The notes under the pieces: generated by a model | Told to the model about the DNA's origin: nothing | The model's database searches: none | The model's input: the letters and a program-made list of their open reading frames with translations, nothing else | In this document: one piece after another, positions 1 through 64,000 of the stretch | How positions within the stretch are numbered: the stretch's first letter is position 1 | Layout: each line of letters starts with the position of its first letter | NCBI GenBank assembly: GCA_947453335.1 | Contig: CANGFP010000003.1 | Span: forward strand, 224,704-288,703 | Direction of reading: 5' to 3' | Length of the DNA stretch: 64,000 nucleotides | Source of the DNA: Opitutia bacterium | Lineage (GTDB): Bacteria; Verrucomicrobiota; Verrucomicrobiia; Opitutales; UBA953 | Program-made: the position numbers and the translations under genes

Positions 1-870
1 GCTCTGCGGGCTCGCCAGCACGTCCGCGGAGACTTCCTCGCCGGGGTGCGCCGGGAGGCAGTGCATGAAGTAGGCCGAGGGCTTCGCGAGCGCCATCAGC
101 TTGGCGTTTACCTGGTAGGGCTGCATCAGCTTAAGGCGCTCGGCTTTCTCGGCCTCCATGCCCATGCTGACCCAGACGTCCGTGTAGACCATGTCGGCGC
201 CCTTGACGGCGGCGGCGGCGTCGGTCGTGAAGGTGAAGGTCTCCTTGAGGCCGTCGGCCTTGAGCTGCGCACGGACCTCCGCGCCCGGCTCGTAGCCGGC
301 GGGACCGGCGAGGGCGATCTCCGCGCCGAGCGCGGCGCCGCCGAGGACGAACGAATTCGCCATGTTGCAGGCGGTGTCGCCGAGGAAGGCGATCTTCCTG
401 CCCTTCAGCGAGGCGGCGTACTGTTCCGGACGGCCCGGCGCGTAGCGCTCGGCCAACGTGAACATGTCCGTCATGAACTGGCAGGGGTGCAGGAAGTCGG
501 ACAGCGCGTTGACGACGGGCATCGTACCGCAGCGGGCGAACTCCTCGAGGAGGGCGTGCTCGTGGCAGCGGATGACCATGCCGTGCAGGTAGCGTGAAAG
601 GACCTTCGCGGTGTCTGCGACGGTCTCGCCGCGCGAGAGCTGCAGGTCGTCGGCGTTGAGCATCACCGGCAGGCCGCCGAGCTCATGCACGCCGACCTGG
701 AAGGAGACGCGCGTCCGGGTGCTCTTCTTGAAGAACATCAGGCCCCAGGACTGGCGGGCGAGGTCCGAGGCCGTCGCCCGGCCGCGGGCGGCCTTCAGCG
801 CGGCGGCTTGGGCGAAGACCGCCGAGATCTCGGCGGCGGAAAGGTCGGTCTCCTTCAGGAAGTGACGCAT
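1..870 (-). CDS. argF: Ornithine carbamoyltransferase, C-terminus cut by window edge
   Basis: Transfers the carbamoyl group from carbamoyl phosphate to ornithine to make citrulline, a cytoplasmic step of arginine synthesis. 290 residues are visible from the ATG at 870; the reading frame is still open at base 1, so the end lies outside the window. The carbamoyl-phosphate loop STRTR is at residues 50-54. The family signature HCLPA lies about 16 residues before the window edge, so only a short C-terminal piece should be missing. It is the last visible gene of argC-argJ-argB-argD-argF and starts 67 bases after argD ends. The HCLPA motif and the arginine context favour the anabolic enzyme over other carbamoyltransferases. 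Confidence 0.95.
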   Translation of the reverse strand, partial: MRHFLKETDLSAAEISAVFAQAAALKAARGRATASDLARQSWGLMFFKKSTRTRVSFQVGVHELGGLPVMLNADDLQLSRGETVADTAKVLSRYLHGMVIRCHEHALLEEFARCGTMPVVNALSDFLHPCQFMTDMFTLAERYAPGRPEQYAASLKGRKIAFLGDTACNMANSFVLGGAALGAEIALAGPAGYEPGAEVRAQLKADGLKETFTFTTDAAAAVKGADMVYTDVWVSMGMEAEKAERLKLMQPYQVNAKLMALAKPSAYFMHCLPAHPGEEVSADVLASPQS

Positions 871-937
871 CTCGGAAAGCGGTTGAAGATAGGCAGAGTC
901 GCCTGCTTGGACAGCGGAAAATAAGGGCCTACGCGGC

Positions 938-2158
938 CTAGGCGACCTTCCAGTCGCGCAAGACCTTCGTCAGGATCGCCACGGACTCGGCCAGCTCGGC
1001 TTCGGTGGCCACCAACGGGGGCAGCAACCGGACGGCGACGCCGCCCGCCGGGGCGGTCAGCAGACCGGCCTCACGCAGGGCCGTGACGACCGGAACGGGA
1101 TCGATGGTCAGGATGACGCCGACCATGTAGCCCGCGCCGCGGACCTCCTTCACGAGGTCGGGGCGTAGAGCGACGAGGCCACGCAGGGCCGCATGCCAAG
1201 CCGGAACCTGGGCGTTTACCTTGGCGAGGAGCTGTTCCGATTCGATGACCTCGAGCACGGCGAGGCCCGCGGTGGCCGCGAGCGCGCCGCCGCCGAAGGT
1301 CGTGCCGTGCGAACCGGCGGTGAACAGGTCGTCGTGGGGCGGAGCCATCCAGATGGCCCCGATGGGGAAGCCGCCACCGAGGCCCTTGGCCATGGCGATG
1401 GCGTCCGGCTTCACGCCCGCACGCTCGAACGCGAAGAAGGTGCCGGTCCGGCCGACGCCGCATTGGATCTCGTCGATCATCAGCAGGACGTTGCGTTCGG
1501 TGCAGATGCGCCGAAGGCCCTGCAGAAACTCCACGGTGGCGGGGAACACCCCGCCCTCCCCTTGGATGGTCTCAAGGAGCACGGCCGCGGTGGTCTTGGC
1601 GTCGATGGCCTTGTCCCACGCGGCGAGGTCGTTGAGCGGCGCGGCGGCGAAGCCGGACAGCAGCGGACGGAAGCCCTTCTGGATCTTCTCCTGTGGCGTG
1701 GCGGACATGCCGCCAAAGGTGCGGCCATGGAAGGCCTTCTCGGCGACGACGACGCCGATGCAGGCGCCTTCGGCGCCGGACTTCCGCAGGCCGTGCAGAC
1801 GCGCGAGCTTCAGGAGGCCTTCGTTGGCCTCCGCCCCGCTGTTGCAGAAGATCGCCCGCCCCGGCCCGCAATAACGGCTCAGCGCGGCCGCCAGACGGCC
1901 TTGCGGCTCGTTGCGGTAGAGGTTGCTGACGTGGACGAGCTTCGCGGCCTGCTCCTGCACGCGCTTCACCCACACGGGATGGGCGTGGCCCAACGCGTTG
2001 ACGGCGATGCCGGAGGCGAAGTCGAGGTAAGGCTTGCCGGCGGCGTCCCAGACGCGGCAACCCTCGCCCCGCACCAGGGTGACGGGCGGAGCGCCGTAGT
2101 TGTGCGCGAGATGCTTGGCGTAAAGCTCGGCCGTCGGGTCTGAAGAGGCGGTGCTCAT
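938..2158 (-). CDS. argD: Acetylornithine aminotransferase
   Basis: A class III PLP-dependent aminotransferase that converts N-acetylglutamate semialdehyde to N-acetylornithine with glutamate as amino donor. Its 406 residues match the family length. The PLP lysine is K258 in AMAKGLGGGFPIG, and the cofactor-binding aspartate is D229 in MIDEIQCG. The start codon shares one base with the argB stop (TGATG), so translation is probably coupled. Family members can also act as succinyldiaminopimelate or ornithine aminotransferases; the arg operon setting makes ArgD the best call. Confidence 0.95.
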   Translation of the reverse strand: MSTASSDPTAELYAKHLAHNYGAPPVTLVRGEGCRVWDAAGKPYLDFASGIAVNALGHAHPVWVKRVQEQAAKLVHVSNLYRNEPQGRLAAALSRYCGPGRAIFCNSGAEANEGLLKLARLHGLRKSGAEGACIGVVVAEKAFHGRTFGGMSATPQEKIQKGFRPLLSGFAAAPLNDLAAWDKAIDAKTTAAVLLETIQGEGGVFPATVEFLQGLRRICTERNVLLMIDEIQCGVGRTGTFFAFERAGVKPDAIAMAKGLGGGFPIGAIWMAPPHDDLFTAGSHGTTFGGGALAATAGLAVLEVIESEQLLAKVNAQVPAWHAALRGLVALRPDLVKEVRGAGYMVGVILTIDPVPVVTALREAGLLTAPAGGVAVRLLPPLVATEAELAESVAILTKVLRDWKVA

Positions 2159-3042
2159 CAGCCGTGGACGATTTCGGTGCCGATGCCCTTGTCCGTGAAG
2201 ACCTCGAGCAGCAAGGCATGGGGGACGCGGCCGTCGATGAAGTGCACGCGGCGCACGCCTTCCTTCAGGGCCTTCACGGCGCTGTCGACCTTCGGGATCA
2301 TGCCGCCGGCGATGACGCCCTTGCGCTTGAGCTCGTCGACTTCGCTGACCTTCAGCGTGGTGATGAGCGTGGAGGGATCCTTCGGGTCAGCCAGCAGGCC
2401 GGGGACGTCGCTCATGAAGATGAGGCGGCGGGCACGGAGCGAGTTGGCGACGGCGGCGGCGGCGACGTCGGCGTTGGTGTTGTAAGCCTGGTCGTCGGCG
2501 TCCAAGGCGATGGGGGAAACCACCGGGAGGTGTCCGTCCGCGAGGGCCTTCTTGATCAGCTTCGTCTTCACGAACTTGATGTCGCCGACGAAACCGATGT
2601 CGCACGGCTTCCCCTGCTCGTCCGTCCCCATGAGCTTCTCGCACAGGTTGACGTGGTTGCCGGGCATGCCGAGCGGGTTGGCGCCGCGCGCCTTGAGGGA
2701 TTCGCAGATCTGGCCGTTGATCTCGCCGTTGAGGGTCTCCTCGACGATCTTCACGGTGGCGGCGTCGGTGACGCGCATGCCGCCGCGGAACTCCGACTTG
2801 ATGCCGGCCTTGTCCATGGCGCGCGTGATGGCCTTGCCGCCTCCGTGCACGACGACGACCTGGATGCCGACGGCCGCGAGGAAGGCGATGTCCGTGGCCA
2901 CGCGGTCGCGGCCCTCGGGGTTCGGGTCGTCCATGAAGCTGCCGCCGTACTTCACCACGAAGGTGGAGCCGCGGAACTTCTGGATGTACGGCAGGGCTTC
3001 GAGAAGGACCTCGGATTTGTTGTGCGCGGCTTGCGTGCTCAT
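2158..3042 (-). CDS. argB: Acetylglutamate kinase
   Basis: Phosphorylates N-acetylglutamate, the second step of arginine synthesis. The 294-residue protein has the amino-acid-kinase fold signatures: [11 protein letters not shown] near the N-terminus, the glycine-rich [10 protein letters not shown] loop, and a C-terminal region ending in GTEIVHG. The length and an N-terminal segment preceding the kinase core resemble the arginine-sensitive hexameric class, but feedback inhibition cannot be read reliably from sequence alone. It lies between argJ (55-base gap) and argD (one-base overlap). The start ATG at 3042 matches the usual N-terminal length. Confidence 0.96.
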
Positions 3043-3097
3043 CTGGCGGACGGGAAGTGTCGGCGGGTCGGCGGGTCGGGCAAACGGAAAATGGACC

Positions 3098-4327
3098 CTA
3101 CTCGCTCTTGTTGTAGTTCACGTAACCGTCGGTGAGGTCCGAGGCCAGCAGGCGGAACCGGGCGTCGCCGAGGTGCAGGTGCAGGCGCACCCGGAACTGG
3201 CGGGCCTTCACGACTTCCTTCCACCTGGGCTTGTTCTCCGGCAGCGGGCGACCGCCCAGCACGGCCGGGACGTCCTCGTAATGGATGTCGAGCTTGGCCT
3301 CGTCGAGGCCGGTCCGGGCGTAGCCGGCGGCATCCGCCAGGCGGCCCCAGTTCGGGTCTTCGCCGAACCAGGAGGACTTCACGAGCAGGGAGTTGCCGAT
3401 CGCGCGGGCGATCTTCTCGGCGTCGGCGCGGGTGCGGGCGCCGTCGACCTCGACGGCCACGACCTTGGTGATCTTCTCGCCGTCGCCGACGATCTTCTCC
3501 GCCAAGGCGAAGCAGACGCGGTCCAGCGCCTCCTGGAACAGGCGGTTGAGCTCGGCGGGCGCGCCGGGTCCGACGGACAGCTGCGAGACGCCGGAGGCGA
3601 GCAGGATGACGGTGTCGTTGGTCGACATGTCGCCGTCGACGCTGACGCAGTTGAAGGACTGGTCGGCGGCGGCCTTGAGCGCGGTCTTCAGGAAAGCGGG
3701 CTCGGCGGCGGCGTCGGTGCAGACGAAGGCCAGCATCGTGGCCATGTTGGGCTCGATCATGCCCGCGCCCTTGGCGAAGCCGGCGACGGTGATGGTCCTG
3801 CCCTGCCAGGTGAAGCGTGCGGTGCAGGTCTTCGGACGCGTGTCGGAGGTGAGGATGGCGTTGGCCGCGCGCACGCCTTCGGCGGCGTCGCGGGACAGGC
3901 GCGCGGCGGCGGCCTGGGCCCCGGCGGCGATCTTCGCCATCGGGAGGAGCTCGCCGATGCGGCCGGTGGAGCACACGAGGAAGGCCTCGCCGGCGTGGCC
4001 GGCGGCGGTGGCGCCCAGCTCCGCCATGCGGACGGCGTCGGCGTCCCCCTGCGTCGAGGTGCAGGCGTTGGCGTTGCCGCTGTTCGCGATCACGCCGCGG
4101 ACGCGGCCTTGCGCCGACGCCAAGGTCGCCTGCGAGATGCGCACGGGGCCGGCCTTGACGTCGTTGGTGGTGAAGACGCCGGCGGCCGCGCACGGCTGGT
4201 CGGCGACGATGAGCGCGAGGTCCAGGCGGTCCTGGCCTTTGTTGCGGATGTCGCAGGCGGCGGCGCCGACCCGGAAGCCGGGGACGTCGGTGACGCCCGG
4301 GGAATCGTTCGTGAATTCGAGGGACAT
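3098..4327 (-). CDS. argJ: Bifunctional glutamate N-acetyltransferase / ornithine acetyltransferase
   Basis: ArgJ moves the acetyl group from N-acetylornithine to glutamate, recycling it so that arginine synthesis runs as a cycle. Some members also use acetyl-CoA. The 409-residue precursor carries the self-cleavage site MATML; the nucleophile should be T197, splitting the chain into alpha and beta subunits. Family motifs GVFTTN and NSGNANACT are present. No separate acetylglutamate synthase is visible nearby, which fits a bifunctional enzyme, but that is inference. It starts 7 bases after argC stops, so the two are very probably co-transcribed. Confidence 0.95.
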
Positions 4328-4334
4328 GGGAAGC

Positions 4335-5384
4335 TTAGCGGAGGCCGGCGGTCTCGGACCAACCCATCAGGAGGTTCAGCGCCTGGACGGCCTGGCCGCC
4401 CGCGCCCTTCAGCAGGTTGTCGATGACGGACGTGATGACGAGGTTGCCCGTGCGCGCGTCGGCGACGACCGACATCGCCACGCGGTTGGTGTTCGCGACG
4501 TGCGCGGTGTCGGGGAAGTCGCCCGACTTGAGGACGGTGACGAAGGGGCGGCCGGCGTAGGCCTGCTGCCACGCGGCCTCGACCTGCGCGGCGGTCACGC
4601 CCGCGGCGGGGACGACGATGGTCGTGGCGATGCCGCGGTGCATGGGCGCGAGGTGCGGATTGAACTGCACGACGACGGGCTGGCCGGCGGCGGCGCCGAA
4701 CTGCTCCTCGATCTCCGCGAGGTGGCGGTGGCCGGGGATGCCGTAGGCCTTGATCGAGCTGTCGCGCTCGCAGAAGAGGTAGCCGACGTCGGCCTTCTTG
4801 CCGGCGCCGGAGACGCCGCTGTAGGAGTTGATGACGAGCTGGCCGGGCGCGGGCTTGACCAGACCGGCACGCAGCAAGGGCACGAGCGGCACCTGGATGC
4901 TGGTCGGATAGCACCCGGGGCACGCGATCAGCTTCGCCTGCTTCCAGGCGTCGTCGCGCTGGAGCTCCGGCACGACGTACCGGGCTTCGGCGGCGAGCGC
5001 CGGGGCGGGATGGTCATGGCCATAGTACTTCTTGTACAGCGCGAGGTCGCGGAGGCGGAAGTCCGCGGAGAGGTCGAGCACGCGCTTGCCGGCCGCGACG
5101 AGGGGCTGTGCGTATTCGGCGGCGACGCCGTGCGGCAGCGCGAGGAACCAGACGGCGACGTCGGAGGCGGCGCACTCGGCGGGCGAGGACGCGGAGAACC
5201 GCAGGTCGGCGTCGACGATCCCCCGCAGGCGCGGGAGCTCGTCCGCGACGGCCTTGCCGGCCAGGCTGCGCGAGCAGACGGCGGCGAGCTGGACGTGGGG
5301 GTGGCGCGCGAGGACGCGGACGAGTTCTTCGCCGGTGTACCCGGAGGCGCCGACGATGCCGACTTTGGTCAAGGGCTGCGACAT
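4335..5384 (-). CDS. argC: N-acetyl-gamma-glutamyl-phosphate reductase
   Basis: NADPH-dependent reduction of acetylglutamyl phosphate to the semialdehyde, third step of arginine synthesis. 349 residues. The N-terminal Rossmann motif is VGIVGASGYTGEEL (residues 8-21), and the catalytic cysteine is C158 in PGCYPTS. This is the first gene of the arg operon. A GATAAT hexamer ends only 6 bases before its ATG at 5384, so the transcript may begin at or next to the start codon. The rpsI terminator lies about 60 bases upstream. Confidence 0.96.
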   Translation of the reverse strand: MSQPLTKVGIVGASGYTGEELVRVLARHPHVQLAAVCSRSLAGKAVADELPRLRGIVDADLRFSASSPAECAASDVAVWFLALPHGVAAEYAQPLVAAGKRVLDLSADFRLRDLALYKKYYGHDHPAPALAAEARYVVPELQRDDAWKQAKLIACPGCYPTSIQVPLVPLLRAGLVKPAPGQLVINSYSGVSGAGKKADVGYLFCERDSSIKAYGIPGHRHLAEIEEQFGAAAGQPVVVQFNPHLAPMHRGIATTIVVPAAGVTAAQVEAAWQQAYAGRPFVTVLKSGDFPDTAHVANTNRVAMSVVADARTGNLVITSVIDNLLKGAGGQAVQALNLLMGWSETAGLR

Positions 5385-5390
5385 GGCTGT

Positions 5391-5396
5391 ATTATC
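5391..5396 (-). promoter_or_regulatory. Candidate -10 element of the arg operon
   Basis: Read on the minus strand the hexamer is GATAAT, five of six matches to the sigma-70 consensus, in an AT-rich stretch between the rpsI terminator and argC. No good -35 element is seen 16-18 bases upstream. Its position 6 bases before the ATG implies an almost leaderless mRNA. No arginine-repressor box was recognised. Confidence 0.35.
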
Positions 5397-5447
5397 AGAT
5401 GATTAGAGGACGAATAGGCGGTTGGACACAGAAAACTAGGCAACAAA

Positions 5448-5470
5448 AAGGCCCCGGAGTCCGGGGCCTT
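5448..5470 (-). terminator. Rho-independent terminator after rpsI
   Basis: An 11-base perfect inverted repeat (arms 5448-5458 and 5460-5470) is followed on the minus strand by TTTTTG. It lies 24 bases past the rpsI stop and ends the rplM-rpsI transcript before the arg operon. Confidence 0.85.
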
Positions 5471-5493
5471 CGTGGTTCCTGTCTCGGCGCGGT

Positions 5494-5895
5494 TTAGCGC
5501 TTGGAGAACTGGAAGCGCTTGCGGGCGCCAGGACGGCCGGGCTTCTTACGTTCGCGCATGCGACCGTCGCGGGTCAGCAGGCCTTCCTTCTTCAGGGGCG
5601 CGCGGAGCTCGGGGTTCATCTTCTGGATCGCACGGGCGAGGCCGTGGGAGATCGCGCCGGCCTGGCCGTTGGGGCCGCCGCCGATGACGTTGACCGTCAC
5701 GTCGACCTGACCTTCGAGACCGGCGGTGCGGATCGGGGCGGTCGCGGCCTTGGCGAGGGCTTCGGTGTAGAGGTATTCCTCAAGGGGCTTGCCGTTGATG
5801 GAGATGGAGCCGGTACCGGTCGTGAGACGGATACGAGCCGAGGCGGTCTTGCGACGGCCGACGGCGGTGATGGCGGAGGACTTGGTGGCGCTCAT
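5494..5895 (-). CDS. rpsI: Small ribosomal subunit protein uS9
   Basis: A 30S protein whose C-terminal tail reaches the P-site tRNA. 133 residues. The N-terminal motif GRRKTASARI is at about residues 12-21, and the conserved end KPGRPGARKRFQFSKR carries the invariant terminal KR. It follows rplM by 20 bases, the near-universal rplM-rpsI pair. The region before its ATG is CU-rich and has no Shine-Dalgarno sequence. Confidence 0.98.
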   Translation of the reverse strand: MSATKSSAITAVGRRKTASARIRLTTGTGSISINGKPLEEYLYTEALAKAATAPIRTAGLEGQVDVTVNVIGGGPNGQAGAISHGLARAIQKMNPELRAPLKKEGLLTRDGRMRERKKPGRPGARKRFQFSKR

Positions 5896-5915
5896 TTAAG
5901 GAAGAGGTGGGGCGA

Positions 5916-6359
5916 TTAGACCTTCTTGAACTCGGGGAAAGGCACCGGATTCGAGGCGGCGTGCTCGTGCTTGTCGCCGGCGTAGACGCGGAGCTTGGTC
6001 AGCATGTCGTTGGCGAGGCGGTTCTTCGGGAGCATGCCCTTGACGGCGTGCGTGACGAGGAACTCGGGGCGACGCTCGCGCATGGCGGCGGCGGTGCGGC
6101 GGTAGGCGGTGCCGACCCAACCGGTGTAGAACATGTACGTCTTGTCCGTTTCCTTGGCGCCGGTGAGGCGGACCTTGTCGGCGTTGATCACGATGACGTA
6201 GTCACCGGTGTCGACGTGCGGGGTGTAGGTGGGCTTGTGACGGCCGCGGAGGACATTGGCGATCTTGACGGCGAGGCGGCCGAGGACCTGGTCCTTGGCG
6301 TCGATGACGTACCAGGTCTTGTCCTTGAGCTGCACGTTCTTGGCTAGCGTGGTCTTCAT
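5916..6359 (-). CDS. rplM: Large ribosomal subunit protein uL13
   Basis: An early-assembly 50S protein. The 147 residues include the family features WYVIDAKDQVLGRLA near the N-terminus, GDYVIVINADKV in the middle and AVKGMLPKNRL towards the C-terminus. It is the first gene of the rplM-rpsI operon. A TTGACG/ATTTTC promoter-like pair lies 16-44 bases upstream, which would give a leader of only about nine bases. Confidence 0.98.
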   Translation of the reverse strand: MKTTLAKNVQLKDKTWYVIDAKDQVLGRLAVKIANVLRGRHKPTYTPHVDTGDYVIVINADKVRLTGAKETDKTYMFYTGWVGTAYRRTAAAMRERRPEFLVTHAVKGMLPKNRLANDMLTKLRVYAGDKHEHAASNPVPFPEFKKV

Positions 6360-6374
6360 AAAGAGGGAAAGTCG

Positions 6375-6403
6375 GAAAATGAGAAGTCACCCCCCTCCGT
6401 CAA
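6375..6403 (-). promoter_or_regulatory. Candidate promoter of rplM-rpsI
   Basis: On the minus strand, TTGACG (6403-6398) is separated by 17 bases from ATTTTC (6380-6375). The -35 is good and the -10 is weak. Transcription from it would start about 9 bases before the rplM ATG. The region further upstream up to the 6465 terminator is AT-richer than average and could hold another promoter. Confidence 0.35.
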
Positions 6404-6464
6404 CACCTGATTACGGGTTTTTAGGGGATAACACCCTCCCCCGGTGTCCAAGGCCCTAAAACAA

Positions 6465-6492
6465 GAAAGGCGCGACCGGAGTCGCGCCTTTC
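6465..6492 (-). terminator. Rho-independent terminator after the outer-membrane-like gene
   Basis: A perfect 12-base stem (6465-6476 with 6481-6492) has a four-base loop and is followed on the minus strand by TTGTTTT. It lies 22 bases past the stop of the gene at 6515. Confidence 0.85.
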
Positions 6493-6514
6493 GGGCCAAA
6501 ATCCTAAGCAGGGC

Positions 6515-7303
6515 TTAGAACTTGAAGTTGGCGTAGGCCTTGAGCCAGACCGAGGAGCCGGAGGTCTTGACCTGGCCGTCGGTGTTGTAGGCCCAGTTCA
6601 GGCCGAGACCGACCTTGGCACCGGTACCGATGCGGCGGGTCACGTCAGCCGAGGCGCCGAGGTAGACGTAGGCGTTCTTGACGTCGTAGGAGGTCGCCTT
6701 GGCGTCGACAAGGCCAAGGTAGGCCTTGGTTTCGAGGTCGAAGCCCGGGACGCCGAGGTCCTTGCCTTCGAAGTCCTTCTGGGCGGAGACCACGAAGTTG
6801 GTCTGCTTGAGGTCGGTGTCGTAGTAGAGGTAGGCGGAGGGCGTCAGGAAGGCCTTCGAGAGCTTGAGGCCGGCGTAGACCTGGCGGCTGCGGTCAGCCT
6901 GCGTGTAGCCCTTAGCGGAGAGCGTCGCACCGGCGTTGGCGCCGGCGGTGTTGCTGCGGGACACGCCGACTTCGACCTGACCGACGCTGGTCCAATCGGT
7001 GCGGGCACCGATGGCGAGGGAGCGCTCGAAGTTGTCGGCGTTGTAGAAGCTGACGTAGGCGTTGACGCCGGCGAAACCGGGGACGGCGGACTCGACGGTC
7101 ACCGTGGACTGGATCTTACCTTCGGTGTCGGAGCGGGTCTTGCCGAGGTAGACGTTCTTGTCGCTCCAGCCGAAGCGGCCGGCGACGGAGATGTCGGAGG
7201 AAGGGGTGGCGGCGGCCGGAGCGGAGACGGCCGAGGTGGCGGTCTGGGCGTAGGCGGAACCAGCGGTGAGGGCGGCGAGCGCCAGGGCGGTGATGTTCTT
7301 CAT
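6515..7303 (-). CDS. Putative secreted outer-membrane beta-barrel protein, unknown function
   Basis: The 262-residue protein starts with a signal peptide (MKNITALALAALTAGSAYAQ, likely cut after AYA). An alanine/threonine/serine/proline linker runs to about residue 35. The rest has alternating polar and hydrophobic stretches and ends in an aromatic residue (NFKF), as outer-membrane barrels do. I do not recognise a named family. An in-frame upstream GTG or ATG would add 16 residues ahead of the signal peptide, so the ATG at 7303 is preferred. It has its own downstream terminator and begins shortly after the icd terminator. Its ACCTATGAA start context is shared with the porin at 27055. Confidence 0.75.
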   Translation of the reverse strand: MKNITALALAALTAGSAYAQTATSAVSAPAAATPSSDISVAGRFGWSDKNVYLGKTRSDTEGKIQSTVTVESAVPGFAGVNAYVSFYNADNFERSLAIGARTDWTSVGQVEVGVSRSNTAGANAGATLSAKGYTQADRSRQVYAGLKLSKAFLTPSAYLYYDTDLKQTNFVVSAQKDFEGKDLGVPGFDLETKAYLGLVDAKATSYDVKNAYVYLGASADVTRRIGTGAKVGLGLNWAYNTDGQVKTSGSSVWLKAYANFKF

Positions 7304-7329
7304 AGGTTGGGTCAGGAGGCTGTTTTGTA

Positions 7330-7377
7330 CCCCAAAAACAAGCGATGGCAAGCCCCCTTTAGAGGCCTGCCATCGCG
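7330..7377 (-). terminator. Rho-independent terminator after icd
   Basis: Nine-base arms GCGATGGCA (7377-7369) and TGCCATCGC (7350-7342) enclose a 17-base loop. On the minus strand they are followed by TTGTTTTTG. It sits between the icd stop (7411) and the next minus-strand start (7303), leaving under 30 bases for a promoter. Confidence 0.7.
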
Positions 7378-7410
7378 GCGGAACGTCGGTTGGGTGAGGC
7401 TACCGACCGG

Positions 7411-8670
7411 TTACATCGACGCGATGATCGCGTCGCCGAACTCGGAGCACTTGATCTCGGTCGCGCCCTGCATCTGGCGGGCGAAGTCGTAGGTCACGCG
7501 GCCACCACCGATGGCGCCGTTGAGACCCTTGAGCACGAGGTCGGCCGCTTCGGTCCAACCCATGTAGCGGAGCATCATCTCTCCGGAGAGGACGACCGAG
7601 CCGGGATTGACGACGTCCTTGTTGGCGTACTTGGGCGCGGTGCCGTGGGTCGCCTCGAAGATCGCGTGGCCGGTAAGGTAGTTGATGTTGCCGCCGGGGG
7701 CGATGCCGATGCCGCCGACCTGCGCCGCGAGGGCGTCGGAGAGGTAGTCGCCGTTGAGGTTCAGCGTCGCGATGACGTCGAAGTCCGTCGGGCGGGTGAG
7801 CACCTGCTGGAGCGTGATGTCGGCGATGGCGTCCTTGATGACGAGGCCGGCGCCGGGCTTGCCTTCAGGGATCTTGCACCAGGGGCCGCCGTCGATCTCG
7901 ACCGCGCCGAACTCGCTCTTGGCCAGGTCGTAACCCCACTTCATGAAGGCACCTTCGGTGTACTTCATGATGTTGCCCTTGTGGACGAGGGTGAGCGACT
8001 TGCGCTTGTTGGTGATGGCGTACTGGATGGCCGAGCGGATGAGGCGCTCGGAACCGGGGCGGGACACGGGCTTGATGCCGATGCCGACGGTGCCGGGCTG
8101 CTCGGCGCCGAAGCGGATCTTCTTAAACTCCTTGGGGAAGTTCGTCTTGATGAACTCCAGGGTCTTGAGCGCGATCTCCGAACCGGCCTCGAAGTCGATG
8201 CCCGCGTAGATGTCCTCGGTGTTCTCGCGGAAGATGACCATGTCGACCTTGCCGGGGTTCTTCACGGGGGAAGGCACGCCGGTGAACCACTGCACGGGAC
8301 GGAGGCAGACGTAGAGGTCGAGCTGCTGGCGCAGGGCGACGTTGAGAGAGCGGATGCCGCCGCCGGTCGGGGTCGTCAGCGGGCCCTTGATGCCGACGAG
8401 GTAATCGCGGAAGGCGGTGAGGGTCTCCTCGGGCAGCCAGTTCTGGGTCTTGTTGAAGGCCTTCTCGCCCGCGAGGACCTCGAGCCATTGGATCTGGCGC
8501 TTGCCGGCGTAGGCCTTGGCCACGGCCGCGTCGAGGACGCGGACGGAAGCGCGCCAGATGTCGGGACCGGTGCCGTCGCCTTCGATGAAGGGGATGATGG
8601 GGCGGTCGGGGACCGTCAGCTTGCCGTTGGCGATGGTGATGCGGCCGGCGTTGGCAGGAGGGGTGCTCAT
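7411..8670 (-). CDS. icd: NADP-dependent isocitrate dehydrogenase
   Basis: TCA cycle enzyme that oxidatively decarboxylates isocitrate to 2-oxoglutarate. 419 residues, the length of the E. coli-type homodimer. The substrate-binding and phosphorylatable serine equivalent is S108 in [13 protein letters not shown]. The coenzyme site HGTAPKYA (342-349) has K347-Y348, the pair associated with NADP preference. Transcribed alone with its own terminator. A perfect CCCCCTAGGGGG palindrome lies 30 bases upstream of the ATG. Phosphorylation control by an AceK-like kinase cannot be judged here. Confidence 0.96.
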
Positions 8671-8699
8671 TGGTAAGGGTTAGGGAGGGAAACAAAGAC

Positions 8700-8711
8700 C
8701 CCCCTAGGGGG
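8700..8711. promoter_or_regulatory. Twelve-base palindrome upstream of icd
   Basis: CCCCCTAGGGGG is a perfect palindrome 30 bases before the icd ATG, followed on the plus strand by TTTT. It could be an operator or a small hairpin; no protein partner is recognised. Confidence 0.25.
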
Positions 8712-8750
8712 TTTTCAAGCCAACACCATCCGCGACCCCCACAAACAGAA

Positions 8751-8774
8751 AAGGACCCTCTTGCGAGGGTCCTT
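8751..8774 (-). terminator. Rho-independent terminator after the ribbon-helix-helix gene
   Basis: A ten-base perfect stem (8751-8760 with 8765-8774) with a TTGC loop is followed on the minus strand by TTCTGTTTGT. It ends the transcript of the gene at 8831 about 80 bases before icd starts. Confidence 0.8.
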
Positions 8775-8830
8775 GTGTTACCGGGGGTACCGGCGGCCTC
8801 CGTCGCGTAGGACGGAAAGTCTAAGAAGAA

Positions 8831-8896
8831 TTACTTCTTCTTGGACTTGGTGGCCTTCTTGGTGCTCTTCTTAGCAGCAGCCTTCTTCTTAGCCAT
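8831..8896 (-). CDS. Possible internally initiated 21-residue lysine-rich peptide
   Basis: In frame inside the ribbon-helix-helix gene, the ATG at 8896 is preceded by AAAGGAAACAACT, a purine-rich ribosome-binding site at good spacing and one of the clearest in the window. It would produce a 21-residue peptide with 11 lysines and no acidic residue, made only of M, A, K, S and T. The bases just before it are A-rich, unlike normal coding sequence here. It may be an independent small basic nucleic-acid-binding peptide, or the site may be chance within one long protein. Confidence 0.4.
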   Translation of the reverse strand: MAKKKAAAKKSTKKATKSKKK

Positions 8897-9226
8897 AGTT
8901 GTTTCCTTTTTTTGGATCGTTGTTGGGTTAAAGGGCAGCGCCTGAAGCGCCACCCTGACGATTCGCCCCACGCTCACCCTGGCGTTGCGCGCCTGACGGG
9001 TGATGCGAGTACGGAGCTCCGACGGTACGCGGAAAGAAACTTGGCGGGAACGAGTCGGCTCGAGGGCCGGACGGGCCTCGTCGTAGCAATCGAGCGCGTG
9101 ACGGATGACCTCGCTGAGGGTCGAGAAACCGGACCGATGCTGAAAGGCGACCGCATCAGAGTGGAGCTTCGGGGGAAGCGACACGGTGATCAGGCTTTCG
9201 CTGGGGGTTTCGGTTCGGTTCGTCAC
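8831..9226 (-). CDS. Tandem ribbon-helix-helix DNA-binding protein with lysine-rich tail
   Basis: 131 residues from a GTG start. Two CopG/Arc-like ribbon-helix-helix segments are visible: about residues 12-47 (ITVSLPPKLHSDAVAF then a helix ending ALDCYD) and 62-98 (QVSFRVPSELRTRITRQA then VGRIVRVALQAL). Both have the alternating beta strand that reads the DNA major groove. Residues 111-131 are a lysine/alanine tail like histone H1 or chlamydial Hc1 tails. It is divergent from a metal ATPase with 200 bases between, so it may regulate that gene; a nucleoid-associated role is also plausible. An ATG at residue 111 has its own good ribosome-binding site, so the tail may also be made separately. 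Confidence 0.7.
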   Translation of the reverse strand: MTNRTETPSESLITVSLPPKLHSDAVAFQHRSGFSTLSEVIRHALDCYDEARPALEPTRSRQVSFRVPSELRTRITRQARNARVSVGRIVRVALQALPFNPTTIQKKETTMAKKKAAAKKSTKKATKSKKK

Positions 9227-9227
9227 G

Positions 9228-9248
9228 TTGCGGTTGACTCTGCCGCAA
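9228..9248. promoter_or_regulatory. Inverted repeat in the ribbon-helix-helix / metal ATPase divergent region
   Basis: TTGCGG (9228-9233) and CCGCAA (9243-9248) form an inverted repeat starting one base upstream of the GTG of the ribbon-helix-helix gene. Small regulators of this class often bind their own promoter, so it is a candidate operator. The remainder of 9249-9427 holds a GC-only run near 9314-9340 and no other clear element. Confidence 0.3.
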
Positions 9249-9427
9249 GTAGTAGACTTTCCGCGCGGCGGCGCAAGAGGAATCTTTCGCGACGACGCGG
9301 ACGCGATGGACGGCGCGCGCGGCGCGGCGCGCGCGAAAACCGTAAACAGGGAATCACTACATCGATTTCACCCTTTATCCATCGCACTGAGATTGACGCG
9401 ACGAAAGCAACGTCGTAGAAGGAACGC

Positions 9428-11329
9428 ATGCACGACGAAGCTCCGGGAGAGTGGAAAAAAATCGCATCGCAAGCCGCCGCGTGCGGAGTTTTCGGACTCG
9501 CCGCGCTGGCCTGCGGACGGTTCTTCCCGGCGCCGCACGCGTGGTCGTGGACGCCGACGCTGCTCCTCGCGCTCTCCTGCCTGGCGGGTGGTTGGGATGC
9601 CGCGGTCGACGCCTTAGAGTCGCTCCGCGAGCGCCGCATCGACGTCCATCTGCTGATGCTGGTCGCCGCCGCCGGCGCCTGGAGCGTCGGGCATCCCGAG
9701 GAGGGCGCCCTCCTGCTCTTCCTCTTCAGCACGGCGGGAGCGATCGAGCATTACGCCATGGATCGGACCCGCGGGGCCATCGACGCCCTGCTCGATAAAG
9801 CCCCGAAACAGGCCCGTTTGCTGGGTTCCGACGGTCTGGAGAGCGTCATCGCGGTCGCCGACCTCCGCCCGGGCCAGGTGGTGCTGGTCCTCCCGGGCGA
9901 GCTCGTCCCGGCGGATGGCGAGGTCATCGAGGGCGCCAGCGGGATCGACGAATCCAACCTGACCGGCGAGGCCAAGCCGGTCGACAAGCACCCGGGCTCC
10001 GGCGTCTCCAGCGGCACGCTCAACGGCTGGGGTCGGTTGGTCGTCCGCGTGACCAAGGCCGAGAAGGACAGCGCCCTCCACCGCATCGTCGCCCTCATCC
10101 GCGAGGCGCAGGAGAGCAAGGCGCCCGCCCAACGCGCCATCGACCGCTGGGGCGACGCCTATGCGATCTTCACCCTCTCCGCCTCGGCGGCGTTCTTCGT
10201 CCTGCAGCTCTTCCTGGGCCGACCGGCCTTGGGCGCGGAAGACTCCGCCCTCTACCGGGCGATGACGCTGCTGGTGGTCCTCAGCCCCTGCGCCCTCGTG
10301 CTCTCGGTCCCCTCGGCCGTGCTCGCGGCCATCGCCAACGGCGCGCGCCACGGCATCCTTTTCCGCGGCGGCGCGGCGGTCGAGCGACTCGCCGACGTCG
10401 ACTGCATCTGCTTCGACAAGACCGGGACGCTCACGGCCGGCGAACCCGCGGTGGCCGCGCTCGAGGTCTTCCCGGCGGACGCCGACCGCCGCCGGGCGCT
10501 CGACGCCCTGCTCTCCATCGAGGCCAACTCGACCCACCCTTTCGCCCTCGGCATCGTCAAGGCCTGCCAAGCCGAAGGTGCGAGCGTCCAGCCCGTCACC
10601 GGGCTCTCCAATTCACCCGGCCAAGGCATCGCCGGCAGCGTCGGCGGCGCGCGCTGGAGCGTCGGCTCGCGTGAATTCGTCGGCGGGCACGACCTCCCCG
10701 GCGCGCCGGTCGCCGCCGGCGCCATCGTCAGCGAGGTCTGGGCTTCGGATGGTTCCGTGATCGTGCGCGCCACGCTCGTCGACCAGATCCGGCCGGCCAG
10801 CTCCCCCACCCTCGCCGCGCTCCATCGCCAAGGCATCCGCACGCTGATGCTGACGGGCGACCGCGAAGAGGCCGCCGCCGTCGCGGCCCGTCAGGTCGGC
10901 ATCCAAGGCCACCTCGCCGGGCTCACGCCCGACGCCAAGATGCAGGCGATCCGCCGCCTTTCCACCGAAGGCCACGTGGTCGCCATGGTCGGCGACGGCG
11001 TCAACGACGCGCCCGGTCTGGCCGCGGCCGACGTCGCCATCGGCATGGGCGGACGCGGCAGCGACGCCGCCCTGGAGTCCAGCGACGTCGTCCTGACCGA
11101 CGACCGCATCGAACGGCTGCTCACCGCCATCGAGCTCAGCCGCGCGGCCCGCCGGGCCATCCGCGTGAACATCGCGCTCTCCGTGGGCGCGGCCTTCACC
11201 ATGGCGGCGATCGTCGTCTTCAAAGGCGCGCCGCTCACCTTGGGCGTGGCCGTCCATGAAGGCAGCACCGTGGTGGTGTGCCTCAACGGACTGCGGCTGC
11301 TCGCCCACCGGGCCCGCCGGGGCGCCTGA
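9428..11329 (+). CDS. P1B-4-type heavy-metal-exporting ATPase
   Basis: An inner-membrane P-type ATPase that pumps transition metal ions out of the cytoplasm. 633 residues, with no N-terminal metal-binding domain. Visible motifs are the actuator TGEA (179-182), the sixth-helix SPC motif (286-288) in place of the CPC of copper/zinc pumps, the phosphorylated aspartate D330 in DKTGTLT, GDGVNDAPGL, and HEGST (610-614) in the last membrane region. SPC with HEGS/GT defines the P1B-4 group, linked to cobalt, iron or zinc export. The exact metal is not readable here. It is divergent from the ribbon-helix-helix gene, a possible regulator. Confidence 0.88.
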   Translation: MHDEAPGEWKKIASQAAACGVFGLAALACGRFFPAPHAWSWTPTLLLALSCLAGGWDAAVDALESLRERRIDVHLLMLVAAAGAWSVGHPEEGALLLFLFSTAGAIEHYAMDRTRGAIDALLDKAPKQARLLGSDGLESVIAVADLRPGQVVLVLPGELVPADGEVIEGASGIDESNLTGEAKPVDKHPGSGVSSGTLNGWGRLVVRVTKAEKDSALHRIVALIREAQESKAPAQRAIDRWGDAYAIFTLSASAAFFVLQLFLGRPALGAEDSALYRAMTLLVVLSPCALVLSVPSAVLAAIANGARHGILFRGGAAVERLADVDCICFDKTGTLTAGEPAVAALEVFPADADRRRALDALLSIEANSTHPFALGIVKACQAEGASVQPVTGLSNSPGQGIAGSVGGARWSVGSREFVGGHDLPGAPVAAGAIVSEVWASDGSVIVRATLVDQIRPASSPTLAALHRQGIRTLMLTGDREEAAAVAARQVGIQGHLAGLTPDAKMQAIRRLSTEGHVVAMVGDGVNDAPGLAAADVAIGMGGRGSDAALESSDVVLTDDRIERLLTAIELSRAARRAIRVNIALSVGAAFTMAAIVVFKGAPLTLGVAVHEGSTVVVCLNGLRLLAHRARRGA

Positions 11330-11350
11330 GCGCCCGCCGGCGGCGCCGGC

Positions 11351-13072
11351 TCAGCGGAAGTCGTTCCCGGCCTCGTCCATCAGCTTGAACGTCTCCACGT
11401 GGAACGTGGCGTCGTGCTTGAAGAGCAGGCGGACGTTGCAGGACTTCTCGAGGTCGATGAAGAACTCCTTGTCCTCGAGCTTGATGCGGTCGAGGTTGAT
11501 CGGGTGGAGCACGATGCGGATGACGATCTCCCCGGAGACCTTCTTCTCGGTGCGGAGGCGGCGGATCAGGCCGAGGAGCTTGCGCTGGACCTCGACGGAG
11601 ACCGTGCGGGGGTTCTTGACGATGCCGCGGCCCTGGCAATGCGGGCAGGCGGTGTACATCGACGTCGTGTTCGACTCGGTGTGCCGCTGGCGGGTCATCT
11701 GCAGGACGCCGAGCTGCGAGATCGGGAGGATCTGGTGCTTCGCGCGGTCGTTCTCCATGGCGTCGCGCAAGGTGTCGAAGACCTTCTTGCGGTCCTTGGC
11801 GTTCTTCATGTCGATCGTGTCGATCATGATGAGGCCGCCGAGGTTGCGGAGCTGGATCTGGCGGGCGGCCTCGGTCACGGCCTCGAGGTTGGCCTGGGTG
11901 ATGAAGCTGCCGTCCTTGCCTTCCTTGCCGCGGTGGGAGCCGGTGTTGACGTCGATGGCGGTGAGGGCCTCGGTCTCGTCGATGACGATCTCGCCGCCGC
12001 TCGGGAGCGGCACGCGGCGCTGGAAGAGCTGCTCGATCTGGCGCTCGATGTTGTAGCGCTCGAAGACCGGGATGGGGTCGCCGTAGAGCTCGACGCGGGA
12101 ACGGGAGCGCGGCGAGATCTCGCCCACGAGGTCCTGGACCAGCTTGAAGTCGCCGGGGTTGTCGACGAGGATGCGGTCGACCTCCTCGGTGAGGAAGTCG
12201 CGCACGGTGCGCTCGATGAGGCCGGGCTCCTGGTAGAGCAGCACGGGCTTGCGGTCGGGCGCGTTGATCTTCTCGACGATCGCCTGCCAGCGCTTGAGGA
12301 GCATGTGCAGGTCGCGGACGAACCAGCGGGCCTGCTTGCCCTCGCCGGCGGTGCGGATGATGACGCCCATGCCCTCGGGGATCGTCAGCGAGCGGAGGAT
12401 GTCCTTGAGGCGGTCGCGCTCGGCGTTGTCCTCGATCTTGCGGGAGACGCCGCAGGCGCCGCTGAACGGCATCAGGACGAGGTAGCGGCCCGGCAAGGCG
12501 ATGTTCGTCGTCGAACGGGGGCCCTTGGTGCCGATCTGGTCCTTGACGACCTGGATGACGATGTCGGAGCCCGAAGGGAAGAGCTGCGGGATGTCCTTGG
12601 CCTGGTAGCGGGCCTTGCGCTGCTTCTGCTCGGCGGACTCGTTGTCGCGGATGAACTCCACCTGGGAGTCGTTCGCGGCCGGGAGCATGTCCCAGTAGTG
12701 CAGGAAGGCGTTCTTGGGCTGGCCGATGTCGACGAAGGCGGCCTTGAGGCCGGACTCGAGGTTCTGGACGCGGCCCTTGAAGATCGCGCCGACCATGCGG
12801 TTCTCGCCCTTGTGCTCGATCTCGAACTTGTCGAGGACGCCGTTGGTCAGGAGCGCGACGCGCTTCTCGAGGGTCTCGGCGTTGATGACGAGCTCGCGGT
12901 ACGTGTTGCGGTCCTTCGAGAAGTGCTTGACGATGCGCTGGAGCAAGGGGAGCTCCTTGCGGCGGCGCGCGGCCTCTTCGGCGAGCTTCTGCTGATCCAC
13001 CCCGCTGGTCGGCGTCGTGCCTTCTTCGGGGGAATCTTCTAGGTGGTCTGCGGGTTCTTGGTGGTCGGACAT
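11351..13072 (-). CDS. rng: Ribonuclease E/G family endoribonuclease
   Basis: A single-strand endoribonuclease for rRNA maturation and mRNA decay. Starting at the ATG at 13072 it has 573 residues; an upstream in-frame ATG would overlap rodA and is rejected. Order: acidic/Pro-rich N-terminus (1-40), an S1-like RNA-binding domain with FKGRVQNLESGLKAAFVDIG at about 100-120, and the catalytic region with two metal-binding aspartates in IVIDETEALTAIDVNTGS. The zinc-link pair is in ACPHCQGRG. It lacks a long degradosome scaffold, so it resembles RNase G or a short RNase E. It starts 7 bases after rodA ends. RNase Y is also encoded nearby. Confidence 0.92.
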   Translation of the reverse strand: MSDHQEPADHLEDSPEEGTTPTSGVDQQKLAEEAARRRKELPLLQRIVKHFSKDRNTYRELVINAETLEKRVALLTNGVLDKFEIEHKGENRMVGAIFKGRVQNLESGLKAAFVDIGQPKNAFLHYWDMLPAANDSQVEFIRDNESAEQKQRKARYQAKDIPQLFPSGSDIVIQVVKDQIGTKGPRSTTNIALPGRYLVLMPFSGACGVSRKIEDNAERDRLKDILRSLTIPEGMGVIIRTAGEGKQARWFVRDLHMLLKRWQAIVEKINAPDRKPVLLYQEPGLIERTVRDFLTEEVDRILVDNPGDFKLVQDLVGEISPRSRSRVELYGDPIPVFERYNIERQIEQLFQRRVPLPSGGEIVIDETEALTAIDVNTGSHRGKEGKDGSFITQANLEAVTEAARQIQLRNLGGLIMIDTIDMKNAKDRKKVFDTLRDAMENDRAKHQILPISQLGVLQMTRQRHTESNTTSMYTACPHCQGRGIVKNPRTVSVEVQRKLLGLIRRLRTEKKVSGEIVIRIVLHPINLDRIKLEDKEFFIDLEKSCNVRLLFKHDATFHVETFKLMDEAGNDFR

Positions 13073-13079
13073 CTCGGAG

Positions 13080-14414
13080 TTAGGCGGTAAGGCCGGTTGC
13101 CGGAGAGCCTGCGTGTTCGCCGCCATCGGCCGAATGCCGGTGGACGCTCTGGACTAGTCCAAGGAGCAGGAAGCAGCTGAGCACGAAAGACCCCCCGTAG
13201 CTGAGGAAAGGCAGTGGTACGCCCGTGACGGGCATGAGATCGATGTTCATCCCGATGTTGACCACGACGTGCGCGCCAAGGATGGCGGCGGCGCCGAGGG
13301 CCAACAGGGATCCGAAACGGTCGGCGGCGCGGGCCGCGGTGCGGACGACGCGCCAGAAGAGGACGGTGAAGCCGGCGATGACGAGCAGGCCGCCGGCGAA
13401 GCCGATCTCCTCGGCCATGCCGGAGAAGAGGAAGTCGTTGTGCGCGGCGGCCTCGGGCAGGTAGCCGAAGCGCGCCTGGGTGCCCTTGCCGACGCCTTGG
13501 CCGCTCAGGCCGCCGCGACCGACGGCGATCACGGCCTGACGGACGTTCCAGGTGGAGCCGAGGCCCTTGGGGTCGACGACCGAGGGCGCGACGAAGGAGA
13601 GCAGCCGCTCGCGCTGGTAGTCCTTCAGGAGCACGAACCAGGCGGTGGCCTCATGCTTGCCGCGGACGGCCTTGGCGGGGTCGCGCTCATCGGGATTGGC
13701 CTGGGAATATTCCGCCACCTTGCCTGCGTAGGCGACGAGGTCGACGGCGACGACCGCCACGAACAGGAGAGACGCTAACCCCGCCACCATGAAGAACCTG
13801 GAACTCAGGCCGGCGACGAATAGGAGGGCGAATGACAGCGGCAGGTAGATGAGCGCAGACCCTAGGTCGGGTTGCACAAAAATCAAGCCAAACGGCACCA
13901 GCGCGGCGCCCAGGACCTTGAGCACGGTGGGCCAGGTCGCCCGGAACGAGCCGATGGGATGCCGGGCCAGCAAGGCCGCGAGGAAGACGAGGGCCGAAAC
14001 CTTGGCGAACTCGGAGGGCTGGATCGAAAAAGGCCCGAAATCCATCCAGCGGCGGGCGCCGTTGATGCTCCGGATGAAGCTACCGAGGTCGTATTTGAAG
14101 TACGCGCACGCGGCCACCGGCAGCAGGAGCAGCACGCCGCCGAGATAGATGCGGCGGGCATGGATCCGAAGCTGGCGGTAATCCAAGGCGGAGATGGTCC
14201 AGTAGGCGATCCAACCGAGCACGATGAACACCACCTGCGAACGGGCGTAGGTGGTCTGGCGATAGCTGCCGGCCGAATCGATCGCGATGACGCCCAAGGT
14301 GCTCAGGAGCGCGATGACGACCACCTGGGTCCAGTCGGTCCTCCAGGAGAAATTGGCAAATTTATCCCACCAGAGGGAGGCCGTGGAGCCTTCGTCTTGG
14401 GTGCGGAGAGACAT
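13080..14414 (-). CDS. rodA: Rod-shape peptidoglycan glycosyltransferase RodA
   Basis: A SEDS-family integral membrane enzyme that polymerises peptidoglycan glycan strands during elongation, usually with a class B PBP. 444 residues from the ATG at 14414, with about ten membrane spans. Family signatures are GARRWMDFGPFSIQPSEFAK, FVQPDLGSA, and the C-terminal PVTGVPLPFLSYGGS. A longer start would run far into the opposite-strand RNase Y gene and is not credible. Its partner PBP and MreBCD are not in the window. RNase E/G is 7 bases downstream, recalling the linkage of rng with mre genes in E. coli. Confidence 0.95.
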   Translation of the reverse strand: MSLRTQDEGSTASLWWDKFANFSWRTDWTQVVVIALLSTLGVIAIDSAGSYRQTTYARSQVVFIVLGWIAYWTISALDYRQLRIHARRIYLGGVLLLLPVAACAYFKYDLGSFIRSINGARRWMDFGPFSIQPSEFAKVSALVFLAALLARHPIGSFRATWPTVLKVLGAALVPFGLIFVQPDLGSALIYLPLSFALLFVAGLSSRFFMVAGLASLLFVAVVAVDLVAYAGKVAEYSQANPDERDPAKAVRGKHEATAWFVLLKDYQRERLLSFVAPSVVDPKGLGSTWNVRQAVIAVGRGGLSGQGVGKGTQARFGYLPEAAAHNDFLFSGMAEEIGFAGGLLVIAGFTVLFWRVVRTAARAADRFGSLLALGAAAILGAHVVVNIGMNIDLMPVTGVPLPFLSYGGSFVLSCFLLLGLVQSVHRHSADGGEHAGSPATGLTA

Positions 14415-14531
14415 GCCCGGGAAAGAACCGCCAAAACGGCAAGGTGCAAGGCCAACCGCCCGAAAGGGCTTGCGGACATGGGCTTGGACGCAAGGGTAGC
14501 CGTCCGTGGGCCCACCGCCCGCTCCGCAACC

Positions 14532-15968
14532 ATGGCCGAGGCCGCCGACCAAAGTATCCTTGCCGCAGTGGCCTTCTCGTCGGGCGCCATCGTGGCCTAC
14601 GCGGTCGCCAAGTGGCGCGAATCCACGCTCGGCGCGCTCCGCGAAGCCCGCCTGAAGAACGAGATCGAGCTGGCCCGCCGCGAGGCGACCGTCGAGGCGG
14701 CCGAGCTCCACGCCCAAGCCCAAGACGAGCAGCGCGAGGCCCACCGGCTCCTCGCCGAGGCCAAGGCCGAAGCCCAGGCCGCCGAGGCGCTCAAGGCCGA
14801 CAGCGTCCGCCAACGCGACTTCCTCGCCCGCGAGACGCTCCGCCGCTCCGGGCTGTCGGCCGAGGACGCCCAGCGCCAAGCCTGGCTCGACCTGCAGAAG
14901 CAGTACGAGGCCGAGGCCCGCCGGCTCCGCCACGAGATGCTCGACCGTCCCGAACAGGACGTCGACGACGAGGCCCGCCGCATCCTGTTGGCGGCGATGC
15001 AGCGCCTGACGACCCAGACGACGCAGGACGCGACCGCGGTGTCCGTCGACATCCCCTCCGAGGACATGAAGGGGCGCCTCATCGGCCGCGAGGGCCGCAA
15101 CATCCGCACTTTCGAACAGGCCACGGGCGCGACGCTCATGATCGACGAGACGCCCGGGATGGTCCTGGTTTCCTGCTTCGACCCGGTCCGCCGCGAGGTC
15201 GCGCGCATCGCCCTCGACCGCATCATCAAGAACGGCAACGTCTCGCCCAGCCTGATCGAAGACCTCGTCCACAAGGCCGCCGACGAGGTCGTCCGCCACG
15301 CCCAGCGGCTGGGCCGCGACGCGGTCCGCGACCTCGGCCTGCCGCCGATGGACGGCCGCGTCGAGGAGCTGCTCGGCCGCCTGCACTTCCGCCTGTCCTC
15401 CAACCAGAACACGCTGGCGCACTCCATCGAGGTCGCGCAGCTCTGCGCCGTGCTCGCCAGCGAGCTCGGGCTCGACCCGTTGCCGGCCAAGCGCGCCGGG
15501 CTGCTGCACGACCTCGGCAAGGCGATGGAAGCCGAGGACGGCGGCAGCCACGCGCTCATCGGCGCCGCCCTGCTCCGCCGGCTCGGCGAGGACCATCGCG
15601 TGGTCAACGCGGTCGCCGCCCACCACCGCGAGGTCGAAGCCGAAAGCCTCTACGCCCCTCTCGTGATGATCGCCGACGCGGCCTCGGGTTCCCGGCCCGG
15701 CGCCCGCGCCTCCACGCTCGAGAGCTATGTGCAACGCGTGAAGAACCTCGAAGCCCTCGCGCTCGGCTTCGAGGGCGTCCGCGAGGCCTACGCCTTCCAG
15801 TCCGGCCGCGAGCTGCGCGTCATCGTCGACCCGGGCAAGGTCGACGACTTCGGCGCGACCGAGCTCCTGCGCCGCCTCCGGACCGCCATCGAGGAAGAGC
15901 TTTCCTACCAAGGGACGGTCAAAATCATCCTCATCCGCGAGCAGCGCTTCACGGACGAGGCCCGCTGA
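14532..15968 (+). CDS. rny: Ribonuclease Y
   Basis: A membrane-anchored endoribonuclease that starts mRNA decay. 478 residues from the ATG at 14532. An N-terminal membrane helix (about 8-26) is followed by a long charged coiled coil (30-155). The KH RNA-binding domain has GRLIGREGRNIR at 181-192, and the HD catalytic motif is HDLGK at 326-330 with the later AAHH. It is divergent from rodA across 117 bases and has its own terminator. Having both RNase Y and RNase E/G means two major decay-initiating nucleases lie within 5 kb. Confidence 0.95.
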   Translation: MAEAADQSILAAVAFSSGAIVAYAVAKWRESTLGALREARLKNEIELARREATVEAAELHAQAQDEQREAHRLLAEAKAEAQAAEALKADSVRQRDFLARETLRRSGLSAEDAQRQAWLDLQKQYEAEARRLRHEMLDRPEQDVDDEARRILLAAMQRLTTQTTQDATAVSVDIPSEDMKGRLIGREGRNIRTFEQATGATLMIDETPGMVLVSCFDPVRREVARIALDRIIKNGNVSPSLIEDLVHKAADEVVRHAQRLGRDAVRDLGLPPMDGRVEELLGRLHFRLSSNQNTLAHSIEVAQLCAVLASELGLDPLPAKRAGLLHDLGKAMEAEDGGSHALIGAALLRRLGEDHRVVNAVAAHHREVEAESLYAPLVMIADAASGSRPGARASTLESYVQRVKNLEALALGFEGVREAYAFQSGRELRVIVDPGKVDDFGATELLRRLRTAIEEELSYQGTVKIILIREQRFTDEAR

Positions 15969-15994
15969 ACGCCGAAAAGCCCGGCCCAGGCCGG

Positions 15995-16020
15995 AAGGTG
16001 AACGGATTTTCACCTTTTTT
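15995..16020 (+). terminator. Rho-independent terminator after rny
   Basis: The eight-base stem AAGGTGAA/TTCACCTT (15995-16002 with 16009-16016) runs into a TTTTTT tract. It lies 26 bases past the rny stop. Confidence 0.75.
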
Positions 16021-16048
16021 CGGCCGCCGGGGACTTTCTTATTGTTAA

Positions 16049-16211
16049 CTCGGAACCGTTGTTTTATCCACAATGGTTCCGAGACACCTGTCTCGGCCAC
16101 CAACCGGACCTCCCCTCCTTCCACCGAAGCGCCGGGGACGTCCCGGAGACCCGGCCTTTCCGCCACGACGGCGGAAACGGCCTTCACCAGGCGACCGAAC
16201 ATCCGGTCGCC
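16049..16211 (+). promoter_or_regulatory. Highly structured leader RNA candidate upstream of the RGG-rich gene
   Basis: Five hairpins follow one another in the 206 bases before the ATG at 16227. (A) 16049-16062 with 16070-16083: 14 pairs including one G-U, 7-base loop. (B) 16079-16086 with 16089-16096: shares 16079-16083 with A, so the two exclude each other. (C) 16132-16136 with 16142-16146. (D) 16153-16164 with 16170-16182: 12 pairs with one bulged base. (E) 16190-16197 with 16204-16211: 8 pairs, 15 bases before the start. The G-U pair favours an RNA function over a DNA operator. It matches no riboswitch class I can recognise. Confidence 0.5.
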
Positions 16212-16226
16212 ACACCAAGAGAAACC

Positions 16227-17120
16227 ATGAGCCAAGAAACCCCCGGGTCGGACGACACGTCCGCCCACCCCGCCCCCGTGGCGGAAACGCACACGACCCC
16301 CGCCACCCCGGCGCCGCGCATCACCGAATCCAAGCTGGAGTCCGCCCATGCGGAACTTCCTCCCCTTTCCGTGATCGGCGCCTCCAGCGAGCCCGCCGCC
16401 AAGCCCGGCACCATCGTCGCCCCGAAGCAGTTCGGCCGCCGCGGCGTGCCCCAGAACGTCGCCCCCGGCGGCAAGGCCGACGGCGCCCGTCCTTCGATCG
16501 GCGTGGTCGCCAACCCCAGCGAAGTGACCGAGAACATCTCGGGCGAACTCGCCAAGCAGCCCGGCGCCCACCAGCCCCGCGAGCGTCGCGAACCCCGTGA
16601 ACGCCGCGAGCCGCGTGAACCGCGCGCCGACGGCGCCGCGTCCGAGGAAGGCCGCCAGCCCGGCATCCCGGGCGACCGCCCCCGTCGCGAACCCCGCGAG
16701 CCTCGCCCCGAAGGCGCCGGCCCGCGCCGCGAACCGCGCGAACCCCGCGCCGACGGCGACCGCCCGCGTCGCGAGGACCGTCCCCGCCGCGAGGAGCGCC
16801 CGCGCATCCAGATCGAGCCCGTCGTCATCCCCGTCCAGGAGCCGATCGGCTTCTGGGCCACGCTGAAACGCAAGCTCGCGACCTTGTTCGGCATCCCGAC
16901 CAAGGCCGTCTTCGTGCCTTCCGCCGGCGGCGAGCAGCCGCGTGGCGAACATCGCGGCGACCGCGGCGGCTTCCGCGGCGAACACCGCGGTGAACATCGC
17001 GGCGGCGACCGTGGTGGTCGCGGCCGTGGCGACCGCGGTGGCCGTGGTCGCGGAGACCGTGGCGGCCGCGGCGGAGACCGCGGTGGCCGTGGCGACCGCC
17101 GAGGCCCTCGCGAAGGCTGA
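16227..17120 (+). CDS. Arginine/RGG-rich disordered protein, putative RNA-binding
   Basis: 297 residues with no recognised enzyme domain. Residues 1-117 are Pro/Ala/Ser/Thr-rich. Residues 118-192 are dense in REPRE/RRE-type repeats. Residues 206-232 are the only hydrophobic/basic segment (GFWATLKRKLATLFGIPTKA), a possible amphipathic helix. Residues 239-297 are RGG, GDR and GEHR repeats. RGG repeats are known to bind RNA and promote condensate formation; a similar role here is inference. It follows a heavily structured leader and precedes a very strong terminator. Frame and composition support real coding despite low complexity: a clean ATG and stop, and no shift through the repeats. Confidence 0.7.
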   Translation: MSQETPGSDDTSAHPAPVAETHTTPATPAPRITESKLESAHAELPPLSVIGASSEPAAKPGTIVAPKQFGRRGVPQNVAPGGKADGARPSIGVVANPSEVTENISGELAKQPGAHQPRERREPRERREPREPRADGAASEEGRQPGIPGDRPRREPREPRPEGAGPRREPREPRADGDRPRREDRPRREERPRIQIEPVVIPVQEPIGFWATLKRKLATLFGIPTKAVFVPSAGGEQPRGEHRGDRGGFRGEHRGEHRGGDRGGRGRGDRGGRGRGDRGGRGGDRGGRGDRRGPREG

Positions 17121-17127
17121 ACGAAAC

Positions 17128-17157
17128 GGGGGCGCCACCAGGCGCCCCCGCTCTTTT
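17128..17157 (+). terminator. Very stable Rho-independent terminator before murA
   Basis: GGGGGCGCC (17128-17136), loop ACCA and GGCGCCCCC (17141-17149) are followed by GCTCTTTT. It ends the RGG-rich gene transcript. The murA ATG is at 17165, so the T-rich tract ends only about eight bases before the next start codon. Confidence 0.88.
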
Positions 17158-17164
17158 CCGCGCC

Positions 17165-18457
17165 ATGCTTGAAGTCGCACGCATCGTCGGTGGCCGCGCG
17201 CTCCGCGGCACCGTCCAGGCCGCCGGCGCCAAGAACGCCGCGCTGCCCCTGCTCGCCGCGTCGCTCCTGACGTCCGAGGAGGTGACGCTCCGCAACGTGC
17301 CCGACCTGAGCGACGTGCGCTTCATGGCGGAGATCCTCCGCCACCAAGGCGCGTCGGTCGCCAACCCGAAGCCGGGGACATGGGTCATCCGCGCGGAGTC
17401 GATCGTCCACCGCACGCCCTACGACCTCGTCCGCAAGATGCGCGCGTCGGTCTGCCTGCTCGGCGCGCTCGTCGGCCGCCTCCACCAGGCGGAGATGGCG
17501 ATCCCCGGCGGCTGCGTGATCGGCCCGCGCCCGATCGACCTCCACCTCAAGGGCCTCGAGGCCTTGGGCTGCGCGGTGTCCGTCGAAGGCGGCGTGGTCT
17601 CCGTCGACGCCCGCCGCGCGCGCGGCGGGTCCGTCTTCATGGGCGGCCCGATGGGCAGCACCGTGCTCGGCACCGCCAACCTCGTGATGGCCGCGACGCT
17701 CACGCCCGGCGAGACGCGCATCGAATGCGCCGCGCGCGAACCCGAAGTCGTCGACCTCTGCGCGCTCCTCCTCAGGATGGGCGCGGATATCCGCGGCCAC
17801 GGCACGGAGACCATCACGGTCCGCGGCGTCGCCAGCCTGCGCGGGGCCGACCACGCGGTCATCCCCGACCGCATCGAAGCCGGCACCTACCTCGTCGCCG
17901 GCGCGATCACCGGCGGCGACGTCACGGTGGCCGGCGCCGAAGCCGACCACCTCGGCGCGTTCCTCGACAAGCTCCGCGAAGCCGGCGTCGGCGTCGAGAC
18001 GGGCCCCGGTTTCGTCCGCGCCTACGGCCGCCCGTCGCGCGCCGTCGACCTCGTCACGGAGCCCTACCCGGGTTTCCCCACCGACCTCCAGGCGCAGTTC
18101 CTCGCCCTGCAGCTGTTCGTCGACGGCAAGAGCCACATCACCGAGAAGGTCTATCCGGCCCGGTTCATGCACGCCGCCGAACTGCAGCGCATGGGCGCGG
18201 ACATCGCGATGGACGGAGCCACGGCCGTCGTCGTCGGCGGCAAGCCCCTCTCGGGCGCGCCCGTGATGGCGTCCGACCTCCGCGCCTCCGCCGCGCTCAT
18301 CCTCGCCGCCTTGGCCGCGAAGGGCGAGACCTGGGTCCAACGCCTCTACCACCTCGACCGCGGCTACGAACGATTCGAGGAACGCCTGCGCGCTCTCGGC
18401 GCCGAGATCGAACGCCTCCCCGCCTCCGCGATGCCGAAGGGCTTCGCCGAGGACTGA
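17165..18457 (+). CDS. murA: UDP-N-acetylglucosamine 1-carboxyvinyltransferase
   Basis: First committed step of peptidoglycan synthesis: transfers enolpyruvate from PEP to UDP-GlcNAc in the cytoplasm. 430 residues. K23 in GAKNAALP and the catalytic C117 in PGGCVIGPRPIDLH are present; cysteine rather than aspartate at this place predicts fosfomycin sensitivity of the enzyme. The ATG at 17165 gives the normal N-terminus (VARIVGGRALRGTV). It lies directly behind an intrinsic terminator and is followed by ruvB after 38 bases. Confidence 0.96.
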   Translation: MLEVARIVGGRALRGTVQAAGAKNAALPLLAASLLTSEEVTLRNVPDLSDVRFMAEILRHQGASVANPKPGTWVIRAESIVHRTPYDLVRKMRASVCLLGALVGRLHQAEMAIPGGCVIGPRPIDLHLKGLEALGCAVSVEGGVVSVDARRARGGSVFMGGPMGSTVLGTANLVMAATLTPGETRIECAAREPEVVDLCALLLRMGADIRGHGTETITVRGVASLRGADHAVIPDRIEAGTYLVAGAITGGDVTVAGAEADHLGAFLDKLREAGVGVETGPGFVRAYGRPSRAVDLVTEPYPGFPTDLQAQFLALQLFVDGKSHITEKVYPARFMHAAELQRMGADIAMDGATAVVVGGKPLSGAPVMASDLRASAALILAALAAKGETWVQRLYHLDRGYERFEERLRALGAEIERLPASAMPKGFAED

Positions 18458-18495
18458 GGGTTGCCAACGACCAACCCCTCCGACACTTTCCCGAC

Positions 18496-19542
18496 ATGGC
18501 CCGAGCCAAGGACGATCCGGAACCGAAGAAGCCGCTGGCCGGCAAGGCCGCGCTGGGCGCGCCCGACCGCCCGCTCGACCAGGCGCTCCGTCCGCCGTCC
18601 CTCGCCGATTTCGTGGGCCAGCCCCGCACCGTCGAACGCCTGCGAGTGATGGTCGGCGCCGCGCGCCGCGAAGGCCGCACGCTCGACCACATCCTGCTCC
18701 ACGGCCCGCCCGGCCTGGGTAAGACGACGCTCGCGATGATCCTCGCCGAGGAGATGGGCAAACCCATCCGCGTCACCTCCGGCCCCGTCGTCGAGAAGGC
18801 GTCCGACCTCGCCGGCCTCCTCACGAGCCTGCAGGAAGGCGAACTGCTCTTCATCGACGAGATCCACCGCATCCCGAAGACCGTCGAGGAGTTCCTGTAC
18901 TCGGCGATGGAGGACTTCCGCATAGACATCATGATCGACCAGGGGCCGAACGCCCGCTCGGTCCGCCTCGACCTGCCTAAGTTCACGCTCATCGGCGCCA
19001 CGACGCGCACCGGCTTGCTCACCGCGCCGCTGCGCAGCCGCTTCACGCTCCAGACCCGGCTCGACTACTACACGCGCGAACAGCTGCTCACGATCGTGGC
19101 GCGCAACGCCAGGCTGCTGCACCTCGACCTCGACCAAGGCGGCGCCGAGGAAGTCGCCCGCCGCGCCCGCGGCACCCCGCGCATCGTCAACAACCTGCTG
19201 CGCTTCACGCGCGACTACGCGCTCGAGCGCGCCGCCGGCAAGGCCGACGCCGCCGTCACGGCCGCGGCCCTCGAACTGCTGGAGATCGACCGGCACGGAC
19301 TCGACGACATGGACCACCGCTTCCTCCGCGCCTTGGCGGAAAAGCACCAAGGCGGCCCCGTCGGCCTCAACAGCATCGGCGCCTCCATCGGGGAGGACGC
19401 GCACACGCTCGAGGAGGTCCACGAACCGTTCCTCGTGCAGGAAGGCTACGTCGCCCGGACGCCCCAGGGCCGCGTGCTCACGGACAAGGGCTGGCTCGCC
19501 GTCGGGTTGCCCCCTCCCGTCCGGGACGCCGGCGCACTCTGA
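18496..19542 (+). CDS. ruvB: Holliday junction branch-migration helicase RuvB
   Basis: AAA+ motor that, with RuvA, drives branch migration of Holliday junctions. 348 residues from the ATG at 18496. Walker A is GPPGLGKTT (from 70), Walker B is DEIH (121-124), and sensor and arginine-finger segments are GATTRTG and APLRSRF. The C-terminal winged helix has GLNSIGASIGED and EPFLVQEGYVARTPQGR. ruvA and ruvC are not adjacent. Upstream is murA, downstream proB; all are on one strand with short gaps, so read-through is possible. Confidence 0.97.
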   Translation: MARAKDDPEPKKPLAGKAALGAPDRPLDQALRPPSLADFVGQPRTVERLRVMVGAARREGRTLDHILLHGPPGLGKTTLAMILAEEMGKPIRVTSGPVVEKASDLAGLLTSLQEGELLFIDEIHRIPKTVEEFLYSAMEDFRIDIMIDQGPNARSVRLDLPKFTLIGATTRTGLLTAPLRSRFTLQTRLDYYTREQLLTIVARNARLLHLDLDQGGAEEVARRARGTPRIVNNLLRFTRDYALERAAGKADAAVTAAALELLEIDRHGLDDMDHRFLRALAEKHQGGPVGLNSIGASIGEDAHTLEEVHEPFLVQEGYVARTPQGRVLTDKGWLAVGLPPPVRDAGAL

Positions 19543-19588
19543 CGCTGGACATCGGCGGATTCCGTCCGTTAGGTTCGTCCCCACTCCT

Positions 19589-20353
19589 ATGGCAAAACGT
19601 TGGGTCATCAAACTCGGTTCCGGCCTGCTCACCCGCAAGGACGGCAAGGTCGACCGCGCCCAGATCGGCCGCATCGCCGACCAGGTCGCCGGCCTCATGC
19701 GCAAAGGCATCGAGGTCGTCCTCGTCTCCTCCGGCGCCGTCGCCGCCGGCATGACCGCGATGAACCTCGAGAAGCGCCCCAAGGACGCCCGCGAGCTGCA
19801 GGCCTGCGCCACCGTCGGCCAGCCCGAGCTGATGTCCGTCTACGGCCGCCACTTCGCCCGCCACAAGCTGCTCGGCGCGCAGATGCTCCTGACGTACTGG
19901 GACCTCGACAGCCGCGTCTGCACGCGCAACGCCCGCGGCACGCTCGACCTCCTGCTGCAGCGGAAGCGCTTCGTGCCGATCATCAACGAGAACGACGCCA
20001 TCGCCGACGAGGAGATCCGCGTGGGCGACAACGACCGCCTCTCCGCGCACGTCGCCGCGCTCGTCGGCGCCGACCTGCTGGTCATCCTTTCCGGCGTCGA
20101 TGGGCTCATGACGAAGTCCGACGGTACCGGCGACCGCATCCCGAAGGTCGCGAAGATCGACGACGCCATCCGCGGGCTCGCGGGCGGCGCCGGCTCCGAA
20201 CGCAACGTCGGCGGCATGGTCACGAAGCTGCAGGCCGCGGAGATCGCGGCCGAAGGCGGCGTCGACACGGTCATCGCCCACGGCCGCAAGCCGAACGTGC
20301 TCCTCCAGCTCGCCGCCGGCAAGAAGCTCGGCACGCGCTTCTCCCTGCGATGA
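19589..20353 (+). CDS. proB: Glutamate 5-kinase, kinase domain only
   Basis: Phosphorylates glutamate to gamma-glutamyl phosphate, first step of proline synthesis. 254 residues contain the full amino-acid-kinase fold: VIKLGSGLLT at the N-terminus, VLVSSGAVAAGM, FVPIINENDAI and GGMVTKLQAAEIA. The C-terminal PUA domain of the 360-370-residue enzymes is absent, not frameshifted: the stop overlaps proA by four bases (ATGA). Proline feedback inhibition resides mainly in the kinase domain, so it may persist. Confidence 0.95.
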   Translation: MAKRWVIKLGSGLLTRKDGKVDRAQIGRIADQVAGLMRKGIEVVLVSSGAVAAGMTAMNLEKRPKDARELQACATVGQPELMSVYGRHFARHKLLGAQMLLTYWDLDSRVCTRNARGTLDLLLQRKRFVPIINENDAIADEEIRVGDNDRLSAHVAALVGADLLVILSGVDGLMTKSDGTGDRIPKVAKIDDAIRGLAGGAGSERNVGGMVTKLQAAEIAAEGGVDTVIAHGRKPNVLLQLAAGKKLGTRFSLR

Positions 20354-21609
20354 GCGACCTGCTGCAGCGCGTGACGGCCCTGGCCCGCGCGGCCAAGACG
20401 GCGGCGCGCGCCGTGGCCCTCGCCCCGACCGCCGTCCGCGACCAGGCCCTCCGCGCCGCGGCCCAGGCCCTCCGCGCCGCCGAACCGGCCATCCTCGCGG
20501 CCAACGCGCAGGACCTCGCCGCCGCCCAGGCCAAGGGCCTTTCCGCGGCGATGACCGACCGCCTCCGCCTCGACCATGGCCGCCTGGAAGCCATCGCGGT
20601 CGCCTGCGAGGACGTCGCCAAGCTGCCCGACCCCGTCGGCGAGGTCACCGAAGCCTGGGACCGCCCCAACGGCCTGAAGATCGTGCGCCGGCGCGTGCCG
20701 ATCGGCCTCGTGGCGATCATCTTCGAGTCCCGCCCCAACGTCACCGTCGACGCCGCCGCGCTCTGCCTGAAGTCCGGCAACGCCTGCGTGCTCCGCGGCG
20801 GCAGCGAGGCGCTGCAGACGAACCTCGCGCTCGCCCAGGCCTTCGCCGCCGGCCTAGCCACCGCCGGCCTTCCGACCGCGGCGGTCACGCTCCTGCCCTT
20901 CACCGACCGCGAAGCCGTGCCGGCGCTCGGCTCGCTGCGCGGCGTCGTGGACATCATCGTGCCGCGCGGCGGTCCGGGCCTGATCGAGGCCGTGGTCAAT
21001 TCCGCGAAGGTCCCCGTCATCAAGCACGACGCCGGCATCTGCCACGTGTACGTGCACGCCGCGGCCGACCTCGCGATGGCCGAGGCGATCGTCCTGAACG
21101 CAAAGTGCCAGCGCCCGAGCGCCTGCAACGCCGCCGAGACGCTGCTCGTCGACGCCGCGGTGGCCGATCGTTTCCTGCCGGCCCTCGGGCGCGCGATGGC
21201 CGCGCGCGGGACCGAGCTCCGCGGTTGCGCACGCAGCTGCGCGCTCATCCCGACCGCCCGCCCTGCGACCGACGAGGATTTCCGCACCGAACACCTCGCC
21301 CTGATCCTGAACGTCAAGGTCGTCGCGTCCCTCGCCGAGGCGGTCGCCCACATCGAGACCTACGGCTCGCACCATTCCGACGCCATCATCACGGCGGACG
21401 AGGCCGCGGCCCGCTCCTTCCTGGCCCAGGTCGACAGCGCCTGCGTCTACTGGAACGCCAGCACCCGTTTCACGGACGGGGGCGAATTCGGCTTCGGGGC
21501 CGAAGTGGGCATCAGCACCGACCGCCTCCACGCCCGCGGACCCATGGGAATCAGGGAATTGACCACCTGGAAGTTCGAAGTCGTGGGTAACGGCCAGATT
21601 CGCGGATAA
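20350..21609 (+). CDS. proA: Gamma-glutamyl phosphate reductase
   Basis: NADPH-dependent reduction of gamma-glutamyl phosphate to glutamate semialdehyde, second step of proline synthesis. 419 residues. The catalytic cysteine is C259 in QRPSACNAAETLLVD, preceded by PRGGPGLIEAVV. The ATG at 20350 overlaps the proB stop by four bases, the expected proBA coupling for a labile intermediate. An alternative longer frame upstream would read through proB out of frame and is rejected. Confidence 0.96.
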   Translation: MSDLLQRVTALARAAKTAARAVALAPTAVRDQALRAAAQALRAAEPAILAANAQDLAAAQAKGLSAAMTDRLRLDHGRLEAIAVACEDVAKLPDPVGEVTEAWDRPNGLKIVRRRVPIGLVAIIFESRPNVTVDAAALCLKSGNACVLRGGSEALQTNLALAQAFAAGLATAGLPTAAVTLLPFTDREAVPALGSLRGVVDIIVPRGGPGLIEAVVNSAKVPVIKHDAGICHVYVHAAADLAMAEAIVLNAKCQRPSACNAAETLLVDAAVADRFLPALGRAMAARGTELRGCARSCALIPTARPATDEDFRTEHLALILNVKVVASLAEAVAHIETYGSHHSDAIITADEAAARSFLAQVDSACVYWNASTRFTDGGEFGFGAEVGISTDRLHARGPMGIRELTTWKFEVVGNGQIRG

Positions 21610-21626
21610 TTGCCGAGGTTTTCCGT

Positions 21627-21655
21627 TTGACACCCGGGGGTGCAGGGGGCTTTGT
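21627..21655 (+). promoter_or_regulatory. Candidate promoter of tRNA-Asp
   Basis: A perfect TTGACA (21627-21632) is followed after 17 bases by CTTTGT, a weak -10. The predicted start, about 21662, coincides with the first base of the inverted repeat that flanks the tRNA. Confidence 0.45.
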
Positions 21656-21661
21656 TCACCT

Positions 21662-21763
21662 TCCTTTTGGCTGTCCGGGGTGGTAGCTCAGTTGGTTAGA
21701 GCGCCTGCCTGTCACGTAGGAGGTCGCGGGTTCGAGTCCCGTCCATCCCGCCAGCCAAAAGGA
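21662..21763 (+). repeat. Twelve-base inverted repeat flanking tRNA-Asp
   Basis: TCCTTTTGGCTG (21662-21673) and its exact complement CAGCCAAAAGGA (21752-21763) bracket the tRNA. The right arm begins inside the encoded CCA end (its first two bases are CA). In the precursor RNA they could close a 12-pair helix around the tRNA. Confidence 0.6.
21677..21753 (+). tRNA. tRNA-Asp (anticodon GTC)
   Basis: A 77-base cloverleaf. Acceptor arms are GGGGTGG and CCATCCC (one G-U pair), with discriminator G and encoded CCA. The D-arm is GCTC...GAGC. The anticodon stem CCTGC/GTAGG has loop CTGTCAC, giving GTC at 21711-21713. The T-arm holds TTCGAGT. It stands between proA and the carboxynorspermidine dehydrogenase gene. 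Confidence 0.97.
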
Positions 21764-21879
21764 GTCCCTTTCTTCGGTCGCCCTCCCGGGCGGCCCAGGG
21801 CTGTCGCGGTCCCGTCACCGGACTGTGCATCCTTTTTTCTTTCCCCACCCCTGCTTGTGGACAGAAATCAACCAACCCT

Positions 21880-23082
<1,203 letters not shown>

Positions 23083-23094
23083 GCGACCGCGACG

Positions 23095-23120
23095 AAGCCC
23101 GCCACCCGGCGGGCTTTTTG
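23095..23120 (+). terminator. Rho-independent terminator between the dehydrogenase and nspC
   Basis: The nine-base stem AAGCCCGCC/GGCGGGCTT (23095-23103 with 23108-23116) with loop ACCC is followed by TTTGTTTT. It starts 13 bases after the dehydrogenase stop and leaves only about 37 bases before the nspC start. Confidence 0.85.
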
Positions 23121-23156
23121 TTTTGCCCCGGGTCCACGCGCGTCCAGCGTGGTCGC

Positions 23157-24338
23157 GTGAACGAGTCCGACGCCCTCACCGCCGCCTTCCGCCCGGTGGA
23201 CCTCTCGCAGGTCCCGAGCCCCTGCCACGTCCTCCACCGCGGCCTGCTCGAGGACAACCTCCGCATCCTTCGCTCCGTGATGGACCGCTCGGGCGCCAAG
23301 GTGCTGCTCGCGCTCAAGGGTTTCGCGCAGTTCAGCGAGGCCAAGCTCGTGTCGAAGTACCTCGCGGGCACGACGGCCAGCGGGATCCACGAGGCCCTGC
23401 TCGGGCGCGAGGAGTTCGGCGGCGAGGTCCACGCGTATTCGCCAGCCTTCAAGGACGAGGAGTTCGCCCGCCTGCTGCTCGTGGCCGACCACGTGTCGTT
23501 CAACTCGCCTTCGCAGTGGAAGCGCCACAAGGCCGCGGCGCTCGCCGCCGGCCGCAAGGTCTCCTTCGGCCTGCGCGTCAACCCGGAGCACGCCGAGGTC
23601 GAGGTCGAACTCTACAATCCGTGCGCCCGCGGCTCCCGCCTGGGGACGCCGCGCTCCGAGATCAAGGATCCGTCCGACCTCGACGGGCTCGAGGGCCTCC
23701 ACTTCCACACGATGTGCCAGCAGGGCTCCGACGTGCTCGAACGCACGGTCGCGGCGTTCGAGGCGAAGTTCGGCGAGTTCATCCCGCGCATGAAGTGGGT
23801 CAACTTCGGCGGCGGCCACCACATCACCCGCCCGGGCTACGACCTCGACCGGCTCGTGCGGGTCATCACCGGCTTCCGCGCCCGCTGGGGCGAGCACATC
23901 CAGGTCTACCTCGAGCCCGGCGAAGCCATCGGCATCGGCACCGGCGTCCTCGTCGGCACCGTGCTCGACCTCGTCCACAACGGCGTCGACATCGCCATCC
24001 TCGACCTGTCCGCGACGTGCCACATGCCGGACACGCTGGAGATGCCCTACCGCGCCGACATCGTCGGCGGCGACCTGCCCGGCAAGCTCGCGCACACCTA
24101 CCGCCTCGGCAGCGCCACCTGCCTCGCTGGCGACGTGATCGGCGACTACTCCTTCGCGCAACCCCTCCAGGTCGGACAGCGTCTGGTCTTCCTGGACATG
24201 TCCCACTACACGTTCGTCAAGAACACGACCTTCAACGGGGTCCCCCTGCCGGCCATCGCGACCTTCGACCCGGCCACGGGGCAAACGCAGGTAATCCGCC
24301 GTTTTGGCTACGCGGACTACAAAAACCGCCTGTCTTAA
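23157..24338 (+). CDS. nspC: Carboxynorspermidine/carboxyspermidine decarboxylase
   Basis: PLP enzyme of the alanine-racemase-fold decarboxylase group that removes CO2 from carboxy(nor)spermidine to give the polyamine. 393 residues from a GTG at 23157; earlier in-frame codons would fall inside the terminator. The PLP lysine is in the early segment VLLALKGFAQF. GLRVNPEHAEVE, LHFHTMCQQG, YLEPGEAIG and the C-terminal substrate segment CLAGDVIGDYSF are present. Together with the preceding gene it forms the carboxyspermidine route, which needs no S-adenosylmethionine decarboxylase. Confidence 0.93.
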   Translation: MNESDALTAAFRPVDLSQVPSPCHVLHRGLLEDNLRILRSVMDRSGAKVLLALKGFAQFSEAKLVSKYLAGTTASGIHEALLGREEFGGEVHAYSPAFKDEEFARLLLVADHVSFNSPSQWKRHKAAALAAGRKVSFGLRVNPEHAEVEVELYNPCARGSRLGTPRSEIKDPSDLDGLEGLHFHTMCQQGSDVLERTVAAFEAKFGEFIPRMKWVNFGGGHHITRPGYDLDRLVRVITGFRARWGEHIQVYLEPGEAIGIGTGVLVGTVLDLVHNGVDIAILDLSATCHMPDTLEMPYRADIVGGDLPGKLAHTYRLGSATCLAGDVIGDYSFAQPLQVGQRLVFLDMSHYTFVKNTTFNGVPLPAIATFDPATGQTQVIRRFGYADYKNRLS

Positions 24339-24419
24339 GGCCTCCCGGCGGCCGACGCGGTCGCCTAGGTTCTTGACCAGACGGGGTTTTACGGCAATTC
24401 CTGTAGGCAACAGCATCAC

Positions 24420-25022
24420 ATGAAGCCCACCACCATCATCCTCAGCCTGGTCTCCGCTGCCCTCGCCGGCGTCGCCATCGTCTGCGTCTCCAGCGAGAAC
24501 CAGGCCACCGAGACCCTCGCCAAGGTGCAGGAAGACTCCCGCGAACAGGTCCGCGCCGCCCTCGCCAAGCAGACCGCCTCCGAACGCAAGGCCGCCGAAG
24601 CCGAAGTGAAGGCCAAGAACGCCGAGAAGGCCGCCGAAGCCGCCACCGCCAAGGTCACCGCCGCCAACGACGCGCACAAGAAGACCGACGAGGATTTCGC
24701 CACGGCCAAGACCGACCTCGCCAAGAACTCCACGAAGATCGCCGAGCTCGAGAAGGCCCGCTCCGAGTCCGCCGCCCGCGTCAACGAGCTCACCGCCGAG
24801 GTCGCCAAGCTCCGCGACGGCACCGAAGTCCGCGAAGCCAACGCCAAGTCCAAGAAGGCCGAAGCCGACCTGGAAGCCGCGTCCGCCGCCCTCCGCGAAG
24901 CCAACGCCAAGATGGCCGCGATCGAGAAGAACTCCGCGATCCTCACCGAGGAGAACAACCGCCTCAAGGCCCGCGCGCGCGAACTGGATTCGAGCTCGAA
25001 TCCCGACCACCGCCCTCTGTAA
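24420..25022 (+). CDS. Membrane-anchored coiled-coil protein, unknown function
   Basis: 200 residues. A hydrophobic N-terminal helix (about 5-24, IILSLVSAALAGVAIVCVSS) is followed by about 165 residues rich in Ala, Lys and Glu with heptad periodicity, a long coiled coil, and a short polar end. No enzymatic motif is seen. It is probably exported or anchored with the coil in the periplasm. The gene stands alone with its own terminator. A weak TTGACC (24373) lies about 45 bases upstream and may be part of its promoter. Confidence 0.75.
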   Translation: MKPTTIILSLVSAALAGVAIVCVSSENQATETLAKVQEDSREQVRAALAKQTASERKAAEAEVKAKNAEKAAEAATAKVTAANDAHKKTDEDFATAKTDLAKNSTKIAELEKARSESAARVNELTAEVAKLRDGTEVREANAKSKKAEADLEAASAALREANAKMAAIEKNSAILTEENNRLKARARELDSSSNPDHRPL

Positions 25023-25043
25023 GCCCACGCGGACTTGCTGAAC

Positions 25044-25070
25044 AAGGCCCGGCATCTCGCCGGGCCTTTT
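25044..25070 (+). terminator. Rho-independent terminator after the coiled-coil gene
   Basis: Ten-base stem AAGGCCCGGC/GCCGGGCCTT (25044-25053 with 25059-25068), loop ATCTC, then TTTTCG with the stem's last two T's included. It also lies just beyond the 3' end of vsr on the other strand. Confidence 0.8.
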
Positions 25071-25082
25071 CGTTGGCCGACC

Positions 25083-25529
25083 TCAACGGACGGCGAGGAC
25101 GCGGCGGAGCTTGCGACGCAACGCGGCCTGGGCCGGCGGACGCAGCTCGTGCTCCCAGAGCCTCAGCACCCGCCAACCGGCGGCCCGGAGGTCGCGCGTG
25201 TTGCGGCGGTCGCGGGCGCGGTTAAGCCGGAACTTCCGCGCCCAGAAGGCGCGGTTGTCCCGCGGCCGAGTGCCATGCCGCGGACAGCCATGCCAGAAGC
25301 ACCCGTCGACGAAGACCACCAGCCGCCGTGCCCTGAAGACGAAGTCAGGCCGGACCCGCCACGCCTCCCCGTCGCGACGGCGGCCCCGCAGCGTGGCCTG
25401 CCGCCGCCAGCCGACATGCCCCTCGACCCGGAAGATCCGCCGCAGGGCCTCCTCGGTGGTGGCGTTGCCGCGCCCCCGCACCTTCGCCATCAGGGCGCTG
25501 CGGGCGGCTTTGGTGAGGCGGTCGGCCAT
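25083..25529 (-). CDS. vsr: Very-short-patch mismatch endonuclease (Vsr-like)
   Basis: Nicks DNA 5' of T:G mismatches produced by deamination of 5-methylcytosine. 148 residues. The family core is plain: RPDFVF with catalytic D62, VDGCFWHGCPRH (75-85) with zinc and catalytic histidine/cysteine residues, the spaced FW..K...N..RD segment, and GWRVLRLWEHEL. In other genomes vsr accompanies a Dcm-type cytosine methyltransferase; none is within this window, so it is an orphan here. An inverted repeat sits one base before its ATG. Arginine content is very high. Confidence 0.9.
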   Translation of the reverse strand: MADRLTKAARSALMAKVRGRGNATTEEALRRIFRVEGHVGWRRQATLRGRRRDGEAWRVRPDFVFRARRLVVFVDGCFWHGCPRHGTRPRDNRAFWARKFRLNRARDRRNTRDLRAAGWRVLRLWEHELRPPAQAALRRKLRRVLAVR

Positions 25530-25530
25530 G

Positions 25531-25547
25531 TCCTATCATCGATAGGA
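25531..25547 (-). promoter_or_regulatory. Inverted repeat abutting the vsr start codon
   Basis: TCCTATC (25531-25537) and GATAGGA (25541-25547) form a perfect seven-base inverted repeat with a three-base centre, ending one base before the vsr ATG. As RNA it would hide the only AGGA near the start; as DNA it could be an operator. Confidence 0.4.
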
Positions 25548-25549
25548 AA

Positions 25550-25579
25550 ACGGGCCGGGCACGCAAGCGCCCGGCCCGT
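25550..25579 (-). terminator. Second terminator downstream of the porin
   Basis: An 11-base stem ACGGGCCGGGC/GCCCGGCCCGT (25550-25560 with 25569-25579) is followed on the minus strand by TTTCCTATC. It backs up the terminator at 25605 and insulates vsr from porin transcription. Confidence 0.65.
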
Positions 25580-25604
25580 CCCTTGGCGGACTCCACCAAA
25601 GAAA

Positions 25605-25628
25605 GAGGGCCGACTTCCGTCGGCCCTC
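25605..25628 (-). terminator. Rho-independent terminator after the porin
   Basis: A ten-base stem (25605-25614 with 25619-25628) with a four-base loop is followed on the minus strand by TTTCTTTGG. It lies 27 bases past the porin stop. Confidence 0.8.
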
Positions 25629-25654
25629 GAGCTATGAAACCTAAATCCGAGGAT

Positions 25655-27055
25655 TTAGAAGGCAACCTGGGCCTGCAGACGGAACGTATCGACGTTGGCC
25701 TTGTAGCCAGACGTGATGACGCCGACGGCGGTCGCGGCGACCGGGGTGTTGGCGGCCGTGTTGATCACGTCCTTGAAGGACGAGCGCTCGTAGCCGAACT
25801 GGATCTTGGCGTTCGCGCCGTTGACGGTCGAACCACCGGCCACCGGGAGGGTGAAGTAGTAGTTCATGCCGACGTAGAACGAGTTCGACTTGTTGAAGAG
25901 CTTGTCGCTGATGCCGGTGCCGGCAGGCAGGGAGAAGTCGCGCACGCCATCGGAGATGGCCTGGCCGCGACCATCCGTGTTGAGGTTCGTGTAACGGGCG
26001 ACCGCTTCCCAGTTGTCGTTGATCTTGTAGGCGACCGTCAGGTTCTCGCCGACGGGCTTGTGGTCACCGGCGAGGAGACCGGCGACGCCATCGGCCGAAC
26101 CATTGACCTTGGTGGAGAGGTACTCGGCGTACACGGTCCAGTTGTTGTACTGGGCCTGGACGAACGGGTTGTAGCCCTCCATGTTGGCCATGGTGTTGGC
26201 GGAGCCGGCGGCGGAGAAGTAGCGGGTCTTGCCGTAGTTCACGCCGACGGCGTACTTCTGGTTGTCCGAGACCTTGTAGTTGTAGACGACGTTGGCGAAG
26301 CCGGCGAGGTCGTTCAGGCCCTTGTAGTTGTTGAAGCCCTGGGCGGCGGCGGTGACGGAAGCGCCGTACTCGAAGCCCTGGGGGTTGGCGACGCTGGTGT
26401 AGTGCAGGCCGGTATGGTGCGCGCCGAAGCCCAGGCGACGACCGGTCGAGACGGTGGCGGTGGAGGAGCCGTTCTCGGATTCGTTCCAGTAGCGGTTGGT
26501 GATGCCGCGCTCGACCGTGAGGAGCTTCGAGGACGAGGCCTTGAAGAGGGAGCTCAGGGTGCTTTCTTCATAACCCCAGGTCACCTTCTTGTAGCCGAAG
26601 TCGAACGTGCCGATCGAGCTGGTGTGGGAGACCATGGCGCGGTCGATGCTGTTGGCGGTGTTGCCCGACATGTCGAAGACGACGTCGCCCTGGATGCCCT
26701 CGCCGACGTCGGCGATGAACTCGATGTAGAGGCGGCGCATCAGGAACGCGTTCTGGGAACGGTAGTTCGAGGTGGAGACGCCGTTCACGGTCTGGCTGTA
26801 GCCGAAGTTCTCGAGCTGGGTCTGGAAGTAGCCGGCGATCGTGAAGCGCTTGGTGGCGTCTTCCTTCGGGAACACGCGGTTGACGCCCGAAGCGGCGCGC
26901 GCGGCGGCGGCCTCGTCGAGGGTCTTGGCGCGCTCTTCGGCGGAGATCACGCCCTTCTTCACGAGGAGGTCGAGCGTGGCCTTGTCTTGGGCTTGCGCGG
27001 AGACAGCGGTGAGGGCTGCGGCCGCGACGAGCATGGTCTTCAGGGTATTGTTCAT
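25655..27055 (-). CDS. Outer-membrane porin with N-terminal helical segment
   Basis: 466 residues. A signal peptide (1-22, MNNTLKTMLVAAAALTAVSAQAQ) is followed by a charged helical stretch about 25-60 (DLLVKKGVISAEERAKTLDEAAAARA). Then come many amphipathic strands with Tyr/Phe/Asn/Gly-rich turns, ending in VAF with a terminal phenylalanine, the usual barrel signal. It resembles phosphate-selective-porin-like (OprO/OprP type) proteins with a short N-terminal coil. Substrate preference cannot be assigned. It is transcribed alone with tandem terminators and is probably abundant. Its start context matches that of the 6515-7303 outer-membrane-like gene. Confidence 0.8.
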   Translation of the reverse strand: MNNTLKTMLVAAAALTAVSAQAQDKATLDLLVKKGVISAEERAKTLDEAAAARAASGVNRVFPKEDATKRFTIAGYFQTQLENFGYSQTVNGVSTSNYRSQNAFLMRRLYIEFIADVGEGIQGDVVFDMSGNTANSIDRAMVSHTSSIGTFDFGYKKVTWGYEESTLSSLFKASSSKLLTVERGITNRYWNESENGSSTATVSTGRRLGFGAHHTGLHYTSVANPQGFEYGASVTAAAQGFNNYKGLNDLAGFANVVYNYKVSDNQKYAVGVNYGKTRYFSAAGSANTMANMEGYNPFVQAQYNNWTVYAEYLSTKVNGSADGVAGLLAGDHKPVGENLTVAYKINDNWEAVARYTNLNTDGRGQAISDGVRDFSLPAGTGISDKLFNKSNSFYVGMNYYFTLPVAGGSTVNGANAKIQFGYERSSFKDVINTAANTPVAATAVGVITSGYKANVDTFRLQAQVAF

Positions 27056-27161
27056 AGGTTTGGGTGCGATGTGCGGAGGGACTATCTCATCCCATTGTTA
27101 CGGTCCCGTGGCGGCCGGGTGAACAGACTGCCACACGGCCGATGCCGGAAACACCCCCTCT

Positions 27162-28040
27162 TCAGGCCAGGAAAGGCCCGAAACCTTCGTAGACGCTCGC
27201 GAAACGCGGCGTCCAGGCCAATTCCCGGCGGATGGCGCCGGCGTCGACGATGCGGCTGGGCTGGACCTGGCCGGTCCGGCGCATCCGCGGGCCGGCCGGG
27301 GCCGCGGCATCGAAGACCGGCGCCGCCAGGCCAAGCTGCGCGGAAAGCCACACGGCGAGCGCGGCCTTCGTCACGGGCCGCCCGTCGGTGACGTTGAAGA
27401 CGCGCGCGCCCGGCGCGGCGCCTTCGACCGTCGCGAGGATCGCGCCGGCGGCGTCGTCGCGATGGAGGTAGTTGACGAAGTGGTCGACGCGGCCGCCGAT
27501 GACGTTCTCGCCGCGGCGCAGCTGGTCGAGGAGGTAATGCCGGCCCGGTCCGTAGAGGCCGCCGAAGCGCAGCACGGTGGCGCGCGCCAGCCCCGAGGAC
27601 AGCACCGCGCGCTCGCCGGCCAGGATCGCGTCCGCCGTCGGCGTCCCGCCGACGGGACTGTCCTCGGTGACGACGGTTCCGTCGTCCTGCCGGTACACGC
27701 CCGTGGAGCTGGTGAAGATGAAGTGCCCCGCACCGACGGACCCCGCCCAAGCCAAGGCGCGCCGCACGCCGGCGTCGTAGGTCAGCGCATACGCGTCCGC
27801 GCCCGCCCCGCCCGTGCTCGCGGCGTAGACGACGACGTCCGCGGCCGCGGGCAACGCAGACCAATCATCGCCCTGCAGGTCGCAGGCGACCGCCGCGACT
27901 CCGTGGGCCCGCAGGCGGTCGCGCGATTCGACGGACCGGACCACGCCGACGACGGCATGGCCATGGGCCTGCGCCTGCGACGCGAAAGCGGCTCCGACGT
28001 AGCCGCAGCCCAGGACGACGATGCGCTTCCCGGCGCTCAC
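27162..28040 (-). CDS. NAD(P)-dependent epimerase/dehydratase-like protein (extended SDR)
   Basis: 292 residues. The nucleotide-binding motif VLGCGYVGAAFA starts near residue 8. A GGLYGPGRHYLLDQLRRG segment is typical of extended SDRs, but the catalytic tyrosine region is atypical (FTSSTGVYRQDDG), as in YeeZ-like proteins. GTG at 28040 is preferred over an ATG 24 bases earlier because it gives the GTGA overlap with the lpxB stop. It is the third gene of a coupled set with the Gfo/Idh/MocA gene and lpxB, suggesting an envelope or sugar-nucleotide role; the substrate is unknown. Confidence 0.75.
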   Translation of the reverse strand: MSAGKRIVVLGCGYVGAAFASQAQAHGHAVVGVVRSVESRDRLRAHGVAAVACDLQGDDWSALPAAADVVVYAASTGGAGADAYALTYDAGVRRALAWAGSVGAGHFIFTSSTGVYRQDDGTVVTEDSPVGGTPTADAILAGERAVLSSGLARATVLRFGGLYGPGRHYLLDQLRRGENVIGGRVDHFVNYLHRDDAAGAILATVEGAAPGARVFNVTDGRPVTKAALAVWLSAQLGLAAPVFDAAAPAGPRMRRTGQVQPSRIVDAGAIRRELAWTPRFASVYEGFGPFLA

Positions 28041-29224
28041 CGCGGAAGGAATCCGGCCATCCATTCGGCCGGGGTGGAGCCCGCGGCGGCGGACAGCAGG
28101 CCCATGAGCTCACCGGCATCGGCCAAGGCCTGCGCGCGGGGCGCCGGACCGTCCACGCACTCCGACAGGCGCGCGGCCAAGGCCCGCGGCTCGCAGGCCC
28201 CCTGCAGGTACTCGGGCCAAGCCTGGCGCTTCAGCAGGATGTTGGCGATGCCGAGGTGGTCGACGCGACCGGCGATGAGCCGTCGGCCGACGATCCACGT
28301 GAGCGGGTTAGCGCGGTACACGACGGCGCCAGGGATGCCGGCCAACGCGACGGTGAGCGACATCGTGCCCGAGCTGACGAGCGCGGCGCACCCGGCCACG
28401 GGGCCGTCCGCGACGGGCCGCAGGTCGATGCCCTTGGCTTCGTCGCCGTACTCCGCGCAGAGGCGGTAGAGCTCGGCATGGACCTCGCCGCCGGTGTGCA
28501 GGACGAGCGCCCGACGCTTCGGGTGGTCGCGGCGGAAACGCGCGAAGGCCTCGACCAGCGCGGGGAAGATCTTGCGGACGGGCTTCGGTCGGCTGCCGGG
28601 CAGCAGAAGCACGGGGCCCTCGGGGTCGTAGCGCAGGGCCGGCACGTGGTCGGGTTCCGCGAAGGGATGGCCGACGAAACGGGCGTCGAGCTTGGTGTCC
28701 GCGTAGACCGCGGGCTCGAACGGGAAGATGGTCCCCACGGCGTCGAGGTCCCGGGCCATCGTGAAACGGCGCTTGGGCTTCCAGGCCCAGAGCTGCGGAC
28801 TGACGTATTGGATGACGGCGGTCTCGCCGCCGCCGGCGCGCGTGAGCCCGGCCAGGCGCAGCTCGTTCGCCAAACGCAGGTTGAGGCCGGGGTAGTCGAC
28901 GAGCACGACCAGCTTGGGCCGCCACTGGAGCGACCACGCGGTCATGCGCGCGAACAGGCGGCGGTAGAACGGGTAGGCCGCGAGGACCTCGACGATGCCG
29001 ACGGCCGAGAAGCCCGTCATGTCGAAGAGGAGCTGCGCGCCGGCCGCCTGCATATGCGGGCCGCCGAAGGCCGCGATGCGGAGGTCCGGACGGAGTTTGC
29101 CCAGCTCGCGGATCGCCTTCGCGGCGTGCTGGTCGCCGGAGTGCTCGCCGGCGACGAAGAGGACGTCGACCCCGCCCGCGCGGGGCCTGTCGAAGGCCGC
29201 CGGGATGGACGGGAAGGCGCTCAT
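28037..29224 (-). CDS. lpxB: Lipid-A-disaccharide synthase
   Basis: A GT19 peripheral membrane enzyme that joins UDP-diacylglucosamine to lipid X in lipid A synthesis. 395 residues. Family signatures are FVAGEHSGDQHAA near the N-terminus, VLVDYPGLNLRLA, QYVSPQLWAWKPKR, LLLPGSRPKPVRK, and the C-terminal SSGTMSLTVALAGIPGAVVYR. It shows the cell has lipopolysaccharide or a related lipid A. The start overlaps the Gfo/Idh/MocA stop by four bases and the stop overlaps the SDR start (GTGA). Confidence 0.95.
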   Translation of the reverse strand: MSAFPSIPAAFDRPRAGGVDVLFVAGEHSGDQHAAKAIRELGKLRPDLRIAAFGGPHMQAAGAQLLFDMTGFSAVGIVEVLAAYPFYRRLFARMTAWSLQWRPKLVVLVDYPGLNLRLANELRLAGLTRAGGGETAVIQYVSPQLWAWKPKRRFTMARDLDAVGTIFPFEPAVYADTKLDARFVGHPFAEPDHVPALRYDPEGPVLLLPGSRPKPVRKIFPALVEAFARFRRDHPKRRALVLHTGGEVHAELYRLCAEYGDEAKGIDLRPVADGPVAGCAALVSSGTMSLTVALAGIPGAVVYRANPLTWIVGRRLIAGRVDHLGIANILLKRQAWPEYLQGACEPRALAARLSECVDGPAPRAQALADAGELMGLLSAAAGSTPAEWMAGFLPR

Positions 29225-30165
29225 CGGCGGGCCATGCCGGCGCGGATCTGCTCGGTGATGCGCAGCGCGACCTCCAAGGCCGTGCGCCCGAGCTCGCCGC
29301 TCACCTTCGGGCGCTTGCGCTCGCGCACGCAGGCCACGAAGGAACCGAGCTCCACGGCCAAGGGCTCGGCCTTCTCGATCGGGATCTCCTCCTTGGCGAA
29401 ACCGCCTTCGGCGGTCGGGTCGACGCGGACCGTATGGCCCTTCTGGCCCATGAAGTCGATGGACGCGTAGCCGCCGGTCTGGAAGACGCGGATCTCGCGG
29501 TTCTTCTTCAGCGAGACGCGGCTGGCGCTGAGGTTCGCGACGCAGCCGTTGCGGAAGGCGATGCGGGCGTTCGCGATGTCCTCGGTCTTGGTGACGACCG
29601 ACACGCCGACGGCGTCGATCTTCTCCACCTCGGAGTTCGCGAGCTGCAGGACGATCCCGATGTCGTGGATCATGAGGTCGAGGACCACGCCGACCTCGGT
29701 GCCGCGGGGGGTGAAGGGCGCCAGGCGTTCCGCGGTGATGTAGCGGGCGTCGGTGACGGCCTTCTCGAGGTAGGACATCACGGGGTTGTAGTGCTCGATG
29801 TGCCCGACCTGCACGATGCGGTCGGCCTTGCGGGCGGCGGCGAGGATCTTCTCGGCCTCGTCCAACGTGACGCAGAGGGGCTTCTCGACGAGGAGGTGCA
29901 CGCCCTTCTCGAGCAGCGGCACCGCCAAGGCGGCATGGTGGTTGGTCGGGACCACGACGCTGACGGCGTCGCAGGCCGCGGCCATGTCGTCCAAGGTGGC
30001 GAAGCGGGCGCAGTTGTGGCGGGCGCAGATCTCCGCGGCCCGCTTGTCGTCGGGTTCGAAGATGCCGGCGAGTTCGGCGCCGGGCAGGGTCGAGTAGATG
30101 CGGGCGTGGTGCTGGCCGAGCGAACCCGTGCCGGCCACCCCGCAGCGGATGCGCGTAGCGGTCAT
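29221..30165 (-). CDS. Gfo/Idh/MocA-family oxidoreductase, possible GnnA-like UDP-GlcNAc 3-dehydrogenase
   Basis: 314 residues. An N-terminal Rossmann fold has GVAGTGSLGQHHARIY and the family motif VEKPLCVTLDEAE with EKP. The C-terminal part contains DLMIHDIGIVLQL (HD metal/substrate pair) and GTEVGVVLD. It overlaps lpxB by four bases. GnnA enzymes of this family oxidise the 3-OH of UDP-GlcNAc so that lipid A can carry a 3-amino group, and are often near lpx genes. The lpxB coupling makes that role plausible here, but the aminotransferase partner GnnB is not in the window. General sugar dehydrogenase is the safe call. Confidence 0.75.
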   Translation of the reverse strand: MTATRIRCGVAGTGSLGQHHARIYSTLPGAELAGIFEPDDKRAAEICARHNCARFATLDDMAAACDAVSVVVPTNHHAALAVPLLEKGVHLLVEKPLCVTLDEAEKILAAARKADRIVQVGHIEHYNPVMSYLEKAVTDARYITAERLAPFTPRGTEVGVVLDLMIHDIGIVLQLANSEVEKIDAVGVSVVTKTEDIANARIAFRNGCVANLSASRVSLKKNREIRVFQTGGYASIDFMGQKGHTVRVDPTAEGGFAKEEIPIEKAEPLAVELGSFVACVRERKRPKVSGELGRTALEVALRITEQIRAGMARR

Positions 30166-30196
30166 GGCCGGAGGATTCAGCGGCGCCCCGCGTTCT

Positions 30197-32797
30197 TCAA
30201 CCCGAAAACCCTTCGGCCTGGGGCTCGAAGGCCACGCCGTCCTTGGTCAAGGTGACGCGGACCACCGAGCCGTCGACGACGGCCCCGGACAGGAGCTGGC
30301 GGGCCAGCGGCGTCTCGATCTCGCGCTGGATGAAGCGCCGCAGCGGCCGGGCGCCGTAGACCGGGTCGAGGCCGCGGTCCGCGAGCCAGGCCAGCACAGG
30401 CGGCGTGAGCTCCAGGCGGATGCGCTTGGCGGCCAGGCGGGCGTTGAGGCCCTGCAGCAGCAGGCCGGCGATGGCGGAGACCTGCTCGAGGCCGAGCGGA
30501 CGGAAGAGGACGATGTCGTCCACGCGGTTCAGGAACTCCGGGCGGAAGTGGGCGCGGAGGTCGGTCATGACGGCTTCGCGCACGCTCTCGGTGATCTGGC
30601 CGAGGCCCGCGCCGGCCGCGATGTGGCGGCTGCCGATGTTCGAGGTCAGGATGAAGATCGCGTTGCGGCAATCGACCGTGCGGCCCTGCGAATCGGTCAG
30701 GCGGCCGTCGTCGAGCACCTGCAGGAGGATGTTGAAGACGTCCGGGTGGGCCTTCTCGACCTCGTCGAGCAGCACGACGGTGTAGGGGTGCCGGCGGAGG
30801 GCTTCCGTGAGCTGGCCGCCTTCCTCGTGGCCGACGTAGCCGGGAGGCGCGCCGACGAGGCGCGAGACGGAGTGCTTCTCCATGTACTCGGACATGTCGA
30901 GGCGCACCATCGACTTCTCGCTGTCGAAGAGCTCGAGGGCCAAGGCCTTGGCGAGCTCGGTCTTGCCGACGCCGGTGGGACCGAGGAAGAGGAACGAGCC
31001 GACGGGACGGCGGGGATCCTGGACGCCGGCGCGGGAGCGCTGGACGGCGTCGGCCACGGCGAGCACGGCCTCCTCCTGCCCGACGACGCGCTTCTGCAGG
31101 CTCTGCGCGAGGCGCAGGAGCTTCTCGCGTTCGCCCGAGAGCAGGCGCGCGACGGGCACGCCGGTCCAGCGGGCGACGACCTCGGCGACCTCCTCGGGCG
31201 TGACGGTCTCGCGGAAGAGGCCGGTGCCGGACTTCGCGCCCTTCTCCAGGGTCGCGACGTCCTTCTCGAGCTGCGGGATGCGGCCGTGGCGGAGCGCGGC
31301 CATGGCGTTGAGGTCGCCCTTGCGTTCGGCCTCGGCCATCTCGCGGCGGGCGGCGTCGAGCTGCTCGCGGGCGGTGCGGACCTTGGTCACGGAGGCCTTG
31401 TCGGATTCCCAGCGCGCGCGGACGGTGCGCTGCGATTCGCGGGCCTCGGCGAGCTCCTTGCGGAGGACGCCCAGGCGCGCCTTCGAGCCATCGTCCTTCT
31501 CGTTCTTGAGCGCGGACTCCTCGACCTCGAGCTGGAGCACGCGCCGGTTGAGCACGTCGAGCTCCGCGGGCACGCTGTCGATCTCGGTGCGGATCTGCGC
31601 GCAGGCCTCGTCGATGAGGTCGATGGCCTTGTCAGGCAGGAAGCGCGCGGTGATGTAGCGGTCGGAAAGCACGGCGGCCTCGACCAGCGCGGCGTCCTCG
31701 ATGCGCACGCCGTGGTGCACCTCGAAACGCTCGCGCAGGCCGCGCAGGATGGAGACGGTGTCGGGCACGCTCGGCGGGTCGACGAGGACCTGCTGGAAGC
31801 GGCGCTCGAGCGCGGGGTCCTTCTCGACGTGCTCGCGGAACTCGTCGAGCGTGGTGGCGCCGATGCAATGGAGCTCGCCGCGGGCGAGCATGGGCTTGAG
31901 CAGGTTGGCGGCGTCGATCGCGCCCTCGGCCTTGCCGGCGCCGACGAGCGTGTGCATCTCGTCGATGAAGAGCAGGATGCCGCCTTCGGCGGACTTCACC
32001 TCGGCCAGGACGGCCTTGAGGCGCTCCTCGAACTCGCCGCGGTACTTGGCGCCGGCGAGCAGCGCGCCCATGTCCAAGGAGAAGATGGTCTTGTCGCGCA
32101 GGCCCTCGGGGACGTCGCCGTTGACGATGCGCTGGGCGAGGCCCTCGACGACGGCGGTCTTGCCGACGCCGGGTTCGCCGATGAGGACGGGGTTGTTCTT
32201 GGTCCGGCGGGAGAGGATGCGGATGACGCGGCGGATCTCCTCGTCGCGGCCGATGACCGGATCCATCTTGCCGGTGCGGGCCCGGGCCGTGAGGTCCATG
32301 CCGTACTTGGACAAGGCCTCGTAGGTGGCCTCGGGATTGGAGGTGGTCACGCGCTGCGAACCACGGACGGCCTTGAGGGCGCCGAGGATGCTGGGGCGGG
32401 CGAAATCGATGCCCGTGAAGGCCGCGCGGAGCGAAGGCGCCTCGGACAGCGCGAGGAGGACGTGCTCGCCGGAGACGTAGTCGTCCTTCATCGCGGCGGC
32501 TTCCTCCTTGGCCTTGAGGAGCACGCCGTGGGCCTCGCCGGACAAACCCGGCTGGCTCGGGGCTTGGTTGAGCTTGGGGAGGCGCGCGAGGATGCCGGCC
32601 AAGGCGGAAGCCAAGGCCTGGTCGTCCTTCGCCGCGCGGCGGAAGACCGACGGAACCACCCCGCCCTCCTGCGACAGCAGCGCGTGGAGGATATGGGCAG
32701 GCTCGATCTGGCTGTGCCGGCGCTGCACCGTCTCGCTCTGCGCGAGCTGGAGGGCTTCGTTGGTCTTGTCCGTCAGGTTGCCGAAGGGAGAACTCAT
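30197..32797 (-). CDS. clpB: Disaggregase chaperone ClpB
   Basis: A hexameric AAA+ unfoldase that, with DnaK, rescues aggregated proteins. 866 residues from the ATG at 32797. The N-domain spans about 1-145. AAA1 has Walker A GEPGVGKT (207-214). The middle coiled coil lies at about 400-520. AAA2 has [15 protein letters not shown] and the closing segment [22 protein letters not shown]. Much longer in-frame extensions would cover the divergent SirB1-like gene and are not real. An ATG 12 bases upstream is a possible alternative start. No CIRCE element or obvious heat-shock promoter was seen; several inverted repeats fill the divergent region. Confidence 0.95.
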
Positions 32798-32882
32798 GTT
32801 GCCCCCCATCCTGCACAAAACGTTCCAAGACCCAGCCGCGGAAACTCCCCGCAAACATGGCGGGATTTCGGCCAGAAAAGAC

Positions 32883-32969
32883 CCGTGACGCGACAGGCCG
32901 TCACGGACGCGACGAGTTGTCGCAGAATTGCCCGCCGAAAACAGTCCCTTATTGCCCCGCAGGGGCAAT
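32883..32969. promoter_or_regulatory. Inverted-repeat cluster in the clpB / SirB1-like divergent region
   Basis: Three inverted repeats: CCGTGACG/CGTCACGG (32883-32890, 32899-32906), GCGAC/GTCGC (32909-32913, 32919-32923) and ATTGCCCC/GGGGCAAT (32951-32958, 32962-32969, three-base centre). GACGCGAC also occurs twice as a direct repeat in this stretch. They lie between two divergent starts (32797 and 32987) and are candidate operators. None matches CIRCE. Confidence 0.35.
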
Positions 32970-32986
32970 TCGGCCATAGAAACCCG

Positions 32987-33832
32987 ATGACGCGCGCCGC
33001 GCAACTGAACGCCTTGGAACGGCTGATGGACGACCCCTCGCCGGTGGTCCGCCAAGCCGTGCTCAAAGGGGTCCAGGCCGCCGGCACCGAAGGCCTTCTC
33101 TGGCTCGAGGAACTCAGCGCGGACGAAGCCCTCGGACCGCACGCCAAGGCCCTCCTTTCGGAGCTCCGCACCCCGGAATCCTCCGCCCAGGCCCTCGTGC
33201 GCTACCTCCAGGCCGGCGAGGTCGACCTCGAAGAGGCCTGCCTGCTGCTGGAACGCATCCACGACCCGAAGCTGCCGGACGCGGCCTACCGGGCCAAGCT
33301 CGACCAATACTGCGAACGCACGCGGGAACTCGTCGCCGAGCCGCTCGACGTCCGCGCGAAATGCCGCCTGCTGTGCCGCGTGCTCTTCGGCGAGGAAGGC
33401 TTCCGCGGCTCGCAGCAATCCTTCGCGACGCCGCAGTCCTCCCTGCTCTCGCACGTGCTCGCCGACCGCCGCGGCATCCCGATCTCGCTCTGCCTGGTCT
33501 TCCTCCTCGTCGCGCGCCGGCTCGGCCTGCCCGTCGAACCCGTCGGCCTGCCGGGCCGCTTCATGGTCGGGGTCTTCCGCGGCAAGGACCCGCTGTACAT
33601 CGACTGCTACGAAGGCGGGGCCTTCCGCACCCGCGCGGAGGTGCAGCTGCTGCTGCTCGACAACCAGCTGCCGGCGGACGAGGCGTTCCTGCGGCCGGTC
33701 ACGCCGCTCCAGACGATCGCGCGCTGCTGCCGCAACCTGGTCTCGCAGTTCGAGGCCCAAGGCGACGACCGCAGCAGCCGGCTCTTCGTCGGGGTCGTCC
33801 ACGCCCTGGAGAAAATCGATGAGCGCGCCTGA
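32987..33832 (+). CDS. SirB1-like transglutaminase-fold protein with HEAT-like N-terminus
   Basis: 281 residues. The first about 70 residues look like one or two helical HEAT repeats ([16 protein letters not shown]). The rest matches the SirB1/transglutaminase-core-2 type: [58 protein letters not shown] and [10 protein letters not shown]. The usual transglutaminase cysteine appears replaced in the first motif (ISLCLVF keeps a cysteine nearby), and enzymatic activity is unproven in the family. The gene overlaps aroE by 14 bases. Confidence 0.8.
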
Positions 33833-34709
33833 CACCCTGACGTTGGCGGACCTCCGCACCCGCGCCTTCCCTCAGCCGCAGCTGGGCGTGCTGGGCGACC
33901 CGATCGCGCACTCGCTGAGCCCCGCGATGCATAACGCGGCCCTCGCGGCGCTGCGGCCCGCGCATCCCGCGCTGGCGCATCTCGCCTACCTGCGCCTGCA
34001 CATCCTGGCGGAGGAGCTGCCGGAGGCCCTGCGGCGCCTGCGCGAGCTCGGCTTCGCCGGCCTCAACCTCACCGTGCCGCACAAGATCCAGGCGCTGACG
34101 CTCGCGGCGGAGCTTTCCGACGAGGCGCGCCGCGCGGAATCGGTGAACACGCTCGTGCCGACGCCGCAAGGCTGGGCGGGCCACACGACGGACGGCCAAG
34201 GCTTCCTCGAGGCGCTGCGCGAACGCACGGGCCACGGCGTCTCCGGCCGGCCGGTCCGCCTCTTCGGCGCCGGCGGCGCGGCCCGCGCGGTCGCGGCGGC
34301 CTGCCTGGCGGCCGGCTGCGCCGACCTGCGCGTCAGCAACCGCGAAGCCGCCAAGGGCGCGGCGCTCGTGGCGGCCCTCGCCGACCCACGCGCCCAGGCG
34401 GGCGACGCCGGCGCGGCGCTGCCGGCCGACGCGGTCGTGGTGAACTGCACGACGCTCGGGCTCAAGGCCACGGACGCCTCCCCGCTCGCCGCGGACCTGC
34501 TGCGCCCGGGGCAGTTCGTCTTCGACACGACCTACGGCGCGCACCGCTCCCGGCTGCTGCTTGACGCGGCCGAACGCGGCGTCGACGGATGCGATGGCCG
34601 GCCGATGCTCCGCTGGCAAGGGGCGCTCGCCTTCCGCCTCTGGACCGGCATCATGCCTCCTGCCGCCCCGATGCGCGCCGCCCTCGGCGAACCTCCCGCG
34701 AACCCATGA
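33819..34709 (+). CDS. aroE: Shikimate dehydrogenase
   Basis: NADP-dependent reduction of 3-dehydroshikimate to shikimate on the aromatic amino acid pathway. 296 residues. The shikimate-binding segment is [18 protein letters not shown], and the catalytic lysine is in [11 protein letters not shown]. The substrate aspartate lies in HTTDGQGF, and the NADP-binding motif is [11 protein letters not shown]. The ATG overlaps the upstream SirB1-like gene by 14 bases, and its stop overlaps the prepilin peptidase start (ATGA), so the three are one operon. Confidence 0.95.
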
Positions 34710-35560
34710 ACCTCGTCGAAGCCCAGATCTTCATCGCGCTGCATCCCGCGGTCGCCGCCGTCTGCGCGGGCGCCGTCGGCGCCTGCGTCGGGAGTTTCCT
34801 CAACGTCTGCATCCATCGGTTGCCCAAGGAGGAATCCATCGTGACGCCGGCGTCGCGTTGCGCCTGCGGCCAGCCGATCCCCTGGTGGCTCAACATCCCG
34901 CTCTTCGGCTGGCTCGCCCTCCGCGGCAAGGCCCGCTGCTGCGGCGCGGCGATCTCCGTCCGCTACCCGGTCGTCGAACTGCTCACCGCCCTGCTCTTCG
35001 CGGCCTCGATCCTCACGCTGCCGCCCGCGAAGGCCGCGGTCGCCGCGGTCTTCCTTCCCCTGCTCATCGTCCTCGCGGGCTGCGACCTCGACGACATGCT
35101 GGTGCCCGACGCCCCGAACCTGGCCTTGGTGGCCCTCGGCCTCATCTTCTCGATCCTGCTGCCCTCCCTCCACGGGGAGACGAGCGCGTCCCTCGAGGTG
35201 GTCAACCGGCTGCATGCCGCCGGCGACTCCTTGGTCGGCATCGCGGTCGGCACGGCCTTGGTCTGGTGGATCCGCATCATCGGGGAGATCGTCATGGGCC
35301 AGGAGGCCATGGGCGAAGCCGACATCATCCTCTGCGCCGGGGTCGGCGCGTTCTGCGGCTGGCAAGGCGCGCTGTTCTGCCTCTTCGGCGGGGCGGTCAT
35401 CGGGGTCCTGCTGAAATTCCCGATGGTTATCGCCGTTTTCACCAAAAAAGAGGCCGATAGCCACGTTCCGTTCGTCCCCAGCATGGCCATCGCCGGGGCC
35501 ATCTGGTTCTTCCGTGGGCCCGAACTGGTCCAAGCCTGGCACCTCTGGGTCAACGGCTAA
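34706..35560 (+). CDS. Prepilin peptidase (type IV leader peptidase)
   Basis: An inner-membrane aspartic protease that cuts and usually N-methylates type IV pilin or type II secretion pseudopilins. 284 residues with about eight membrane segments. The N-terminal GACVGSFLNVCIHRLP and RYPVVELLTALLF are typical. Catalytic aspartates are expected in GCDLDDMLVPD (127-130) and at D206 in GEADI. The cytoplasmic zinc site is unusual: C52-x-C54 and adjacent C78-C79, instead of two CxxC pairs. No pilin or secretion genes are in the window, so its substrates lie elsewhere. Overlaps aroE by four bases. Confidence 0.9.
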   Translation: MNLVEAQIFIALHPAVAAVCAGAVGACVGSFLNVCIHRLPKEESIVTPASRCACGQPIPWWLNIPLFGWLALRGKARCCGAAISVRYPVVELLTALLFAASILTLPPAKAAVAAVFLPLLIVLAGCDLDDMLVPDAPNLALVALGLIFSILLPSLHGETSASLEVVNRLHAAGDSLVGIAVGTALVWWIRIIGEIVMGQEAMGEADIILCAGVGAFCGWQGALFCLFGGAVIGVLLKFPMVIAVFTKKEADSHVPFVPSMAIAGAIWFFRGPELVQAWHLWVNG

Positions 35561-35614
35561 GGTTTCTGGCTTGCCGCCCCCTCCCCCCCTCGCCCAAATA
35601 AACCCACCCCCATC

Positions 35615-35878
35615 ATGAAGCAGCTCGCCCTTGCCACCCTCCTCGCCTCCGCCGGCCTCGTCGGATGCAACACGTACGATACGCCCAACCATGGTAAGGC
35701 GGTCTCCCTCGAGCCTAGCCACAACTTCCTCGGCATCATCCGCACCGAGCCCGGCTCCTACTCGGCCAACAACAATTCGACCCTCCGCCTCAGCACCAAC
35801 GAGCTCTACAGCCGCCGCACCTCCTCGGGCGACCGCATCGTGCTCCTCTGGGGCGCGATCACGATCACCGACTACTAA
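35615..35878 (+). CDS. Small lipoprotein, unknown function
   Basis: 87 residues. A lipoprotein signal (MKQLALATLLASAGLVGC) has its lipidated cysteine at C18, followed by NTYDTPN. The mature part (about 70 residues) is polar with a short hydrophobic end (DRIVLLWGAITITDY). No family is recognised. It has its own terminator with a GAAA loop and sits between prepilin peptidase and oleC. Confidence 0.75.
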   Translation: MKQLALATLLASAGLVGCNTYDTPNHGKAVSLEPSHNFLGIIRTEPGSYSANNNSTLRLSTNELYSRRTSSGDRIVLLWGAITITDY

Positions 35879-35898
35879 AGCCTGACAAGAGGCCTTGC

Positions 35899-35928
35899 AG
35901 AAGCCCCGGAAACGGGGCTTCTTCGTTT
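35899..35928 (+). terminator. Rho-independent terminator between the lipoprotein and oleC
   Basis: A ten-base stem (35899-35908 with 35913-35922) is capped by a GAAA tetraloop and followed by TCGTTTCC. It ends about ten bases before the oleC ATG at 35938. Confidence 0.8.
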
Positions 35929-35937
35929 CCAGGCAAA

Positions 35938-37587
35938 ATGCACGACCCTGGCCGCAACGTCGCCCGACATCTCCGCGCCGCCGCCACCCGGACGCCGGAC
36001 CTGACGGCGACGTTGACCCCGCTCTCGGTGAGCCCGTCCGGCCGGGTCGTCCATGCGCGCTGCACGTTCCGGGAACTCGACATGGAAAGCGACGCGGCGG
36101 CCCGGCTCTTCCACGCCGCCGGCATCGCCCGCGGTACCCGCACGCTGCTGGCGGTGCGCCCCGGCCACGACCTGATCGTCTGCATGTTCGCGCTGCTCAA
36201 GCTCGGCGCCGTGCCGGTCGCGATCGACCCCGGGATGGGCCTGCGGAGCTACCTCGGCTGCGTCCGCCACGCCCAGCCGACGGCCTTGGTCGCCATCCGC
36301 ATGGCGCACTGGCTCAGCCTGCTGCCTTTCGACGCCTTCGGTTCCCTCGAAACCCGCGTCCAGGTCGGCGGCCGCCGCTGGCGCGCGCAACTGACGCAAT
36401 GCCTGTCGTCCGAGCCGCGCCCGCTGACGGCGCTGTCCGCCGACGACCCGGCCGCGGTGCTCTTCACCTCGGGCTCGACGGGCGCGCCCAAGGGCGTCTC
36501 CTACACGCACGGGATGTTCGACGCCCAGATCGAACTGGTGCGCGCCACCTACGGCATCCAGCCCGGCGAGGTCGACATGCCGATGCTGCCGGTGTTCGCG
36601 CTCTTCAACCCGGCGCTCGGGATGACGACCGTCACGCCGCTGCTGGATCCGACGAAACCGGCCGCGGCCGACCCGGCTCCGCTCGTCGCGGCGCTGCTCT
36701 CCGAGCAGGTGACGAATTCGTTCGGTTCCCCCGCCATCTGGGCCCGCATCGCCGACCACTGCGAAAGCCACCGGCTCGCCCTCCCGCACCTGCGTCGCCT
36801 GCTCATCGCGGGCGCACCGGTGCCCGACCGCCTGCTGGAGCAGCTGCGGCGCATCGCCCCGCAGGCCGAGATCCACACGCCCTACGGCGCGACGGAATGC
36901 CTGCCGGTCAGCACGATCGAAGCGGGCGAACTGCTCGCCACGCAGCGCGCGACGGCCCGCCAAGGCGGCGGCACCTGCGTAGGCCGCCCCGTGGCCGGGG
37001 TCGAGATCCGCATCATCCGCGAGAACGACGGAGCGTTGCGGTCCTTCGCGGAAGCGACGGCCTGCGGACCGGGCGAGGTCGGCGAGATCGTCGCCACCGG
37101 ACCGAGCGTGACCCGCGCCTACGACGGGCTGCCCGCCGCGACTGCCTTGGCCAAGATCCCCGACGGCGACCGCGTGTGGCACCGCATGGGCGACCTCGGT
37201 TGCCTCGACGCCGACGGCCTGCTGCGCTTCTTCGGGCGACGCGCGGAGAAGGTCCGCGCCGCCCATGGCGACCTCCACACCGAAGCCGTCGAGCCGGCCT
37301 TCCGCGCCCATCCCGACGTCGCGCGCTGCGCGCTGATCGCGCTCGGCGCGCAAGCCCCGTTCACGCCCGCGCTCGTCGTCGAACCGCGCGCCGGCCGTTT
37401 CCCGGGCGACGCCGGCGAGCGCGAGAAGTTCGTGGCGGCCCTGCGCGAACTCGCCCGCGGCAACCCCGCCGCGGCCCGCGTCGGGACGTTCCTCTTCCAG
37501 GCCAAGCTGCCGGTGGACGTCCGGCATAACGCCAAGATCCACCGCCTGCGCCTGTCCAAGGAATGGACGGCCCGCCTCCGCGCATGA
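35938..37587 (+). CDS. oleC: OleC-like AMP-dependent beta-lactone synthetase
   Basis: In olefin-producing bacteria OleC adenylates 2-alkyl-3-hydroxy acids and closes them to beta-lactones. 549 residues. The adenylate-forming P-loop is FTSGSTGAPKGVSYTHGMF. It is followed by the OleC-typical IELVRATYGIQPGEVDMPMLPVFALFNPALGM and ending segment NAKIHRLRLSKEW. PYGATECLP is the A5 motif. The neighbour with a four-base overlap is OleD-like, which strongly supports this over a generic acyl-CoA ligase. OleA (thiolase) and OleB (hydrolase) are not in the window. It starts right behind a terminator. Confidence 0.85.
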   Translation: MHDPGRNVARHLRAAATRTPDLTATLTPLSVSPSGRVVHARCTFRELDMESDAAARLFHAAGIARGTRTLLAVRPGHDLIVCMFALLKLGAVPVAIDPGMGLRSYLGCVRHAQPTALVAIRMAHWLSLLPFDAFGSLETRVQVGGRRWRAQLTQCLSSEPRPLTALSADDPAAVLFTSGSTGAPKGVSYTHGMFDAQIELVRATYGIQPGEVDMPMLPVFALFNPALGMTTVTPLLDPTKPAAADPAPLVAALLSEQVTNSFGSPAIWARIADHCESHRLALPHLRRLLIAGAPVPDRLLEQLRRIAPQAEIHTPYGATECLPVSTIEAGELLATQRATARQGGGTCVGRPVAGVEIRIIRENDGALRSFAEATACGPGEVGEIVATGPSVTRAYDGLPAATALAKIPDGDRVWHRMGDLGCLDADGLLRFFGRRAEKVRAAHGDLHTEAVEPAFRAHPDVARCALIALGAQAPFTPALVVEPRAGRFPGDAGEREKFVAALRELARGNPAAARVGTFLFQAKLPVDVRHNAKIHRLRLSKEWTARLRA

Positions 37588-38582
37588 GCCGCCCCACCGT
37601 CCTCGTCACCGGCGGCAACGGCTTCCTCGGCCGCGCCATCGTCGAACGCTGCCTCGCGCGCGGCTACGCCGTGCGGGTGTACGGCCGGTCCGACCTCGCC
37701 GCCGACCTGGCCCCGCGCGTCGCGTTCCACCGCGGCGACCTCGCGGACGCCAGCGCCATCGGGGCGGCCGTGAAAGGCTGCGACTACGTCTTCCACGTGG
37801 CCGCCAAGGCCGGCGTCTGGGGCGCATGGGACGACTACGTGCGCAGCAACATCCTCGGGACCGAAGCGGTCGTCCGGGCCTGCCAGGAGCACGCCGTGCG
37901 CGCCCTGGTCTACACGAGCACCCCGAGCGTCGTGTTCAGCGGGGAATCCTTCCGCGGCGCCGACGAGACCCTGCCCTACGGCGAGGATTTCCTCTGCGCC
38001 TACGCCGAGACGAAGGCCACCGCCGAACGCCGCGCGCTCGAGGCGGCCTCCGACCGCCTGAAGGTCTGCGCGCTGCGCCCGCACCTGATCTGGGGCCCGG
38101 GCGACCACCACCTCTTCCCGCGCGTGCTGGCCCGCGCCCGCGCCGGCAAGCTACGCATCGTCGGCGACGGCGCCAACCGCGTCGACGTCACGCACGTCGA
38201 CACCGCGGCGGACGCGCACCTCGGCGCCCTGGACGCGCTCCTCGCCGGCCGCGCCAACGGGAAGGCATACTTCCTCTCGCAAGGCGAGCCCGTGAACCTC
38301 TGGGAGTTCATCAACCGCCTCGTCGTCGGCGCCGGACTCCCTCCCGTCACCAGGAAGATCCCGCTCAGCCGCGCCTACGCGCTCGGCGCCTGCCTGGAAG
38401 GCCTCTGGACCATCCTGCGGCTCAAGGGCGAGCCGCCCATGACCCGCTTCGTCGCCGTCGAACTCGCCAAGGACCACTGGTTCGACGTCTCCGCCGCACG
38501 ACGCGACCTCGGGCTCAAGCCCGCGGTCGAAACCTGGACCGAACTCGACCGCCTTGCGGCGACGTTCAGGGAGCGTCGCTGA
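37584..38582 (+). CDS. oleD: OleD-like 2-alkyl-3-oxoalkanoate reductase
   Basis: An extended SDR that in olefin synthesis reduces the 2-alkyl-3-keto acid made by OleA. 332 residues. The N-terminal motif is VLVTGGNGFLGRAIV. OleD-type segments are VFHVAAKAGVWGAWDDY, LVYTSTPSVVF and the catalytic YAETK (Y-x3-K). LRPHLIWGPGDHHLFPR and FFLSQGEP-like text follow. It overlaps oleC by four bases (ATGA). Related 3-beta-hydroxysteroid dehydrogenases are the alternative, but the oleC pairing decides. Confidence 0.87.
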   Translation: MSRPTVLVTGGNGFLGRAIVERCLARGYAVRVYGRSDLAADLAPRVAFHRGDLADASAIGAAVKGCDYVFHVAAKAGVWGAWDDYVRSNILGTEAVVRACQEHAVRALVYTSTPSVVFSGESFRGADETLPYGEDFLCAYAETKATAERRALEAASDRLKVCALRPHLIWGPGDHHLFPRVLARARAGKLRIVGDGANRVDVTHVDTAADAHLGALDALLAGRANGKAYFLSQGEPVNLWEFINRLVVGAGLPPVTRKIPLSRAYALGACLEGLWTILRLKGEPPMTRFVAVELAKDHWFDVSAARRDLGLKPAVETWTELDRLAATFRERR

Positions 38583-38647
38583 GCAGCCGCCCACCCTTTC
38601 GCGGGTGGTTGCTTGCAGGCGGGAGGCTTTCCCCCAAGGTTGCCGGC

Positions 38648-39088
38648 ATGCCCGCCGACGGACTCCAGCCCGACAAGACCTTCGTGGTCTCGATGAAGAC
38701 CTGGTTCGACCAGACCGATGGGCTGGGGATCCTGCACCACTCGCACTACGTCCTGCTGATGGAGCGCGCCCAGAAGAGCTTCTTCGTGGCGACCATGGGC
38801 AAGGACACGCTCGACCCGGCGATCGCGCCCGACGTCTATGTCGTCGTCCGCAACCTCGAGCTCAGCTACCTCGTGCCGATCCGTCCGGAGTGCACGGTCA
38901 AGCTGCACCTCTCCGTCCGCAAGGTCCGCGCCGCCGGCCTCACCATCGACTTCGAGTTCCGCAGCGAAGACGGCCGGACCCTCTACGCCAAGGCCTCGCG
39001 CACGGTCTGCCGCATGGACGGCACGACCCACCAGCCGGCGGCTTGGAGCGAGGAATTCCGGGCCCGCCACGAGGCCCTCTTGCGCTGA
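38648..39088 (+). CDS. Hotdog-fold acyl-CoA thioesterase (4HBT type)
   Basis: 146 residues, one hotdog domain. The motif FDQTDGLGILHHSHYVLLMERAQ corresponds to the DTDxxGxxxHxxYxxxxERA pattern of YbgC/4-hydroxybenzoyl-CoA thioesterases, with the catalytic acid in DQTD and the substrate-helix H/Y. It follows oleD by 65 bases on the same strand and could remove or recycle acyl-CoA for that pathway; this is inference. Its stop directly abuts the nth stop on the other strand with no spacer. Confidence 0.82.
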   Translation: MPADGLQPDKTFVVSMKTWFDQTDGLGILHHSHYVLLMERAQKSFFVATMGKDTLDPAIAPDVYVVVRNLELSYLVPIRPECTVKLHLSVRKVRAAGLTIDFEFRSEDGRTLYAKASRTVCRMDGTTHQPAAWSEEFRARHEALLR

Positions 39089-39712
39089 TCAACCGGCCCG
39101 CAACGCCGCGCAGATCCCGCAGGTCCTCCCATCGCAGCCGCGGGCGGTGCAATGTTCGCGGCCGTAGAAGATGATGCGGAGGTGCAGCTTGTTCCATTCG
39201 CCCTCCGGGAAGACCTTCTTGAGGTCCCGCTCGACCTGTTCGACCGACTTGCCGGGGCTCAGTTTCCAGCGCTTGGCGAGACGATGGATGTGCGTGTCGA
39301 CGGGGAAGGCCGGCACGCCGAACGCCTGCGCCATCACGACCGAGGCCGTCTTGTGCCCGACCCCCGGCAGTTCCTCGAGCTCCTCGAACGTCCGCGGGAC
39401 CTCGCCGCCATGCTTGGCCATGAGGAGCTTCGCCAGACCGACGAGCGCCTTGGACTTCTGCGGAGCCAGACCGAGCTGGCGGATGAGCCCAAGCACCTTC
39501 TCGACCGGCAGGGCGGCCATCTTGGCCGGCGTCCCGGCGACGGCGAACAGCGCCGGCGTGACCTCGTTGACCTTCTTGTCCGTGCACTGGGCCGACAGCA
39601 CCACCGCCACCAGCAACGTGAACGCATCCGTGTGGTCCAGCGGGATCGGCGTGGTCGGATAGAGGCGCGCCAGCTCGCGGGCGATGTAATCGGCTCGTTG
39701 CTGGCGGGTCAT
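39089..39712 (-). CDS. nth: Endonuclease III, with altered iron-sulfur cysteine spacing
   Basis: A bifunctional DNA glycosylase/AP lyase for oxidised pyrimidines. 207 residues from the ATG at 39712. The helix-hairpin-helix is LPGVGHKTASVV with catalytic lysine K121, and the catalytic aspartate is D139 in VDTHIHRLAKR. Four C-terminal cysteines (C188, C193, C198, C201) should hold the 4Fe-4S cluster. Their spacing is x4-x4-x2 and the protein ends six residues later; the classical pattern is x6-x2-x5. Longer in-frame starts would extend into the gcvP upstream region and are not supported. Confidence 0.92.
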   Translation of the reverse strand: MTRQQRADYIARELARLYPTTPIPLDHTDAFTLLVAVVLSAQCTDKKVNEVTPALFAVAGTPAKMAALPVEKVLGLIRQLGLAPQKSKALVGLAKLLMAKHGGEVPRTFEELEELPGVGHKTASVVMAQAFGVPAFPVDTHIHRLAKRWKLSPGKSVEQVERDLKKVFPEGEWNKLHLRIIFYGREHCTARGCDGRTCGICAALRAG

Positions 39713-39893
39713 CGGCGGGACTTTAGGGCTGAGGGTAATGATGGCAAACGCCCATGAAGACTTATTCACAGCGGCCGCTGCGGGGTGGCGTCGGCTAATG
39801 GCAAAACCATCTTCCGCTAATACCCCCACCCCACCACGGTGGACGGTTGCGGGGGCGTCCCTCCACCTCGAAATACCACCCACTCTTTCCTCC

Positions 39894-42872
39894 ATGGCCC
39901 AACTGCCCTACGACCCTTCCAAGATCTCGCGAGAACTCGCCCGCCACTACATCCCGGCGAGCGAAACGGACGTCCAGGCGATGTTCCAGGCTGTCGGATC
40001 CGCTAAGCTCGCCGACATGTACCGGCACATCTCCGACGACGTGAAGTTCGCCGGCCAGCTGGACCTACCTGACGAGCTCGAATACGCCGCCCTCGCCGAC
40101 CGCATGCTCGCGCTGTCCCGGCGCAACGACGCCAAGACGGGCTTCCTCGGCGACGGCCTCCAGGTCTACCGCACGCATGAGATCGTCGACCACGTCTGCT
40201 CGATCCGCAACCTCACGACGTCCTACACGCCCTACCAGCCCGAGCGCTCCCAAGGCACGCTGATCACCCACTGGATCTACCAGTCGACGCTCGCGCAGCT
40301 GACCGGCTTCGAGGCCGTGAACTCCTCGCTCTACGACCGCGCCAGCGCCCTGTTCGAGGCCGCCGTCTGCGCCGTGCGCATGTCCGAGGCCGACACCGTG
40401 CTCGTCGCGGCGAACCTCTTCCCCGGCGACCTCGAGGTGCTCCGCACCCACTGCGCCGAGACCTCGGTGAAGCTGGAGCTGCTCGAAGCCGAGGAAGCCA
40501 CGGGCCGCATCCGCGGCGCCGCCATCCAGGCCCGCGTCGCCGCGCTCGGCGGCAAGGTCGCCGCCGTCATCTTCCCGCAGGTGAACAACCTAGGCCTCGT
40601 CGAGGACGCCGACGAGCTCGCCGACGCGTGCGCCGACGCCGGCGTGAAGTCGATCGCGGTCGTCGACCCGATGCTCCTCGCCACGGGCGGCCTCAAGGCC
40701 CCCGCCGACTACGGCCGCCAGGGCGCCGACATCCTCGTGGGCGAGGGCCAGCACCTCGCCATCGGCGCGAACTTCGGCGGCCCGGGCCTCGGCGTCTTCG
40801 CCGTCCGCCACAACGCCGCGCGCAAGAACGAGGTCCGAGAGACGCCCGGCCGCTTCGTCGGCAAGGCCAAGGACAACGCCGGCCGCGACTGCATCGTGAT
40901 GGTGCTCTCGACCCGCGAGCAGCACATCCGCAAGGACAAGGCCACGTCGAACATCTGCTCCAACCAGGCCTTCATCGCCACGATCGCCGGCGCCGCCATC
41001 CTCGCCCGCGGCGAGGCCGGCATGGCCGCCAGCTGCGTCGCCGGCCGCGACCGCGCCCACCGCGCGGCCGCCAAGCTGCACACCATCCCTGGCCTCAAGG
41101 TCTGCTACGCCCAACAGGCCTTCTGGAACGAGTTCAGCCTGATGCTCCCGGAACCCGCCGCCGCAGTGCTCGCCAAGGGCCGCGCCGCCGGCCTGCACCT
41201 CGGGGTCGACATCACGGGCCGCACGCCCTGCAAGTGCCCGCTGCTCAAGATCTCCTTCAGCGATGTGCAGACCGACGCCGATGCGGACCGCCTGGTGGCG
41301 TTCTTCGAAGGTCTCTACGGCAAGGCCACCGGCGCGGCCACCCTGCCCGCCGTCCCCGCCCACCTGCTCCGCTCCGCCCCGGTCGGGCTCCCGTCCTTCC
41401 CGCTGGCCGAGCTGAAGGCCTACTACACCAAGCTCGGCGAACTGAACGTCTCGCCCGACACCGGCTGCTTCCCGCTGGGTTCGTGCACGATGAAGTACAA
41501 CCCGCACATCAACGACTGGGCCGCCGGTCTCCCGGGCTTCACCGCGTTGCACCCGCAGGCGCCCGTCGAGGACGCGCAGGGTTCGCTCGAGCTGCTCTGG
41601 CAGATCCAGCGCTGGATGCAGGCCATCACCGGTCTGCCGGGCGTGACGACCCAACCGGTCGCGGGCGCGCAAGGCGAACTCGTCGGCCTTAAGCTCTTCC
41701 AGGCCTACCACCGGCACCACGGCCAGGCCCATCGCGACATCCTGCTCATCCCGTCCACGGCCCACGGCACCAACTTCGCCACCGCCACCACGGCGGGCTA
41801 CGTCAACCGCCAGCGCGCCGACGGCGCGCCCTCCGGCATCGTCATCCTGAAGTCCGCCCCCGACGGCCGCGTCGACCAGGCCGACTTCGACGCCAAGATC
41901 GCGCAGTACGGCGACCGCGTCGCCGGCATGATGGTGACCAACCCGAACACGTCGGGCGTCTTCGAGACCGACTTCAAACGCATGGCCGACGCCGTGCACC
42001 GCGCGGGCGGGCTCGTCTACATGGACGGCGCCAACATGAACGCCATCGCGGGCTGGGTGAACCTCGACAAGCTCGGCGTCGACGCCGTGCACAACAACCT
42101 GCATAAGACCTGGACCGTCCCGCACGGCGGCGGCGGCCCGGGCGACGGCATCGTCGGCGTGTCCTCCCGTCTCGCGGACTTCCTGCCCGGCTTCCAGGTC
42201 GAGAAGCAGGGCGACCGCTTCGTGCCGGTCCGCCCGAAGCACAGCATCGGCTCCTTCCACCGCCACTGGGGCAACTTCGCGCACAAGGTCCGCGTCTACT
42301 CCTACCTGCTGCGCCTCGGCCACGCGGGCGTCCAGCGCATGTCCGCGATGTCCGTCCTCGCGAGCCGCTACCTCTTCGCCCGCCTGGGCAAGCAGTTCCC
42401 GTCGCTGCCCGCGGCCGCCGACGGCGTGCCCCGCATGCACGAGTTCATCCTCACGCTCACCGAGGAGGATTTCAAGCGCATCGAGGCCGCCGGCATCCCG
42501 CGCGCGAACATCATCTCCCGCGTCGGCAAGCTCTTCCTCGACTTCGGCTTCCACGCCCCGACCGTCGCCTTCCCCGAGGTCTTCGGCCTGATGATCGAGC
42601 CGACCGAGTCCTACACGAAGGCCGAGCTCGACCGCTTCGCCGACGCCGTGCAGGCCATCGGCGAACTCATCCGCTCGAACCCCGAGGTGCTCAAGTCCGC
42701 GCCGCGCTTCACGCCCGTGGACCGCGTCGACGAGGTCGCCGCGAACCGCAGCCTCGTGCTGAGCGAACACCTGACGGCCCTGCCCAAGGTGAACGAGAAC
42801 CGCCTGTCGCCGGTCCTGCTCAACGCGATGCCCGTCGCGGAGATCAAGGCCCGCATCCTGGCGACCGTCTGA
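39894..42872 (+). CDS. gcvP: Glycine decarboxylase (P-protein), fused two-subunit type
   Basis: A PLP enzyme that decarboxylates glycine and passes the aminomethyl group to the H-protein. 992 residues from the ATG at 39894. Residues 1 to about 455 look like GcvPA (ISRELARHYIPASETDVQAMFQAVG, HPWIY-type substrate segment). Residues about 465-992 look like GcvPB (ELNVSPDTGCFPLGSCTMKYNPHIND), with PLP lysine K738 in HNNLHKTWTVPHGGGGPG. MKYNP is typical of separate GcvPB proteins, so this appears to be a fusion of the split type. gcvT, gcvH and lpd are not nearby. No glycine riboswitch was recognised upstream. Confidence 0.93.
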   Translation: MAQLPYDPSKISRELARHYIPASETDVQAMFQAVGSAKLADMYRHISDDVKFAGQLDLPDELEYAALADRMLALSRRNDAKTGFLGDGLQVYRTHEIVDHVCSIRNLTTSYTPYQPERSQGTLITHWIYQSTLAQLTGFEAVNSSLYDRASALFEAAVCAVRMSEADTVLVAANLFPGDLEVLRTHCAETSVKLELLEAEEATGRIRGAAIQARVAALGGKVAAVIFPQVNNLGLVEDADELADACADAGVKSIAVVDPMLLATGGLKAPADYGRQGADILVGEGQHLAIGANFGGPGLGVFAVRHNAARKNEVRETPGRFVGKAKDNAGRDCIVMVLSTREQHIRKDKATSNICSNQAFIATIAGAAILARGEAGMAASCVAGRDRAHRAAAKLHTIPGLKVCYAQQAFWNEFSLMLPEPAAAVLAKGRAAGLHLGVDITGRTPCKCPLLKISFSDVQTDADADRLVAFFEGLYGKATGAATLPAVPAHLLRSAPVGLPSFPLAELKAYYTKLGELNVSPDTGCFPLGSCTMKYNPHINDWAAGLPGFTALHPQAPVEDAQGSLELLWQIQRWMQAITGLPGVTTQPVAGAQGELVGLKLFQAYHRHHGQAHRDILLIPSTAHGTNFATATTAGYVNRQRADGAPSGIVILKSAPDGRVDQADFDAKIAQYGDRVAGMMVTNPNTSGVFETDFKRMADAVHRAGGLVYMDGANMNAIAGWVNLDKLGVDAVHNNLHKTWTVPHGGGGPGDGIVGVSSRLADFLPGFQVEKQGDRFVPVRPKHSIGSFHRHWGNFAHKVRVYSYLLRLGHAGVQRMSAMSVLASRYLFARLGKQFPSLPAAADGVPRMHEFILTLTEEDFKRIEAAGIPRANIISRVGKLFLDFGFHAPTVAFPEVFGLMIEPTESYTKAELDRFADAVQAIGELIRSNPEVLKSAPRFTPVDRVDEVAANRSLVLSEHLTALPKVNENRLSPVLLNAMPVAEIKARILATV

Positions 42873-42881
42873 CGCCCGGCG

Positions 42882-44318
42882 TCAGGCGGCCAAGGGCAGG
42901 CGCACGCGGAAGGTGGTGCCGCGGCCGACTTCGCTGGCGACGGCGATGGTGCCGCCGTGCGCCTCCACGGCCTGCTTGACGATCGCCAGGCCGAGGCCGG
43001 CGCCTTCGGCGTGGCGGGAGGACTCCGGGGCTACGCGCCGGAAGCGCTCGAAGATCTGCCCGAGGCTTTCCGCGGGGATGCCGCGGCCGTCGTCGGCGAC
43101 GGTCAGCTCGGCCTGGCCATCCACGACGCCGGTCGCGACGGTGACCCGCACGCCGGCCGGATTGTGCAGGACGGCGTTCATGACGAGGTTGAGGATCACG
43201 CGGCCGAGGCGCGCGGGGTCCGCGAGGATCTGGGCGCCTTCCAGCTTGGCCTCCAGGGTCGCGCCCTTCTCGCGGGCGAGCCGCGCCAGCAAAGCCACGG
43301 CCTCGTCGGCGAGGTCCGCGAGGTCGCACGGCGCCTTCTCGACGGGCTGCGCAAGGTCCCCGTGGGCCAGCTCGAGGAGGCCATCGGAGATCGTCTTCAT
43401 ACGCACGGCGGCCTGCTTGATCGTCTCCAGCGCCTCCCGGTATTCCTCGGGCGAGCGGTCCTGGCGCAGCGCGCGCTGGCTGTCGGACAGGATGACGGTC
43501 AGGGGCGTGCGCAGCTCGTGCGAGGCGTCGGCGGTGAACTGCGTGACGCGGTCGCGGGCGGCGTTCATGCGGCCGAAGGTGTCGTTGAGCACCACGGCGA
43601 GGCGGCCGAGCTCGCTCTCGGTGTCCTCGACGTCGATCTGGCGGCCGTAATCCCCGGCGGCGATGCCTTCGGCGTCCGCGGCGATGCGGTCGATGGGGCG
43701 CAGGGAACGGCCGGCGAGGATCCACCCGATGCTGCAGCCGACGCCGGTGAGCGCGAAGCCGACGGCGAACAGCTTCCAGGCCAGGAGGCGGAGGTCGGCT
43801 TCGAGCGCGGAGACGTCGAGGACGAAGGCGACGAAGTTCGGCCCGGGGGGGCGGTGCAGCAGCACGCGGTTGCCGTCGGTCGCGAAGATCAGGTCGACGG
43901 GGCGGGCGGGGCCAGGCTCGTCCGCGTGGGAATCGAGCTGCGCGAGGCAGGCGGCGACGACCTCGCGGGCGGCCGGTTCCGCGGCGAGGGTCGAGTAGAG
44001 CAGCCGGGAGTCGGCCTGGGAGGCGACGAGGACGCGGCAATCCTCCTGCGCGAGAGCGGCGATGGTCTGCTCTGCCTTCGCCTTGCGCTGGTTGGTGTTG
44101 TCGTTCGTGCGTGCGCGGGCCGGGCCGGCGACGCCGGGGACGATCTCGCCGATGGCGCCCATGCTGGTGGTCATGAGTTGGCGGAGACGGAGGTCGGCCG
44201 CTTGGAGGCGGTTGGCCCGTTCATGGCGATGAAACGCGACCAGCAGGACGGTGGTCGTCGCGGCGAGGAGGCCGAAGTTCCAGGCGAGGATGCGCCAGCG
44301 GATCGAGTGGAAGACCAT
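42882..44318 (-). CDS. Membrane sensor histidine kinase
   Basis: 478 residues. Membrane helix one (about 9-29) and helix two (about 180-202) enclose a periplasmic sensor region of about 150 residues without a recognised fold. A HAMP segment (203-255) follows. The phospho-acceptor is H267 in ASHELRTPLT, with N-box NLVMNAVLHNP and G-boxes DDGRGIP and GAGLGLAIVK. It starts 2 bases after the response regulator stops, so the pair is one operon. It resembles the QseC/TctE group in layout. The signal is unknown; no neighbouring transporter points to one. Confidence 0.9.
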   Translation of the reverse strand: MVFHSIRWRILAWNFGLLAATTTVLLVAFHRHERANRLQAADLRLRQLMTTSMGAIGEIVPGVAGPARARTNDNTNQRKAKAEQTIAALAQEDCRVLVASQADSRLLYSTLAAEPAAREVVAACLAQLDSHADEPGPARPVDLIFATDGNRVLLHRPPGPNFVAFVLDVSALEADLRLLAWKLFAVGFALTGVGCSIGWILAGRSLRPIDRIAADAEGIAAGDYGRQIDVEDTESELGRLAVVLNDTFGRMNAARDRVTQFTADASHELRTPLTVILSDSQRALRQDRSPEEYREALETIKQAAVRMKTISDGLLELAHGDLAQPVEKAPCDLADLADEAVALLARLAREKGATLEAKLEGAQILADPARLGRVILNLVMNAVLHNPAGVRVTVATGVVDGQAELTVADDGRGIPAESLGQIFERFRRVAPESSRHAEGAGLGLAIVKQAVEAHGGTIAVASEVGRGTTFRVRLPLAA

Positions 44319-44320
44319 GG

Positions 44321-44977
44321 TCAGGCGGCGGGGATCTCGTAGCCCATCCCGCGGCGGGTGCGGATGAGCTCGTTGCCGAGCTTCCGGCGCAGGTTGCAGA
44401 CGTGGACCTCCAGGAGGTTGGACAGCGTGTCCTCGTTCTCGTCGAAGAGGTGCTCGTAGAGCTCGGCGCGCGTGACGACGGCGCCGCGGCGGTGCGCGAG
44501 GTATTCGAGCAGCGCGTACTCGCGGCCGGTCAAGGCCTGCGGTTGGCCGGCGCGGGTCACGCGCCGGGCGACGGTATCGATGAGCACGTCGCCGATGGCC
44601 AAGGCCACGCTACCGACGCTGTGGTTGCGGCGGACCAGCGCGCGCAGCCGGGCGAGGAGCTCCTGCTGGACGAACGGCTTGGCGAGGTAGTCGTCCGCCC
44701 CGAGGTCGAGCCCGACCACGCGGTCCTCGACCGAGTTCCGGGCGGTGAGCATCATGACGGGCGTGCGCTTGGTGTGACGGAGACGCCGGAGCACCTCGCG
44801 GCCGTCCATGCCGGGCATCATGTAGTCTAGGACGATGGCGTCGTAATCGAACTCCATCGCCTTGTGCAGGCCCTCGGCGCCGTTCGGCGCGGCGTCGACC
44901 GCGTAGCCTTCCTCGCGGAAGAGCCGCACCAAGCCGTTGCGGAGGTCGGCTTCGTCTTCGACGATCAGGAGGCGCAT
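44321..44977 (-). CDS. OmpR-family response regulator
   Basis: 218 residues from the ATG at 44977. The receiver domain (1-115) has acidic residues E7-D8, the phospho-acceptor D51 in IVLDYMMPGMDG, and K in the AKPF loop. The winged-helix DNA-binding domain (about 125-215) has the RRKLGNELIRTRRGMGYEI end. It is first in the pair with the histidine kinase. A longer start at 45055 would add a proline-rich N-terminus not seen in the family and is rejected. The 136 bases upstream, to the transporter stop at 45114, show no clear terminator. Confidence 0.93.
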   Translation of the reverse strand: MRLLIVEDEADLRNGLVRLFREEGYAVDAAPNGAEGLHKAMEFDYDAIVLDYMMPGMDGREVLRRLRHTKRTPVMMLTARNSVEDRVVGLDLGADDYLAKPFVQQELLARLRALVRRNHSVGSVALAIGDVLIDTVARRVTRAGQPQALTGREYALLEYLAHRRGAVVTRAELYEHLFDENEDTLSNLLEVHVCNLRRKLGNELIRTRRGMGYEIPAA

Positions 44978-45113
44978 CGGGTTAGGGGTTGCGGGATGGG
45001 GGGATGGGAACGCGAAAGAGAGCAAAGGGGAAGCGGGGATGGGGGAGCCCAGCACCTACCGTTTCCCGATAGTCTAACGGATTGGGGTTTAAGCCAAGAT
45101 TAAGGAACCGGTT

Positions 45114-46361
45114 TCACCCTTCCCCGCGGATGAAATGGCCGCGGCTGATGGCCGAATAGGCGCCGATGACCAAGGCGGACACCCCGCAGAGCCAGAAGAC
45201 CTGCCCAGGAGTCAGGCCACAGGCCCCGAAGGCCAGCCACTGCGCACCCGAGGCGGCCAGGATCCCGACGAAGCTGAGCAGGTTGGCCGCGCCCTGCACG
45301 GCCCCCTTGCTCTCCGGCGCAGGGCGATGCTGCAGGACCGCGGCGATGGGGACGATGAAGAGGCCGGCCGAGAAGCCGAGAGCCACGAGGGCCGCGGCGA
45401 AGCCGGGAACGCCGATGCCCGTCCAGCCCATCGGGATGGTGCTCAGGGCCAAGCCCAAGGCCCCGACCGGCACGAGGCGATACTCGATGCGGCCACGCGA
45501 GGCGTAGCCGGCCAGGAGGCTGCCGAAGCCGATGCCCAAGGCCAGCGCGGCGCTCAGGAGGCCGCTGTCGGTCTCGCGCAGCCTCAGGATATCGCGCGCG
45601 TAGATGAGGACGTTCATCTGGACCAAAGCGGCCAGGAAGAAGAAACCGACGTTGCCCCAGTTGGCGCGCCAGAGGTCGCGGTCGCCGCGCATGACCTGCA
45701 GCTGATGCCACAGTTCCTTCAGCGGATTCAACGGCAGCGGACGGTCCGGCGCCGCCGCCGGCACGGCGGTGATGCCTCGACTGAACACCCAACCCACCAA
45801 GGCCAAGGCCGCCAGAATCAGGCCAGCCCAGGCAGGATGGCCGGCGAGGTTCTCCGCGAAGAACGCGCCGGCGACGATGCCCGCGATGATGCCGAGGAAG
45901 GTCAGGAGCTCGAGGATGCCGTTGCCCCACGAGAGGCGGTCGTGCGGCAGGACCTCAGGTAGGATGCCGTATTTGGACGGCCCGAAGACGGCGCTGTGCG
46001 TGCCCATCAGGAACACGGAGGCAAGTTCCAACGTCAGGTTGCCTAGGCCGAGCGCGACGGCCGCGAAGAGCATGATGCCGACCTCGGCGGTCTTCACCGA
46101 GACCATCACGCGGCGCTTGCTGAAGCGGTCCGCCAACCAGCCGCCCAGCATCGAGAAGAGGATGAACGGCGCCGCGAAGAGCGCGCCGACCAAGGCGACG
46201 TAGGCATGCTGGTCGTCGGCCGACATCGGCCGGGCCATGACGAGCAGCACCACGAGGTTCTTGAGCGCGTTGTCGCTGAAGGCGTTCTGGAACTGGGTGG
46301 CCATGAGGCACCAGAAACCCCGGCGCCAACCGGCGGCGTCTACCTGTTGACCCTCGTGCAT
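45114..46361 (-). CDS. LplT-like major facilitator transporter
   Basis: 415 residues with about 11-12 membrane helices. QFQNAFSDNALKNLVVLLV at the N-terminus, GGWLADRFSKRRVMVSVKTAEVG and THSAVFGPSKYGILPEVLP are characteristic of the lysophospholipid transporter LplT group (MFS). LplT moves lysophospholipid inward for re-acylation by Aas; in many genomes the two are fused or adjacent, but no acyltransferase domain is present here. Substrate assignment is therefore tentative. Confidence 0.8.
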   Translation of the reverse strand: MHEGQQVDAAGWRRGFWCLMATQFQNAFSDNALKNLVVLLVMARPMSADDQHAYVALVGALFAAPFILFSMLGGWLADRFSKRRVMVSVKTAEVGIMLFAAVALGLGNLTLELASVFLMGTHSAVFGPSKYGILPEVLPHDRLSWGNGILELLTFLGIIAGIVAGAFFAENLAGHPAWAGLILAALALVGWVFSRGITAVPAAAPDRPLPLNPLKELWHQLQVMRGDRDLWRANWGNVGFFFLAALVQMNVLIYARDILRLRETDSGLLSAALALGIGFGSLLAGYASRGRIEYRLVPVGALGLALSTIPMGWTGIGVPGFAAALVALGFSAGLFIVPIAAVLQHRPAPESKGAVQGAANLLSFVGILAASGAQWLAFGACGLTPGQVFWLCGVSALVIGAYSAISRGHFIRGEG

Positions 46362-46408
46362 GGCTCCATCACAGCCGCCGCCAAGGGGACGGCAAACCTA
46401 TTAGCCCC

Positions 46409-47287
46409 TTAGCCCTTCAGCTGCGCGAACATCTCCAGGGCCGACTGCGAACGGTTGAGGATGTAGACGTGGTAACCGGGGACGCCGCGGGCCAGCAGCC
46501 CGCGCACCTGACGCACGGCCCACGAAACCCCGACCTTGCGCTGGGCCTCCTCGTCCTCCCCGCAGGCTTCGAGCTCGCGCACGAGCGCATCGGGGATCCT
46601 GGCCTGGCAGAAGCCGCAGAAACGGCGCGCCTGCTTGAGCGAAAGCACCGGCATGATGCCGGGCAGGATCGGCACCGAGACGCCGGCCGCGCGCGCGCGG
46701 GCCACGAACCGGAAGTAGTCCTCGTTGTCCAGGAAGAGCTGCGTGGTGACGAAATCGGCTCCCGCGGCGACCTTGCCGGCGAGGTGCCGGATGTCCGACA
46801 GGTCGTCGGGCGAGCTCGGGTGCCGCTCGGGGAAGCCCGCCACGCCGATCGCGAAGCGACCGGGCCGCTCGCGGCGGATCAGGTCGACGAGACCCAAGGC
46901 GTGCGCGAAGCCTTCGGGGTGCGCCGTGAACTCGGTCTGGCCCTTGGGCGGGTCGCCGCGCAAAGCCAGGATGCCGACGAAACCGGCGGCGTCGTACTTG
47001 GCGACGATGTCGGCGAGTTCCGCACGGCTATGCCCGACGCAGGTCAGGTGCGCGATGAGCGGGAAGCCGGCCTGCACGAGCTTGGCGCCGTACTCGAGGA
47101 CCGTCGAACGGTCGGAACCGCCGGCGCCGTAGGTGAAGGACGCGAAATCGATGCCCATCGGCTGCAGGGCGCGGGCCGTCTCGAGCATCGCCGCGGCTTC
47201 CTCGGGCTTCTTCGGCGGGAAGAACTCCACGGAGACCGTCGGGCGGCCGGGGGACCGCAGGCGGGCGATGAAGGCGTCTCTCAACAT
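46409..47287 (-). CDS. metF: 5,10-methylenetetrahydrofolate reductase
   Basis: A flavoenzyme that reduces methylene-THF to methyl-THF for methionine synthesis. 292 residues from the ATG at 47287; an in-frame TTG nine bases earlier is less likely. VSVEFFPPKKPEEA, the conserved HLTCVGHSRAEL, GILALRGDPPKG and FVTTQLFLDNEDYFRFV are all present. A promoter with an inverted repeat between its -35 and -10 lies in the 51-base gap to the upstream DUF983 gene. Transcription would begin almost at the ATG. Confidence 0.95.
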   Translation of the reverse strand: MLRDAFIARLRSPGRPTVSVEFFPPKKPEEAAAMLETARALQPMGIDFASFTYGAGGSDRSTVLEYGAKLVQAGFPLIAHLTCVGHSRAELADIVAKYDAAGFVGILALRGDPPKGQTEFTAHPEGFAHALGLVDLIRRERPGRFAIGVAGFPERHPSSPDDLSDIRHLAGKVAAGADFVTTQLFLDNEDYFRFVARARAAGVSVPILPGIMPVLSLKQARRFCGFCQARIPDALVRELEACGEDEEAQRKVGVSWAVRQVRGLLARGVPGYHVYILNRSQSALEMFAQLKG

Positions 47288-47294
47288 TCGTATC

Positions 47295-47324
47295 AACCTA
47301 TCAAGATTTGATGATGCAAGTCAA
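47295..47324 (-). promoter_or_regulatory. metF promoter with operator-like inverted repeat in its spacer
   Basis: On the minus strand, TTGACT (47324-47319), an 18-base spacer and TAGGTT (47300-47295). ATCAA-GAT-TTGAT (47300-47312) lies within the spacer and its last base touches the -10. TTGATA also occurs twice in direct order (47304-47299, 47296-47291). This is the place where a repressor would block polymerase; an ArsR-type methionine regulator is one possibility. Confidence 0.45.
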
Positions 47325-47338
47325 GACCCGACGATGGC

Positions 47339-47746
47339 CTATCGGCCGGCCGGCCGGGAGCCTTGGTTGGCGGGCAATTCCTCGGGCAGGGCCACGTGGT
47401 AGGCCATGACCATCCAGCACAGCATGACGGGATAGATGAGGACGATGAAGCCCAGCGAGCCGAGGATGCCGAGGGCGACGCCCTGCCCTACGGTGAGCAG
47501 CTTGAAGCCGACGAGGAAGCAGGTGGGGATGATGACGAAGATGATCGCGGCGACGTACCCGATGGAGGTCGTGCCGGAATAGACGCCGGCGGACTTGGCG
47601 AGGTCCAGGCCGCACCCCTGCGCGCAGGCGTCGTTCAGGCGGAACCAGGACTTCAGCAGCCCCGGCCGTCCGCAGTTCGGACAACGACACAGCAAGCCGC
47701 GCATCATGATGTCGCCACGGGTGACCTTGAGGGTGGGTTCTGGCAT
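47339..47746 (-). CDS. DUF983 membrane protein
   Basis: 135 residues from the ATG at 47746; a GTG 18 bases upstream is an alternative. An N-terminal zinc-ribbon-like segment (RCPNCGRPGLLKSWFRL, then a second Cys pair in DACAQGCGLDL) is followed by two to three membrane helices (VAAIIFVIIPTCFLVGF and a pair around LGFIVLIYPVMLCWMVMAY). This matches DUF983, a family of unknown biochemical role. It precedes metF on the same strand by 51 bases but metF seems to have its own promoter. Confidence 0.8.
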   Translation of the reverse strand: MPEPTLKVTRGDIMMRGLLCRCPNCGRPGLLKSWFRLNDACAQGCGLDLAKSAGVYSGTTSIGYVAAIIFVIIPTCFLVGFKLLTVGQGVALGILGSLGFIVLIYPVMLCWMVMAYHVALPEELPANQGSRPAGR

Positions 47747-47817
47747 GAGGGAAAGCGTCCTCACGTCCGACGGGAAGACAAGCGAAGACCTCCCGCTGCC
47801 TCAGGACGTAACCGCTC

Positions 47818-48942
47818 CTAGACCTTCAGGAACACTTTCTTCTCCTTCAGGAACCACAAGAAGAGCCATTCGACGGCGAAGAAACCCACAGCCAAAAGCA
47901 AGGAGGCCCAGGCGGCCGGAAGGAACGCGGCCACCCCACCGAAGAGGGCCTTCGAGGTGTAGCTGAAGTCGATGAACCGCGAAGCCATGTAGACGAGGAC
48001 CGAATTCATGCCGATGACGGCGAAGAAGGCGCCGAGGCCGCGCGCCCAGCCACGGACATCGATGGTCCAATAGAAGAACGCCAGGAGCAGGCTGCCCCAA
48101 CCGCAGGTCCACAGGACGAACGAGCTGGTCCAGAGGTTCTTGTTCAGCGGGAAGACGAGGCTCCAGAGGCCGCCGGCGGCGAGCAACGCCAAGCCGGCGA
48201 GCGCCAGACCGGCTGCCTTGCGGTCGCCCGAGGCCTCCTCCGCGGAGCGGCGCAACCAGAGTCCGGCCAGGATGCCGAGCAACGCGTTGCCGATCGCGGG
48301 CAGCACCGCAAGCAGGCCTTCGGGATCGTGGATGCCTTTGTGTAGCTTGCCGGGCAGGAGCAGCCGATCGACGTAGCTGGCGAAGTTGCCTTCCATCGTG
48401 AGATCGCCGGCGGCGAAGCCGGGCGCATGGCCGAGCGACAGGATCGCCCAGTAGCCGAGCAAAATGCCGACCAGCCAATACCAGAGCCGCTTGGGCGTCG
48501 CGAAACTGAAGGCGAAGATGAGTTGGGCGAACATACCCGCGAGGCCGATGCGGCCGAGCACGCTGCCGAAGCGCATGTTCTCGAGGCCCTTCCACTGGAG
48601 GCCGTTGTTGTAGACGACGCCGAGCAGGACGAGGATGAGCCCACGCTGCACGATCCTGCGGCAGACTTCCCCGCGGGCGCCTTCCGTCAGCCGGCGCGTC
48701 AGCGAATACGGCGTCGACACGCCGGCCATGAACAGGAACAGAGGGAAGATGAGGTCGTAGGCCCGGAAGCCGTTCCACTCGACGTGCTTCAGCTGCGCAT
48801 CGATCGCGCCCAGCCATCCCCATTCGGTCAGCTTGAAGAGCGCCGTGAGGATCGCGTGCCCACCGACGATCCAGAAAAGGTCGAAGCCACGCAGGGCGTC
48901 GAGCGACAGCAGACGTTCGGACTTCGGGGCAGGAGTCTCCAT
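47818..48942 (-). CDS. DUF5009 / NagX-like membrane acyltransferase
   Basis: 374 residues, about ten membrane helices. The N-terminus RLLSLDALRGFDLFWIVGGHAIL and WNGFRAYDLIFPLFLFMAGVS is the signature of the heparan-alpha-glucosaminide N-acetyltransferase-like / DUF5009 family. Members are proposed to acetylate amino sugars across the inner membrane. It is divergent from the secreted GH32 fructanase across 214 bases, so a polysaccharide-use role is plausible. The intergenic stretch 48943-49156 shows no clear promoter or palindrome that I would call. Confidence 0.8.
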   Translation of the reverse strand: METPAPKSERLLSLDALRGFDLFWIVGGHAILTALFKLTEWGWLGAIDAQLKHVEWNGFRAYDLIFPLFLFMAGVSTPYSLTRRLTEGARGEVCRRIVQRGLILVLLGVVYNNGLQWKGLENMRFGSVLGRIGLAGMFAQLIFAFSFATPKRLWYWLVGILLGYWAILSLGHAPGFAAGDLTMEGNFASYVDRLLLPGKLHKGIHDPEGLLAVLPAIGNALLGILAGLWLRRSAEEASGDRKAAGLALAGLALLAAGGLWSLVFPLNKNLWTSSFVLWTCGWGSLLLAFFYWTIDVRGWARGLGAFFAVIGMNSVLVYMASRFIDFSYTSKALFGGVAAFLPAAWASLLLAVGFFAVEWLFLWFLKEKKVFLKV

Positions 48943-49156
48943 AGGGGTGACGACTTTCTAGCCTACCGCCGAAAGAGGTCTACCCAGAATCGGGCCCTCC
49001 GCGGAGGCGGCTGCGGTTCATTTCCTGAGAGGTTGGAAAACCATTGGACGGTCGAACCACCAAGAGCCAACATCACCGGCCTACCCCAACCCACCACGTC
49101 GCGCCCCTGCCCTCTCCACCGCACGGACGAACGCCCTCCTCGCCTCGTCTGCATCC

Positions 49157-51304
49157 ATGAAATCCGTCCTCCCGCTCTCCTGCGCCTTGCTGGCCGCTTA
49201 CGCCTCGGCCGCCGAGCCCATCGTGCTCGCCGACTTCGAAGGCAAGGACTACGGCACCTGGAAGGCCGAGGGGAAAGCCTTCGGCGATGGCCCGGCCCAT
49301 GGCCGGCTCGGCGGCCAGATGGTCGTCTCAGGCTTCGAGGGCAAAGGGCTGGCCAATTCCTATCACGGCGGCGACGGCACCACGGGCACGCTGACTTCCC
49401 CGTCTTTCCGCATCGCACGGAAATACATCACGTTCCTCATCGGTGGCGGCGGCTGGACGGGCCAGACCTGCTTCGATCTCATCGTCGATGGAAAGGTCGT
49501 CCGTAGCGCCACGGGCCAGAACACCCAACCGGGCGGCGAGGAAACCCTCGAGCCCGGCTCCTGGGATGTCTCGATGTTCCTCGGCAAGGAGGCGCGCTTG
49601 GTCGCCGTCGACCGCGCCCAAGGCGGATGGGGACACATCTTGATCGACCAGGTCGTGATGACGGACGCCACGCCGGTAGCTCCGAACGCACACCTTGAAC
49701 GCTCCCTACAGGTGGACGGCTCGTCCCTGCTCGTGCCGGTCAGCAATCTCCCGCGACGAGGCGGCGAGGTCACCCTCGCGCTCTACCTCGGGACGAAAAA
49801 AGTCCAGGACTTCACCGTCAACCTGCCGCGGGCCGGCGAACCCTCGTGGCTCGCGAGCTACCCCCTGTCGACCTTCGGATTGGGAGGCAAGACCGTGCGG
49901 CTGACGACTTCCGACGGTCGCAAGGTCCCGGCGGAATGCCGCGCGGCCTTCGAGTCCATCCGTTGCGGCGACGAACAGGAAGCCCTCCGTGCCGCGAACT
50001 ACGACGAACCTTACCGGAACCAGTTCCACGCGTCCTCCCGGCTCGGCTGGAACAACGACCCGAACGGGATGGTGTTCGCGAACGGCAAGTACCACCTCTA
50101 CTATCAATACAACCCCTGCGGCATCTTCTGGGGCAACATGCATTGGGGGCACCTGGAAAGCACCGACCTCGTGCGCTGGGAGCAGCAGCCCATCGTGCTC
50201 TTCCAACGGACGACGAAGGACATGGCCTATTCGGGCGGCGGCTGGGTCGACGCCGAAGGCACGGCGGGCCTGGGCAAGGGCACGCAGTTCGCGGCGTTCA
50301 CCAGCACCGGTCGCGGCGAATGCGTCGCCTACAGCAAGGATCGCGGACGGACGTTTGAGGAACTCCCCGGGAATCCGATGGTGAAGCACAAAGGGCGCGA
50401 CCCCAAGGTCATCTGGTACGCACCCGAGCGCAAATGGATCATGGTGGTCTATTCGGAGGACGAGTGGGCCGGCTGCGCGGCCGTGCCGCCCGACGCCGGC
50501 AACAAGGCCCACGCCGTCCGCCATCTCGCCTTCTACGCCTCGCGCGACCTAAGCGAGTGGCAGCTCGTCGGTGGCTTCACGGATCCGGATCGATCGGCCG
50601 TCTACGAATGCCCGGAGATGTTCGAACTCCCGGTCGTCGGCGCGCCTGGCCAGAGCCGCTGGATCGTGACCGCCGCCTCCAACCGCTACTTCATCGGCAC
50701 CTTCGATGGGCGCAGTTTCCACAAGGAAGCCGGCCCCTTCGGCACCCGCCATGGCGCGTTCTACGCGGCGCAGACCTTCAGCGACGTCCCCGATGGCCGC
50801 CGCATCCAGATCGGCTGGCTGCAGACCGACACCTACCTCGACCGCTTCCCCGCTCAGCACTCCAACCAAGGCTTCACGCTGCCGCATGAGCTGACCCTGC
50901 GCTCCACCCCGGCCGGCCTCCGCCTCTTCTACACGCCCGTCAAGGAACTCGAATCCCTCCGCGGCGCGGTCCTCGCCGAAGGCGCTGACCTGACAGCCGA
51001 GCAAGCCACCGAGCTGCTCCAGAAGTGCCGCAGGGAACTCTCCGAGGTGCTCATCGAACTCTCGGGTCCTAGCCGGACCAGGCTGCTCCTGAACGGCGTG
51101 GACGCCTCCTTCGAAGGACAGCGCGCGCAGATCTTCGCCGACCGCATCGTCAACGAGACCTACATCGACGACGGCGCCACCTACGAGATCGCCAAGCGCA
51201 CAGCCAAGGAGTTCGACTTGACGCAAACGCGGCTGGAACTGCCCGCCGGCGTCAAGGTGGTCCGCCTCAAAGCCTACCGCCTGAACACCATCTGGCCCAA
51301 GTGA
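49157..51304 (+). CDS. Secreted GH32 fructan hydrolase (levanase/inulinase-like)
   Basis: 715 residues. A signal peptide (1-19) is followed by a beta-sandwich, LamG/CBM66-like domain about 20-170 (VLADFEGKDYGTWKAEG, FLIGGGGWTGQTCFDLIVDGK). A second small sandwich segment about 178-275 precedes the five-bladed GH32 propeller from about 285. Catalytic residues are the nucleophile D301 in WNNDPNG, the transition-state D415 in RDPK and the acid/base E484 in ECPEMFEL. The C-terminal GH32 sandwich ends the chain. Export plus extra sandwich domains suggest polymeric fructan rather than sucrose; levan versus inulin cannot be told. Confidence 0.9.
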   Translation: MKSVLPLSCALLAAYASAAEPIVLADFEGKDYGTWKAEGKAFGDGPAHGRLGGQMVVSGFEGKGLANSYHGGDGTTGTLTSPSFRIARKYITFLIGGGGWTGQTCFDLIVDGKVVRSATGQNTQPGGEETLEPGSWDVSMFLGKEARLVAVDRAQGGWGHILIDQVVMTDATPVAPNAHLERSLQVDGSSLLVPVSNLPRRGGEVTLALYLGTKKVQDFTVNLPRAGEPSWLASYPLSTFGLGGKTVRLTTSDGRKVPAECRAAFESIRCGDEQEALRAANYDEPYRNQFHASSRLGWNNDPNGMVFANGKYHLYYQYNPCGIFWGNMHWGHLESTDLVRWEQQPIVLFQRTTKDMAYSGGGWVDAEGTAGLGKGTQFAAFTSTGRGECVAYSKDRGRTFEELPGNPMVKHKGRDPKVIWYAPERKWIMVVYSEDEWAGCAAVPPDAGNKAHAVRHLAFYASRDLSEWQLVGGFTDPDRSAVYECPEMFELPVVGAPGQSRWIVTAASNRYFIGTFDGRSFHKEAGPFGTRHGAFYAAQTFSDVPDGRRIQIGWLQTDTYLDRFPAQHSNQGFTLPHELTLRSTPAGLRLFYTPVKELESLRGAVLAEGADLTAEQATELLQKCRRELSEVLIELSGPSRTRLLLNGVDASFEGQRAQIFADRIVNETYIDDGATYEIAKRTAKEFDLTQTRLELPAGVKVVRLKAYRLNTIWPK

Positions 51305-51730
51305 CCGACCACGGGGCGAACCTCACCAATAGGACCTCACCCAGTCGCGAGGCGGCGAAACCCCAGAGAGGACGGTACTCGAAGTAAGTCCCTCATGGCG
51401 AAAACCCGAGTGTTTATAGATGTTCGCCGTTTCGTTGGTCAAACCATTGGATAACCTACCGACCAATTCGGTCAAATCCTGCAGAACGTGGAAACCCGAG
51501 GGAGTTTCGTCCGAGTTAATCCCGGATTAAACGAAGATGGTCTCCATTCCCACCGCACTGCCTACCGGTGGCCGGAAACAGCTAGACGATTGGATTGCCC
51601 GGCCACCAGCAATCCAACTGACCCCATTTAGCGCGACCAGATAACGCCACAAGCCCCCCCCAGAGGGTGGGCAGCCCAGACGCGCGACGATACAACTTCA
51701 CATCCATCGGACCCCGACTAGTCTCCTGCC
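51305..51730 (+). other. 426-base intergenic region, no gene seen
   Basis: The longest gap in the window, with lower GC than its neighbours. It holds a palindrome TTAATC-CCG-GATTAA (51516-51530) and a nine-base hairpin TTGGATTGC/GCAATCCAA (51590-51598 with 51609-51617, ten-base loop). Only short unconvincing reading frames occur. No terminator follows GH32. It could be decayed sequence, a promoter region for the Sel1-like gene or a small RNA locus. Confidence 0.4.
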
Positions 51731-52381
51731 ATGAGCAAGCCGCTGAAGACCTTGATCGCCGCGTTATTCCTCCTCTCCATCGCACTAGCCTGCATGCTGT
51801 ACCGACCGCAAAACCAACCCGGTTGGCATGACGCCGCCCTGCTCGCCAAGGCCAATCAGGCGCTTGAATCCCTGCCCGGGAAAGAAGCCGGCGACCTCCG
51901 TGCGCTCCTCGTCAGCACGGGTCCGAGCCGCATCGACGATCGCATCTCCGCCTGGTTCCAGAGCGCGATGAAGGATGAACTCAAGCCGGTCGCGGAATAT
52001 GCCGTCGCCAGCCTGCGCGCGATGGCGGAGCAAGGAGACCTCGAGGCGATGTGGCACCTGCACTTCGTGCTCACCCAGCGAATCGCGACCGCGGACGAAG
52101 GGCTCATGTGGTTGCGCAAAGCGGCCGACCTCGGCCATCCACGCTCGATCTTCGACCAGACGAGACGCGACCTGAGAGACCGCCCCGCAGAACTTGCCGC
52201 GGCGATGCTGAAATTCTCCGACCGAGAGGACGACGCCGGCTTCCAGTCGCTTCACTGGCTCGCGTCAGCGCATGAGAAGGGAGATCGCGGCCTGCCGAAG
52301 GACGCCGCCAAGTCGGCTGATTACCGGGCCCGTGCCGAAGCCCTCGGCAAGAAGCTGCATCCGCCCCGCGAGAAGAAGTGA
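51731..52381 (+). CDS. Sel1/TPR-like exported protein, unknown function
   Basis: 216 residues. An N-terminal hydrophobic helix (about 6-23, TLIAALFLLSIALACML) suggests a membrane anchor or uncleaved signal. The helical body contains Sel1-like repeats: AEQGDLEAMWHLHFVL, DEGLMWLRKAADLGHPRSIF and LHWLASAHEKGDRGLPKDAAK. Sel1 repeats mediate protein-protein contacts. GC and codon use are somewhat lower than those of nearby operons. No partner is apparent. 52382-52554 downstream shows nothing definite. Confidence 0.65.
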   Translation: MSKPLKTLIAALFLLSIALACMLYRPQNQPGWHDAALLAKANQALESLPGKEAGDLRALLVSTGPSRIDDRISAWFQSAMKDELKPVAEYAVASLRAMAEQGDLEAMWHLHFVLTQRIATADEGLMWLRKAADLGHPRSIFDQTRRDLRDRPAELAAAMLKFSDREDDAGFQSLHWLASAHEKGDRGLPKDAAKSADYRARAEALGKKLHPPREKK

Positions 52382-52554
52382 GGATTCACTTCGCCTAGGG
52401 CAGCGGGCAACAGACCACATGACGACCAAGCGCTCCCAGAACGCGCCCGGGCGTCACCGAACGCGAAAAGGCGAGGCCGGCAAGCACCGCAAGGCCACCC
52501 CAGACAGGTAGGCTGACTTCGCGGAGCGTCGCCTTGATCACCAGGGGATTGCCG

Positions 52555-54333
52555 CTACATCCGCTCCACCGGCTCGATGCCGAGGAGGCGCAGGCCGCAT
52601 TCCATGATTGCGGTGGTGCGGGCGCAGAGCATCAGGCGGCGGGCCTTCACGGCGGGGTCTTCGACGAGGACGCTGTCCGCCGCGTAGAAGGCGCCGTAGG
52701 CGGCGGCGAGCTCGTGCAGGTAGGTGCAGAGGTGGTGCGGGCGCAGGTCCTCGAGGGCCTGGTCCAACGCCGCGGTGAAGCCGAGGAGCTTGCGCGCGAG
52801 CGCGATCTCGGTCGGGGTCTCGGGATCGGTGGCGCCGGCTTCGCCCTGGCCGGGCTCGATGCCGTTCTTGCGGAAGATCGAACGGACGCGCACCACGGCG
52901 TACATGAGGTAGGGCGCGGTGTTGCCCTCGAAGGCCAGGAGCTTCGTCCAGGAGAACGAATAGTCCATCGTGCGGTTCGAGGAGAGGTCGACGTAGCGGA
53001 GGGCGGCGACGCCGATGGCCTTCGCGATGGCGCGGCGTTCGGCCTCGGGGAGGTCGGGGTTCTTCTCGGTGACGGCGACGTAGGCCCGCTCGGTGGCCTC
53101 GTCGATGAGCTCCTGCAGGCGCACGGGGTCGCCGGACTTCGTCTTGATGGCCTTGCCGTCCTCGCCGAGGATCGTGCCGAACCACACGTGGCGGAGACGG
53201 GGAAGCTTGCGGTTGGTCTCCTTGAACCACTTGGCGCCGTTCAGGAAGAGCTGCTGGAAATGGTCCTGCTGGCGGCCGTCCGTCACGTAGACGACCTCGT
53301 CGGCCTTGAAGTGCTCGGCGCGGTAGAGCAGCGTCGCGAGGTCCGTCGAGGCGTAGTTCGAGGAGCCGTCCTTCTTGCGGACGATGAAGGGCATCTTCGT
53401 CTCGGCGTGGCGGGAGAAGCGGGGCTCCTCGTCGCACCACATCACCAGGGCGCCTTCGCTCTCCTCGGCCAGGCCGTGCTGCTGGAGCTCGGCGTAGACC
53501 TGGTCGACCTTGTCGCGATAGAAGGATTCGCCGAGGATGACGTCGGTCTTGAGCCCGAACTGGTCGTAGATGCGCTGGCAGGCGGCGTTGGAGACGGCGA
53601 CGATCTCGGTCCAGAGCGCGAGGCTGGCGGCGTCGCCCTGCTGCAGACGGGCGAGCTCGGCGCGCGCGGCGTCGAGCTGCGCGGGGTCGGCCTTGGTCAG
53701 CGCGCTGCCTTCCTTGTAGAGGCGCTCGAGGTCCTCGAGGGCCGTCGGGCTCCTGGCGTCGAGCTGGAAGCCCGCGCGCTTGATGCCGAGGATGAGGATG
53801 CCGAAGTTGGTGCCCCAGTCGCCGATGTGGTTGTCGCGGACGAGGTCGGCGCCGCAGAACTCGATGAGGCGGGCCACGGCCTCGCCGATGACGATCGGGC
53901 GGAGGTGGCCGACGTGCATCTGCTTGGCGGTGTTGGGCGAGGGGTAGTCGATGACGACCTTGCGGCCGCCCATGATGCGGGCAGCGCCGGCGCGCCACTT
54001 CGATTCGTCGCGGTATTCGCGGAGCCAGGCGCCGAGGGCCTTGGGCGTGAGCTTGAAGTTGATGAAGCCCGGACCGGCGATCTCGACCTGCACGAGGGAT
54101 TCGTCGAGCTCACCGGACGCCTTCAGCGCGTCGACCAAGGCGGTCGCGAGCGCTCGCGGGTTGGCCTTGGCCTTCTTCGCCGCGGCGATGGCGCCGTTGG
54201 ACTGGAAGTCCGCGTGACGGGGATCGGAGGGGCGGAGTTCCGGCTGGAACGACGCATCAAGGCCGGCGACGGAAGGGGCCACCTTCCGGAGCAAGGCATC
54301 GAGTTCTCGGGCGGGATTGAACCAGACGGACAT
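52555..54333 (-). CDS. argS: Arginyl-tRNA synthetase
   Basis: Class I synthetase that charges tRNA-Arg. 592 residues. N-terminal Add-1 tRNA-binding domain (1-110). The HIGH motif is HVGH in SPNTAKQMHVGHLRP. VRDNHIGDWGTNFG follows, and the KMSKS region is degenerate (TKSGDPVRLQELIDEA), as in many ArgRS. The C-terminal alpha-helical anticodon-binding domain ends with LGIEPVERM, the usual invariant terminal methionine. It begins 65 bases after the giant dehydrogenase gene stops, on the same strand. Confidence 0.96.
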   Translation of the reverse strand: MSVWFNPARELDALLRKVAPSVAGLDASFQPELRPSDPRHADFQSNGAIAAAKKAKANPRALATALVDALKASGELDESLVQVEIAGPGFINFKLTPKALGAWLREYRDESKWRAGAARIMGGRKVVIDYPSPNTAKQMHVGHLRPIVIGEAVARLIEFCGADLVRDNHIGDWGTNFGILILGIKRAGFQLDARSPTALEDLERLYKEGSALTKADPAQLDAARAELARLQQGDAASLALWTEIVAVSNAACQRIYDQFGLKTDVILGESFYRDKVDQVYAELQQHGLAEESEGALVMWCDEEPRFSRHAETKMPFIVRKKDGSSNYASTDLATLLYRAEHFKADEVVYVTDGRQQDHFQQLFLNGAKWFKETNRKLPRLRHVWFGTILGEDGKAIKTKSGDPVRLQELIDEATERAYVAVTEKNPDLPEAERRAIAKAIGVAALRYVDLSSNRTMDYSFSWTKLLAFEGNTAPYLMYAVVRVRSIFRKNGIEPGQGEAGATDPETPTEIALARKLLGFTAALDQALEDLRPHHLCTYLHELAAAYGAFYAADSVLVEDPAVKARRLMLCARTTAIMECGLRLLGIEPVERM

Positions 54334-54398
54334 GCCTCAAGCCGTAAGCCCCGCCGCCCCCTCGGCAAGCGAAAGAGGCGGCAGGGTCGCTTCGGGCC

Positions 54399-57300
54399 TT
54401 ATTTCAGGGTCATCAGGTAGGCCAGGAGGTCGGCCACCTGCTGGTCGGTCAGCGCGTCCAGCAGGCCTTCGGGCATCAGCGAGCGGCGCAGGTAACGCGC
54501 GGAGCGGACGTTCGCCTTGGGCACGCGGACTTCCTCGCCGCCGGGCTGGCGGACGACGTACGCCTTGGCGTCCTCGGAGAGGAAGAAGCCGTCGAGGACC
54601 TCGCCGGTGATGAGCTCGAGGCGGAAGACGCGGTAGGCGGCCTCCATCGCCGCATTGGGGTCCATGATGTTGCGGACGACGCCTTCGAGGCCCATCGCGC
54701 CGGCGCCGCTGAGGTTGGGGCCGATGAGGCCGCCCTGCCCGTTGATGGTATGGCAGGTCTGGCACATCGCGGCGAGGGCCTTGCCCTGCGCGACGTTGCC
54801 GCCCTTGCGGCCCAGCTCCATGAAGTGCTCCTGCTTGCGCGAGAAGGCCTCGAACTGGGCCTTCGTCACGAGCGGCGGGACATCCGTCGTGCGGACGACC
54901 TTCGCGCCTTTATGGAGCTTGCCCCAGGAGGCGTCGCCGCCGGCGTTGAAGAAGACCATCGAGGCGGGACGCTCGTCGCCGGCGAAGGTGCGCGTGAAGT
55001 TGTCGCGGATCTCCTTGGGCGTGCGCGCGACTTTCCAGACGCGGTACTCGGCGAGGGCGCCCTGCGTGCCGCGCTTGGGCACGGTCCACGCCACGTCACA
55101 GCCCAGGAAGTCCTTCGTCACCGGGACGCGGCCGACGGATTCCAGTTCACCGTTGCCGTAGAGGCGCAGCTCGCCCTGCGCGTCGCGCGTGATGGCGTAA
55201 TGCGTCCAGAGCTCCGGCTGGATGGGCTTCTTGGCGACGAGCACGTCGTTGAGCGGAGCGAAGGCATACAGGCGGAGCAGCGCGCCCGAGAAGTTGACGT
55301 CGAGCTGACCAGGAGCGCCGAGGACGCCGTCGTTGTTGTCGATGCCGGGCGCGAGGCGCACCCAGAACTCGAGCGTGAACGGGCCCTTGAGGTCCAGTTT
55401 GGTCTCGGCGAAGGCGTCGTCGGTGCCGTCGAGCGAAAGCACCGGACGGAACACGGCGCCGAGCTCCGCCATCAAGGCCTTGAGTTCGGGCGAGTCGCCC
55501 ATCGTGAGCGCGAGGCGCTCGGCGGTCGGGCCGTCGATCTCCTCCTTCGCCAAAGTCTTGGCCTTGACGGCGGCGGCCACGGCCAAGGCACCTTCCTTGG
55601 TGGCGCTGAGGCCGCTCAGCACGGCGCGGCGGCGCAGGACGTCGAGCTTGGGCAGCAAGGCCAGCGCGGCGGCGGGCGCCTGCGGAGAGCGGGAAGCCGT
55701 GAGCGCCGCGAGGGCGCGGTCGACGATGGGCGCGTCGGGCGAGGCGGCGAGTCCGACGAAGAGGTCGACCTCGGCGCTGCGGAGGTCGCGCAAGGCCTGG
55801 AGGGCGGCGCCGAGCACGGTGGCGTCCTTGGCGGAACGCGCCAACGCGACGAGGTCCGGTTCGAGCGTCGCGAGCTGGAAGCCACCGACGAGCGAGATGC
55901 CGAGCGCGCGGGACTTGTCGTCGCCGGCCAGCAGGCCCTTGGCGACATCGGCGAGGAGCGGGCCGACCTTGGCCGGGTCGAGCTTGGTGCGGGCGGCGAG
56001 GAGCCCTTCGGCGACCTCGGCGCGGACCGCGGGCTTGCCCAGCAGGGCGCGGAGCGCCTCGGCGCAAGCCGGGACCTCGGCGAAACGCGCGAGGCTCAGC
56101 AGCTCCTCCGAGGTCGGGGCGCGGTCGAGCGTCGGCAGCACCGAGGCGAGGACCAAGGCGCCGGCCTTGGGCTCGAGCGCCAGCGTGGCGAAGAGACGCT
56201 GCTCGGGCGTCAGCCCGGCGTCGGGGCGCTGCAACGCGGCGGCGACGGCGGCGGGCTGGCGCTCCAGGTACATGCGGACCAGGAACCGCTCGAACTCGCG
56301 GTAGTAGGCCTCGCCGACCTTGATCGGCTTGCCGCCCTTGTCGGGCGCGAGCGGACCAGGCTGCGACGGACGGGCGAAGGACAGCAACGCGGACAACGCT
56401 CCTTCGGCGGCGAAGGCCTCGCCCAACGTCTTGATGGCGGCCTGACGGACCTCGGCGTCGGCATCGTCGCGCAGGGCGGCGAGCAGCGCCACCTGCGCGG
56501 CGTCCACCGCACCGGCGTAACGCAGCACGCTGACGGCTTCGCGGCGCACGTTGCGGTTCGGCGACTTCAGCAAGGCCGGCACGAGGTCGACCGGATGGCT
56601 CTTCTGCCAACCGAGCACCCACAACGCCTGGATGCGTCGGGCCGCGTCGGCGGCGTCGTCCTGCGCGATCGCGCGCAAGGCCGCGGTGGTCGCGGGCTCA
56701 GGGGCGCGGTCGGCCAAGGTCTGCCAGGCGAGGTGGGCGTCCCCGACGACCTTGCCGCCGAGGCGCGCGACGAGGTCGGCCGAAGCGAGCTTCGTGTAGT
56801 CGGGCACGAGCGGGGCGACGTAGCCCTTCGGCTTGATGCGCCAGATGCGGCCCGACTGCTTGTCGCGGTCGGGATGGTTGCGGGCGACCTCGTTGTGGCT
56901 GATGATCTTGTTGTACCAATCGACCACGTAGAGGCAGCCGTCGGGCCCCATGGTCAGCGCGATCGGCCGGAAGAACGGGTCGTCGCAGGACAGGAAATCG
57001 TCGAGCTTCTCCAGCGAGTACCCCGAACCATCGCGGTACATCTTGAGCGCGTTGAGCTTCGAGGTGATCGGATTGGCCACGTACATGACGTCGGCGTAGC
57101 CCTTGGGCCAGACGCCATGGTCGCTCAAGGCGAGGCCGCTGAGGCCGGTGCCGCCCATCTTGAACTGCGGAGCCTGCACGGGGAAAGGCGGCTGGTAGGA
57201 CTTCGCCAGGCGGTCGGCGCAACCCGGATACCAAGCGTACTCATGGAAGGGCATGACCGGATAGCCGTAGTCGTTGGCCTCCTGGATGAACGTTTCGCCC

Positions 57301-58673
57301 TGTCCGGTCAGGACAAGGCCCCAGATGTTGCAGGGGCCCGTGCTCGTGGGCTCGAAGAAGCTGCCGTCGGGCCGGAAGCGGGCCATGCGCGTGCTCGGGA
57401 AGTCGACCGTGTCCCCCTTCGTCGTCGTGACCTTGCCGGAATTGAACGCACCCTGCGCGAGCCAGAACCAACCGCCCGGGGCGCGCGTGAACTGGTGCGG
57501 GAAGAGATGGGAGTCCTGCACACCGAAACCCGTCAGCAAGACCTCGCGCTTGTCCGCCTTGCCGTCGCCGTCGGTGTCGCGGAGGAAGACGACGTCATGC
57601 CCGTGCTGCACGATGGCGCCGTCCTTATAGGGGAGCACGCCTTCGGGGATGGCCAGGCCATCGGCGAACACGCGCGGCTGCTGGACGCCGCCGGCGAAGG
57701 GATGGTCGAAGACGACGACCTTGTCGCGGGCCTTGGACTTGTAGAGGGCCTCGGCCGCGGCGGGGTTCTCGTTCGCGTCGACCGGATACTCGAGGGCCGT
57801 GCTCGACCACGCCCTGCCCTGCTGGTCGAAGGTCAGCATGATGAACTTGCCCATCTCCGGGCCTTCCTTCGCGAAGAGCTCGATCTCGAAGCCCTCCGGC
57901 AGGTGGAAGAGCTTCAGCTGCTCCTCCGCGGGACGACGGGCGCCCTGCACGTCGTTGTAGCCGAGGTCGCGCTTCTTCGCCGGCTTCGCGGCGGCCTGCG
58001 CGGGCGCGACGGCCGCCAGCTTCTCCCAGGTCATGTCGCCGGGCGTCGCCGGCAGTTCCTCGATAAGGATGTCCTTCACCTGCACCTCGGCCTTGCCGCC
58101 GGAGTGGATCTGCAGGCCGATCTTGCCGTTGGTCGCGAGGTTCACGTCCGCCTCGGTGTAGTCGAGCGCCGGCACGCCGTTGACCCAGCTGCGGATGCGG
58201 CGGCCCTCGGCGACGATGCGGTACTCGTTCCAGTCGCCCTCCTTCACCGCGGCGAGGATGGCCTTGGCGTCCGCGGGCTCGGCGATGACCTTGTTGCGGC
58301 GGCTCTCGTCGTAGAGCTTCCCGAACCAGCCCGTGCCGTAGTCGACCTGGAAGCCGCTCATCTCGGTGCTGTTCGGCACGCGGATGCTGCGGATCTGCAC
58401 GCCGCTGTTGACGAAGCCCGTGCCGGTCAGGCGCAGCTTCACGCGGAGGTCGAAGTTCTGGTAGGACTTTTCGGTCGCGAGGAACTGGTTCTTCGGGACG
58501 GTACGTTCGAAGGAGCCGCCGCGGATCTCGCCGTCCTGCACGCGCCACCAGGCGGGGTCGCCTTCCCAGCCGGCCAGGGACTTGCCGTCGAAGATCGGGG
58601 CCGGAGCGGCGACCGCGCCGAGCGCGGCAAGGAACAGGGTGGCCACGACCAAGGGGGACTTGAACGACTTCAT
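54399..58673 (-). CDS. Giant PVC-type dehydrogenase fused to DUF1080, HEAT repeats, LamG and cytochrome c
   Basis: 1424 residues from the ATG at 58673. Order: signal peptide (1-23); DUF1080 / 3-keto-disaccharide-hydrolase-like domain about 25-210 (FDGKSLAGWEGDPAWWRVQDGEI); six-bladed PVC membrane-bound dehydrogenase propeller about 250-625 (GFEIELFAKEGPEMGKF, DTDGDGKADKREVLLTGFG, YVVDWYNKIISHNE); HEAT repeats about 640-1010; LamG-like sandwich about 1050-1220 (FTLEFWVRLAPGI). The C-terminal haem-binding domain has CQTCH at 1304-1308. It is exported and likely periplasmic. The combination suggests oxidation of a sugar, electrons to the haem, and hydrolysis of the 3-keto product; each part is inferred. 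Longer starts lack support. Confidence 0.9.
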   Translation of the reverse strand: MKSFKSPLVVATLFLAALGAVAAPAPIFDGKSLAGWEGDPAWWRVQDGEIRGGSFERTVPKNQFLATEKSYQNFDLRVKLRLTGTGFVNSGVQIRSIRVPNSTEMSGFQVDYGTGWFGKLYDESRRNKVIAEPADAKAILAAVKEGDWNEYRIVAEGRRIRSWVNGVPALDYTEADVNLATNGKIGLQIHSGGKAEVQVKDILIEELPATPGDMTWEKLAAVAPAQAAAKPAKKRDLGYNDVQGARRPAEEQLKLFHLPEGFEIELFAKEGPEMGKFIMLTFDQQGRAWSSTALEYPVDANENPAAAEALYKSKARDKVVVFDHPFAGGVQQPRVFADGLAIPEGVLPYKDGAIVQHGHDVVFLRDTDGDGKADKREVLLTGFGVQDSHLFPHQFTRAPGGWFWLAQGAFNSGKVTTTKGDTVDFPSTRMARFRPDGSFFEPTSTGPCNIWGLVLTGQGETFIQEANDYGYPVMPFHEYAWYPGCADRLAKSYQPPFPVQAPQFKMGGTGLSGLALSDHGVWPKGYADVMYVANPITSKLNALKMYRDGSGYSLEKLDDFLSCDDPFFRPIALTMGPDGCLYVVDWYNKIISHNEVARNHPDRDKQSGRIWRIKPKGYVAPLVPDYTKLASADLVARLGGKVVGDAHLAWQTLADRAPEPATTAALRAIAQDDAADAARRIQALWVLGWQKSHPVDLVPALLKSPNRNVRREAVSVLRYAGAVDAAQVALLAALRDDADAEVRQAAIKTLGEAFAAEGALSALLSFARPSQPGPLAPDKGGKPIKVGEAYYREFERFLVRMYLERQPAAVAAALQRPDAGLTPEQRLFATLALEPKAGALVLASVLPTLDRAPTSEELLSLARFAEVPACAEALRALLGKPAVRAEVAEGLLAARTKLDPAKVGPLLADVAKGLLAGDDKSRALGISLVGGFQLATLEPDLVALARSAKDATVLGAALQALRDLRSAEVDLFVGLAASPDAPIVDRALAALTASRSPQAPAAALALLPKLDVLRRRAVLSGLSATKEGALAVAAAVKAKTLAKEEIDGPTAERLALTMGDSPELKALMAELGAVFRPVLSLDGTDDAFAETKLDLKGPFTLEFWVRLAPGIDNNDGVLGAPGQLDVNFSGALLRLYAFAPLNDVLVAKKPIQPELWTHYAITRDAQGELRLYGNGELESVGRVPVTKDFLGCDVAWTVPKRGTQGALAEYRVWKVARTPKEIRDNFTRTFAGDERPASMVFFNAGGDASWGKLHKGAKVVRTTDVPPLVTKAQFEAFSRKQEHFMELGRKGGNVAQGKALAAMCQTCHTINGQGGLIGPNLSGAGAMGLEGVVRNIMDPNAAMEAAYRVFRLELITGEVLDGFFLSEDAKAYVVRQPGGEEVRVPKANVRSARYLRRSLMPEGLLDALTDQQVADLLAYLMTLK

Positions 58674-58827
58674 GGGGGAGGGGTCCGCCGAACCTAACCC
58701 CCTCCGGACGGACCACAACCCTCGGCATCCCGCGGCCACGCAACACGAACACCGCTAAACGCACATCACAGCACCCCTAATAGCACCGGACGCTTGCCAG
58801 CCGCCCCATAAGAGGCTGTTTAGCGAT

Positions 58828-59373
58828 ATGTCCTCCACCTACCGGCTCGTCCGCGATTGCGCCGCCACGCTCATCCCTGCCGGGGACATCGTCGTGCTCG
58901 AGGCCGGCGGCGAAGTGACCGTCACCCAAGCCCTCGGCGGCTCCGTGACCGTGCGCACCGGCATGGGGCTCTTCCGCATCGCTCCGGCCGACCTCGACGC
59001 CCTCGGCGCGGAAGCGGCGCGGCTGCATGGCGGCCAGACGGCGGACACGGCGACCGGCCCCCTCGACCAGGATATGCTTTGGGAGGCGCTGAAGGGCTGC
59101 TTCGACCCCGAGATCCCCGTGAACATCGTCGACCTCGGGCTCATCTACCACCTCGAGCTGCAGCCCGGCGAACGCGGCGGCCGCAAGGTCGCGGCCAAGA
59201 TGACGCTCACCGCCCAAGGCTGCGGCATGGGACCCGTCATCGCCGACGACGCCAAGGCCAAGCTCGAGGCCCTGCCCGGGGTCGAATCGGCGGAGGTCCA
59301 GATCGTCTGGGACCCGGTGTGGAACCCGCGCATGATCTCCGAAGCCGGCCGCAAACAGCTCGGCCTGGAGTGA
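58828..59373 (+). CDS. sufT: SufT-like Fe-S cluster assembly protein
   Basis: 181 residues. The N-terminal about 70 residues form the SufT-specific extension (RLVRDCAATLIPAGDIVVLEAGGEVTVTQALGGSVTV). The C-terminal DUF59/MIP18 domain has DPEIPVNIVDLGLIY, TAQGCGMGPVIADDAK with its conserved cysteine, and IVWDPVWNPRMISE. SufT helps mature Fe-S proteins. It is coupled by TGATG to hemW, a radical-SAM protein with an Fe-S cluster. No other suf genes are in the window. Confidence 0.88.
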   Translation: MSSTYRLVRDCAATLIPAGDIVVLEAGGEVTVTQALGGSVTVRTGMGLFRIAPADLDALGAEAARLHGGQTADTATGPLDQDMLWEALKGCFDPEIPVNIVDLGLIYHLELQPGERGGRKVAAKMTLTAQGCGMGPVIADDAKAKLEALPGVESAEVQIVWDPVWNPRMISEAGRKQLGLE

Positions 59374-60512
59374 TGGACCGCCCCGTCCAGCCCGCGACGG
59401 CGCTGTACCTGCACGTCCCGTTCTGCGCGTCCTCGTGCGACTTCTGCTCCTTCTACCAGGAGCAGCCGAAACGCGGCGAACTCGACCGCTTCCTCGCGAC
59501 CATCGAGCAGGAGCTGGCGCTGCAGCCGCCCGGGCGCGTCGAGACCGCCTTCTGGGGCGGCGGCACGCCTGGCCTCCTGCCGGCCGACGACCTGAGCCGC
59601 CTCGGCGAGGCCATGGTCCGCGCCGCCGGGCAACCGCGCGAATGGACCGTCGAGCTCGCGCCGTCCTCGGTCCGCGCGGACAAGCTCGCGGCGCTGAAGG
59701 CCTTGGGCGTCACGCGCGTCTCGATGGGCGTGCAGAGCTTCGACGACGCCACGCTCGACGCGCTCGGACGACGCCATTCGCCGAAGCAGGTCATGGAGGC
59801 CTGGGAGCTCATCGAGGCCGCCGGGTTCGCCTCGCGCAACCTCGACCTCATCTTCGCCATCCCCGGGCAGGACGAACGCCGCTGGACCGAGGACCTCCGC
59901 CGCGCGCTGGCGCTCAAGCCCGACCACCTCTCGACGTATTGCCTGACCTTCGAGGAGGACACGGCGATGTTCGTTAAGCTCTCGCAGGGCAAGGTGAAGA
60001 TCGACCGCGAGCTCGAGGCCCGGCTGTACCGCGGGACCTGGGAGCAGCTCGAGGCCGCAGGCTACGCCCAGTACGAGACCTCCAACTTCGCCCGGCCCGG
60101 CCACGCCTGCCGCCACAACCTGATCACCTGGGAGATGGGCTCCTGGATCGGCTACGGACCCTCGGCGTCCTCGCAATGGGAAGGCCGCCGCTGGACGAAT
60201 CCAGCGAACCTCGACCAATGGACGCAAGGCGTCGCCGCCGGCCGGCCCGTGCGGGAGCAGGTCAAGGAGCTGTCCGCGCCGGACCTGCTCTGCGACGCGC
60301 TCGTCTTCGGCCTCCGCCTGAACGCGGGCGTCGACCCGGCGGCCCTCGCCGCGCGCTTCGCCACGCCCTTGCCCGCGGGCATCACGCGGCTCTTCGCCGA
60401 CCTCGCCGCGGAAGGCCTCATGGAGGCGGACGGCCCGAAGGTCCGCCTGACCGGCGAAGGCCGGATGCGCGCCGACGCCGTGGGCGTCGCGGTCCTCGAA
60501 CGCTTCGACTGA
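59373..60512 (+). CDS. hemW: HemW-like radical SAM haem chaperone
   Basis: 379 residues. The radical-SAM cluster cysteines are C18, C22 and C25 in HVPFCASSCDFCSFY; FWGGGTPGLLP, MGVQSFDDATLDALGRRH and LDLIFAIPGQ follow, all HemN/HemW family text. The C-terminal HemN_C domain has KVRLTGEGRMRADAV. HemW binds haem and delivers it to respiratory proteins; a true oxygen-independent coproporphyrinogen oxidase would need a fourth cysteine two residues after C25, which is F27 here. Overlaps sufT and the next gene by one base each (TGATG). Confidence 0.9.
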   Translation: MDRPVQPATALYLHVPFCASSCDFCSFYQEQPKRGELDRFLATIEQELALQPPGRVETAFWGGGTPGLLPADDLSRLGEAMVRAAGQPREWTVELAPSSVRADKLAALKALGVTRVSMGVQSFDDATLDALGRRHSPKQVMEAWELIEAAGFASRNLDLIFAIPGQDERRWTEDLRRALALKPDHLSTYCLTFEEDTAMFVKLSQGKVKIDRELEARLYRGTWEQLEAAGYAQYETSNFARPGHACRHNLITWEMGSWIGYGPSASSQWEGRRWTNPANLDQWTQGVAAGRPVREQVKELSAPDLLCDALVFGLRLNAGVDPAALAARFATPLPAGITRLFADLAAEGLMEADGPKVRLTGEGRMRADAVGVAVLERFD

Positions 60513-61402
60513 TGGAATTCGCCTTCCTCGCGTCCTTCTTCTTCGCGTGGTCGATCACCTGCGCGCGCCGCAGCTCGCACCACCACGGGGCCGACCTCGC
60601 GAACCTCGGCCGCATCTCCGTGGCCTTCGTCGGCATCGGCGCCTTCGTCCTGCTCACGGGCCGGACGCTGGTGTTCCCCGGCTGGCCCTGGCTGCTGCTC
60701 GGCGGCGCCATCGGCCTCGGCGTCGGCGACATCGCCAGCTTCCACTCCATGATGCGGATCGGCGCGGGCCTCGCGCTGCTGATCATGCAGACGCTCGCCG
60801 CGCCGTTCGCGCTGGTCATCGAATACCTCGTCCTCGGCCACGCGCCCTCCGTCGCCCAGATGCTGGCCGCGGGCGTCATCCTCGTCGGCGTCGGCGTCGC
60901 CCTGGGGCGGCCGCCCGAAGGCGACCGCCGCCACTGGCAGCTCGGCATCGCGCTGGCCGTGCTCGCGGCCCTGGGGCAGGCGTGCGGGGCGGTGAGCACC
61001 CCGATGGCCAAGGCGGCCTGCGAGACGGCCCACGTGGCCTTGCCCGATGGCCTGGCGCAGGGCTTCCTGCGCATCCTCGGCGGCTTCCCGATCGTGCTCG
61101 GCTTCGTCCTCTGGAACACCCGCGCCAACGGGCTCTTCGCCCAGGTGCGCCGACCCTACGCGGGCCTCAAGGCCTGGGGCTGGACGCTCATGAACGGACT
61201 CTCCGGACCGGGCATCGGCGTCGCCTGCTACCAGTGGGCGTTGAGCACGCGTTCCTCGGCCCTGGTGCTCAGCATCGTCGCCCTCTCGCCGCTCTTCGCC
61301 CTGCTCTTCCAGTGGTTCGTCGAAGGCAAGCGACCCGGTGCGCGCGTCTGGCTCGGCGGCGCCATCGCGATCGCCGGAGTCATCCTGCTCCGCAACGCCT
61401 AA
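60512..61402 (+). CDS. EamA/DMT-superfamily transporter
   Basis: 296 residues with ten predicted membrane helices in two EamA repeats: first half about 1-132 (RMGAGLALLIMQTLAAPFALVIEYLVLGHAPSV-like end), second half about 148-295 (STRSSALVLSIVALSPLFALLFQWFVEGKRPG). Proteins of this superfamily export or import metabolites; the substrate cannot be assigned. The ATG overlaps the hemW stop by one base, making a three-gene coupled set with sufT and hemW. It converges on the secreted protein gene with a seven-base gap. Confidence 0.82.
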   Translation: MEFAFLASFFFAWSITCARRSSHHHGADLANLGRISVAFVGIGAFVLLTGRTLVFPGWPWLLLGGAIGLGVGDIASFHSMMRIGAGLALLIMQTLAAPFALVIEYLVLGHAPSVAQMLAAGVILVGVGVALGRPPEGDRRHWQLGIALAVLAALGQACGAVSTPMAKAACETAHVALPDGLAQGFLRILGGFPIVLGFVLWNTRANGLFAQVRRPYAGLKAWGWTLMNGLSGPGIGVACYQWALSTRSSALVLSIVALSPLFALLFQWFVEGKRPGARVWLGGAIAIAGVILLRNA

Positions 61403-61409
61403 ACGGGAC

Positions 61410-62198
61410 TCACTTGCCCTTCACTGCCGCCGGGGCCGTCGGGCCTAGGCGCGTGCGCGCCAACGCGAGGTCGTCGATCCACACGGTGAAGCCCGGGGTC
61501 TGCGTCGGCTGGTAGTTGATGAAGCCGAAGGACAGCGACTGGAACGCCGCCGGGATCTCGGATTTCTCGAACTTGCCAGCGCCCTTGGCCAGGCCGACCT
61601 CCTTGACCTCCTCGCCGTTGAGGAAGAACTGGTAGGTCTGCGTCGCATGGTCGACATGCCACTCGGCGAGCGTCCAGTCAGCCGAGAATCGGAAGCGGGG
61701 CTTGGTGGAAAGCCCGAACTCGCCGCGCTTCGCGGTCTGGACGTTGTAGAGGTACGAGACCGCGCCGGCGCCGTTGAAGCTGGCGCCCATCAGGCGGGGC
61801 TCGATCGGGTCCTCGAACTGCGGGCTGGTGGCCTTGCCGCTGACGAAGGTGATGTGGACGGACGACACCTTCCGGCCCTCGGGCGGGTCGGGCAACGTGG
61901 GCACGGGCTGGTCGACCTTGAAGTACAACCGGCCCCAATGCTCGCCGCCGAAGGCCGCGACCTCCGGACCGGATTTCGTGATCCGACGCGGGCCCTTCAC
62001 CGCCGCGTCGATGCGCAGCGACCTATGCCCCGTGTGGAAGACGTCGTCGACGACGTGGACCGGGCCGTCCTTCGTGAAGCCTTTCGGGATGCCGCCGACC
62101 GGAGCGGCCTCAAAGCCCTCCGAGAGCAGCAGCTGGGCGGGGGCGGCGACGGGGGTCTCGGCCGCAGCGGCGGCCAGGAAGCAGCAGAGGGTAAGCAC
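61410..62198 (-). CDS. Secreted beta-sandwich-type protein, unknown function (start uncertain)
   Basis: About 262 residues from a GTG at 62198. The open frame continues to 62360, but that part crosses a REP-like repeat and does not look coding. The first residues (LTLCCFLAAAAAETP) are a short signal-like stretch, possibly truncated: no good ATG is seen. The body resembles a concanavalin-like carbohydrate-binding or lyase fold: GFEAAPVGGIPKGF, HTGHRSLRIDA, HWGRLYFKVD, FINYQPTQTPGFTVWIDDLALARTR. No family is named with confidence. Insertion of the repeat may have affected its 5' end. Confidence 0.6.
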   Translation of the reverse strand: MLTLCCFLAAAAAETPVAAPAQLLLSEGFEAAPVGGIPKGFTKDGPVHVVDDVFHTGHRSLRIDAAVKGPRRITKSGPEVAAFGGEHWGRLYFKVDQPVPTLPDPPEGRKVSSVHITFVSGKATSPQFEDPIEPRLMGASFNGAGAVSYLYNVQTAKRGEFGLSTKPRFRFSADWTLAEWHVDHATQTYQFFLNGEEVKEVGLAKGAGKFEKSEIPAAFQSLSFGFINYQPTQTPGFTVWIDDLALARTRLGPTAPAAVKGK

Positions 62199-62263
62199 GA
62201 TAAGGTTAATAGCAGAATCGCAAAAGGAGTCGAGGGGAGAGTCGAGGGCGGAGTCGATGAATG

Positions 62264-62427
62264 GGTAGGGTCGGGACGGCGTCACGACCCAGCAGAAAGA
62301 GAACCGAGGAGACGCCAGTTGATAAGGGGACGAGGGGACTAGCCGGAGTGCACAGGGCACAGACTACGGATGACAGAGAAAGACGGGCGAAGGGACAGCA
62401 AGGTCGTGACGCCGTCCCGACCCTACC
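62264..62427. repeat. REPIN-like pair of inverted REP palindromes
   Basis: A perfect 26-base inverted repeat (62264-62289 and 62402-62427) flanks a 112-base spacer. Each copy begins, in its own orientation, with GGTAGGG and folds into an imperfect ten-pair stem (GGGTCG...CGACCC outside, GACG...CGTC inside). A GTAG-type leader followed by a palindrome is typical of REP elements mobilised by RAYT transposases; paired copies are called REPINs. No transposase lies in this window. Confidence 0.7.
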
Positions 62428-62460
62428 AGAGACAATCCTCGACGCATCAAGGCACGACTA

Positions 62461-62486
62461 GGGCAGGACGCGACCCCGCCCCTACC
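62461..62486 (-). repeat. Third, diverged REP-like copy overlapping the end of trmL
   Basis: 26 bases matching the 62402-62427 copy at 19 positions in the same orientation. The T-A pair near the base of the stem is replaced by G-C on both sides, a compensating change that supports a conserved hairpin. Its last five bases overlap the trmL stop codon region. Confidence 0.6.
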
Positions 62487-62949
62487 TCTTGATCTGGCGC
62501 AACGCCTCGTAGGTCGCGATGCCGCAGGAGGTTGAGAGGTTCAGCGAGCGGGTCAGCTCGTTGAAATGGGGGATCTTCACCGTCTGCGCGGCGCCGACGA
62601 AATCATGGACGACGTCCGGCGCGCCGGAGCTCTCGCTGCCGAAGACGAGCCCATCGCCTTCCGCGTAGCTCGCGTCCCAGAATCCCTGCGTCGCCTTGGT
62701 CGAGAAGAGCCAGAGCCGCCGCGGCCGGCCGGGCGAAGCCAGGAAGGCCTCCCAGCTCTCGTGATGCCGGACGTCCAACTGGTGCCAGTAGTCCATGCCT
62801 GCGCGACGCAACTTGGCGTCGTCGATCCGGAAGCCCAGCGGGTGCACGAGGTGCAGCACGCAGCCGGTGACCGCGCACATGCGGCCCACGTTGCCGGTGT
62901 TCGGGGCGATCTCCGGCTGCAGCAGGACGAGGTGGAGCGGCGGCTTCAC
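62482..62949 (-). CDS. trmL: tRNA (cytidine/uridine-34-2'-O)-methyltransferase TrmL
   Basis: A SPOUT-fold dimeric enzyme that methylates the ribose of wobble base 34 in certain leucine tRNAs. 155 residues, the minimal SPOUT length. EIAPNTGNVGRMCAVTG, GMDYWHQLD, GLVFGSESSGAPD and the knot segment RSLNLSTSCGIATYEALRQ are present. Its ATG overlaps the smpB stop by four bases. A REP-like repeat touches its stop codon. Confidence 0.94.
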   Translation of the reverse strand: MKPPLHLVLLQPEIAPNTGNVGRMCAVTGCVLHLVHPLGFRIDDAKLRRAGMDYWHQLDVRHHESWEAFLASPGRPRRLWLFSTKATQGFWDASYAEGDGLVFGSESSGAPDVVHDFVGAAQTVKIPHFNELTRSLNLSTSCGIATYEALRQIKR

Positions 62950-63413
62950 TTCCGGCGGCTCATGGCCCGCGCGATCTCGCGCTTGGCGTCACGCTCCTTG
63001 ATGTCCTGTCGGCGGTCGTGCTGCTTCTTGCCCTTGCCGATGGCGATGAGGCATTTCGCGAGGCCGTGCTTGAAGTAGATCTTCAGCGGGATGACCGTGG
63101 CGCCGCCGGAACGCACCTCCTCGGTGATCTTGGCCACCTCGGCGGCCTTCAGCAGCAGCTTGCGCGTGCGGTAGGGGTCGTGGTTGTTCTGGTTGCCGAA
63201 GTCGTACTCCGCGATGTGCGCATGGAAGAGCACCGGCCCCTTCGGCGTCAGGCGCACGAACGAGTCGGCGATGTTCGCGCGGCCAAGCCGGAGCGACTTG
63301 ACCTCGGTGCCCAACAGCATCAGGCCGGCCTCGTAGGTCGGCCCGATGAAGTAGTCGCGACCCGCCTTGGGATTGCCGACCTCCGGGAGGGTATGCTCTT
63401 TACGTGCGGCCAT
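62946..63413 (-). CDS. smpB: SsrA-binding protein SmpB
   Basis: Binds tmRNA and brings it to stalled ribosomes for trans-translation. 155 residues. The OB-fold core has YEAGLMLLGTEVKSLRLGRANIADSFVR and HIAEYDFGNQNNHDPYRTRKLLL. The basic C-terminal tail KGKKQHDRRQDIKERDAKREIARAM is typical. It is followed directly by trmL with a four-base overlap. The tmRNA gene is not in the window. Confidence 0.97.
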   Translation of the reverse strand: MAARKEHTLPEVGNPKAGRDYFIGPTYEAGLMLLGTEVKSLRLGRANIADSFVRLTPKGPVLFHAHIAEYDFGNQNNHDPYRTRKLLLKAAEVAKITEEVRSGGATVIPLKIYFKHGLAKCLIAIGKGKKQHDRRQDIKERDAKREIARAMSRRK

Positions 63414-63466
63414 GGTGGTGCGTCGGGGCTACCCGCCGATGGCCGGAAACCTCAAGGCGCGACCGC

Positions 63467-63718
63467 TTAGGCCTTGGCCTGTTCTTCCTCGGTGAACGCC
63501 CAGGAAATGCGGCCTTCGATGATCTCGCGGAGGGCGATGTCCTCGGGGGAAAGGGTCTCGTAGAGGTCGCCGCCGAGCAGATGCTTGTACTTCGGAGGGG
63601 AACCCTGGGGGCGTTCGGCCGTCGCGCGGAGCTGCTTCACTCGCTTGGAAACAACGTTGATGAGAATGTTGGCGTCCGGAATGATCTTTCGGGCTTCTTG
63701 CAGGTAGTCGTCGCGCAT
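63467..63718 (-). CDS. rpoZ: RNA polymerase omega subunit
   Basis: 83 residues from the ATG at 63718; a GTG 15 bases upstream is possible but would start inside a hairpin. DANILINVVSKRVKQLRATAERP is the omega core that binds the beta-prime subunit, and the C-terminal part (EDIALREIIEGRISWAFTEEEQ) fits the verrucomicrobial-type end. It assists polymerase assembly. It lies 53 bases upstream of smpB on the same strand and is divergent from dgkA. Confidence 0.88.
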   Translation of the reverse strand: MRDDYLQEARKIIPDANILINVVSKRVKQLRATAERPQGSPPKYKHLLGGDLYETLSPEDIALREIIEGRISWAFTEEEQAKA

Positions 63719-63722
63719 GGTG

Positions 63723-63741
63723 GGTTCCCGCACAGGGAACC
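63723..63741 (-). promoter_or_regulatory. Hairpin directly before the rpoZ start
   Basis: GGTTCCC/GGGAACC (63723-63729 with 63735-63741), seven pairs and a five-base loop, ends four bases before the rpoZ ATG. It could limit ribosome access or act as an operator. Confidence 0.35.
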
Positions 63742-63820
63742 ACGAAACCTAGGCCAGCACCCCCCTCTGGCAAGCGTTTTCAAAAGGGCCCAAAAATGCC
63801 TTTGCCCTCCCCCTTTCGGC

Positions 63821-63826
63821 CATAAT
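63821..63826 (+). promoter_or_regulatory. Candidate -10 element of dgkA
   Basis: CATAAT lies 16 bases before the dgkA ATG (63843), giving a leader of about ten bases. No clear -35 is seen at 16-18 bases upstream. Confidence 0.35.
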
Positions 63827-63842
63827 ACGGTGCCTAATCGCC

Positions 63843-64000
63843 ATGGCAGACCCAGAACCCTACGGCCAGAACATGAAATCCAAGGGGGGGCTGGCCCGCG
63901 TTTTCAAGGCCCTCGGCTACACCTGGGACGGTCTCAAGGCGGCCGCCCGGCACGAGGAGGCCTTCAAGCAGGAGCTCTTCCTCGTGGTGCCGCTCTCCCT
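63843..64000 (+). CDS. dgkA: Diacylglycerol kinase (DgkA-type), cut by the right window edge
   Basis: A small inner-membrane enzyme that phosphorylates diacylglycerol or undecaprenol. The first 52 residues are visible. RVFKALGYTWDGLKAAARHEEAFKQELFLVVPLSL matches the N-terminal amphipathic helix and first membrane helix of the family, including the conserved E-x-A-F-x-x-E segment. The first ten residues (MADPEPYGQN) may be absent if translation starts at the internal ATG MKSKGG. Remaining sequence lies outside. Confidence 0.88.
   Translation, partial: MADPEPYGQNMKSKGGLARVFKALGYTWDGLKAAARHEEAFKQELFLVVPLS

Follow-up and report, generated by a model that had tools for sequence, protein, structure and literature searches.

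Organization of the locus

The window, which is the whole 64,000-nucleotide stretch of the Opitutia bacterium contig that was analyzed, contains a structured leader located between rny (RNase Y) and a gene on the forward strand, whose features are listed in Table 1. The translation of this gene bears out the first-pass annotation in that its product is a 297-residue protein rich in RGG and RE, and searches against Pfam and NCBIfam returned no matches for it. Among the 55 genomes of the genus, 52 were found to carry the gene, with none of the 22 good-quality ones lacking it, and the family has more distant homologues in further genera. The protein is of low complexity apart from conserved short motifs (LESAHAELPPLSVIGA, PKQFGRRG, and the amphipathic-looking PIGFWASLKRKLATLFG). 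As the RGG gene adjoins rny here, we also note that its product is a conceivable partner of RNase Y.

Table 1. Features of the leader and its surroundings (positions within the window).
Feature	Position	Strand	Description
rny-end terminator-like hairpin	15997-16020	+	GGTGAA-CGGATT-TTCACC + T6; sequence read
Predicted -35 (TTGTTA)	16042-16047	+	In conserved block GACTTTCTT(A/G)TTGTTAA
Stem A	16049-16083	+	14-bp inverted repeat over spacer, -10 and predicted start; from the fold
Predicted -10 (TATCCA; TATTCA in relatives)	16065-16070	+	17 nt from -35
Hairpin B	16079-16096	+	7 bp, tetraloop ACCT; at the 5' terminus of the predicted transcript; kept in relatives, with compensatory changes
Stem C	16104-16146	+	Three tiers: outer CCGG/CCGG, middle CCCC/GGGG, tip CTTC/GAAG
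Hairpin D	16153-16182	+	12 pairs; pentaloop 16165-16169, ACGAC here
Hairpin E	16190-16211	+	8 bp; ends 15 nt before ATG
Unpaired A/C-rich stretch	16212-16226	+	Before ATG; no strong Shine-Dalgarno; open in relatives too
RGG/RE-rich low-complexity protein gene	16227-17120	+	297 aa; conserved motifs LESAHAELPPLSVIGA, PKQFGRRG, IEPVVIPxQxPIGFW
Intrinsic-terminator-like hairpin	17127-17157	+	3' of the RGG gene; terminator scan

The terminator-like hairpin at the end of rny, which a simple terminator scan did not list, is present in the subclade of the window and missing from the larger subclade, so read-through from rny into the leader is possible in the latter, and would place hairpin B inside a longer RNA. 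In this larger subclade (L013-L020 and similar loci) the -35 block directly follows the rny stop codon.

Four hairpins are conserved upstream of the RGG gene

The 206-nt stretch at 16021-16226 folds with an energy of -94.7 kcal/mol (z -7.6), and none of 200 dinucleotide shuffles was equally stable. The z value was -4.0 for the opposite strand, and -6.9 for 16076-16226, the portion that follows the predicted start. The first-pass annotation had described five hairpins (A to E) between the rny terminator and the ATG at 16227, and all five were found by reading the sequence, with the end of hairpin E at 16211, 15 bases 5' of the ATG, also as described. The five are real, though they do not form one unit, as A is a different thing from B-E. 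Hairpin C is likewise present, not as a simple hairpin but as a three-tier stem, a layout retained in most relatives.

To follow this structure among relatives, 44 distinct leaders from a single Opitutales genus of freshwater bacteria were extracted and aligned. In these leaders the B-E layout is found ahead of the orthologous RGG-protein gene, with the first hairpin differing in three of them, and when folded singly nearly all start with a 5' hairpin and a tiered stem, followed by a hairpin whose loop has five bases and by a final hairpin ahead of the start codon. All 44 are unusually stable on the sense strand (z about -2.6 or lower), with a mean z of -4.42 compared to -2.36 for the antisense strand, the sense value being the lower one in 41 leaders. 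An antisense RNA was discarded on these grounds, and also because A-C mismatches did not exceed those of column shuffles.

In the model-based alignment the covariation score reached 0.293, compared to 0.131 ± 0.008 after shuffling and with no slid control above 0.155, and both sides of a pair had changed in 182 cells versus 70.7 in shuffles; these values come from a covariance alignment that was fitted to the structure and leans towards it, and the shuffle-based significance, which ignores relatedness, is exaggerated by the use of 44 related sequences. For the pairs of D and E, changes on both sides were also detected in a sequence-only MAFFT alignment. A real, conserved structured leader with strong compensatory change is thus supported for B-E, stem A excepted. 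From the comparison of sequences we conclude that B-E (16079-16211) is a genuine conserved RNA with a single main fold.

Two of the hairpins show further regularities. Hairpin B starts 6-8 nt past the -10 in 40 of the 44 leaders while its paired sequences vary (CCGAGAC/GTCTCGG, CTAAGAC/GTCTTAG, CCGGGAG/CTCCCGG, CCAAAAC/GTTTTGG). The search picked another hairpin in its place in L061, L064, L067 and L073, the last of which also carries the standard hairpin B (CTAAGAT/ATCTTAG). The pentaloop of hairpin D is exactly ACAAC in 32 of the 44 leaders, with variants (ACTAC, ACGAC, ACTCC and others) in the remaining 12, and it is closed by an invariant CC/GG, while the stem below shows changes in both of its strands. 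As a conserved loop on a covarying stem is the usual sign of a protein site, we regard hairpin D as a candidate for such a site.

A promoter-like motif lies upstream of hairpin B

A promoter-like motif, TTGTTA-N17-TATCCA (16042-16070), is located ahead of hairpin B and conserved in relatives, such that nearly every genome presents TTGTTA, a spacer of 16-17 nt and TATTCA upstream of the RGG gene. Of the 55 genus genomes, 48 contain the pattern TTGTTA-N14..20-TTATNCACA, in nearly every case as a single site at this locus; the control gave zero matches. The spacing and conservation of the motif, together with the position of hairpin B, suggest that 16042-16070 is a -35/-10 promoter with a predicted start near 16077. 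Since a scan for canonical sigma-70 hexamers found none at this site, both the promoter and the start are treated here as predicted.

The start codon lies in an open region

The region comprising the ATG and the 14 bases before it showed an openness of 0.84, compared to 0.51 with shuffled leaders, and it was more open than the shuffled versions in all 44 leaders. Hairpin E had been proposed as a gate on ribosome entry; this is not supported, as the start region lies under no hairpin and is open in 44 of 44 leaders. An RNA thermometer was also rejected, as the unpaired values of the start region were 0.74, 0.77 and 0.84 at 10, 20 and 37 °C, respectively, and its openness fell below 0.5 in none of the 44 leaders in the temperature test. 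Two other candidates were discarded: the terminator scan gave no terminator-like site within 16079-16226 for an intrinsic attenuator, and inspection of the aligned leaders by eye gave no start codon conserved across them for a leader peptide. A motif resembling a Shine-Dalgarno sequence (SD) was detected in 5 of 28 rough gene calls of the window, most genes of which lack one; because SD-less starts are common in this genome, the weak or absent SD of the RGG gene is weak evidence.

The leader is restricted to one genus and one gene

Searches of the window against Rfam at gathering thresholds returned only a tRNA, and a relaxed search gave only sub-threshold matches (E >= 0.14); the leader matched no Rfam family in either search, in agreement with its earlier placement outside the known riboswitch classes. 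A covariance model of the leader was then used to search 223 genomes of the order. In 11 genomes of the genus it found one site each, ahead of the RGG gene, and nothing convincing came up away from this genus and gene. Extra matches in two genomes of other genera (G138 and G125) had E values of about 0.01 per genome, which is chance level among 223, and the one in G138 was not on the contig of its RGG homologue. For the RGG homologues of genera g2-g5 the model recognized no leader, the phage collection yielded no match, and the literature on structured-RNA discovery that was checked for Verrucomicrobiota leaders made no mention of it. A well-supported structured leader without an Rfam match is thus added from a little-studied phylum; the gene behind it encodes a conserved RGG-rich protein that falls outside every Pfam and NCBIfam model.

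In six loci with homologous RGG genes from other genera of this family (L095, L097, L099, L101, L102, L105) a short hairpin was seen by eye directly after a TTCACA-like or TATGCA element, for example CAGTTC-TTC-GAACTG in L102. The arrangement with a 5' hairpin may predate this genus.

Proposed role of the leader

Comparison among relatives establishes how the leader folds and that this fold is conserved, that its start site is open, and that it is restricted to the RGG gene. The reading that we favor, with moderate confidence, is that about 16076-16226 constitutes a structured 5'UTR of the RGG-protein mRNA that is ON by default, with a guard at its 5' end, an open start and a candidate site in hairpin D. 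Transcription would proceed from the predicted promoter (16042-16070) and the RNA would adopt one main fold, B-C-D-E. Hairpin B, at the predicted 5' terminus, would guard the mRNA against decay. The tandem hairpins would take up the GC-rich leader sequence so that the final ~15 nt 5' of the ATG stay unpaired, allowing 30S binding without a strong SD. The four hairpins are thus probably preserved to protect the message and to keep the ribosome site open. A protein bound at the putative site in the loop of D would most likely modulate the mRNA, the first candidate being the RGG product of the gene itself.

Stem-loops at the 5' end stabilize the ompA, recA and vacA mRNAs (PMC7509114), and the leader described here resembles this type in its hairpin at the predicted 5' end and its open start site. 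Unlike the ompA type, hairpin D has a conserved loop sequence beyond what stabilization needs. Another likeness is found in the 5'UTR of rne (RNase E), for which Diwa et al. 2000 reportedly described a conserved sensor stem-loop in a long 5'UTR and feedback by a protein of RNA metabolism. Here too a conserved stem-loop lies in a long 5'UTR, feedback by an RNA-metabolism protein is possible, and rny is found upstream; in contrast to rne, the gene behind the leader is not the nuclease, and no described Rfam family was matched.

Autoregulation by the RGG protein is plausible and a reasonable guess. If exerted on translation, the RGG protein would bind its own leader, either at the D pentaloop or along the array, and compete with the 30S subunit, a mechanism that we consider possible but rather unlikely. 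Competition of a protein with the 30S subunit at its own leader is known for bS1 on the rpsA mRNA and bL25 on the rplY mRNA, and the rpsA, rplM and rplY messages of E. coli (encoding bS1, uL13 and bL25) share a structured leader, of 157 nt and three hairpins in rplM, and a weak SD, and are read by their own proteins (PMC10931766). The leader described here is likewise structured, has a weak or non-canonical SD, is conserved among relatives, as those are in related families, and precedes a gene for a protein of the RNA-binding type. No relation in sequence to the rpsA, rplM and rplY leaders was found, as judged from the lack of Rfam matches, and those genes encode ribosomal proteins with demonstrated repression, while the product here is a low-complexity RGG protein whose regulatory role is putative.

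As expected of an autogenous leader, this one is conserved and confined to its gene, the RGG tail of the product is of the RNA-binding type, and hairpin D combines a conserved loop with a covarying stem. The weak or absent SD and the open start site also match what competition between repressor and 30S needs in rpsA and rplY (PMC10931766), but most genes of the window have SD-less starts, common in this genome, which makes this feature unspecific. The homologues of g2-g5, which lack a leader recognizable by the model, also speak against this mechanism. Moreover, the binding of RGG tails usually has little sequence specificity. That the leader is an autogenous operator, in which the RGG protein would read the CC-ACAAC-GG pentaloop hairpin plus the array and set its own level, is put forward only tentatively. 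If true, rpsA-like feedback would extend to a non-ribosomal protein in Verrucomicrobiota, and a bacterial RGG protein that reads its own leader would have a defined RNA target.

Alternative readings of the locus

A different kind of control would act on the promoter. The predicted -10 lies inside a perfect DnaA-box-like 9-mer, TTATCCACA (16064-16072), one of two in the window, where 0.08 were expected (the other at 39762-39770; TTATCCACA, TTATTCACA). DnaA or a similar protein could therefore control the promoter through the conserved TTATTCACA 9-mer, which equals the DnaA-box consensus, with the hairpins merely stabilizing the mRNA. The 9-mer is kept at a fixed spacing of 16-17 nt from the TTGTTA hexamer, and in two relatives it also stands at the head of an intergenic cluster of near-matches. 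However, the -10 element by itself could explain the conserved core, a single box is a weak target for DnaA, and the region has diverged in three genomes (L021, L028, L066), so we judge this control unlikely. The clusters in those two relatives (L173 and L180) comprise three or four near-matches and lie upstream of membrane-protein-like genes. In the genome of the window TTATTCACA accounts for 8 of the 9 TTATNCACA sites. A replication origin at this site was also considered and set aside: the GC skew of the window falls after 16 kb, but without a clean single switch.

The first-pass annotation had proposed instead that stems A and B are alternative folds turning expression on or off. Stem A indeed has 14 pairs including one G-U (CTCGGAACCGTTGT / ACAATGGTTCCGAG), it is far stronger than chance in this genome (z -8.1), its right arm overlaps stem B (CCGAGAC-ACCT-GTCTCGG) at 16079-16083, and computation on an RNA starting at or before 16049 showed stem A formed and stem B weakened. 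However, stem A is specific to this genome apart from a partial form in its closest relative L002, whereas stem B is conserved; an A-like stem with z < -2 was detected in 3 of the 44 leaders (-8.1 in the window, -2.4 in L002, -2.8 in L014). Its left arm coincides with the spacer of the promoter-like motif and its loop contains most of the -10. As stem A straddles this motif, a transcript from that promoter would lose its left arm, which lies upstream of the predicted start, and for 5' ends at or after 16060 the pairing probability is 0 for stem A and ~1 for stem B. Neither stem touches the start site, and in place of the two conserved alternative folds of a riboswitch we found the single main fold of B-E. 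Being unconserved, and with no predicted pairing in RNAs that begin at 16060 or later, stem A leaves the switch unsupported, and we consider it very improbable. A striking palindrome of a single genome can thus mislead when it lies over a promoter.

Finally, that the hairpins are a functionless by-product of base composition is hardly credible: the leader region is GC-rich, hairpins form easily in a GC-rich genome and individual stems are weak in some relatives, but dinucleotide shuffles and covariation take account of composition, and the z-scores, the covariation in excess of shuffled and slid controls, the fixed position of hairpin B and the conserved loop of hairpin D all contradict it.

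With regard to the origin of stem A, its left arm (16049-16062) shows four clustered differences from the L002 sequence (CTAGAGGCCGTTGT), all of which create Watson-Crick pairs with the right arm, itself largely common to relatives. The pattern appears to reflect a template-switch (quasipalindrome) correction and not selection for the hairpin.
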